Shown here: one piece after another, positions 1-31,335 of the stretch
Numbering within the stretch: position 1 is the stretch's first letter
Layout of the letters: the number at the start of each line of letters is the position of its first letter
Assembly: GCA_021850345.1 (NCBI GenBank)
Contig: JAJZMN010000148.1
Location: forward strand, 1 to 31,335
Direction: 5' to 3'
Length of the DNA: 31,335 nt
From: Actinomycetes bacterium
GTDB lineage: Bacteria; Actinomycetota; Acidimicrobiia; Acidimicrobiales; RAAP-2
The notes under the pieces: model-generated
What the model was told of the DNA's origin: nothing
The model's input: the letters and a program-made list of their open reading frames with translations, nothing else
Database searches by the model: none
Program-made: the position numbers and the translations under genes

Positions 1-447
1 AGCGGGCTGCTCACCGCCGAGGCCTTCAGGGCCGTCGGCGGTCACGTCCTGCGCCGCGCCCCGCGGCGGGAAGCCGGTTGCGGGCTCGTCTGCGTCCAGA
101 TGCCGGCCCCGCCGCCGGGCGCGCCCGCGCGCCGGGGGCGCGCCGGGCGGGTCCGGCTCGCGGCCGGCCTGCTCGCGGCCGAGACGCGCGCCGAAGACGT
201 CCTGGCGCGCACGGCGCCCCGCGAGCTGTGCGCGCTGATCGTGGACGCGGACCGCGCGCAGGTCGCCGAGATCGCCGCGGAGGTGCGCGCGGCCTTCGCG
301 CTGTTCGCTGCGCTTTCTCGCGACGAGCCGGGCGGGCAGCGAGCCGGTGCGGTGCTCGTCGGCTGGGCTGTGCTCGGAGACCCCGCCGACGGGGGGAGCG
401 ACGGGCTGGACGGGTTGTGGCACGCGGCACAGGCGGCCGCGCGCTGA
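1..447 (+). CDS. Degenerate GGDEF-like domain protein, 5' end outside the window
   Basis: The frame is open from base 1 to the TGA at 445-447, so only the C-terminal 148 residues are present. The start of the fragment (SGLLTAEAFRAV) resembles the 'GLLNRRAF' opening helix of diguanylate cyclase domains. It is followed by a short strand (LVCVQM) and then by a stretch like the end of the domain (EDVLARTAPRELCALIVDAD, then a helix AEIAAEVRAAF). At the place of the GGD/EEF active-site loop the sequence reads TAPREL, so no cyclase activity is expected. A degenerate domain could act as a c-di-GMP or partner-binding module. The fragment is short and the match is by eye, so the family call is tentative. 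It precedes the flbD promoter and probably belongs to an operon entering from outside the window. Confidence 0.5.
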   Translation, partial: SGLLTAEAFRAVGGHVLRRAPRREAGCGLVCVQMPAPPPGAPARRGRAGRVRLAAGLLAAETRAEDVLARTAPRELCALIVDADRAQVAEIAAEVRAAFALFAALSRDEPGGQRAGAVLVGWAVLGDPADGGSDGLDGLWHAAQAAAR

Positions 448-458
448 GAGCGCGGCGC

Positions 459-485
459 TCAAGTCCGACAGCTCGCCGCCGATGA
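459..485 (+). promoter_or_regulatory. Sigma-28 (FliA/SigD)-type promoter for flbD-motA-motB-fliL
   Basis: TCAAG at 459-463 is followed after 14 nt by GCCGATGA at 478-485. This matches the known flagellar sigma-28 consensus (TAAAG, about 14-15 nt, GCCGATAA). The predicted transcript starts near 492 and gives a leader of about 37 nt with a good ribosome site (GGAGGAAG) before flbD. The same element pair recurs upstream of flgN, fliC and a glycosyltransferase gene in this window, which supports it. Confidence 0.7.
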
Positions 486-528
486 AGCGATCGGGCGGGA
501 GTCGCCACGTGACGCGGAGGAAGCTTCG

Positions 529-816
529 ATGCTCGTTCTCCACAACCTGCGCGGGGAGCCGATCGCGATCAACGGCGTTCTCATCGAGCGCGTCGAGGGG
601 GACACCGAGACCCACATCACGCTCACGAGCGGCACGAGCTATATCGTGCAGGAGACGCTCGAAGAGGTGGTGAGCTTCCAGCGCGAGGACCGCGCGGAGG
701 TCCAGGCGGCGGCGATCCGCCGCCTGGCCGGCGAGGACCCGCCGCGCGCTCTGCACGGCGACACCCCGCTGCGTCTCGTCCACCCCGCCGCCGACGACGC
801 GGAGGCCGACACGTGA
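529..816 (+). CDS. flbD: FlbD-family flagellar protein
   Basis: This is a 95-residue protein. Its first 50 residues follow the FlbD family pattern: a short basic start (MLVLHNLRGEPIAING), then an IE-x-VE segment, then a strand THITLTSGTSYIVQETLEEV that matches the family's 'ITLTNGKKYVVKESVEEV' core. FlbD is a small protein usually encoded just before motA in Gram-positive flagellar clusters; its exact role is not settled. The C-terminal half (residues 50-95) is less conserved. The start is supported by GGAGGAAG 7 nt upstream. The stop overlaps the motA GTG start (GTGA), so the two are probably translationally coupled. It is the first gene after a sigma-28-type promoter. Confidence 0.85.
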   Translation: MLVLHNLRGEPIAINGVLIERVEGDTETHITLTSGTSYIVQETLEEVVSFQREDRAEVQAAAIRRLAGEDPPRALHGDTPLRLVHPAADDAEADT

Positions 817-1598
817 AGGACACCTGGACGCCACTTGCCATCGCCGGCGGACTCGTCTGCGTGGTCATCGCGACGGTCCTCGACGGCAGCAGCCCCGCCG
901 TTCTTGTCAAGCCGTCACCGATCATCCTGGTCTTCGGCGGGACGTTCTTCGCCGCGACGGCGGGCTTCATGAAGTCGGACCTGCCGAGCCTGAAGGCGAT
1001 CTTGAAGCGGGCCACCAAGAGCGACGCCTATGACATCGAGATCGCGATCGAGGAGATGGCCCGGCTTGCGGCGATCGCGAAGAGCCAGGGGATCATGGCG
1101 CTCGACCGGGAGGCGCACGCCGTCGAGGACCCCTTCTTGCGCCGGGGCATCGAGCTCGCGGTCGACGGCGTGAACTCCGAGGAGATCCTCGAGGTTCTGG
1201 AGAACGACATCGCCGCGACCCAGGCGCGCCACAAGACGGGCGCCAAGGTCTTTTCCGACATGGGCGGGTTCGCGCCGACCCTCGGGATCATCGGGACCGT
1301 CATGGGACTCGTCCACGTGCTGGGCAACCTCTCGAGCCCGGGGAGCCTCGGGCCGGCGATCGGCTCGGCGTTCACCGCGACGCTCTGGGGCGTGCTGAGC
1401 GCCAACCTCGTCTGGATCCCGATCGCCAACAAGCTGCGGCGCGCGAGCGCGCTCGAGCTGCAGATCCGCCAGATGGAGATCGAGGGCCTCCTCGCGATCC
1501 AAGCCGGCGCGAGCTCGCGCTTCGTGCGCACCCGCATGGAGTCCTTCCTTGCGCCCCAGGAGCGGCGCCGGGGCGACAAGAAGGTGGTCGCCGCATGA
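813..1598 (+). CDS. motA: Flagellar stator protein MotA
   Basis: MotA is the ion-channel subunit of the flagellar stator and works with MotB in the cytoplasmic membrane to convert ion flow into torque. The 261-residue protein has four hydrophobic segments (about residues 8-25, 36-52, 150-172 and 182-205). A cytoplasmic helical domain lies between segments 2 and 3. The conserved core APTLGIIGTVMGLV (residues 154-167) and the GPAIGSAFTATLWG segment (180-193) hold the two channel prolines. The GTG start at 813 overlaps the flbD stop. The end overlaps the motB ATG by 4 nt, which suggests coupled synthesis of the two stator subunits. Length is normal for the family. Confidence 0.96.
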   Translation: MKDTWTPLAIAGGLVCVVIATVLDGSSPAVLVKPSPIILVFGGTFFAATAGFMKSDLPSLKAILKRATKSDAYDIEIAIEEMARLAAIAKSQGIMALDREAHAVEDPFLRRGIELAVDGVNSEEILEVLENDIAATQARHKTGAKVFSDMGGFAPTLGIIGTVMGLVHVLGNLSSPGSLGPAIGSAFTATLWGVLSANLVWIPIANKLRRASALELQIRQMEIEGLLAIQAGASSRFVRTRMESFLAPQERRRGDKKVVAA

Positions 1599-2371
1599 GC
1601 CGCGTCGCGCGCCGCCGGCACCGCCACGGCGAGGAGGACGAGGGCGAGGACAACAACGAACGTTGGCTGCTCACCTACTCCGACATGATCACCCTGCTCC
1701 TCGCCCTGTTCATCGTCCTGTTCGCGATGAGCTCGATCGACCAGCGCAAGTTCCTCGCGTTCGAGCGCGGGTTGACGGCGACCTTCAACCCCTCCGCCGT
1801 CACCCGGTCGGGTTCGGCCGGCCTCCTGCAGCAGACGAGCCTCACCCAGTTCGCGCGGCCCAACGCCGTCAGCGTCGGCCGGCTCTCGGGCACGCTCAGC
1901 GAGAACGAGAGCCAGCTCCGCGAGATCGCGCGCCGGGTCGAGGTCGCCCTCGCGCGCCGGGGCCTGTCGGGCGCGGCCTCCGTCGCCCTGACGACCCGCG
2001 GGGTGATCGTCCAGGTGCTGGCCGACAAGGCCTTCTTCGCCACGGACTCGGCCGCGCTCGGCCCGGTCGGGACCGAGGTGGTCGACACGATCGCCGCGGT
2101 CGTCCGCAGCGCGGCGAACGACCTCGTCGTCGAGGGCTACACCGACAACGTCCCGATCACCGGCGGTCCCTACGACTCGAACTGGGAGCTGTCCGCAGCC
2201 CGCGCAGCCAACGTGGCCGACCGCCTCAACGTCGTCGACGGCCTCGCTGCGACCCGGCTGTCCGCGCAGGGCTACGGCCAGACCCACCCTCTCGCCTCGA
2301 ATGCGACGGCGGCGGGGCGGGCCGAGAACCGCCGGGTCGACGTGACCATCTTGAGCCTGGGAGCCGCGTGA
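1595..2371 (+). CDS. motB: Flagellar stator protein MotB
   Basis: MotB anchors the stator to peptidoglycan and carries the ion-binding aspartate. The 258-residue protein has a charged N-terminus, then the plug and membrane segment WLLTYSDMITLLLALFIVLF with Asp30 as the predicted ion-binding residue. An OmpA-type peptidoglycan-binding domain covers about residues 135-255, with GYTDNVP (181-187), the SAARA helix near 200 and NRRVDV (245-250). It starts inside the end of motA (ATGA overlap) and ends on the first base of the fliL ATG. Whether it couples protons or sodium cannot be told from these motifs. Length is typical. Confidence 0.96.
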   Translation: MSRVARRRHRHGEEDEGEDNNERWLLTYSDMITLLLALFIVLFAMSSIDQRKFLAFERGLTATFNPSAVTRSGSAGLLQQTSLTQFARPNAVSVGRLSGTLSENESQLREIARRVEVALARRGLSGAASVALTTRGVIVQVLADKAFFATDSAALGPVGTEVVDTIAAVVRSAANDLVVEGYTDNVPITGGPYDSNWELSAARAANVADRLNVVDGLAATRLSAQGYGQTHPLASNATAAGRAENRRVDVTILSLGAA

Positions 2372-2958
2372 TGCCCGAGATCGCCTCTGCCCCCTCCACC
2401 CCGGCCGCCCAGGCGGCCGCGGCGCGCCTCGCCGCCATGCGCCCCCCGGCGGCACCCGGCGGGCACGCCGGCGATGCCGGTGCGCCGGGAGCCGCCACGA
2501 CCAAGTCCGCGACAGCGCCGCCCGAGGCCGACAAGGCCAAGCGCAAGATCTCCAAGAAGGCGATCCTGATCGCGCTCGTGGTGCTCGCCGCCGGCTATGT
2601 CGCCAAGACCAAGCTTTTGAAGACGCACTACGCAGCCGGACAGAAGGTCCCCCTCGGGGCCATCGTCCCGCTCGGGACGATCACGACCAACCTCTCCGAC
2701 GGCCATCTCGCGCAGGTCAGCCTCAGCCTCCAGCTGACCGCGCCGGCGAGCACCAAGCTCGTGGCCGGGGACCAGGACATGCTGACAGCGACCGCGGTGA
2801 GCGACCTCGGCGCGCAGACCTACAACGGCTTGATCCTGCCGGCGGGACGCGCGGCGCTGCGCGCGCAGCTGCTGGCGGGTTTTCGCGCCGACCTTGGAAC
2901 CGCGGACGGCGCACCCCAGGTCGCCGCCGTCTATGTGACCCAGTTCATCCTGCAGTAA
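2371..2958 (+). CDS. fliL: Flagellar basal body-associated protein FliL
   Basis: FliL is a single-pass membrane protein that surrounds and supports the stator. This 195-residue version has an alanine/proline-rich cytoplasmic tail of about 55 residues, a basic stretch (KAKRKISKK) and one membrane helix at about 64-79. The periplasmic/extracellular domain begins with LGTITTNLSDGHLAQVSLSLQL and ends with the typical strand VYVTQFILQ. The ATG at 2371 overlaps the motB TGA by one base. An in-frame start further upstream (1549) would run through motB and is discarded. The N-terminal tail is longer than in most FliL proteins and looks disordered. Confidence 0.92.
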   Translation: MPEIASAPSTPAAQAAAARLAAMRPPAAPGGHAGDAGAPGAATTKSATAPPEADKAKRKISKKAILIALVVLAAGYVAKTKLLKTHYAAGQKVPLGAIVPLGTITTNLSDGHLAQVSLSLQLTAPASTKLVAGDQDMLTATAVSDLGAQTYNGLILPAGRAALRAQLLAGFRADLGTADGAPQVAAVYVTQFILQ

Positions 2959-2991
2959 CGCCGTCGCGCGCAAGCACCGCCCGCGGCGCCC

Positions 2992-3019
2992 TCAAGATGG
3001 GGGGCGCCCCTGCCGATGG
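2992..3019 (+). promoter_or_regulatory. Sigma-28-type promoter for flgN-flgK-flgL-fliW
   Basis: TCAAG (2992-2996) and GCCGATGG (3012-3019) are separated by 15 nt. The spacer overlaps a 7-bp inverted repeat (GGCGCCC at 2985-2991 against GGGCGCC at 3002-3008), which could be the end hairpin of the fliL transcript or an operator. The predicted start of transcription (about 3025-3027) lies only a few bases before the ATG at 3029, so the transcript may be nearly leaderless. Confidence 0.65.
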
Positions 3020-3028
3020 TAGAGGGGT

Positions 3029-3538
3029 ATGGAGACCCAGGAGTCTGTGCTCGACACGCTGGCGACGGCGATCGCCCGGCAGGTGGAGGCGCTCGAGAGC
3101 CTGCGCTTCCGCTTCGAGGTGCAGCAGATGATGCTGTCCGCCGGACGCTCGCGCTGGATCGGCGAGACGACCCGCGAGCTCGAGGGGGCGATCGCGTCGG
3201 TGCAGCTGTGCGACGAGGCCCTGCGCGCCGGGCTCTGCGACGCCGCCGTGCACGCGGCGGGCCTCTCGCCCGAGGCGACCCTGCGCGAGGTCGCCGAGGC
3301 GGTCGGCGAGCCGTGGTCCTACATCTTCCACCAGGCCCGCGACGAGCTGCGCCACGCGATCGAGCGGGTCGGCGCGCTCTGCGCGGAGAACCGCAAGCTC
3401 CTCGCCCGCGGGTTCCTGGCGACGAGCGAGGCGCTCGCGCTCCTCGGCGTCGCCCCGGCTGGCCTCGCGTACGACGCCTCGGGTGCGCCCCTGCGCGCCG
3501 CGGCCGGCGGCGCCACCTTGTTCAACGCGCGGGCCTGA
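3029..3538 (+). CDS. flgN: FlgN-like export chaperone for FlgK/FlgL
   Basis: The 169-residue protein is mostly predicted helix with heptad-like stretches (residues 5-60 and 85-140) and no membrane segment. I assign it to the FlgN-type chaperones mainly from place: it is the gene directly before flgK, ending one base ahead of the flgK ATG. FlgN holds the hook-filament junction proteins FlgK and FlgL unfolded in the cytoplasm and delivers them to the export gate. No diagnostic motif is obvious, so an unrelated helical protein is possible. The ATG at 3029 has AGAGGGG just 1 nt before it, which is too close for a normal ribosome site. It fits a near-leaderless start from the promoter at 2992-3019. 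GTG at 3047 is an alternative. Confidence 0.6.
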   Translation: METQESVLDTLATAIARQVEALESLRFRFEVQQMMLSAGRSRWIGETTRELEGAIASVQLCDEALRAGLCDAAVHAAGLSPEATLREVAEAVGEPWSYIFHQARDELRHAIERVGALCAENRKLLARGFLATSEALALLGVAPAGLAYDASGAPLRAAAGGATLFNARA

Positions 3539-3539
3539 G

Positions 3540-4982
3540 ATGGACGGCGCGCTCTCCATCGCGTCCTCGGCCCTCGGGGCGGCGACGACCGAGATCGGCG
3601 TCACCTCCGAGAACCTCGCGAACGCGCAGACGTCAGGGTATGTGAGCGAGAGCGCTCAGCTCGCCGCCCAGGCGGGCGGCGATGCGCTCGGCGTCGGCGC
3701 GGGGGTGCTCGTCACCGGCGTCACCCGCCAGAGCGATCCACTGCTCGCGGCGAACAACCTGCAGGCGCAAGGCGCGCTCTCCAGTCTCGCCGCCCTCCAG
3801 CAGGTGACGACCGGCATCGAGAACGTCTTCCCCCTCGGCCAGTCCTCCGGCGCGGACGCGAGCGGCACCCCGACGAACACGAGCGTCGCGGGACAGCTCG
3901 CGACCTTCTGGTCCTCCTTCGACGGCGTTGCGCAGGACCCCTCGGCCCTCGCGCCGCGCACCGCCGTGGTGGACAACGCGGCGGGCCTCGTGGCGAGCCT
4001 CAACGAGGCCGCCACCCAGCTGGGCCAGCTCGGGACGGACACCGCCGCGCAGCTCGCGGGCCAGATCTCACAGGTCAACACCCTGCTCGGCGACGCCGCC
4101 GGGCTGAACGCGCAGATCGTGGCGGTCAAAGGCGGTGGGGGCGATCCCAACCAGCTCCTCGACCAGCTCGACGCGCTGAGCACCAAGCTCGCCGGCCTCG
4201 TCGGGGCGAGCGTCCAGATGCAGCCCAACGGCTCCGCGTTGATCTCGATCGGCGGCGTCGCGGTCGTCCAGGACAGCGAGGTCACCAAGCTCTCCACGGC
4301 GACCGCGCTCGGGACGGTCGCGACGCCGGCTGGTCCGGTGTCGGCCCCCGTGACGACGGTGACGGCCGACCAGGGCGCGGTCGTGGTGCCGGTGAGCGGC
4401 GGCTCGGTCGCCGGGCTGCTCTCGGGACTCAACCAGGCGCTCCCGGTCGCGACCGGCGAGCTGAACCAGGTCGCGACGAACCTCGCGACACTCGTCGACA
4501 ACCAGCTGGCAAAGGGCGTCACGGCGTCGGGCACGCCGGGCGCAGCACTGTTCACGATCAACGGGGGGACGACCCCGCCGACAGCTCCGATCACCGCCGC
4601 GACGATCAGCGTCAACCCCGCGGTCCAGGCGAACCCGGACCTGCTCGCGGCGGCCACCAACCCCACGGCCGCGGCGAACGACGGGTCGAATGCGGCGGCC
4701 ATCGCCGAGCTCGCGAACGCGACCGGCTACACCACGAGTCCCGACGTCGCGTACCAGCAGCTCGTCCAGGACGTCGGCGCGGAGGCGCAGAACGCGACGA
4801 CCCAGGTCGCCGCCCAGAGCGCCGTCGCCCAGCAGGCCGAGCAGGCGCTGGCGGCGGTGAGTGGCGTCAACCAGAACACCGAGCTCACGAACCTGATGCA
4901 GTTCCAGTCGTCCTACCAGGCCTCCGCCAAGCTCGTCGGCGTGATCGACACCACGCTGCAGTCCCTTCTGGCCGCGGTGTGA
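3540..4982 (+). CDS. flgK: Flagellar hook-filament junction protein FlgK (HAP1)
   Basis: FlgK is the first junction protein between hook and filament and is exported through the flagellar type III apparatus. The 480-residue protein has the N-terminal axial motif IASSALGAATTEIGVTSENL followed by ANAQTSGY. Its C-terminal motif is SGVNQNTELTNLMQFQSSY followed by QASAKLV, the standard FlgK ending. The start is ATG at 3540, one base after the flgN-like stop; an upstream in-frame ATG at 3483 lies inside flgN. The protein is somewhat shorter than enteric FlgK, with a reduced middle domain. It has only about 2 Arg and 5 Lys, like the other axial proteins here. flgL follows after 7 nt. Confidence 0.95.
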   Translation: MDGALSIASSALGAATTEIGVTSENLANAQTSGYVSESAQLAAQAGGDALGVGAGVLVTGVTRQSDPLLAANNLQAQGALSSLAALQQVTTGIENVFPLGQSSGADASGTPTNTSVAGQLATFWSSFDGVAQDPSALAPRTAVVDNAAGLVASLNEAATQLGQLGTDTAAQLAGQISQVNTLLGDAAGLNAQIVAVKGGGGDPNQLLDQLDALSTKLAGLVGASVQMQPNGSALISIGGVAVVQDSEVTKLSTATALGTVATPAGPVSAPVTTVTADQGAVVVPVSGGSVAGLLSGLNQALPVATGELNQVATNLATLVDNQLAKGVTASGTPGAALFTINGGTTPPTAPITAATISVNPAVQANPDLLAAATNPTAAANDGSNAAAIAELANATGYTTSPDVAYQQLVQDVGAEAQNATTQVAAQSAVAQQAEQALAAVSGVNQNTELTNLMQFQSSYQASAKLVGVIDTTLQSLLAAV

Positions 4983-4989
4983 GGGCGGA

Positions 4990-5922
4990 ATGACCAGCAT
5001 CCTTCCCACGGCACCAGTGGTCATCACCCCGAACGTCCTCGCCTCGACCCTCGACGCCGGGCTGCTCGGGGACCAGGCGCAGATGGCGACCCTGCAGCAG
5101 CAGATCGCGACGGGCAACGCCATCGTCAAGGCGTCCGACGACCCGGCCGGCGCGGCGACGATGCTCCAGCTCCAGGCGGGCCTGCAGCGCGCCGGGCAGT
5201 ATGCACAGAACGCGCAGAACGGCGTCGGGTGGCTGACACTCGCGAACTCGACCGTCTCGTCGATGCTCAACCAGCTCCAGTCCGTCCTCAGCCTCGTCGA
5301 GGGCGTGAGCGGCTCGGCTCTCACGGGCCAGCAGGCCACGCTCACGAGCACCGCGGACCAGGTGAGCGGAGCCCTCGCCCAGCTGCGCAACCTCGCGAAC
5401 ACCACCTATGAGGGCAACCAGCCGCTCTTTGCCGGAACGGGCAACGCGACGGCGGCCTACGACGCGAGCGGCAACTACGTCGGCGGCGGCGCGGCGCCGG
5501 CGCGCACCGTGGCGCCGGGGACCACGGTTTCCGCCTCGGTCACCGGACCCGAGATCTTCGGGTCGGGCCCCACCAGCGTGATCGGGCCGAGCGGGGTCCT
5601 CGAGAACATCGTGAGCGACCTGAACACCGCCACGACGGCGTCGCTGCAGGACCTGCGTCAGAACCAGCTGCCGGCCCTGCAGGCGGCCCTTTCGACCGTC
5701 GAGGACGCGGCCGGCACCCTCGGCGCGAACCAGCAGCAGATGGAGGGCTTCGCAACCCAGGCGACGGCCTCCACGGCCGCCCTCGAGCAGGAGCTCGGCT
5801 CGCTGCAGTCGACCAACATGGCTCAGGCGATCACCAGCCTGCAGCTGCAGCAGAACGCGTACCAAGAGGCGCTCTATGCGACCTCGCAGCTCTCTGCCGA
5901 TTCGCTCGCGAAGTACCTGTGA
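4990..5922 (+). CDS. flgL: Flagellar hook-filament junction protein FlgL (HAP3)
   Basis: FlgL is the second junction protein and the platform for the filament. The 310-residue protein begins with the flagellin-like helix LQQQIATGNAIVKASDDPAG, where the A-SDDPAGAAT element is the FlgL hallmark (SDDPvaA). It ends with the helix MAQAITSLQLQQNAYQEAL and LAKYL. The middle domain is small. It sits 7 nt after flgK, the usual order. It contains few basic residues (about 4 Arg and 2 Lys). Confidence 0.93.
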   Translation: MTSILPTAPVVITPNVLASTLDAGLLGDQAQMATLQQQIATGNAIVKASDDPAGAATMLQLQAGLQRAGQYAQNAQNGVGWLTLANSTVSSMLNQLQSVLSLVEGVSGSALTGQQATLTSTADQVSGALAQLRNLANTTYEGNQPLFAGTGNATAAYDASGNYVGGGAAPARTVAPGTTVSASVTGPEIFGSGPTSVIGPSGVLENIVSDLNTATTASLQDLRQNQLPALQAALSTVEDAAGTLGANQQQMEGFATQATASTAALEQELGSLQSTNMAQAITSLQLQQNAYQEALYATSQLSADSLAKYL

Positions 5923-5944
5923 GAGCCAGCCCCAGAAAGAGGCC

Positions 5945-6394
5945 ATGTCCGCCACCTTGCTCCTCGAGCCCGAGCACGCCCCGGGCGTCGCGACGATCGA
6001 ACTCGGCGTCATGCTCGCCCGCCCCCTGGCCGGCTTCCCCCGGTCGCGTCGCTTCCGCCTGCACGGTCTCGGCGAGGCCTACCTCCCCTTCGTGGGGCTG
6101 AGCTCGCTCGATGAGCCGCTCGCCTTCATCGTGGTCGCCCCGGGGCTCTTCTTCGACGACTACGTCTTCGAGGTCCCCAAGGAGGACGTGGAGCTGCTCG
6201 GGCTGGACAACAGCGACGACGCCCGCGTCGTCGTGCTCGTCAGCCGGACCCCGGGCGCGGCGCCGACGGCGAATCTCATGGGCCCGCTCGTCATCAACCG
6301 GCGTTCCGGCGCCGCGACCCAGGTCGTGCTCAGCGACGGCCGCTACCGCGCCGCCGTCGCGCTGGAGGCCGAAAGACGTCTCAGCGGCGCCTGA
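5945..6394 (+). CDS. fliW: Flagellar assembly factor FliW (CsrA antagonist)
   Basis: FliW is known in Bacillus to bind flagellin in the cytoplasm or, when flagellin has been exported, to bind CsrA and release translation of flagellin mRNA. This 149-residue protein has the family landmarks: LPFVGLSSLDEPLAFIVVAP, then the FDDYVFEV segment, and TANLMGPLVINRRSG near the C-terminus (compare 'TvNL.APivIN'). ATG at 5945 is chosen because AGAAAGAGG lies just upstream and the protein begins at the normal place; an ATG at 5876 lies inside flgL. Its last 14 bases overlap the 3' end of the csrA gene on the other strand. Confidence 0.9.
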   Translation: MSATLLLEPEHAPGVATIELGVMLARPLAGFPRSRRFRLHGLGEAYLPFVGLSSLDEPLAFIVVAPGLFFDDYVFEVPKEDVELLGLDNSDDARVVVLVSRTPGAAPTANLMGPLVINRRSGAATQVVLSDGRYRAAVALEAERRLSGA

Positions 6395-6938
6395 ACGCCG
6401 CGCTCAGATCCGCAAGCTCCTCAGGGGTCCAGGCGCGCCCGGCGTCGGTGTTGGCGGCCTCGAGCTCGCGCCAGACCTCTTCGCGCAGCACGCGCACCTC
6501 CCGGGGTGCGTCGATTCCGAGTTTCACCTCGCCCCCGCTCGCGGGGAAGGCGGAGAGCACGACCGGCGCCACGAGCGCGGCACAGCCGAGCTCGAGCTCG
6601 GCCCGCTCGGGTGCCGTGGCCCGCAGGGTCACCTGGAGGCCCGGGAAGACCAGCGCTTCCCCGGGACGGCGGTTGACGAGCAGAACGGTGGCGTCATCGG
6701 CCGCGCACTCGACGCGGATCGCCCAGCTCTCTGGCTCCGCGGCGACGGCGCGCGGCCCGCGCACGGCGATGCAGGCCTCGGCGTCGGTGCTGAGGACCAC
6801 CGCGAGCCCGATCGGCTGAGCGATCCCCGGCGCGGCGAACTGCAGCCACGCACGCTGATCCTCGAGGCCCGTCACGACGACGCGCAGCCCCCCGTCGAAG
6901 ACGATCGCCTCCCCCGGCCGCCTGCGCAGCACGAGCAT
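6381..6938 (-). CDS. csrA: CsrA-family RNA-binding regulator with duplicated N-terminal half
   Basis: CsrA is normally about 60-75 residues; this one is 185. Residues 1-38 are a CsrA-like opening (MLVLRRRPGEAIVFDGGLRV and on). A second opening is at 85-105 (VLLVNRRPGEALVFPGLQVTL). A canonical CsrA back half is at 137-163 (EVKLGIDAPREVRVLREEV, then WRELEAAN). By alignment Arg152 matches the RNA-contacting Arg44 of CsrA, and Asn163 matches Asn55 of Bacillus CsrA, which is needed for FliW binding. Residues 39-84 and about 118-136 have no clear counterpart. The known protein is a domain-swapped homodimer, so this may be a single-chain pseudo-dimer, or a dimer with extra modules. The ATG at 6938 has GGGGAGGG upstream. 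It lies last in the flhA operon and runs convergent to fliW, its expected antagonist. Confidence 0.85.
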   Translation of the reverse strand: MLVLRRRPGEAIVFDGGLRVVVTGLEDQRAWLQFAAPGIAQPIGLAVVLSTDAEACIAVRGPRAVAAEPESWAIRVECAADDATVLLVNRRPGEALVFPGLQVTLRATAPERAELELGCAALVAPVVLSAFPASGGEVKLGIDAPREVRVLREEVWRELEAANTDAGRAWTPEELADLSAAFRRR

Positions 6939-7014
6939 CGCACCCTCCCCGACCGGCCAGACCAGGCCGATGCTACCGCCCGGCAGGGAGCAGACCCTGC
7001 CGACGCCGGGGCGC

Positions 7015-7305
7015 TCAGTCCCGCTCGGGTCCGGGGAGGTCGCCGCGCGAGGCCGTGAGCCCCCGCGCGCCACGCACGCGCTCGAGACGAGCGTGGAGCT
7101 CGCGCTGGCGGGCCTGGCGCGCATAGGTGTCGATCGTCCGCTCCAACACCGCGCCGACGCCCCAGGCGAGCGCGAGCGCGAGCGCGACGTGCACCAGCGC
7201 GGTCGTGAGCCCGACGCCCCCGGTGAGCGCCTGGACAAGCGAGGGCGCCGACAGCGCGAGCGCGCCGATGAGCACCAGTTCGAAGCGCCGCACGCCCTGG
7301 ATCAC
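7015..7305 (-). CDS. Small two-helix membrane protein of unknown function
   Basis: This is a 96-residue protein whose GTG start (7305) overlaps the stop of the FlhF-like gene (GTGA). Two hydrophobic stretches, about residues 8-26 (FELVLIGALALSAPSLVQAL) and 30-52 (LTTALVHVALALALAWGVGAV), look like a membrane hairpin. They are followed by a charged, arginine-rich helical tail of about 40 residues. I do not recognise the family. It stands where flhG is found after flhF in many Gram-positive clusters, but it has no ATPase motifs. Its tight coupling to flhA and the FlhF-like gene suggests a role at the export gate or flagellar pole. 76 nt separate it from csrA. Confidence 0.7.
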   Translation of the reverse strand: MIQGVRRFELVLIGALALSAPSLVQALTGGVGLTTALVHVALALALAWGVGAVLERTIDTYARQARQRELHARLERVRGARGLTASRGDLPGPERD

Positions 7306-8537
7306 CCCTGGCCCTGGCGGCGCTCGAGGGCGGTCGCGAGGGTCCTCTCCCACGCCGGCGCATCCGCGCGACCCCCGCCGAGCCGGACGATCGGCGGGCC
7401 GGCGCCGAGGGCCGTCGCAGGGGTGAGCGTGTCGGCGAGGTCCTCCAGGATGAGGCCGTCGACGCCGCCGAGGGCATGGCAGCGATGGGCGAGGTCTTCG
7501 GGCTTGGTGCCCGCCGCGGCGACGAGGAAGGTGACGGAGAACTCGCCGGCGGCGAGGACCGCGCGCGCCCATGCGAGCTCCGTTGGGCCGGTGGCCGGGA
7601 GAAAGACGGCGACGACGCCGACGCGGCCGCGCCGCCATCCACCCTGCAGGTCCGCCACCTCGTCGGGATGGTGCGCGACCCGGTGCCCGCTGTCGGGTGC
7701 CCGGCGGCGGCGGGGAGAGACCTCGGCGATCGCCTCGGGCGCACAGCCGACCTCCTCGGCGATCGCACGGGCCTGGGCGCGGGCGCGTGCCGGCGGCCCG
7801 ATGACGGCGACGAGGCTTCCCGCGGTGTGCGGGAGCGGTCGCGGCGACGACAGGAGCGTCGCCGCCTCGGCGAGGCTCGTCGCGCGCCGGGCGAGCTCTG
7901 ACGCGAGCGGACGGGGCACGCCGGCAAAGAGGAGCTGGCCCGCGAGCGTCCCGTCCGTTGTGCGCTCCGGGCCGCGGGACGCCGCGTGGTTCTCCCCGGG
8001 CGCGGGCGCGCCGGGGTCCGCCGCCCGGGGGGGCTGCGGAGGGCTCGGCGCGATGGGGGAGTCGGTCGCGCCGAGTGCGGCCATCGCGGTCGCGGGGTCC
8101 TCGCCGAGGGAGCCGGCGACGCGTTCGAGCAGGGCGTCGAAGCTCCCCGGGGAGGTCTCGGCGACCTCGAGGCGGTCCTCGGTCGCCTCGACGAGCGCGT
8201 CGAGCGCGTGCGCCGTCGCGCTCGCCGCGACTGGCGCGGCGCCGGCGCGGGGGAGAGGCCGACCAGGCGTCGGCGCCGCGTGCTCCTGGCGCGGTCCGGC
8301 GCGCAGTCCGGCGAGGCAGGCGTCGCCGGCCGTTGGCCTTGCCGCCGCAACGGGGGCAGCCGGCTCGGGCGCGAGGACCTCGATGCGGTAGTGGAGCTTC
8401 GCGAAGAACCCGAAGAGGCCGCCCCGGCGGACGGCCGTCGGCTCGCTGATCCGCACGTCGGTGCCGTGCGCGCTCCACGCCTCGAGCAGCAGGCGCTCGG
8501 GATCGGGTCCCTCAAACACCAGCGGCTGCACGGACAT
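7302..8537 (-). CDS. flhF: FlhF-like protein with a degenerate, probably GTP-free G domain
   Basis: FlhF is an SRP-type GTPase that helps place and start flagella. The 411-residue protein keeps the FlhF N-terminal domain (DVRISEPTAVRRGGLFGFF, then AKLHYRIEV, residues 27-54), a long Ala/Pro-rich linker (about 60-200) and a C-terminal NG-like region. At the P-loop position it reads VAVIGPPARARAQARA instead of GPTGVGKTT. No DTAGR is visible, and the usual TKLDE site reads LEDLADT. It should therefore not bind GTP in the normal way. Parts of the fold remain (AAAGTKPEDLAHRC). It follows flhA directly, overlapping its 3' end by 26 nt, which is the usual flhF position. FlhF by descent with lost catalysis is my reading. 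Confidence 0.75.
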   Translation of the reverse strand: MSVQPLVFEGPDPERLLLEAWSAHGTDVRISEPTAVRRGGLFGFFAKLHYRIEVLAPEPAAPVAAARPTAGDACLAGLRAGPRQEHAAPTPGRPLPRAGAAPVAASATAHALDALVEATEDRLEVAETSPGSFDALLERVAGSLGEDPATAMAALGATDSPIAPSPPQPPRAADPGAPAPGENHAASRGPERTTDGTLAGQLLFAGVPRPLASELARRATSLAEAATLLSSPRPLPHTAGSLVAVIGPPARARAQARAIAEEVGCAPEAIAEVSPRRRRAPDSGHRVAHHPDEVADLQGGWRRGRVGVVAVFLPATGPTELAWARAVLAAGEFSVTFLVAAAGTKPEDLAHRCHALGGVDGLILEDLADTLTPATALGAGPPIVRLGGGRADAPAWERTLATALERRQGQG

Positions 8538-10581
8538 CTCCCACCACCCCGATCCTCTCCAGCTGGACCTGTCTTCCGATCTCCCCGACGGCCATCACCG
8601 CCAGGCGCGCCAACGCGGCTGCGAACAGCCGGGCGAGCGCCGGGCGCAGCGCGGCGGCGACGACGAGCACCGGCTCGCGCATCTGGCGCTGACCGAGGTC
8701 ATACAGGCTGCGGACCTCGCCCACGAGGTGCTCGGTCAGTGCCGGGTCGGCCACGAGAAGCGTCCCGGTATCGGTGACCCGCAAGGCGGCGAGCAGCTGT
8801 TGTTCGAGCGTGGCGTCAAGGGTGATGACCGCGAGCTTGTTGTCGCGGGCGTGCTGGGCCGTGATGAGCGGTCCGAGCGCCTGGCGCGCGGCTTCGACGA
8901 GGCTCTCGGTCGTCTTGTTTGGCTGGCGCGCCCGGGCCGTCACCGCCTCGGTGATGCGGACGAAGTCGGTGATCGGTACGCCCTCGTCGACCAGTGCCGC
9001 ACAGACGCGGTGCAGCTCGGCGAGGGGGACCTGGGCAAGCTTCAGCTCCTCGACGACGGCGGGGTCGGTCGCCTTCAGGGCGTCGAGGAGGATCTGGATC
9101 TGCTGGGTGGACACGAGCGCGCCCGCGTTCGCGACCACGACCTCGGCGAGATGGGTGATGATCGCGGACGACGGGTCGATCGGGGTGACCCCGGCGACGG
9201 CGATCGCGTGCTGGCGTGCCTCGGCGGGGATCCACTTCGCCGGGAGGCCGAAGGCGGGCTCGACGGTCGCGATGCCCGGCAGCTTGTCGATCCCCGGGCC
9301 GATCGCGAGCATCCGGCCCGGATGGGCCTCGCCGCGTGCGATCTCGACGCCGTTCACGCGCACGGCGTAGGTGTTCGGGGGCAGCGTGATGTTGTCCCGG
9401 GTGCGTACCGTCGGGATCACAAAGCCGCGCTCGCGTGCCAACTTACGGCGCAGGCCGCGGACGCGCTCGAGCAGGTCGCCGCCGCGCGCGGGATCCGCGA
9501 GGGGGGTGAGGTTGGCGGCGAGCTCGAGCTCGAGACGCTCCGCGCGCATCTCGGCCGCGAGCGCCTGGGGCGTGTCGTGCGCGTGGGGATCGACGGGCTC
9601 GCCGGCCTCGGCCGCGCTCTCCGCCTCAACAGCAAGCGCCGCGCGCAGGCGGCGCGCGAGCAGGAGCAGGGCGCCGCCGATCAGGAAGAAGGGGATGTGG
9701 GGGAGCCCGGGCACGAGCGCGAGCAACGCGAGGGCCGCGCCGGCGAGCTGCAGAGCCCGGGGCTGGCTGCGGAACTGGCGGACGACGTCATTGCCGAAGT
9801 CGCTCTCGTCCTCGCTCGTGCCCCGGGTGACGATGAGGCCGGTTGCGATGGAGAGGAGCAGCGCGGGGATCTGGGAGACCAGACCGTCGCCGACCGAGAG
9901 GATCGAGTAGGTGTGGACCGCCGCCGCGGGGGAGAGGTGGCGCTGGAGCACCCCGATCGCGAAGCCGCCGATCAGGTTGATGAAGGTGATGACGAGGGCC
10001 GCGATCGCGTCGCCACGGACGAACTTGGAGGCGCCGTCCATGTTGCCGTAGAACTCGGAGGCCTCGTCGATCTCGCGCCGGCGCCGGTGGGCCTCCTTCT
10101 CGTCGATGATCCCGGAGTTGAGCTCCCCGTCGATCGCGACGAGCTTCGGCCCCATCGCGTCGAGCGAGAAGCGCGCCGACACCTCCGAGACCCGGCCCGC
10201 CCCGTTGGTCACGACGACGAACTGGATGACGATGAGGATGAGGAAGACGACGAGCCCGACGAGCAGTTGGCCGCCGATGACAAAGCTCCCGAAGCTCTGG
10301 ACGACGGTTCCGGCGTAGCCGTGCAGGAGCACGAGGCGCGTGACGCTGACGTTGAGGCCGAGGCGGAACATCGTCGCGACGAGGAGCAACGCGGGGAACG
10401 CCGAGAAGTCCTTCGCCTTGCGCACGTGCATCGCCGTGAGCAGGATCACGAGCGCGCCGGAGATGTTGATCGTGATCAACAGATCGATCACGAAGCTCGG
10501 CAGGGGAACCACGAGCATGATGACGATCACGATCACGGCAGCCGGCACGCCGAACATGCCGACTCTCTGGCGCGTCGTCAC
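8512..10581 (-). CDS. flhA: Flagellar export gate protein FlhA
   Basis: FlhA is the large export-gate protein of the flagellar type III system, with eight membrane helices followed by a cytoplasmic docking platform. The signature region is present: PLPSFVIDLLITINISGALV near the start, MFRLGLNVSVTRLVLLHGY, the loop KLVAIDGELNSGIIDEKEA, and GDGLVSQIPALLLSIATGLI. The C-terminal 300 residues form the soluble domain. I chose the GTG at 10581 (689 residues, normal length) because the ATG at 10557 would begin directly in the first membrane helix. Neither has a strong ribosome site. It is the first gene after a 299-nt non-coding stretch, and the FlhF-like gene overlaps its end. Confidence 0.95.
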   Translation of the reverse strand: MTTRQRVGMFGVPAAVIVIVIMLVVPLPSFVIDLLITINISGALVILLTAMHVRKAKDFSAFPALLLVATMFRLGLNVSVTRLVLLHGYAGTVVQSFGSFVIGGQLLVGLVVFLILIVIQFVVVTNGAGRVSEVSARFSLDAMGPKLVAIDGELNSGIIDEKEAHRRRREIDEASEFYGNMDGASKFVRGDAIAALVITFINLIGGFAIGVLQRHLSPAAAVHTYSILSVGDGLVSQIPALLLSIATGLIVTRGTSEDESDFGNDVVRQFRSQPRALQLAGAALALLALVPGLPHIPFFLIGGALLLLARRLRAALAVEAESAAEAGEPVDPHAHDTPQALAAEMRAERLELELAANLTPLADPARGGDLLERVRGLRRKLARERGFVIPTVRTRDNITLPPNTYAVRVNGVEIARGEAHPGRMLAIGPGIDKLPGIATVEPAFGLPAKWIPAEARQHAIAVAGVTPIDPSSAIITHLAEVVVANAGALVSTQQIQILLDALKATDPAVVEELKLAQVPLAELHRVCAALVDEGVPITDFVRITEAVTARARQPNKTTESLVEAARQALGPLITAQHARDNKLAVITLDATLEQQLLAALRVTDTGTLLVADPALTEHLVGEVRSLYDLGQRQMREPVLVVAAALRPALARLFAAALARLAVMAVGEIGRQVQLERIGVVGDVRAAAGV

Positions 10582-10880
10582 GCTGTCTTTACGTCGCGCC
10601 CGCCGGCGCCCTTGAGAGTCGGGCGGTGCGCGTTCCCACGGCGGCCCGGCGCCGCGGCCGCGCCCGCCGATCAGTTGCGGCCAGGGCTGGTGCCCGGGTC
10701 CCTGCAGCGCTGCCCGACCCACCCGAATGCGCCGGGTGCCGCCCCGAAGGGTCGCGCGGTTGGCCTTCGGGCGGTTCCAATACCGGGAGGTGCGCGCGCT
10801 CGGGTGCGCGGTGCGCCGGGGGGCCCGCCGTTCTGGGGACGCGACGGATCCCCCCAAGCTGCGGGGCCCGGCGCCGGCAC
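10582..10880 (-). promoter_or_regulatory. Non-coding leader/intergenic region upstream of flhA
   Basis: This 299-nt stretch lies between the end of the glycosyltransferase gene and flhA, both read on the minus strand. No convincing coding frame is present. It holds the hairpin at 10739-10774 and must contain the flhA promoter unless transcription reads through from the glycosyltransferase. A CTTGA (TCAAG on the minus strand) occurs at 10611-10615, but no good -10 follows at the expected distance, so I could not define a promoter. Confidence 0.4.
10739..10774 (-). terminator. Strong hairpin downstream of the glycosyltransferase gene
   Basis: CCGCCCCGAAGG (10739-10750) pairs with CCTTCGGGCGG (10764-10774), giving about 11 base pairs with a single bulged C and a 13-nt loop. 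No T-run follows on either strand. It may be a terminator of the high-GC type for the gene ending at 10881, or a structured leader of flhA. Confidence 0.4.
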
Positions 10881-13800
10881 TCAGGTCGCGTGCAGGACGG
10901 AGAGATCGAGGAGATCCGCGATGCGGGCCTCGGCGACCCCGCGCTGGTTGGTCTCGGCAAGGTCGCGTGCCCGCTCGAGCGACGCCGCGGCCTTCTTGCG
11001 GACCTGGGCGGGGTCGGTGACGACGCGTTCCATGGCCGCGACAAGTTCGTCGCCGACGACCTCTCGCCACCGGCTCTCCCGGAACAGCGGGATGTCCCAG
11101 TGAGCGGCGCAGGGGAGGCTGGTCGTGGGGACGAGGAACGACGTCTCCTCGTCGCAGAAGTCACGATGGCCGCCGTGGTCCGGGCAGATGACGGGCACCC
11201 CGGCCGCCATGGCCTCGAGGAACGGCAGACCGAAGCCCTCGCCGCGTGTCGGCAGAACGAAGGCGTCGCAGTGGGCGAGGAAGTTCTGCAGCCACACGTC
11301 GTCGACGCGTCCGGTGTGGAGACTGAGCGACGCGTGCACGTCGTCGAGCGTGGCGGCGTCGAGGACGCGCGCCGCCCACTGCCAGAACTGCTCCTCGGAG
11401 AGTCCCGAGGTCTTCACTTTGAGCTCGACGCCGTGGCCCCGCGCCCGAAGGGCCGCGTAGGCGCGGAGCAGAGCCTCGGGGTTCTTGCGCGGCTCGAAGT
11501 TGAACACCGACGTGAAGATCACCGGCCCGCCGCGCTCGGCGCCCGCGAAGTTGGCCCGGGCGTGCGGCGCGACCGCGACGCTCGGGGCGATGCGCACGAC
11601 GCGCTGCGGGTCGCACCCTCCGGCGACCGCCGCACGCTCGACCTCTCGAGACATCGCCCACACCTCGTCGACCGGCGCGAGCGCCGCGCCGAGGTAGCCG
11701 GGGAGCGGGTGGGCTTCGAACGCGAGCCGGACGACGCGCTTGGCGGCCCGCACGCGCGCCAGCACGTCGGGGAGCCAGCCGACGGGCACGTCGATGACAG
11801 CGAGGCGGGAGCTGACCTCCAGCGCCTCGGAGAAGGGCAGCGTTCCGGGGGGAGGATCGCTGCCCGCTTTCGCCTCGAGGTCGACGCGGATCGTCTCGAC
11901 ACCGAGAGCACGGATGCGCTCCTGGTCGAAAAGCGCCCGCCCGGCGCGCCCCATGCCGCTCTCGGAGGAGAACAGGCCGAAGTGGACAAGACGTGGCGGC
12001 GCCCCGACACGCACCGCGCGCGGCCGGCCGGGCGCCGGGCGCCGGCGCAGCCGGCCGACGGCGATGATGTCGAGGGGCGCGTCGGGCGCGAGCGAGCGGC
12101 AGCCGCCCGCGACGGGCGCGAGGCCGACGCTCTCGAGCATCCCCGTGAGCAGGCCGAGGGGATAGGGGCGAACGTGGGTGGGGTCGAGCCAGAAGTTGCT
12201 CTGCGCGACAACGTCTCTTGAGAAGTCCGGCGTCTGGACGACGAGGGTCCCCCCGTCGTTGAGGTGCGCAGCCGCCCACGACAGCACCTCCAGCGCCCGC
12301 TCGGGGGCGAGGTGCTCGATGATGTGGCCCATGAACACGCCGTCGACCATCACCTCCCCCAGCGCGTCGAGGTCGTCGGGGATCCAGCCCAGGGTCACCG
12401 AAAACCCCTCGGCCGCCAGCGCAGCGACGAGGTCGGCGTCGCCCTCGATGCCGGCGACGGACTTGCCCTGCGCCCGGAGGGTGCGCATCATCGCACCCTT
12501 GCCGCATCCGAGGTCGAGAACGCTCCGACACGACGAGAAGTAGGGGGAGATCGCCTGCGCGATGCGCGCGACCGCGTCGTGGCTGCCCTCGTGGCCGTGG
12601 ACGACAGCGGGGACCTCTAGATTGTCACGCAGGGCGGCGACGAGGTCGAGGCGCCAGGGGGCCGCTGACCACAAGTCGGGCTGGGTCGCCGCGACGCTCT
12701 CGATGCGCCGGCGGGAGTGGCCGAGCTGGGGGTCGTCGCCGTGATGTCGGCGCCCGAGGTCCAGGACCTGCAGGGCGCTCTTCCAGTCGCCGACCCCGAG
12801 GAGCGCGCGCGCCGCGTCGATGATGGCGGGAGCCGCGAATTCGGTGACGACGCGCTGGACGGCGAGTGCCGCCCCGTGGAGGCGGTCCTCCTGGGCCCTG
12901 CCGCCGACGAGCTCTTCGAGCGCGGCGTCGGCGAGGCGCCCGACGTTGTCCCAGCTGAGCGTCGCGGCGCGCGCCCGGGCGGCCTCACGGGTCGCGCCGA
13001 GGTCGAGCTGCCCGTCGACGAGCGCGCGCAGCACCTGGCGGAACTGCGCGCCGTCGGGTTCCCGGTGATAGGGGAAGTCCACCGTGACCAGGCCGTCCAC
13101 GAACGGCGCCGGCCACCTCTCAAGGCGCGTGTCAACGAAGAAGGCTTCGCCCGTTCCGCAGTAGTCGTCGGTCGCGCCCCCCCGGGGAACGAGCACCGGG
13201 AGCCCGCACCCCATCGCCTCGAGGACGGGGAGCGCGAACCCTTCGGCACGGTACGGCTGGGCGAGCAGGTGGTGGCGGCACATCAGCTGGGCGAGATCGC
13301 GCCGGGCCAGTCCGGCGCGGATCACCGACGTGCGTGTCGCGACCCGCTCCCTGCCCGACAGGGCGCGCTCCACGAGCGATTCGGCCCCGTTTGGGCCCCA
13401 ACTCGCCGTCTCCTTGACGGTGAGCTTGACGCGCCGAAGGGCGGCGTCGTCGAGGTCGTCCAGCGCGTCGATGAGGATGTCGCAGCCTTTGCGATGGATG
13501 CCATTTCCGACAAAGAGGATCGAGACGCACTCTCCTCGCGTCGGCAGGTCGAACAGGTCGCCCTCGGCCAGGAGATCCGTGCCGTTCGGGACGACCCAGA
13601 CCTTGTCGGGCGCGATCCCACTTTGGACGTAACCCGCCTTCACGGTGGATGACGGGACCCAGATCGCGTCGGCGGCCTCGATGCCGGCGAGCCAGGAGAG
13701 CGGGACCGACCCGTACTCCCAGGACTGGATCACGACGAGTCGCGCGCCGGGTGGCGCGGGCGCAAAGACCGGAGGCCAGATCTGACGAAGAACGACGTCG

Positions 13801-14009
13801 GCGTCAAAGGTGGGGGCCGCCGGGACGCTGAACAGGTCGCCGAGCGCGAGGCCCTCGGCGACGAGGGCGGCCCGACAGTCCTCGGGGCTCTGGTCCCACG
13901 GCTCGATCACGACGCGATGCCCGCGCCCACTCAGGGCGCGGCCGAGGTGCAGATTGACGCGGCCGAAGCTGCCCGAGAGCGCCGAGGCGCCCTGGATGGC
14001 GATCTTCAC
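10881..14009 (-). CDS. Three-domain glycosyltransferase-methyltransferase-glycosyltransferase
   Basis: This 1,042-residue protein has three enzyme-like parts. Residues 1-370 form a GT4-type (GT-B fold) glycosyltransferase, with VVPNGTD near 140 and the donor-site motif AEGFALPVLEAMGCGLPV at 255-272. After a helical linker (about 375-480), residues 495-655 form a class I SAM methyltransferase (VLDLGCGKGAMM at 497-508, MGHIIEHL at 560-567). Residues 672-1042 form a second GT4-type domain, with RGEGFGLPFLEAMAAGVPV at 922-940. The GTG start at 14009 has GCGGAGG 8 nt upstream; longer frames lie in non-coding DNA. It is preceded by a sigma-28-type promoter and lies between flhA and fliC, so I infer a role in flagellin glycosylation and sugar methylation. 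Donor and acceptor are unknown. Confidence 0.8.
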   Translation of the reverse strand: MKIAIQGASALSGSFGRVNLHLGRALSGRGHRVVIEPWDQSPEDCRAALVAEGLALGDLFSVPAAPTFDADVVLRQIWPPVFAPAPPGARLVVIQSWEYGSVPLSWLAGIEAADAIWVPSSTVKAGYVQSGIAPDKVWVVPNGTDLLAEGDLFDLPTRGECVSILFVGNGIHRKGCDILIDALDDLDDAALRRVKLTVKETASWGPNGAESLVERALSGRERVATRTSVIRAGLARRDLAQLMCRHHLLAQPYRAEGFALPVLEAMGCGLPVLVPRGGATDDYCGTGEAFFVDTRLERWPAPFVDGLVTVDFPYHREPDGAQFRQVLRALVDGQLDLGATREAARARAATLSWDNVGRLADAALEELVGGRAQEDRLHGAALAVQRVVTEFAAPAIIDAARALLGVGDWKSALQVLDLGRRHHGDDPQLGHSRRRIESVAATQPDLWSAAPWRLDLVAALRDNLEVPAVVHGHEGSHDAVARIAQAISPYFSSCRSVLDLGCGKGAMMRTLRAQGKSVAGIEGDADLVAALAAEGFSVTLGWIPDDLDALGEVMVDGVFMGHIIEHLAPERALEVLSWAAAHLNDGGTLVVQTPDFSRDVVAQSNFWLDPTHVRPYPLGLLTGMLESVGLAPVAGGCRSLAPDAPLDIIAVGRLRRRPAPGRPRAVRVGAPPRLVHFGLFSSESGMGRAGRALFDQERIRALGVETIRVDLEAKAGSDPPPGTLPFSEALEVSSRLAVIDVPVGWLPDVLARVRAAKRVVRLAFEAHPLPGYLGAALAPVDEVWAMSREVERAAVAGGCDPQRVVRIAPSVAVAPHARANFAGAERGGPVIFTSVFNFEPRKNPEALLRAYAALRARGHGVELKVKTSGLSEEQFWQWAARVLDAATLDDVHASLSLHTGRVDDVWLQNFLAHCDAFVLPTRGEGFGLPFLEAMAAGVPVICPDHGGHRDFCDEETSFLVPTTSLPCAAHWDIPLFRESRWREVVGDELVAAMERVVTDPAQVRKKAAASLERARDLAETNQRGVAEARIADLLDLSVLHAT

Positions 14010-14070
14010 GTCGAACGACCTCCGCGCTCGCCTCGCTCGAAGCGGGGGAGACCTCCCCGCGCCCAGGGCG

Positions 14071-14097
14071 ATAACGGCCCCGGCGATCCCGCCTTGA
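14071..14097 (-). promoter_or_regulatory. Sigma-28-type promoter for the three-domain glycosyltransferase
   Basis: Read on the minus strand, TCAAG (14097-14093) is followed after 14 nt by GCCGTTAT (14078-14071). Only one base differs from GCCGATAT, and the spacing is identical to the flbD promoter. The expected leader is about 55 nt and ends in a good ribosome site. It lies downstream of the hairpin at 14112-14147, so the two glycosyltransferase genes appear to be separately transcribed. Confidence 0.6.
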
Positions 14098-14111
14098 GCA
14101 TCCCGGGACCA

Positions 14112-14147
14112 CCACGGCGCGCCCGGCGCGCCGCCGGCGCGCCGTGG
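14112..14147 (-). terminator. Perfect 12-bp hairpin between the two glycosyltransferase genes
   Basis: CCACGGCGCGCC (14112-14123) and GGCGCGCCGTGG (14136-14147) are perfect inverted copies around a 12-nt GC-rich loop. It lies 95-130 nt after the stop of the upstream glycosyltransferase and just before the next promoter, the place of a terminator. No T-run follows, so a factor-dependent or hairpin-only mechanism would be needed. The remaining bases of the 14010-14241 gap show no gene. Confidence 0.5.
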
Positions 14148-14241
14148 AGCACTCTGCGCTCCGCAGCGGCCCGGTCGCCGCCGTGCGGCCCGTGCTCCGC
14201 TGAGACCAAGACGTCCGTCCCCAATCCGAGCCGGTGGCTTG

Positions 14242-17200
14242 TCAGCCGGCTTCGGCGCCCTGTTGCGCGCCGCAGCGCCGCAGCGCCTCGAGACGTGCCG
14301 CCGCGGCCTGTGCGGCATGGCGCCAGGTCCACGAGTCGACGATCCGCTGACGTCCGCGCCCGCCCCGTCGGCGCGCGCCGTCGGGATCGGCCACGACCGA
14401 GCGCATCGCGTCGGCGAGCGCCGCACGGCGCGGCTCGAGCCACCAGGAACCGGCCTCGGAGGGCGTGAACTCGGCGGGCCACACGCCGACGCGCCGCGCC
14501 GGGAGCATCCAGGCGACCTCGTCGTCGCAAAAATCGTCGCAGGCACCGCCGGCCGTCACGACGGCGGGCAGTCCACAGGCCAGGGCCTCGGCGACGGGGA
14601 GGGCGAACCCCTCTCCCCGATAGGGATGGACCAGTGCGTCGCAGGAGCGGTAGAGCGCGGCCATCTCCTCCCCGCTCAGGTCACCTTCGACGATCTCGAT
14701 AGCCGGCGCACCCGGAGCGCTGGACGCGGCACGCAGCTCGTCTTCGAAGTGCTGGTTCGCATAGACGCCGCGCGCCCCATAGGGCTTGACCACAAGGCAG
14801 ACGTCATCGCTCGCGCGAAAGGTCGCCAGGTAGGTCTCGAGCAGGACGTCGAAGCCCTTGCGCGCGATGCAGCCGCCCACGAACAAGAGGCGTCTCCTGC
14901 CGGGGCGTGCAGCCGGCCGACGCGCCCCGTCGGGGCGGAACAGTGCGACGTCGACCCCGTTCGGCACGACGTGCACCTTGGGCGCGGGAATGCCGCTTGC
15001 GACCGCCCCGTCGCGCACGAAGCGCGAGGGCACCCACAGCTCGTCCACGACGTCGCGCAGCGGGCCCACCCACTCGGCGGGGAACCCCCCGTACTCAAAG
15101 GGTTGGATGCAGACGAGGCGGCCCTCGGCCGGGGGACGGAAGTCCGGGGGCCACTGGTGGCGGATCTCGACGGCCACGCCCGCCGCCTCCGCCCGCTCGC
15201 CTTGGCGGGCGGCGGAGCCGCCCGGCGAGCGGTGCCCCGCCGCGCGCGGATCGACGGCCTCGACGGCGATCGGCGGTTGCGCGTCGTTGAGGTGGCGGAC
15301 CAGCTCCCGGTTGACCTGGGCGAGGCTGTCGAGACCGCTGCAGGAGCTCGTCAGCACGACCCGCCCCCTCCCCGGGGTGGAGGGTCCGCGCCGACGCGCC
15401 GCCGGGCGCGCCGCATCGAGGCGGGCCTCGAGCTCGCCGACGCGCGAGCGCGGGGGCTGGTCAAAAGGACCCTCGCCGTCGAGAAGGCCGGTGACGGCGT
15501 TGCGCACCTCCTCTGTGGCGCAGCCCGCTCGCACACGCACGAGCGGCGTCGCCGCGGCGCCGGCGAGTCCGCGCCACTCCTGGTCGTCGGCGTCGTCCTC
15601 GCCACCGAGCAGGACGGCGCCCCGTACGGCGGCGAGGAGGGGGCGCGGGTCACCCCCCGGGGCGAGCACGAGGGCGCCGGGCACGGCGGCGACAAGGTCG
15701 GGGTCCCCCGCCGCACCGGCGAGCGCGATCGGCACGCCCTCGGCGGCGACGACGACCTCGCCGAGCGCGCCGGTGCGCCAGGAGGCGGGGACCGGGGGCT
15801 CGGGAGGCATCCCGAGCACGACGAGGATCCCGTGGCGCGCCGCGGCGGGCAGCGGGGCGCCGAACGCGAACGCGTCCGGCGCGACCGGCGGCAGGGCGTC
15901 GCGCGCATCGTCGAGGATCGCGGCCCCGGGGGCGATCTGGCGCAGCGCCGCCACCACGTCGGGCGCGCCGGCGCTGAGCACGATTGCGTCGAGGCGCCGG
16001 CGAGCGAACTGAAAGGCCACCGCGCTGCGAAGCGCGCGCAAGGTCTCCGTCCCCGGCGGCCAGGTGTGCATCTCGATCCCGGGCGCCGCTTCGGTGGGTG
16101 CGGCCCCCGCCGCGGGCCCGGGCTGCGCGAGAACGACGGTGTTCCCCGCGCCCTGCAGCGCCCGCGCGAGCGCGAGGGGACGCAGCGCCCCGTTTCGTCC
16201 CGCGACAACCAGCACCTGACGGCCGGCGGAGTCCGGGCGACGCACCGGCCCCGGGGGGAGGCGCGAGGTCGCCGCGTCGAAGAGGTGGACCGCGTCGGGC
16301 GCGAGCGCGGCGAGCTCCTGGCGCAGTGCCGGCACCTCCCCGCCCGAGAGCCCGAGGCAGGCCGCGACGAGCGCCAGGCGCGCGCGCTCGTCACCGAAGA
16401 GCGCCAGCACGGCGGCAGTGCCGAGGATGCGCTGGCGCGCCGGGGTCTCCTGGCAGGTCGCCCCCGCGATGACCGGACACGCGCTGGCAAGACCCGCGTG
16501 ACGAAGGCGCGCCGACCAGACGAGCTGGCGCTCCACCGAAAGGCGCGTGGCGACGCGCGCCGCGCCGGCGAGCACGGACAGATTCCCGGGCTCGCGCGCG
16601 CACCACGCCTCGAGCACCGCGTCCGCCTTCTCGGGCTCGAGCTGGAGGAGCGGCGGCACGAAGGCGCGCAGACGCGCGCTGCCCAGCGCGTCGTAGATCT
16701 CGGCCGGATCGCGTCCGGCGGCCTCGAGCGCCTCCACGAGGAGACCGAGGTGCCCGTCGATCCCGTCGCGGCTCCGCAGCGAGGCGAGGAGCACCTCGGC
16801 CGCCTCGCCGGGTCGGCCGAGGCCCAGGAGCGCGCGCGCCCGCTCATGGGCGACGAGGTGCGGGCCGTACTCGAACCCGTCGAGGTCGACGGCGTCGACG
16901 ACCCTGCCCGCGGCGGCCAGGGCCTCCTCGAGGGCGTCCCCGCCGAGGTGCGCACGCACGGCGAAGATCTCCGCGAGCTCGGGCGCCCCTGCGGCCCGCA
17001 GCTCCCCGACGAGCGCGATCACCTCGTCGTTCCTCGCCAGGGCGAGCAGCGCCTCGCCGATGGCGCGCAACGCCAGGCGACGGGTCGGAGCATTGCCGAG
17101 GCGTGCCGCCTCCCGGCACAGATCGATGCAGGCGTCGAGATCCCCGGCGAGCATGTAGCTGCGCCCGAGATTGGACAGTGTCGCGGCGTACTCCGCGCCG

Positions 17201-17886
17201 GCGCCGGACGCGAGCTCGGCGCGGGCACTCGCGACGTTGCGCGCGCTCTTGTTGCGTGCGTTCATCGCGCTCGTGAGGTAGCCGCGGTGCAAAAGGCGCG
17301 CCACGTCGCAGCGGCCGAGCGCCGGGGCGGTGCCGTCCCGGCGGAGGATCTGCTCGTGGAGGTGGCCTTCCCAGCGGCACGCCCGGCGCCGGAACAGTCG
17401 GACGGCGGCATGGGTCTGCACGGGGGCCGTCTCGGTGCCCCGGAGGTTGTCGATCGGGACGATCAGCCCGTCCAGGGTCCGGGCCGTGGCCCGCAGCAGC
17501 GCGCGTAGGCGCTTTGGGTCCTCGAGGACCAGGCGCTCGTCGGCATCGATCCAGAGGATCCACTCGCCCCGGCAGCGGGCGAGCGCGGCGTTGCGCGCCG
17601 CGGCGAAGTCGCCGTCGAAGGTTCCCTCGCTCACCCGTGCGCCGAGGGCGCGTGCGCACGCGACCGTGTCGTCTCTCGAGCCGGTGTCGTGGACGACGAC
17701 CTCGTCGGCGACCGCCGCGATCGACGAGAGGCACTCGCCGAGCTGGTGCGCCTCGTCCCGCACGATGAGACACGCCGAGAGGAGCCCGGTGCCTGACGGA
17801 GCTGCGGCGCGCCGTTGGGCCACGCGCCGGGCCGGCGCGTGGGCACCGGTGGCTTCAGGCGCCGCGCGAAGGCGGCGGTCGTTCAC
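14242..17886 (-). CDS. Multidomain glycosyltransferase (GT2 domain, TPR-like region, GT4 domain)
   Basis: The 1,214-residue protein opens with a GT2 (GT-A fold) domain at about 36-205. It has LSACLIVRDEAHQLGECL, a DTGSRDDT nucleotide-site motif, the metal-binding DADE at 114-117, and WEGHLHEQI at 172-180, as in SunS-like enzymes. Residues about 230-500 are TPR-like helical repeats. Residues about 555-800 form a variable region with alpha/beta character. Residues about 840-1214 form a GT4-type domain (VVPNGVD, YRGEGFALPVAEALACGLPAV). This last domain shares QWPPxF, EYG and WVPS landmarks with the first domain of the neighbouring glycosyltransferase, so the two are related. GTG at 17886 is the best start, though its ribosome site is weak. 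It is divergent from fliC. Protein (flagellin) glycosylation is inferred from context. Confidence 0.8.
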   Translation of the reverse strand: MNDRRLRAAPEATGAHAPARRVAQRRAAAPSGTGLLSACLIVRDEAHQLGECLSSIAAVADEVVVHDTGSRDDTVACARALGARVSEGTFDGDFAAARNAALARCRGEWILWIDADERLVLEDPKRLRALLRATARTLDGLIVPIDNLRGTETAPVQTHAAVRLFRRRACRWEGHLHEQILRRDGTAPALGRCDVARLLHRGYLTSAMNARNKSARNVASARAELASGAGAEYAATLSNLGRSYMLAGDLDACIDLCREAARLGNAPTRRLALRAIGEALLALARNDEVIALVGELRAAGAPELAEIFAVRAHLGGDALEEALAAAGRVVDAVDLDGFEYGPHLVAHERARALLGLGRPGEAAEVLLASLRSRDGIDGHLGLLVEALEAAGRDPAEIYDALGSARLRAFVPPLLQLEPEKADAVLEAWCAREPGNLSVLAGAARVATRLSVERQLVWSARLRHAGLASACPVIAGATCQETPARQRILGTAAVLALFGDERARLALVAACLGLSGGEVPALRQELAALAPDAVHLFDAATSRLPPGPVRRPDSAGRQVLVVAGRNGALRPLALARALQGAGNTVVLAQPGPAAGAAPTEAAPGIEMHTWPPGTETLRALRSAVAFQFARRRLDAIVLSAGAPDVVAALRQIAPGAAILDDARDALPPVAPDAFAFGAPLPAAARHGILVVLGMPPEPPVPASWRTGALGEVVVAAEGVPIALAGAAGDPDLVAAVPGALVLAPGGDPRPLLAAVRGAVLLGGEDDADDQEWRGLAGAAATPLVRVRAGCATEEVRNAVTGLLDGEGPFDQPPRSRVGELEARLDAARPAARRRGPSTPGRGRVVLTSSCSGLDSLAQVNRELVRHLNDAQPPIAVEAVDPRAAGHRSPGGSAARQGERAEAAGVAVEIRHQWPPDFRPPAEGRLVCIQPFEYGGFPAEWVGPLRDVVDELWVPSRFVRDGAVASGIPAPKVHVVPNGVDVALFRPDGARRPAARPGRRRLLFVGGCIARKGFDVLLETYLATFRASDDVCLVVKPYGARGVYANQHFEDELRAASSAPGAPAIEIVEGDLSGEEMAALYRSCDALVHPYRGEGFALPVAEALACGLPAVVTAGGACDDFCDDEVAWMLPARRVGVWPAEFTPSEAGSWWLEPRRAALADAMRSVVADPDGARRRGGRGRQRIVDSWTWRHAAQAAAARLEALRRCGAQQGAEAG

Positions 17887-17952
17887 GCCCACGCAGGTCC
17901 CTTTCCGAACACGGTCTTGATCGGGCCGCCGCCGGGTCGCACGGCTGTGGTG

Positions 17953-17979
17953 CTTACGGCCCCGGGGAGGCGTCATTAA
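17953..17979 (-). promoter_or_regulatory. Possible sigma-28-type promoter for the GT2-TPR-GT4 glycosyltransferase
   Basis: On the minus strand TTAA (17979-17976) is followed after 15 nt by GCCGTAAG (17960-17953). This is close to the sigma-28 pattern and to the GCCGTTAT of the neighbouring promoter. Its -35 shares the self-complementary TTAA with the divergent fliC promoter. The -35 match is weaker than in the other sites. Confidence 0.4.
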
Positions 17980-18004
17980 AGCTCCGGGCGGGACCGGTCG
18001 ATAG
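17977..18004 (+). promoter_or_regulatory. Sigma-28-type promoter for fliC
   Basis: TAAAG (17977-17981), 15 nt, then GTCGATAG (17997-18004). The -35 is perfect and the -10 differs mainly by T for C in GCCGAT. Flagellin genes are the standard sigma-28 target. The transcript would have a leader of about 90 nt carrying the CsrA-type sites described separately. Confidence 0.7.
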
Positions 18005-18056
18005 ATGCTCTGGCACCCCGGCGCCCTGGGGGCGGCGGGCTCCCAGCCGGACACGG

Positions 18057-18101
18057 CCCGCACGGATGCGGGTCGCCATCACGAAAGCGAGGAAATGGAT
18101 G
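18057..18101 (+). promoter_or_regulatory. Two predicted CsrA-binding sites in the fliC leader
   Basis: CCCGC (18057-18061) and GCGGG (18068-18072) form a 5-bp stem that presents ACGGAT (18062-18067) as a hexaloop. This is the ANGGAN loop known to be bound by CsrA/RsmE, in the full consensus CANGGANG. A second site, AATGGATG (18094-18101), covers the fliC start codon. A third GGA (18091-18093) lies in the ribosome site. The arrangement resembles the two-site control of Bacillus hag by CsrA. Confidence 0.6.
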
Positions 18102-18926
18102 TCTTCTCTCGTCGTGGACACCAACCTTTCGGCGATCGCGGCGTACAACGCGCTGAACGCCACCGACCAGAACATGAGCAAGGCGATCCAGGAGCTGTCG
18201 ACGGGCCTCGCGGTCCAGACGGCGGCCGACGGACCGGCCGCGTATGTCCAGAGCCAGGCGCTCGAGTCCCAGACCAACGGCTACCAAGCGGCGATCGCGA
18301 ACGCCCAGGACGGCGTCTCGCTCGTCCAGACCGCGTCCGGCGCGCTGAACCAGATCTCGAGCATCCTGCAGACCATGAACCAGCTGGCGATGAACTCCGC
18401 CAACGGCGCGACCCAGGACCAGACGTCCCTCGCCGCCAACCAGCAGGAGTTCCAGGCGCTCCAGAACGACATCACCCAGATCGCGAGCACCACGAGCTAC
18501 GGCACGACCTCGCTTCTCGACGGCTCCTTCAGCAACCAGGTGCTCCAGGTCGGGGCGTTCGCGGGCGGGAACAACCAGATCTCCCTCACGATCTCGGGCG
18601 TGACGGTGACCAGCCTCGGCCTCTCGGGGGTCTCGGTCGCCTCGCCGACGGGCGCCGCGTCGGCGCTCACGGCCGTGCAGTCGGCGATCACCCAGGTCGA
18701 CACGATCGAGGCGAGCGTCGGCGCGGTCCAAAACGAGCTGCAGGCGATCGCCGCGAACCTCACGGTCGGCGCCCAGAACCTCACCGCGGCCAACAGCCAG
18801 CTCGTCGACGTGAACATGGCCCAGCAGATGACCACGTTCTCGACCGACCAGATCCTCATGCAGACCGGCACCGCGATGCTCGCCCAGGCCCAGCAGGCAC
18901 CGCAGCTCGTCCTGAAACTGATCTGA
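18099..18926 (+). CDS. fliC: Flagellin
   Basis: This is the filament subunit, exported through the flagellar apparatus. The 275-residue protein has the conserved N-terminal D0/D1 region (SLVVDTNLSAIAAYNALN, then IQELSTGLAVQTAADGPAAY and GALNQISSILQTMNQLAMNSA) and the C-terminal D0/D1 region (VDVNMAQQMTTFSTDQILMQ, then TGTAMLAQAQQAPQLVLKLI). The surface domain is very short. I chose ATG at 18099 because flagellins begin at this point and GCGAGGAAATGG lies before it; ATG at 18066 would add 11 atypical residues. The protein contains no arginine, only two lysines and about 36 glutamines. The arginines of the TLR5 contact segment LQRVREL are replaced (LQTMNQL). Confidence 0.96.
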   Translation: MSSLVVDTNLSAIAAYNALNATDQNMSKAIQELSTGLAVQTAADGPAAYVQSQALESQTNGYQAAIANAQDGVSLVQTASGALNQISSILQTMNQLAMNSANGATQDQTSLAANQQEFQALQNDITQIASTTSYGTTSLLDGSFSNQVLQVGAFAGGNNQISLTISGVTVTSLGLSGVSVASPTGAASALTAVQSAITQVDTIEASVGAVQNELQAIAANLTVGAQNLTAANSQLVDVNMAQQMTTFSTDQILMQTGTAMLAQAQQAPQLVLKLI

Positions 18927-18937
18927 TCCCTCTCCGG

Positions 18938-18974
18938 CCCGGGGCCCGTCCGCCGCGTGCGGGCGGGCCCCGGG
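18938..18974 (+). terminator. 16-bp hairpin after fliC
   Basis: The arms 18938-18953 and 18959-18974 pair over 16 positions (one G-T pair) around a 5-nt loop (CGCGT), starting 11 nt after the fliC stop. There is no T-run. It is probably a terminator or a 3' stabiliser that lets fliC be expressed far above fliD, which has no clear promoter of its own in the 58 nt that follow. Confidence 0.65.
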
Positions 18975-19032
18975 TCGGCGCTCACAGGTGAGCACCCCTG
19001 AGACCACCGAGCAGTCGGCGACACGAGGTGAC

Positions 19033-21561
19033 ATGGCGATGACCATCGCAGGCACGACGTCGACGGGTTTTTCGGCCGCGGCCCCGCTTCTTGTCAACGG
19101 GCTCGTGTCGGGGATCAACACCCAGGCGGTGATCCAGGCGCTCCTGCAGAGCTACTCGGTCCCGATCACCAACCTCGAGAGCCAGCAGCAGGATCTGAAG
19201 AGCCAGGCGAGCGACTACCAGGCGCTGAACGCGGACATGCAGGCGCTGCTCAGCGCGGCCGACGCCCTCAACACCCCCGGTTCGTGGAACCTCGCCCAGG
19301 CGAGTTCCTCGGACAGCACCGTCGCGACGGCGACGGCGGCGCCGGGCGCGCAGAGCGGCTCGCTCAGCTTCAACGTTGACCAGCTCGCCCAGGGAAACGT
19401 CCTCGCGTCCACTGCGGGCGTCTCCTCGACGGGCACGGTCGTGACGAACGCCCCGTCGCTTCTCGTCGCGACCGGCGCGCCCGCCCTCGGCTTTATTGCG
19501 CTCGGCGCCGGGAGCGGACTCTCCCTCGGGGCCCACAGCCTCCAGGTCACCCAGTCCTCCGCGGCCGCGAGCGTGAGGGGAACCGCGCTCTCCTCGTCGA
19601 CCGCGATCACGACGGGGACGAACGACACCCTCGACCTCTCGGTGAACGGCACCGGCTACGCCCTCACGCTGCAGGCGTCGAGCGGCGAGTCGCCGAGCGC
19701 GCTCGTGGCGGCCGTGAACGCCGCCGCGCAGGCGGCCGGCGCGCCGGTCACGGCGACCCTCAGCGCGTCGGGAGCGCTCCAGCTGTCGACTACCGAGCAG
19801 GGCAGCGCCGCGAGCCTGTCGGTGAGCGGTGGCGATGCCTTGGCGAGCCTCGGACTGAGCGCGGGCCAGTCCGGGACCGGCATCGACGCCGTGGTCTCGG
19901 TGGACGGGACCTCGACGACGTTGAGTGCCCTCAACCCGGGCGCGACGCTGACCCTCGCGGCGCCCTCCGGGTCGATCGCCGCGACGCTCGCCTCCGCCCC
20001 CGGTCCCTCCGGCGCCCTCGTCAGCACCGGGAGCGCGTCGGCCGGCCTCGTCTCGACCGGGACGGGAACGCTCTCGGCGGTCGTCGCCGCGATCAACGCG
20101 TCGGGTCTCGGGGTGAGCGCCTCCGCTGTCCAGGCGGCCAACGGCACCGACCTGCTCCAGGTCGGCGCCTCCAAGACGGGCCTCTCGGGCGCGGTGACGC
20201 TCGACCCCGCGGCCTTCGCCGGCGGCGCGCTCGGCGGCCTGCAGACGATCACGGCCGCCCAGGACGCTCTTGTCAGTGTCGGTGGCGCGTCGGGCGATCA
20301 GGTCTCATCGGCGACCGACACCTTCACCGGCCTGCTCTCGGGCACCGCGATCACCGTCGCTGCCACGGGGCAGGCGACGGTCAGCGTGAGCCCGGACGCC
20401 GCCGGGGAGGCGGCTTTGGTCAACAAGCTCGTCTCGGCCGCCAACAAGGCGCTCGGCGACATCCAGACCTACGCGGGCTACAACGCGACGACCAAGACCG
20501 GCGGTCCGCTGATGGGCTCCGCAGTCATCGAGGGGCTGCGCCAATCCATCCTCGCGATCTTCGCGAGCGCGACCGGCAGCTCGGGCCTCGGAGGGTCCTC
20601 CGCGGCGGGTATCACGGTCGCCTCCGACGGCACCATCCAGTTCAACCAGGCGACCTTCGCACAGGCCTACGCGAACGACCCGGCCGGGGTGTCGTCGCTG
20701 TTCGCCGAGGGGGGGACCTTCACTCCCGCGAGCGGCTTCACCTCCTCCCAGGTCAGCCTCGTCTACGCCGGCACGAAGAGCGTCCCGGGCAGCTACGCCG
20801 TCACGGTGAGCCACTCCGCGACACAGGCCACCGACACCGGCGCCGTGCTCTCCTCGGGCACGACGAGCGCCGCCGAGCAGCTGAGCATCACCCAGGGCGC
20901 GGCCGCCACGACCTATGCCGTCAGCGCCGGCGAGAGCCTGAGTGCGGTCGCAGCCGGGCTGAACGCCGCGTTCGCGAGCGCGGGGATGACCCTCACGGCC
21001 AACGTCGTGGCCAGCGGCACCCAGCTCCAGGTCACGAGCGAGGCCGATGGCTCGGCGCAGAGCTTCACGGTCTCCTCGAGCGCCCCCGGTGCCGGCACGA
21101 CCGGTCTCGGCGGCGCGACCGCGAACACGCCCGTCACCTATGCCGGCACCGACGTTGCCGGAACGATCAACGGGGTGAGTGCGACCGGTGCGGGCCAGGT
21201 CCTCACCGCTCCCGCAAGCGACCCCACCCTCCAGGGACTGTCGCTGCTCGTCAGCGCGAGCGGGATCACCACCCCGACCACCGTCGGGACCTACACCTAC
21301 TCCCCGGGCATCGCCCAGCAGCTCGCGTCGGTCGCCGACGCCGCGTCCAACCTCCAGAGCGGCTCGCTCGTCGACGCGATCAACGGGCTGCAACAAGAGG
21401 CGACGGGTCTCAACGGCCAGATCGCCAACTACCAGCAGATGGAGAGCGAGCAGCAGACCCTGCTCCAGAACGAGTTCGCCAAGATGGAGGCGACCCTCGG
21501 ACAGCTGAAGAACGAGGGCGCCCAGTTCTCGAGCGCCGTCGCCGGCCTGCCGGGCTTCTGA
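19033..21561 (+). CDS. fliD: Flagellar filament cap protein FliD (HAP2), enlarged
   Basis: FliD forms the cap at the filament tip and guides flagellin folding. The protein is 842 residues, well above the usual 450-700. The N-terminal FliD domain begins LVNGLVSGINTQAVIQALLQ. The C-terminal domain includes ALGDIQTYAGYNATTKTGGP and ends in a long coiled coil (IANYQQMESEQQTLLQNEFA). Three flagellin 'IN'-type modules appear inserted, at about residues 197-275, 343-385 and 615-690. The ATG at 19033 is preceded by GAGGTG; a GTG at 18988 has no ribosome site. Very low in basic residues (about 2 Arg and 8 Lys). fliS follows after 19 nt. Confidence 0.93.
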   Translation: MAMTIAGTTSTGFSAAAPLLVNGLVSGINTQAVIQALLQSYSVPITNLESQQQDLKSQASDYQALNADMQALLSAADALNTPGSWNLAQASSSDSTVATATAAPGAQSGSLSFNVDQLAQGNVLASTAGVSSTGTVVTNAPSLLVATGAPALGFIALGAGSGLSLGAHSLQVTQSSAAASVRGTALSSSTAITTGTNDTLDLSVNGTGYALTLQASSGESPSALVAAVNAAAQAAGAPVTATLSASGALQLSTTEQGSAASLSVSGGDALASLGLSAGQSGTGIDAVVSVDGTSTTLSALNPGATLTLAAPSGSIAATLASAPGPSGALVSTGSASAGLVSTGTGTLSAVVAAINASGLGVSASAVQAANGTDLLQVGASKTGLSGAVTLDPAAFAGGALGGLQTITAAQDALVSVGGASGDQVSSATDTFTGLLSGTAITVAATGQATVSVSPDAAGEAALVNKLVSAANKALGDIQTYAGYNATTKTGGPLMGSAVIEGLRQSILAIFASATGSSGLGGSSAAGITVASDGTIQFNQATFAQAYANDPAGVSSLFAEGGTFTPASGFTSSQVSLVYAGTKSVPGSYAVTVSHSATQATDTGAVLSSGTTSAAEQLSITQGAAATTYAVSAGESLSAVAAGLNAAFASAGMTLTANVVASGTQLQVTSEADGSAQSFTVSSSAPGAGTTGLGGATANTPVTYAGTDVAGTINGVSATGAGQVLTAPASDPTLQGLSLLVSASGITTPTTVGTYTYSPGIAQQLASVADAASNLQSGSLVDAINGLQQEATGLNGQIANYQQMESEQQTLLQNEFAKMEATLGQLKNEGAQFSSAVAGLPGF

Positions 21562-21580
21562 GCCAGACGAGCGAGGAGAG

Positions 21581-21991
21581 ATGAGCGACACCGCCACCGA
21601 CCTGCAGCTGCGCTACCTCACCGACTGGATCTTGACGGCCACGCCGATCCAGCGCCTGCTCATGCTCTTCGACGGCCTGCACACCGACCTCGACGCCGCG
21701 CTCGAGGCCTTTGCGACAAGGGACTGGAAGGACGTGAGCGATCACCTCGTCCACGCCCAGGAGATCCTCCTCGCCCTGCGGGACGGGCTCGACCGCACCA
21801 CGCCGCTCGGCGCAAGCCTCCACGGCATCTACAGCTTCTGCCTGAGTGAGCTGGTGCGCGCCAACCTCGACAAGGAGCCCGAGCGGCTCCCGGCCGTCCG
21901 CCGGCTGATCGAGCAGATCGCCGACGCGAACCGGGTGGCCGCAGTCGCGAACGAGCCGGGCGGGTCCGCGAGCGCGCAGGCGGCACTGTGA
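21581..21991 (+). CDS. fliS: Flagellin export chaperone FliS
   Basis: FliS binds the C-terminal helix of flagellin in the cytoplasm and keeps it unpolymerised until export. The 136-residue protein shows the family pattern: TATPIQRLLMLFDGLHTDL near the N-terminus, then the helix HLVHAQEILLALRDGLD, and LHGIYSFCLSELVRANLDK in the second half. GAGGAGAG precedes the ATG. The C-terminal 20 residues are Ala/Ser/Gly-rich and probably flexible. It follows fliD and overlaps the next gene by 4 nt (GTGA), the usual fliD-fliS-(fliT) order. Confidence 0.92.
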   Translation: MSDTATDLQLRYLTDWILTATPIQRLLMLFDGLHTDLDAALEAFATRDWKDVSDHLVHAQEILLALRDGLDRTTPLGASLHGIYSFCLSELVRANLDKEPERLPAVRRLIEQIADANRVAAVANEPGGSASAQAAL

Positions 21992-22332
21992 GCAAACCCT
22001 CGACCACTACTCGAGCTTCACAGGACTCAAGCTCAACAAGAGATCCAGCTTCAGATCTCCAGTGCTGGGAGCAGACGCTCGACGCGCTCGAGGCCCACCA
22101 CGGGGAGATCCGTGCGGGCCTCGCGCTCGGCGCGCTCCCCGAGCCCTACGCGGTCGCGATGCCACAGGTGCCCTTCCCCCCCCAACTCGCCGATCGCGCC
22201 CGGGTGCTGCAGGCGGCACAGCGCGAGATCGAAGACGAGGTCCGCGAGCGGCTCTCGCTCATTGGCACCGTGCTTTCCGGTGCGTTCCCCGCGGCTCCGC
22301 CCGTCGCGTACTACCTCGACCGCCGCAGCTGA
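21988..22332 (+). CDS. Small helical protein in the fliT position
   Basis: This is a 114-residue protein with a GTG start overlapping the fliS stop. The first 22 residues are Ser/Thr-rich. Then come helices at about 25-45 (QCWEQTLDALEAHHGEIRAG) and 68-95 (ADRARVLQAAQREIEDEVRE), the latter with amphipathic spacing. There are no membrane segments or cysteine motifs. In many flagellar operons the gene after fliS encodes FliT, the FliD chaperone, and size and helical content fit, but the sequence has no clear FliT signature. I therefore give no gene symbol. Confidence 0.6.
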   Translation: MSKPSTTTRASQDSSSTRDPASDLQCWEQTLDALEAHHGEIRAGLALGALPEPYAVAMPQVPFPPQLADRARVLQAAQREIEDEVRERLSLIGTVLSGAFPAAPPVAYYLDRRS

Positions 22333-22341
22333 GCGCCGCGC

Positions 22342-22360
22342 CTCACCCGGCGCGGGTGAG
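22342..22360. terminator. Hairpin between convergent genes
   Basis: CTCACCC (22342-22348) and GGGTGAG (22354-22360) form a 7-bp stem with a 5-nt loop. The hairpin is located 9 nt after the plus-strand stop and covers the stop codon of the minus-strand methyltransferase. It may serve as a two-way terminator of the convergent operons. No T-run. Confidence 0.4.
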
Positions 22361-23716
22361 CAGTCCCGCCCGCTCCAGCTCGGCCGCGCGCGCGAGGGCC
22401 TCGTCGAGGAGGTCGCGCGCATCCGCGTCGGGGTGCGCGCCCCAGGCCTTCGTGGCGGCCTCGTCGAGCGAGCACCGACCGTCGAAGGCCGCGAGCAACG
22501 CCGCCGTCGGCCCGGGGAGCACGTGCGACGCACCCTCGGCGGTGACAGCGGTCCGCAGGCTCTGGTCGTGTCCGAAGCGCAGGCCGACAGCGGGGGCGTA
22601 GACCTCGCCGGCGTGGCGCGGCGCACCGCCACCGACCCACGTGCGCGCGCCACGCGCCCCGGCACCCGGGCGCGGCGCGACGGCGCGGATCGTCGCGGTG
22701 GCGACGCCGGTCGCTCCGAGCCCGCGCAGCGCCTCGAGCACCAGACGGTGTGCGTCGAGGCCCGCGGGGAGCCGGCCGGCGGCGACGAGGCGTGCACCGA
22801 GCTCGCGCGCGTAGGGGTGCAGGGGGGACCAGTCCGCCGCGGCGCAGCTGATCGTGACGCCCCCGCGGACGAGCGCGGGCAGCTCCCGGGCGAGAAGCGG
22901 GCCGTCGTCGTCACAGAGGAGCTGGGCGAAGCAGACGAGCGCGCCACCCGGCACGAGGTGGTCCGCGGCGCCCTCGAGCAGCGCGCGGAGCAGCCCGAGG
23001 CCGTCCGCACCCGTCGCGACGGTCGCGTCGCCGGCGCCGAGAGCAGGAAGGTAGGGCGGCAGGCAGACGATGAGATCGAAGCGCTCGCCGGCGACCGGCG
23101 CATACCCGGCGCCTGCACGCACCTCGGCGTCCTCGCAGCGGTTGAGGACCGCGTTGAGCCGGCTCAGCGCGAGCGAGCGCTCCTCGACGTCGGTGAGGAC
23201 GCGGCGCGCGGCCCCCCGAGCGGCGAGGAGGCCCTGGATGCCGCATCCGGTTCCCACGTCGAGCACGGCACGCCCGGCGGCGTCGGGAAGGGCGCGCGCG
23301 AGCCGGAGGGAGTCCTCGCCGATGTATCCACGTCCCGAGCGCGCGCCGGGGGGCCGCCAACCCGGCGGGGTGGCCGTGAGGAGGCGGCCGGAGAGCACCG
23401 GGACGACGACGAGGTCGTCGAGGCGCAGCCCCTCGGGCTCCTGGCGGGCGAGGCCCGCATCTAAAAGGCGCCGAGCGACGGCCCCGACGTCTACCGGGAG
23501 CTCGCCTGCAGGCACGGGCGTGTCGAGGGCGCAGAGCCGCAGCACGGCGCGCGCCTCGCCGGGCAGGGCATCGGCGAGGCGGCGCGCGGCGCTGCGGTCG
23601 CCGGGGAAGAGCGCGCCACCCGCTGACAGGTCGTAGAGAGCCGCGTAGCCGATCTCGTCGAGCAGGTCACCCAGCGCGACCAGCGCGTCGCGCTCCACCG
23701 GCCCAAGGCGACTCAT
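22343..23716 (-). CDS. SAM-dependent methyltransferase coupled to flhB
   Basis: The 457-residue protein is a class I methyltransferase with a helical N-terminal region that looks like a winged-helix module (about 1-100). The SAM-binding motif VLDVGTGCGIQGLLAARG is at 151-168, an acidic motif LTDVEERSLALSRLN follows, and FDLIVCLPPYLP at 213-224 is in the place of the (N/D)PPY motif of amino- or base-methylating enzymes. A C-terminal region of about 150 residues ends in helices. It resembles actinobacterial HemK/PrmC-like methyltransferases with extra domains. The usual Asn/Asp before PPY is Leu, so the substrate is uncertain. Its ATG overlaps the flhB stop (ATGA), so it is made with the export apparatus. 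A flagellar protein substrate is an inference only. Confidence 0.75.
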   Translation of the reverse strand: MSRLGPVERDALVALGDLLDEIGYAALYDLSAGGALFPGDRSAARRLADALPGEARAVLRLCALDTPVPAGELPVDVGAVARRLLDAGLARQEPEGLRLDDLVVVPVLSGRLLTATPPGWRPPGARSGRGYIGEDSLRLARALPDAAGRAVLDVGTGCGIQGLLAARGAARRVLTDVEERSLALSRLNAVLNRCEDAEVRAGAGYAPVAGERFDLIVCLPPYLPALGAGDATVATGADGLGLLRALLEGAADHLVPGGALVCFAQLLCDDDGPLLARELPALVRGGVTISCAAADWSPLHPYARELGARLVAAGRLPAGLDAHRLVLEALRGLGATGVATATIRAVAPRPGAGARGARTWVGGGAPRHAGEVYAPAVGLRFGHDQSLRTAVTAEGASHVLPGPTAALLAAFDGRCSLDEAATKAWGAHPDADARDLLDEALARAAELERAGLLTRAG

Positions 23717-24894
23717 TGCGCCGGGCTCCCGGTCAGCACGCGGGCCGCCCGCAGGCGCGCCGCCCCGCTCAGCTGGTCGATCACCGCCTCGGGTGCCGGA
23801 AGGGCCGACGGCGCAAGCTGGTGTACCCGGGCGGTGCGCGCGGGTCCGGGGAGCGCGAAGACGAACGCGAGGATCTTCGCGACGGCGAGGTAGATCTCGG
23901 GCGGGATCTGCTGGTCGACCTCGCACAGCGCGTAGAGGTAGCGGGCGAGCGGGGGGTCCTCGACGATCGGCACGTTGTGCAGCGCCGCGTCCTCGCGCAG
24001 GCGCCGGGCGAGGCGGTCCGCGCCCTTGGCGAGCACCCGGGGCGCGCCGGCGCGCGCCGCGTCGTACTGCAGCGCGACCGCGTAGTGCGTCGGGTTGGTG
24101 ACAAGGACGTCCGCGCGCCGCAGCCCGGCGCGCATCTTCGAGCGCGAGATCCGATACATCCGCCGGCGCAGTGCGGCCTTGACGTGGGGATCGCCCTCGG
24201 CGGCCCGGGACTCCTCGCGCACCTCCTCTTTGGTCATGCGCAGGTTCACCATCAGCCGGCGCCGGACGAAGCCGTAGTCGACGAGGCCGACGCCAAGACC
24301 CACCGCGGCCAGAAGGCGCGTGAGGCTGAGCAGGGTCGCACCGGTCGCGCCGAGGACGGGGAGCAGCGAGACGGGCGCGGTGCCGACGAGCGCGTGGGCC
24401 AGGCGGCTCATGAGCACGGCCGCGATGCCGGCGACGGCGATCAGCTTGATCAGCTGCCTGCCGAGCTGCTCCAGGGTCGTCCCGGAGAACAGTCGACGAA
24501 CCCCGGCCTTGGGGCTGATGCGCGACCAGCGCGGGCGCGCGACGGCGAAGGAGAGACTCGCCCCGGTCTGCGCGGCGTTGAGCACGAGCGCGAGCACCGC
24601 CGCCAGCCCCCCGAGGGGCAGCGCCGTCACGAGCACGACGCGCAGGCCCCCGCCGAGGACGCCCAGCGCGCCGGCGACGCTCGGCGCGGCGATGACGGCG
24701 CGGGCCTCGCCCATCACCCCGACGAGGCGCGCGGTCGCGTTGTTCAGGTACCACGGCAGGGCGTAGGACCCCGCCAGCACGAGCGCCCACGCGCTGACGT
24801 CGGGGGCGCGCGCGACGCGTCCGCCCCGGCGCGCCGGGCGCCGGCGCTTCGGCGTCGGCTTCTCGGTGCGCGCGTGGCGGTCCGCGGTCGCCAT
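23713..24894 (-). CDS. flhB: Flagellar export switch protein FlhB
   Basis: FlhB is the export-gate protein that changes substrate specificity from hook to filament after cleaving itself. The 393-residue protein begins with the typical RTEKPTPKRRRPARRGGRVA and has four hydrophobic segments between about 33 and 205. Its cytoplasmic domain contains the autocleavage site NPTH at 267-270 (VTNPTHYAVALQY), followed by PIVEDPPLARYLYALCEVDQ and IPPEIYLAVAKILAFV. The C-terminal tail of about 40 residues is extra. One base separates it from fliR. Its stop overlaps the methyltransferase start. Confidence 0.96.
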   Translation of the reverse strand: MATADRHARTEKPTPKRRRPARRGGRVARAPDVSAWALVLAGSYALPWYLNNATARLVGVMGEARAVIAAPSVAGALGVLGGGLRVVLVTALPLGGLAAVLALVLNAAQTGASLSFAVARPRWSRISPKAGVRRLFSGTTLEQLGRQLIKLIAVAGIAAVLMSRLAHALVGTAPVSLLPVLGATGATLLSLTRLLAAVGLGVGLVDYGFVRRRLMVNLRMTKEEVREESRAAEGDPHVKAALRRRMYRISRSKMRAGLRRADVLVTNPTHYAVALQYDAARAGAPRVLAKGADRLARRLREDAALHNVPIVEDPPLARYLYALCEVDQQIPPEIYLAVAKILAFVFALPGPARTARVHQLAPSALPAPEAVIDQLSGAARLRAARVLTGSPAQ

Positions 24895-24895
24895 C

Positions 24896-25660
24896 TCAGC
24901 CGCCCAGCACGCGCAGGCCGTCGCCGAGCGCCCGGGTGAGGACGTTGGTGAGCAGGGAGGGGACCACCGCGAAGCTGGCGGCGACGATCACGACCGCCAG
25001 GAAGATCTGCAGCGGCAGGCCGAGCAGCCAGACGTTCATCTGCGGCGCGGCCCGCGACAGCAGTCCGAGGACGACCTGGGTCGTGAACAGCACGGCGATG
25101 AGCGGCGCGGCCATCTCGAGCGCGGAGAGGAAGTAGGTCCCGAGGTCGACGACGAGCACGCGCGAGAGGCGTCCAAGCGAGGAGAGCACGAGCGGCGGGG
25201 CGGCGAACGAGCGCGCGAGACCCTCGACCATCACGAGATAGCCGCCGGACACGAACAACAGGACGATCATCACCTGCTCGTACATCTGTGCGAGCACGGG
25301 CTCTTGGGCCAGGCTGAGCGGGTCGATCGACGGCGGGAGGTTGAAGCCGCCCATCTGGTCGACGAAGGTGCCCGCCGCCGTGATCGTGCCGACGAGGAGG
25401 GCAACGAGAAAGCCGAGGGCGATGCCGGTCAGCGCCTCGAGGACCACCGCGCCGGCGAGGCCGATCGTGCTCGTGGGGATCTGCGCGGCGGGCACGCGCC
25501 CGGCGAGGAGGAACGCGAGCCCTATTCCCGTCGCGACCGTCGCCAGGGTCGGGATGCTGCGCCGGCTGGAGAAGGGGGGGACGACGACGAGCCACCCGAG
25601 CGTGCGGGAGAGCGCGAGGAGGAACGCGACGAGGTCGCGGTAGTTCGCGCTGAAGACCAC
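24896..25660 (-). CDS. fliR: Flagellar export protein FliR
   Basis: FliR is a core membrane subunit of the FliPQR export channel. The 254-residue protein is hydrophobic throughout, with about six membrane segments. It contains the conserved LGFLVALLVGTITAAGTFVDQMGG, the PSIDPLSLAQEPVLAQMYEQ region and PQMNVWLLGLPLQIFLAV, all typical of FliR. The start is a GTG at 25660, three bases after the fliQ stop; its ribosome site is weak, so translation is probably coupled to fliQ. Confidence 0.95.
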   Translation of the reverse strand: MVFSANYRDLVAFLLALSRTLGWLVVVPPFSSRRSIPTLATVATGIGLAFLLAGRVPAAQIPTSTIGLAGAVVLEALTGIALGFLVALLVGTITAAGTFVDQMGGFNLPPSIDPLSLAQEPVLAQMYEQVMIVLLFVSGGYLVMVEGLARSFAAPPLVLSSLGRLSRVLVVDLGTYFLSALEMAAPLIAVLFTTQVVLGLLSRAAPQMNVWLLGLPLQIFLAVVIVAASFAVVPSLLTNVLTRALGDGLRVLGG

Positions 25661-25663
25661 GAC

Positions 25664-25939
25664 TCAGCCCCCGGCGAGCAGCTGCGGCAGGGTCGTGAAG
25701 AGCGACTCGGTGTAGGAGACGAACTGTCCGAGCATCCAGTGCCCTGCGAAGGCGATGACCAGCCCGACGGCCACGAGCTTGGGGACGAAGGTGAGCGTCG
25801 GCTCCTGGATCTGGGTGACGGACTGGAAGAGCGAGACGACCAGTCCGACGGCCATCGCGGCGAGCATGATCGGCGCCGCGATCTTCGCGCCCGTCACCAT
25901 CGCCCCGGACGCGAGCTGGAGGACCTGGGCCTCGCTCAC
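25664..25939 (-). CDS. fliQ: Flagellar export protein FliQ
   Basis: FliQ is the small two-helix subunit of the FliPQR export channel. The protein is 91 residues with membrane helices at about 15-40 and 51-75. The conserved loop VSLFQSVTQIQEPTLTFVPK lies between them and continues into LVAVGLV. I start it at the GTG at 25939, which overlaps the fliP stop (GTGA) and gives the usual length; an upstream in-frame ATG at 25978 lies inside fliP and would add 13 atypical residues. Confidence 0.95.
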   Translation of the reverse strand: MSEAQVLQLASGAMVTGAKIAAPIMLAAMAVGLVVSLFQSVTQIQEPTLTFVPKLVAVGLVIAFAGHWMLGQFVSYTESLFTTLPQLLAGG

Positions 25940-26616
25940 CGGAAGCTCGCCACGAGGGACTGGAGAACGAGCACCCATCCGTTCACGAGGACGAAGAGCA
26001 GGAGCTTGAACGGCAGGGAGATGAGCGTCGGCGGGAGCATCATCATCCCGAGGGACATGAGCGTCGCCGAGACGACGAGGTCGATGATCATGAAGGGAAC
26101 GAAGATGGCAAAGCCGATGATGAAGGCGCTCTTCAGCTGGGTGAGAAGGAACGCGGGGATGACCGTCGTCAGCGACGCGCTCATCGGCGTCGTCGGGTGG
26201 ACGCGGGCGATGTGCTCGCTGACCGCGAGCTCCTGACTCCCGGTCTGACGCAGCATCCAGCTCTTGAGCGGCACCTCGCCCGCCGCGAACGCGTGCGAGG
26301 CGGACATCGTGCCGTGAAGGTAGGGCTGCAACGCGACGTGGTTGATCTGGCCGAGTGTGGGCGCCATCAAGAAGAGGGAGATGAACAGCGCGAGCCCGAC
26401 GAGGACCTGGTTCGGCGGGGTCGTCGAGAGACCGAGCGCCTGGCGGGTGAGGCCGAGCACGATGACGATGCGGACGAAGCCCGTCATCATGATGAGCAGT
26501 GACGGCGCGAGCGAGAGCGCCGTCGCCGCGAGCAGGATGAGGATGCTCGAGGTCGGCTTGGAGAGACTGTGGCCGAAGCTGATCGTCACCGAGCTCGCGG
26601 CGAGCACGTGCAACAT
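25936..26616 (-). CDS. fliP: Flagellar export protein FliP
   Basis: FliP forms most of the FliPQR export channel. The 226-residue protein carries both family signatures. One is LSLAPSLLIMMTGFVRIVIV, followed by LGLTRQALGLSTTPPNQVLV and GLALFISLFLMAPT (residues 35-87). The other is the late region IPAFLLTQLKSAFIIGFAIF with FVPFMIIDLVVSATLMSLGM. The N-terminus is short (about 20 residues before the first helix) and lacks the long cleavable signal peptide of enteric FliP. fliO lies 25 nt upstream. Confidence 0.96.
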   Translation of the reverse strand: MLHVLAASSVTISFGHSLSKPTSSILILLAATALSLAPSLLIMMTGFVRIVIVLGLTRQALGLSTTPPNQVLVGLALFISLFLMAPTLGQINHVALQPYLHGTMSASHAFAAGEVPLKSWMLRQTGSQELAVSEHIARVHPTTPMSASLTTVIPAFLLTQLKSAFIIGFAIFVPFMIIDLVVSATLMSLGMMMLPPTLISLPFKLLLFVLVNGWVLVLQSLVASFR

Positions 26617-26641
26617 AAAGATGGCCCTTCAGGGGTTGGTG

Positions 26642-27139
26642 TCAGTGACGGAGAGTCGCGTCCCGCAGTGCCTCGAGCCACGACGCGGGGCCGCCGCCTT
26701 GAGCGGTCCGCTGTGGAGGAAGGGGGGCGACGCCGCCGGGCGCGACGGGCCGAAGGGCGCGCGCCGCTCCGGGTGAGGGCGGCCCCGCGCTTGCAGGCTG
26801 TTGCGCAAGCCCGCCCGGACCGGGCGCCAGCGCGGCGGCGTCGCCGAGGAAGGTGATCGTCGAACCGGCGATCCCGACCAGCACCTCGCGCTCACCCCAG
26901 CGCACCGCGGCGAGCGAGAGGTCCTTTCCGAGGGGTTGCCGGCTGAGGACCGTGAGCCCCGCGGCCGCGTCCCGCCGGTGTGCGCGCGCAAGCACGGGGC
27001 CCGAGCGCACCCGGGCGAGGATCCGGCTGAGGAGGAGGATCCCGCCGACGATGACGCCGAGCGCGAGCACCATCTGCACGAGCGCATGGCCGATCGAGAC
27101 ATCGGGCACCGTCCCCAGCGCGCCGGCGAGAAGCGGCAT
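26642..27139 (-). CDS. fliO: Flagellar assembly protein FliO
   Basis: FliO is a membrane chaperone that helps assemble the FliP ring. The 165-residue protein has one membrane helix at about 18-39 (HALVQMVLALGVIVGGILLL). A beta-rich cytoplasmic segment follows, LTVLSRQPLGKDLSLAAVRW and REVLVGIAGSTITFLGD, which matches the family core ('l.v..r..Lg....l.vv.v.g..lLvGv'). The last 60 residues are Pro/Gly/Ala-rich. Position between fliN and fliP is the normal one. The gap to fliN is one base. Confidence 0.88.
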   Translation of the reverse strand: MPLLAGALGTVPDVSIGHALVQMVLALGVIVGGILLLSRILARVRSGPVLARAHRRDAAAGLTVLSRQPLGKDLSLAAVRWGEREVLVGIAGSTITFLGDAAALAPGPGGLAQQPASAGPPSPGAARALRPVAPGGVAPLPPQRTAQGGGPASWLEALRDATLRH

Positions 27140-27140
27140 C

Positions 27141-27524
27141 TCAGCGCCCTTCTTTCGCCGCGTCGAAGCCGACGATCTCGGTCACCCGCACGCCGAGGTT
27201 CGCGTCGTCGATGACGACGATCTCCCCGCGCGCGAACAGCGTGCCGTTCACCAGGACCTCGACCGGGCTGTTGCGGGCTCGGTCGAGCTCGATCGCCTGA
27301 CCGGGTCTGACGTCGAGCAGCTCCTGGAGGCGCAGCCGGGCACGGCCGAGGACGACATCGACCTTCAGTTCGACGTCGCCGAGCGCCTCGATGGGCAGGC
27401 GCCCTCCACGCGCCCCGGCACCCGCCGACACGCCGGCGCTGGCCGGCATCTCGGGCACGACACCGGCTTCGGCGAGCTCGGCGGTGTGGGGCAGGGTCAA
27501 TGCTGCGTGCGCGTCAGCGGTCAC
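27141..27524 (-). CDS. fliN: Flagellar motor switch protein FliN
   Basis: FliN is a C-ring subunit that works with FliM and FliG in torque generation and switching. The 127-residue protein has a variable N-terminus of about 50 residues and one SpoA-type domain: VELKVDVVLGRARLRLQELL, then RPGQAIELDRARNSPVEVLV and NGTLFARGEIVVIDDANLGV, ending in RVTEIVGF, an excellent FliN match. The start is the GTG at 27524, overlapping the fliM 3' end by 11 nt. The longer frame to 27728 runs inside fliM. Confidence 0.94.
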   Translation of the reverse strand: MTADAHAALTLPHTAELAEAGVVPEMPASAGVSAGAGARGGRLPIEALGDVELKVDVVLGRARLRLQELLDVRPGQAIELDRARNSPVEVLVNGTLFARGEIVVIDDANLGVRVTEIVGFDAAKEGR

Positions 27525-28452
27525 CGTCGGATCTCTCTTTCTTCGTGAGGATGGTGCAGGCGAGCTTGGACCCGTTCTCCACGAGCACTCCGGTGCCGTA
27601 GGCGACGTCGCCGAGGCTGAGCTCGAGCTCGTGGGGCGCGCCGGGCTCGAAGCTGCCGAGCGGGATGACGTCGCCGACGCGCAGGCCGAGCAGCTCGGCA
27701 GGGCGCAGGCCGATGGGCGGGTAGGCAACGGCGAGCTCCACGCCGACGCCGAGCAGGCGCCGGCGCGCCTCCCCGCGGCTCACCGCCCCGGAGTCGGCGC
27801 CGCGGTTCTGGCTCCGCTCGAGATGCTCGATCAGCGCCATGACAAGGGTGATCGGTGTGCATAGCTCGACCTTCTCGGGAGCGTGGTCGCCGATTTGGAT
27901 CTGGAGCCGGGAGATCAGGCAGAGCACTCCGGGGCCGGCCATCTGGATGAGGAGCGCGTTCGTCGCCGTCATGACCATCGCGGGGGTGAGGGGGACGATC
28001 GTGGCGAAGGGCTGGGGGATCTCGTTCCAGATCCCTTCGACGAGCGCGTTGACAAGGTTGCGCTCGATCTCGGTGAGCTGGCGGCGTGCCGGCGGGTTCA
28101 GCCCGTCACCCCCGAGGTAGTAGTCGATCGCGCCGAGCAGGAGCGGCACCGGGAGGTGCAGGACGACGCGGTCCTCGAGCGGGAGCAGGACGGCGCTCGA
28201 GACGTAGGTCTGCTCGGGCAGGGACGCCGAGTAGTCCTCCCAGCTCAGCTGGTCGAGCGCGACGAGCTCGCTGTGCACCTGCTGACGCAGCGCACCGGTG
28301 AGGGTCCCGCCGATTCGGTGCGCGACCGTCTCCAGCATCGGCTGGAGGTTGCGCAGACGCGCGCGCTCGATCGTCTCCTGGCGCCGGAGGTCGAAGGGTT
28401 TGATCCGCCCCGTGACATCCGCGACGATCGCCGACGCGACGAGGTTCGTCAC
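27514..28452 (-). CDS. fliM: Flagellar motor switch protein FliM, lacking the usual CheY-binding N-terminus
   Basis: FliM is the C-ring protein that links FliG to FliN and normally receives the chemotaxis signal. The 312-residue protein starts with VTNLVASAIVADVTGRIKPF and goes straight into the middle domain (RRQETIERARLRNLQPMLET; VLHLPVPLLLGAIDYYLGGD; TEIERNLVNALVEGIWNEI). The C-terminal SpoA domain covers about 235-305 (LAVAYPPIGLRPAELLGLRV). The LSQ-EIDALL peptide that binds phosphorylated CheY in most FliM proteins is absent. No in-frame upstream sequence supplies it, because that frame is inside flgE. The GTG start overlaps the flgE stop (GTGA). Confidence 0.93.
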   Translation of the reverse strand: MTNLVASAIVADVTGRIKPFDLRRQETIERARLRNLQPMLETVAHRIGGTLTGALRQQVHSELVALDQLSWEDYSASLPEQTYVSSAVLLPLEDRVVLHLPVPLLLGAIDYYLGGDGLNPPARRQLTEIERNLVNALVEGIWNEIPQPFATIVPLTPAMVMTATNALLIQMAGPGVLCLISRLQIQIGDHAPEKVELCTPITLVMALIEHLERSQNRGADSGAVSRGEARRRLLGVGVELAVAYPPIGLRPAELLGLRVGDVIPLGSFEPGAPHELELSLGDVAYGTGVLVENGSKLACTILTKKERSDGDR

Positions 28453-29768
28453 TGCACCGCCTCGAGCGACTGGATCGCGAGGTTCGTCGTCGTGAGCACC
28501 TTGGTGTTCGCCGTGTAGGCCTCCTGCGCGTTGATGAGGTTGGTGAGCTCGGTGCCGAGATCGACGTTGGACTGCTCGAGCTCGCCGCCGAGGAGCTGGC
28601 CGCGTCCACCGGTGCCGGGCGCGCCGATGAGGGGCTGGCCCGAGTTCGGCCCCGCCGCGAAGAGTCCGCCGCCCTGGTCCGAGAGCCCGCCGGGGTTGGC
28701 GAAGCCCGCGAGGGCGATCTGTCCGAGCGCGAGCGTCGTGCCGTTGGAGAAGGAGCCGACGATCGTGCCATCGGTACCGATCGAGAAGCTCGCGAGCGTC
28801 CCGGAGGTGTGCCCGTCGCCGCTTTGGATCTGCAGGCTGTTCGCCGACGCGAACTGCGTCACCGCGCCGGCACTGCCCGGCGCGGGAAAGTCGATGTTCC
28901 AGATGTCGCCCGAGGGGATGTTGGTGTAGCCGGCGGTCGTGAGCGTCCCGGAGGAGATGGGCAGCGAGAGCGAGCCGTCGGGGTTGGTCGTCGCACCCGT
29001 GATCGACTTGACCTGACCCGTCGAGTCGAAGGTGATCGTCGGCGCGCTGCTCCAAAGGTTCGTGGTCCCCGTGCCGCTGTTGTTGGGGACGGTCCCCTGG
29101 ACCGTCCAGGTGTCCGCGGCCGTTCCGGGCGTGAAGGTGAGGGTGACGGGGATCGCGTTGCCGAGCGAGTCGTAGGCGTCGTAGGTGGTCGTGACCGGTG
29201 CCGGAGCCGTTCCGCTCCCGTTCCAGGCGGGGAGGTTGCCGCCGACGGTGAGCTCGGTCGTCCCGGCGGCGCCGATGGTCTCGCCCGTCGGGATCTTGAT
29301 CGCCGACAGCGGCGCGTTGTTGTTGACGACGCCGCTCGCATTCGCGACCCAACCCTGGATCAGTCCGCCCTGTTGGGTGGTGAGGTCGCCGTTCGCGTCC
29401 TGGGTGAGGCTGCCGTCGCGGGTGAACAGCTGGCGTCCGCCGCTCTCAACCACGAGGTATCCGCTCCCGTTGATCGCGACGTCGGTCGGTCGACCGGTCT
29501 GCTCGAAGGTGCCCTCGGACAGATTGAGCTCGTTCGCTCCGACACGCACCCCCGCTCCGATTGCAAGCGGGTTGACACCACCACTCGTCCCGTTTGGCGA
29601 GGGCGCCGACGCGCCGGAGATCTGCTGGGAGAGGAGGTCCTGGAACTGCACCGAGCCGGACTTGTAGCCGACCGTGTTGACGTTGGCGATGTTGTTCGCG
29701 ACCTCGTCCAGGTAGGTCTGGTTCGCCTGGATTCCCGACACTGCGGCGAGGATCGACTGCTGGGTCAT
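28449..29768 (-). CDS. flgE: Flagellar hook protein FlgE
   Basis: FlgE builds the hook, the flexible joint outside the cell. The 439-residue protein has the N-terminal rod/hook motif ILAAVSGIQANQTYLDEVAN with NIANVNTVGYKSG, then the FTRDGSLTQDANGDL turn. The C-terminal axial motif is LGTELTNLINAQEAYTANTK, followed by VLTTTNLAIQSL. AAGGAG stands 7 nt before the ATG. The 61 nt between flgD and flgE hold no gene and no clear promoter. About 5 Arg and 4 Lys only. Confidence 0.95.
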   Translation of the reverse strand: MTQQSILAAVSGIQANQTYLDEVANNIANVNTVGYKSGSVQFQDLLSQQISGASAPSPNGTSGGVNPLAIGAGVRVGANELNLSEGTFEQTGRPTDVAINGSGYLVVESGGRQLFTRDGSLTQDANGDLTTQQGGLIQGWVANASGVVNNNAPLSAIKIPTGETIGAAGTTELTVGGNLPAWNGSGTAPAPVTTTYDAYDSLGNAIPVTLTFTPGTAADTWTVQGTVPNNSGTGTTNLWSSAPTITFDSTGQVKSITGATTNPDGSLSLPISSGTLTTAGYTNIPSGDIWNIDFPAPGSAGAVTQFASANSLQIQSGDGHTSGTLASFSIGTDGTIVGSFSNGTTLALGQIALAGFANPGGLSDQGGGLFAAGPNSGQPLIGAPGTGGRGQLLGGELEQSNVDLGTELTNLINAQEAYTANTKVLTTTNLAIQSLEAVQ

Positions 29769-29829
29769 CGGACGCTCCTTCAGTTGAGCCGAGGGACTTC
29801 ACGGTTGAAAATGGCGGCGGTTGAAGCCG

Positions 29830-30372
29830 TCAGGCGGATGACGCCGTGGTGGTCGCGCCGGTGGTCGATGTCGCCGTCGATGTCGAGGTGGTCGGCGCCG
29901 GCGAAGACGAGGGGGGAGGCGCGACGCCGACCGAGGTCACGTCCGCGAGCGGCACGGCGACCCCGCCGACGTCGAGCACGGGGGGCGCCGTCGCCGACAG
30001 GGCGACACCGGTCACCTTGCCGCTCACCGACGCCCCGTTCAGGGTCGCCGCGACGTCCTGACCCATGAGATCGGTCGCCTCGCCGGCCTGGGAGGTCTGC
30101 TGGCCCGAGGTGAGCGCCGAGACCATCGAGTTGACCGCCTCCATCTGGGACAGGCTCGCGGTCTGGGACAGGATCGTCGCCGGGTTCATCGGATTGGTGG
30201 GGTCCTGGTTCTGCAGCTCCGCGACGAGAAGCTGCAGGAAGAGCTGGGGGTTCGCGAGCTGGTTCACCTCGTTGGGCGAGAGGGTCGTCGCAGCGCCCGA
30301 TGAGGGCGCGCCCGGGGGAGGCGCCGCCGGGGAGAGCGAAAGGGCCGGCGTCAGAGGGGAAGAAGAGGTCAT
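29830..30372 (-). CDS. flgD: Hook assembly scaffold FlgD
   Basis: FlgD caps the growing hook and is discarded when the hook is complete. The 180-residue protein has a Pro/Ala/Ser-rich N-terminus followed by the family core: FLQLLVAELQNQDPTNPMNP, continuing ATILSQTASLSQMEAVNSM (about residues 46-84). A beta-rich part follows (MGQDVAATLNGASVSGKVTG) and a Thr/Ser tail. It lacks the larger C-terminal FlgD domains of some species. It sits 8 nt after fliK and precedes flgE, the standard order. Confidence 0.92.
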   Translation of the reverse strand: MTSSSPLTPALSLSPAAPPPGAPSSGAATTLSPNEVNQLANPQLFLQLLVAELQNQDPTNPMNPATILSQTASLSQMEAVNSMVSALTSGQQTSQAGEATDLMGQDVAATLNGASVSGKVTGVALSATAPPVLDVGGVAVPLADVTSVGVAPPPSSSPAPTTSTSTATSTTGATTTASSA

Positions 30373-30380
30373 CTCGGCTC

Positions 30381-31335
30381 CTAGAGGCGGACGTCGAGCA
30401 GGCGGCTGGCGTCACGCGCCAGACGAGGTGGGAGCAGCAGAAGGGAGCGGGCGGCCCGGGCGGAGGACGTCGCCGCGCCGACGGGGCGGACGACGTCGTG
30501 GCTGCGGCGTCCATCGCGCGCCGCAGGGTCACCGCCGGCGTCGGCGAACACGACGACCCGCTGGCCGCCATCTTGAAGGCCGCTTTGCAGATCACCGAGC
30601 GACGCGCGCAGGGCGGTCGCGCCCTCGGCGGTCGACGCAGTGAGCCGCACGACGAGGGCGCCACCCACCGTGGTGAGCGTCGCGCGCACGTCGCCGAGGG
30701 TCGAGGGGTGGAGGAGGACCGTGAGGGTCTGGCTCCCGGCGGGCGTCACCCGCAGGGGGGCGAGAACCGAGAGCAACTGGCTCGTGACCCCAGGCAGCTG
30801 CGCGGCGGGCTGTTGGACCGCAGCGCCGTGCACGGACGCCACCGGCGCAGCCACCCCGAGCCCCACCGGCACCGGCGCCGTGCCGCTCGCGGGAGCCGAC
30901 GCGGTGGCGGCGCCAGCGGCGGCGGCGACGGGTGCGTGGCCCGTCGACGTCGCGTTGTTCGCCGGTGGAACCGGGGCCCCCGCGGCGGCCGGGGCGGTGA
31001 CCAAGCGGGCCGGCGCGCGGCGCGCCGGCGCGCCGTCGGGGGGCGACGGGCGGGACGCGGGCTTCTCTCGGGCGAGTGCCGCCGCGCCTGGGGCACCTTG
31101 CGTGGACCCGGGTGCGAGGCGCGCCGCGGCGCGGCTCAACGGTGCGTGGCGCGGCGCGGCCGCCCCGCTCGGCGGTTCCGGCTCCGCCGGGGCCGCCCCG
31201 GCGCGCCGCGGCGTCGGCTCCTCTGCCAAGCGCGGCACCGCGAAGCCGCGTGACAGCTCGGTCGCGGCTTGGCTGCGCCCGGGCGGTGCACCCGCGGCGG
31301 CGCGCACGGGAAGGGGATCGCTCGCGGACCGCGTG
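30381..31335 (-). CDS. fliK: Flagellar hook-length control protein FliK, N-terminus outside the window
   Basis: FliK measures the hook and triggers the FlhB specificity switch. The frame is open to the end of the window, so the N-terminus is missing; 317 residues are visible. Most of it is Ala/Pro-rich and low-complexity, as expected for FliK linkers. The recognisable part is the C-terminal hook-length domain: TLTVLLHPSTLGDVRATLTT, then VGGALVVRLTASTAEGATAL and RASLGDLQSGLQDGG. Its place before flgD and flgE is standard. Confidence 0.85.
   Translation of the reverse strand, partial: TRSASDPLPVRAAAGAPPGRSQAATELSRGFAVPRLAEEPTPRRAGAAPAEPEPPSGAAAPRHAPLSRAAARLAPGSTQGAPGAAALAREKPASRPSPPDGAPARRAPARLVTAPAAAGAPVPPANNATSTGHAPVAAAAGAATASAPASGTAPVPVGLGVAAPVASVHGAAVQQPAAQLPGVTSQLLSVLAPLRVTPAGSQTLTVLLHPSTLGDVRATLTTVGGALVVRLTASTAEGATALRASLGDLQSGLQDGGQRVVVFADAGGDPAARDGRRSHDVVRPVGAATSSARAARSLLLLPPRLARDASRLLDVRL

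Follow-up and report, generated by a model that had tools for sequence, protein, structure and literature searches.

A two-module CsrA in flagellar loci of Acidimicrobiales, a putative single-chain pseudo-dimer with one conserved RNA site

In the usual account, CsrA is a symmetric dimer that bridges two sites on an mRNA, and its antagonist FliW acts on it in a 2:2 complex. According to four studies, each RNA site combines one subunit's strand 1 with strand 5 of its partner, the positions L2, L4, R6, V/I42, R44 and E46 are among the most important, and a salt bridge between R6 and E46 links the subunits (PMC7829508, PMC6692469, PMC7652899, PMC3791407). The chain is short, with 61 aa in E. coli and 65–75 aa on average (PMC7366521, in the section available). 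Bridging is given a range of 10–63 nt, and full repression of glgC is said to require a dimer with both pockets (PMC7652899, extracts). In the accessible part of PMC10746217, the gene list names CsrA and FliW once each. A two-module CsrA was not found reported in the literature searched, which is weak evidence of absence since most subscription papers lie outside that search.

The gene considered here lies in a stretch of 31,335 nucleotides (contig JAJZMN010000148.1, hereafter the window) from an actinobacterial genome of the order Acidimicrobiales. An earlier sequence-only reading had described a single uninterrupted frame of 185 residues at 6381–6938; such a frame is present, on the minus strand (Table 1). 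Read on the plus strand, the same interval contains no CsrA in its translation. GGGGAGGG lies just 5′ of the ATG, as seen at the near-identical locus L039 of genome G001, and the start (M)LVL is common to the relatives. The Pfam-supported neighbours of csrA are FlbD, MotA, MotB, FlgN, FlgK, an FlgL-like protein, FliW and FlhA. Two further minus-strand frames of this region were noted. One of 411 aa at 7302–8537, between flhA and csrA, has no Pfam match and is FlhF-like by position and length only. The other is a long frame at 10881–14546 inside the flagellar cluster, with stretches that look by eye like glycosyltransferase and methyltransferase, possibly for flagellin modification.

Table 1. 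Features of the two-module csrA locus and of the flagellin gene in the window
Feature	Position	Strand	Basis and remarks
Two-module CsrA gene, 185 aa	6381..6938	-	ATG at 6938, stop 6383-6381; Pfam and relatives
Module A, residues 1-72	6723..6938	-	Pfam CsrA 1-37; homology to B
First half of conserved putative RNA site, residues 2-10 of A (L2, L4, R6, R7, E10)	6909..6935	-	Invariant in 29/29
Module B, residues 84-165	6444..6689	-	Pfam CsrA 25-51 at residues 133-159; homology to A
Second half of conserved putative RNA site and FliW contact, residues 141-163 of B	6450..6518	-	Conservation; roles from accessible parts of PMC6692469, PMC7829508
fliW	5945..6394	+	Pfam FliW 90.8 bits, cut-off 25; convergent with csrA, 3′ overlap 14 bases
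flgL-like gene	4990..5922	+	Flagellin_N 57.1 bits; upstream of fliW; flgL identity inferred by position after flgK
flgK	3540..4982	+	FlgK_D1 149.9 bits
Flagellin gene, expected target mRNA	18099..18926	+	Flagellin_N 102.4, Flagellin_C 67 bits; start script-picked
Candidate leader hairpin CGGCCCGC-ACGGAU-GCGGGUCG, GGA in loop	18054..18075	+	45 to 24 bases 5′ of flagellin start
Second ANGGA site over start codon, GAGGA-AATGGATG-TCTTC	18089..18106	+	Ribosome-binding GAGGA in predicted stem

Membership of the protein in the CsrA family is clear at the level of Pfam, where the whole chain scores 61.3 bits against PF02599 (cut-off 27). Against the NCBIfam equivalogs it stays below threshold, with 48.4 bits for NF002469 (cut-off 73) and 42.1 bits for TIGR00202 (cut-off 70.1), and its 185 aa, with about seven strands per module in the predicted model, depart from the short CsrA chain with five strands and one helix. 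Judged by these comparisons of length, architecture and profile score, it is best classed as a derived variant of the CsrA family. Residues 1–37 correspond to positions 1–37 of the Pfam profile at 28.1 bits, so that the first part, for which the earlier reading had named a missing family score as grounds for refutation, lies barely over the cut-off of 27. Residues 133–159 correspond to positions 25–51, and no separate Pfam match was reported for residues 85–125. Of the two CsrA-like openings previously described (1–38 and 85–125), the former is thus recognised by Pfam directly, and the CsrA nature of the latter follows from its alignment with the first half. Residues 1–66 and 84–149 share 32% identity over 65 aa in BLASTP (E 1e-9), and HH-align matches the two halves of a 25-row alignment over 64 columns (probability 98.4, E 1e-14). 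Residues 43–66 align with 126–149, and module A therefore has a back half of its own, without the equivalents of Arg44 and Glu46. The view that only the front half was duplicated, leaving one back half, has to be given up; since the two halves are homologous, the whole extended CsrA module, with its extra hairpin, was duplicated.

In the predicted model, the strands of module A span residues 2–6, 11–14, 18–26, 29–35, 43–50, 55–60 and 62–68, and those of module B 85–90, 95–98, 101–109, 112–118, 126–133, 137–143 and 150–152, followed by a helix at 153–168. A profile search of the PDB placed residues 13–57 of E. coli CsrA (1y00), that is, strand 3 onward, on profile positions 119–163, and the start of the CsrA 1t3o also, weakly (9.4 bits), on positions 1–28. 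When these alignments are taken with the predicted strands, each module reads as strands 1-2-3-4, a second hairpin resembling strands 3-4, and strand 5, with the long helix after module B only. Single-chain models from two clades reached pLDDT 89.6 and 84.2 and pTM 0.81 and 0.77 with near-identical strand order. The predicted monomer thus gives the first half a CsrA-like strand order and not an unrelated fold. The structure comparison had no CsrA entry among the matches listed, which counts against a pseudo-dimer reading.

Searches of protein databases yielded 46 two-module proteins, 24 in the first search and 22, forming a divergent clade, in the second, along with P0050, a doubtful member of 163 aa. 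The window's own cluster is represented by P0003 (99% identical), and the set overlaps partly with the genomes considered next; P0026, for example, is the protein of G019. Among the 35 genomes of the family of the nearest genome, 11 carry the two-module form, 7 have one canonical domain and 17 have neither; ten of the 11 are full-length in the profile search, and G007 was added from its frame, which differs from P0028 by one residue over the compared part. In a class-wide search with the two-module profile, in which no more than eight candidates were scored per genome, 91 of 395 sampled genomes matched, two of them (G001 and G019) at full length; in the other 89, all matches among those listed start at profile position 119 or later, as ordinary CsrA does. 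A scan of genome contigs gave 12 loci, seven of which are two-module over at least 170 residues and are labelled Acidimicrobiaceae or ‘Actinomycetes’ MAGs, one of these (L031) lying outside the 11 family genomes; the remaining five matches are short and belong to other groups. In the Pfam search no second CsrA gene was found in the 11 two-module genomes, several of which are incomplete, nor was a further match found in the nearest genome (68% complete); G001, G010 and G019 give two CsrA matches each, both in one gene. Some unusual forms were met on the way. Locus L023 of G032 is a 64-aa frame with a CsrA-like front half (MLVIKRKEGEHLRIG), in a genome that has a complete single-domain CsrA elsewhere, and P0070 and P0071 (190 aa) carry a domain that looks by eye like a receiver, followed by a CsrA domain.

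CsrA occurs together with flagellar genes. Within the family, 18 of 35 genomes have a CsrA match and the identical 18 have a Flagellin_N match (that of G029 probably being FlgL, by position). FliW was matched in 17 of these 18 and in 10 of the 11 two-module genomes, the exception being G019. In a FliW tree of 48 rows, one of them on a very long branch, one group unites the window with ten two-module genomes (100/100), and another holds the seven single-domain family members (97/91). fliW is convergent with csrA in nine of the ten two-module genomes having it; G007 and six of the seven single-domain genomes have it 5′ of csrA in the same orientation, and the two genes are about 24 kb apart in G005. 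A tree of the separate modules from 28 proteins (P0041, with a long insert, was left out) is divided by one branch into A and B modules (96/83), and both clades are largely recovered on each side, with P0026 apart on the B side; columns are few and many forks are poorly supported. One duplication before the split of the clades is therefore the simplest reading. A standalone extended module, a possible ancestor, was not found among 8 examined of the 102 proteins from a profile search with module B: six are canonical CsrA chains of 59–114 aa and two (P0085 and P0086) are partial module-B sequences.

The distribution of conserved residues over the two modules is uneven. Twenty-nine two-module proteins covering both clades were compared (9 of the 25 rows of alignment A1, three locus proteins and 17 of the 23 rows of A5), and 15 positions are invariant: six in strands 1 and 2 of module A (L2, V3, L4, R6, R7 and E10), Gly93, and eight in strands 4–5 and the helix of module B (G141, A144, P145, R149, V150, R152, E154 and W156). 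With an offset of 108, the last eight correspond to G33, A36, P37, S41, V42, R44, E46 and Y48 of E. coli CsrA, by the Pfam and PDB profile alignments. The RNA-contact set L2, L4, R6, V42, R44 and E46 (E. coli/C. jejuni numbering) is accordingly found here split across the two modules, its last three members being V150, R152 and E154; the strand-5 arginine singled out earlier, Arg152, is present as described and unchanged in 29/29. Taken with the published rule that sites are composite, this set points to one complete putative RNA site, to which A contributes strand 1 and B strand 5. The doubtful P0050, outside the 29, keeps L2, L4, R6, R7 and E10 and the equivalents of A144, V150, R152 and E154, without those of P145 and W156.

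The reciprocal site, which would pair module B's strand 1 with strand 5 of module A, is different. Among the 29 rows, arginine never occupies the Arg44 equivalent in module A, where G, D, E, P, A, N or T stands instead, and the R6 equivalent in module B is kept as R in 15 rows and is C in 10; by its residues, strand 5 of module A appears decayed for RNA binding. Over ten positions the mean entropy is 0.0 for the conserved site vs 1.95 for the reciprocal one, these positions having been picked after the invariants were known and including a Pro37 equivalent that is absent from the published list. Because of that choice, the comparison was repeated over all 19 positions reported to affect RNA binding in C. 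jejuni CsrA (PMC6692469, accessible part). The contrast is smaller and persists: the front of A plus the back of B gives 0.60 and the reverse pairing 1.79, and the modules taken singly give 1.10 (A) and 1.28 (B). The proposal of one good and one decayed RNA site in a single chain thus gains support from conservation across the 29 proteins.

Control by FliW was expected to persist because the contact asparagine is kept, and this agrees with the wider data: N163, the equivalent of Asn55, stands in the C-terminal helix next to a fliW gene, and it is found in all 27 rows of one alignment and in 23 of 29 in the broader set. Down to 27% identity the RNA-contact residues do not vary, which makes them better conserved than this asparagine, absent in six of the 29. 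The subclade P0044–P0049 has lost the asparagine and kept the RNA site, and it may be free of FliW control.

The flagellin leaders were compared in ten two-module records (nine of them distinct, since the window and G001 do not differ here), seven single-domain family members and 29 other members of the class; 27 of the 29 class genomes had a CsrA match, a thirtieth locus without a leader was dropped, and flagellin starts were picked by script, nearest ATG first. The window's 22-mer hairpin alone is predicted at -15.4 kcal/mol (z -3.83), and its 66-nt leader has a second predicted stem that takes up the ribosome-binding GAGGA, with AATGGATG in the loop; the whole leader is no better folded than shuffles (z -0.69). 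A hairpin of 3 to 8 unbroken pairs with an ANGGA whose GGA is in the loop, 35–37 bases 5′ of the start, occurs in nine of ten two-module leaders. The tenth, that of G019, keeps most of the stem and has lost the GGA; this genome (95% complete; loci L040 and L125) has the two-module CsrA and flagellin and no FliW match. At the same threshold at least one GGA hairpin occurs in 7/7 single-domain and 25/29 other class leaders, and the mean number per leader is 1.9, 1.57 and 1.21 (two-module, single-domain and class) vs 0.42, 0.27 and 0.32 in shuffles. Since such hairpins are common in the comparison leaders, the candidate hairpin is shared with genomes having ordinary CsrA. The leader stem pairs in 91.7% of cells vs 30–40% for slid pairings, and compensatory change was not above shuffles, of which 129/500 were as high on the covariation score and 140/500 on cells paired.

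The two-module leaders are distinguished by their downstream motif. Within the ribosome-binding region (-20 to -5), ANGGA occurs in 35 of 36 comparison leaders vs 1 of 10 two-module leaders, and over the start codon in none of the 36 vs all ten. The two-module leaders are one lineage, and this difference is therefore one event and not ten; the shift may be a trait of the flagellin lineage rather than one connected with CsrA. In nine of the ten, the two ANGGA motifs are about 33–35 bases apart. An initial idea that the leaders hold one site only, matching a one-site protein, was dropped because of the second ANGGA at the start codon. At 18222, inside the flagellin coding sequence, another GGA hairpin was also considered as an extra site; its GGA is found only in G001, which matches the window exactly there, and is absent in the eight other two-module flagellins examined.

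The reading we favour, and consider rather probable, is that of a single-chain CsrA pseudo-dimer that has a single RNA site and a single helix for FliW contact and would still act on the mRNA of flagellin. An ancestral gene would have gained an extended CsrA module, with its extra strand 3-strand 4 hairpin, and this module would then have been duplicated in tandem. Strand 1 of module A would make one RNA site together with strand 5 and the helix of module B, while the reciprocal site would have lost its RNA residues. Each chain would bind one GGA hairpin, with the flagellin leader among its targets, and block translation; FliW, encoded next door, would bind the Asn163 helix and free the mRNA, probably in a 1:1 complex instead of the usual 2:2. 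Several observations count against this reading, namely the stem covariation, the whole-leader folding score, the loss of the asparagine in six proteins and the missing FliW of G019. Another is that the conservation pattern would be identical if two chains completed each other's site.

That last arrangement, an ordinary homodimer in which strand 1 of A in one chain meets strand 5 of B from the partner chain to form two RNA sites with usual bridging, predicts the same conserved residues. Nine of the ten two-module leaders keep two ANGGA motifs whose spacing lies within the bridging range and suits a two-site binder, and two sites per unit may exist. We still regard the homodimer as unlikely, because the single-chain models are confident, the strands needed by a CsrA dimer are already present in each chain, and the decay of the reciprocal site would be left unexplained. 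The position of the downstream motif also speaks for a heterobivalent protein, in which the first site reads the leader hairpin and the reciprocal site a new ligand, for instance the start-codon motif or a partner protein; strand 1 of module B also keeps Arg at position 91 in 20/29 and Leu at 86 in 23/29. That such a chain, with a canonical GGA-hairpin site and a new-ligand site, evolved together with the movement of the leader's second site from the ribosome-binding region to the start codon is improbable, and so is heterobivalency as a general explanation of the protein: the second site has no polar set conserved across the clades, as its entropies on both position sets indicate, and since the two groups also have flagellins of different lineage, the leader difference may be descent. 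Scores below the NCBI csrA cut-offs could be taken to mean that RNA binding has been lost and the protein is only a FliW partner or is decaying, but RNA-contact residues that outlast the FliW-contact asparagine make this very improbable. A sequencing or assembly artefact fusing two csrA genes, a possibility raised with the original reading, can be dismissed almost entirely, as a survey of related genomes found the same form in 11 of them, and it recurs in the partly overlapping set of database proteins.

If the pseudo-dimer reading is true, a lineage relies on a one-site CsrA. Where the only CsrA detected is an asymmetric chain of this kind, repression would proceed without bridging, or bridging would be restored by another route. 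Since the whole system would be in one polypeptide, each RNA site and the stoichiometry with FliW could be mutated separately, which would offer a natural test of the need for two sites. The protein would also document how duplication and fusion produced a specialised pseudo-dimer from a protein that elsewhere is a homodimer.

Compared with the FliW-controlled CsrA/RsmA (PF02599) of Bacillus, Geobacillus and Campylobacter, the two-module protein has the same RNA-contact residues, the same C-terminal helix with its FliW-contact asparagine, an adjoining fliW, a flagellar locus and a candidate GGA hairpin in the flagellin leader. What sets it apart is that a single chain of 185 aa, made up of two unequal modules each extended by an extra hairpin, replaces the dimer of short chains, and that just one RNA site is conserved. 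P0061, a database protein of 176 aa, likewise has two CsrA domains in one chain; these are canonical tandem domains, both apparently complete by sequence and without extra hairpins, and the protein exceeds the NCBI csrA cut-off (124.4 against 73 bits); it is a separate case. RsmN/RsmF of Pseudomonas is also a rearranged CsrA in which an insertion alters strand sharing; according to its published description, its 71-aa chains form a dimer, carry an additional helix that separates strand 2 from strand 3, and lack the C-terminal one (PMC3791407). Here no helix separates these strands in either module of the predicted model; the insertion takes the form of a beta hairpin, two modules are fused, and strand 5 of B still runs into a C-terminal helix. 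A functional parallel may be the CsrA heterodimer made in the laboratory with R44A in one subunit (Mercante et al., 2009, as cited in PMC7652899), which would share with the present protein, if our reading is right, one working RNA site per unit; the two-module CsrA is natural, single-chain and fixed by evolution.
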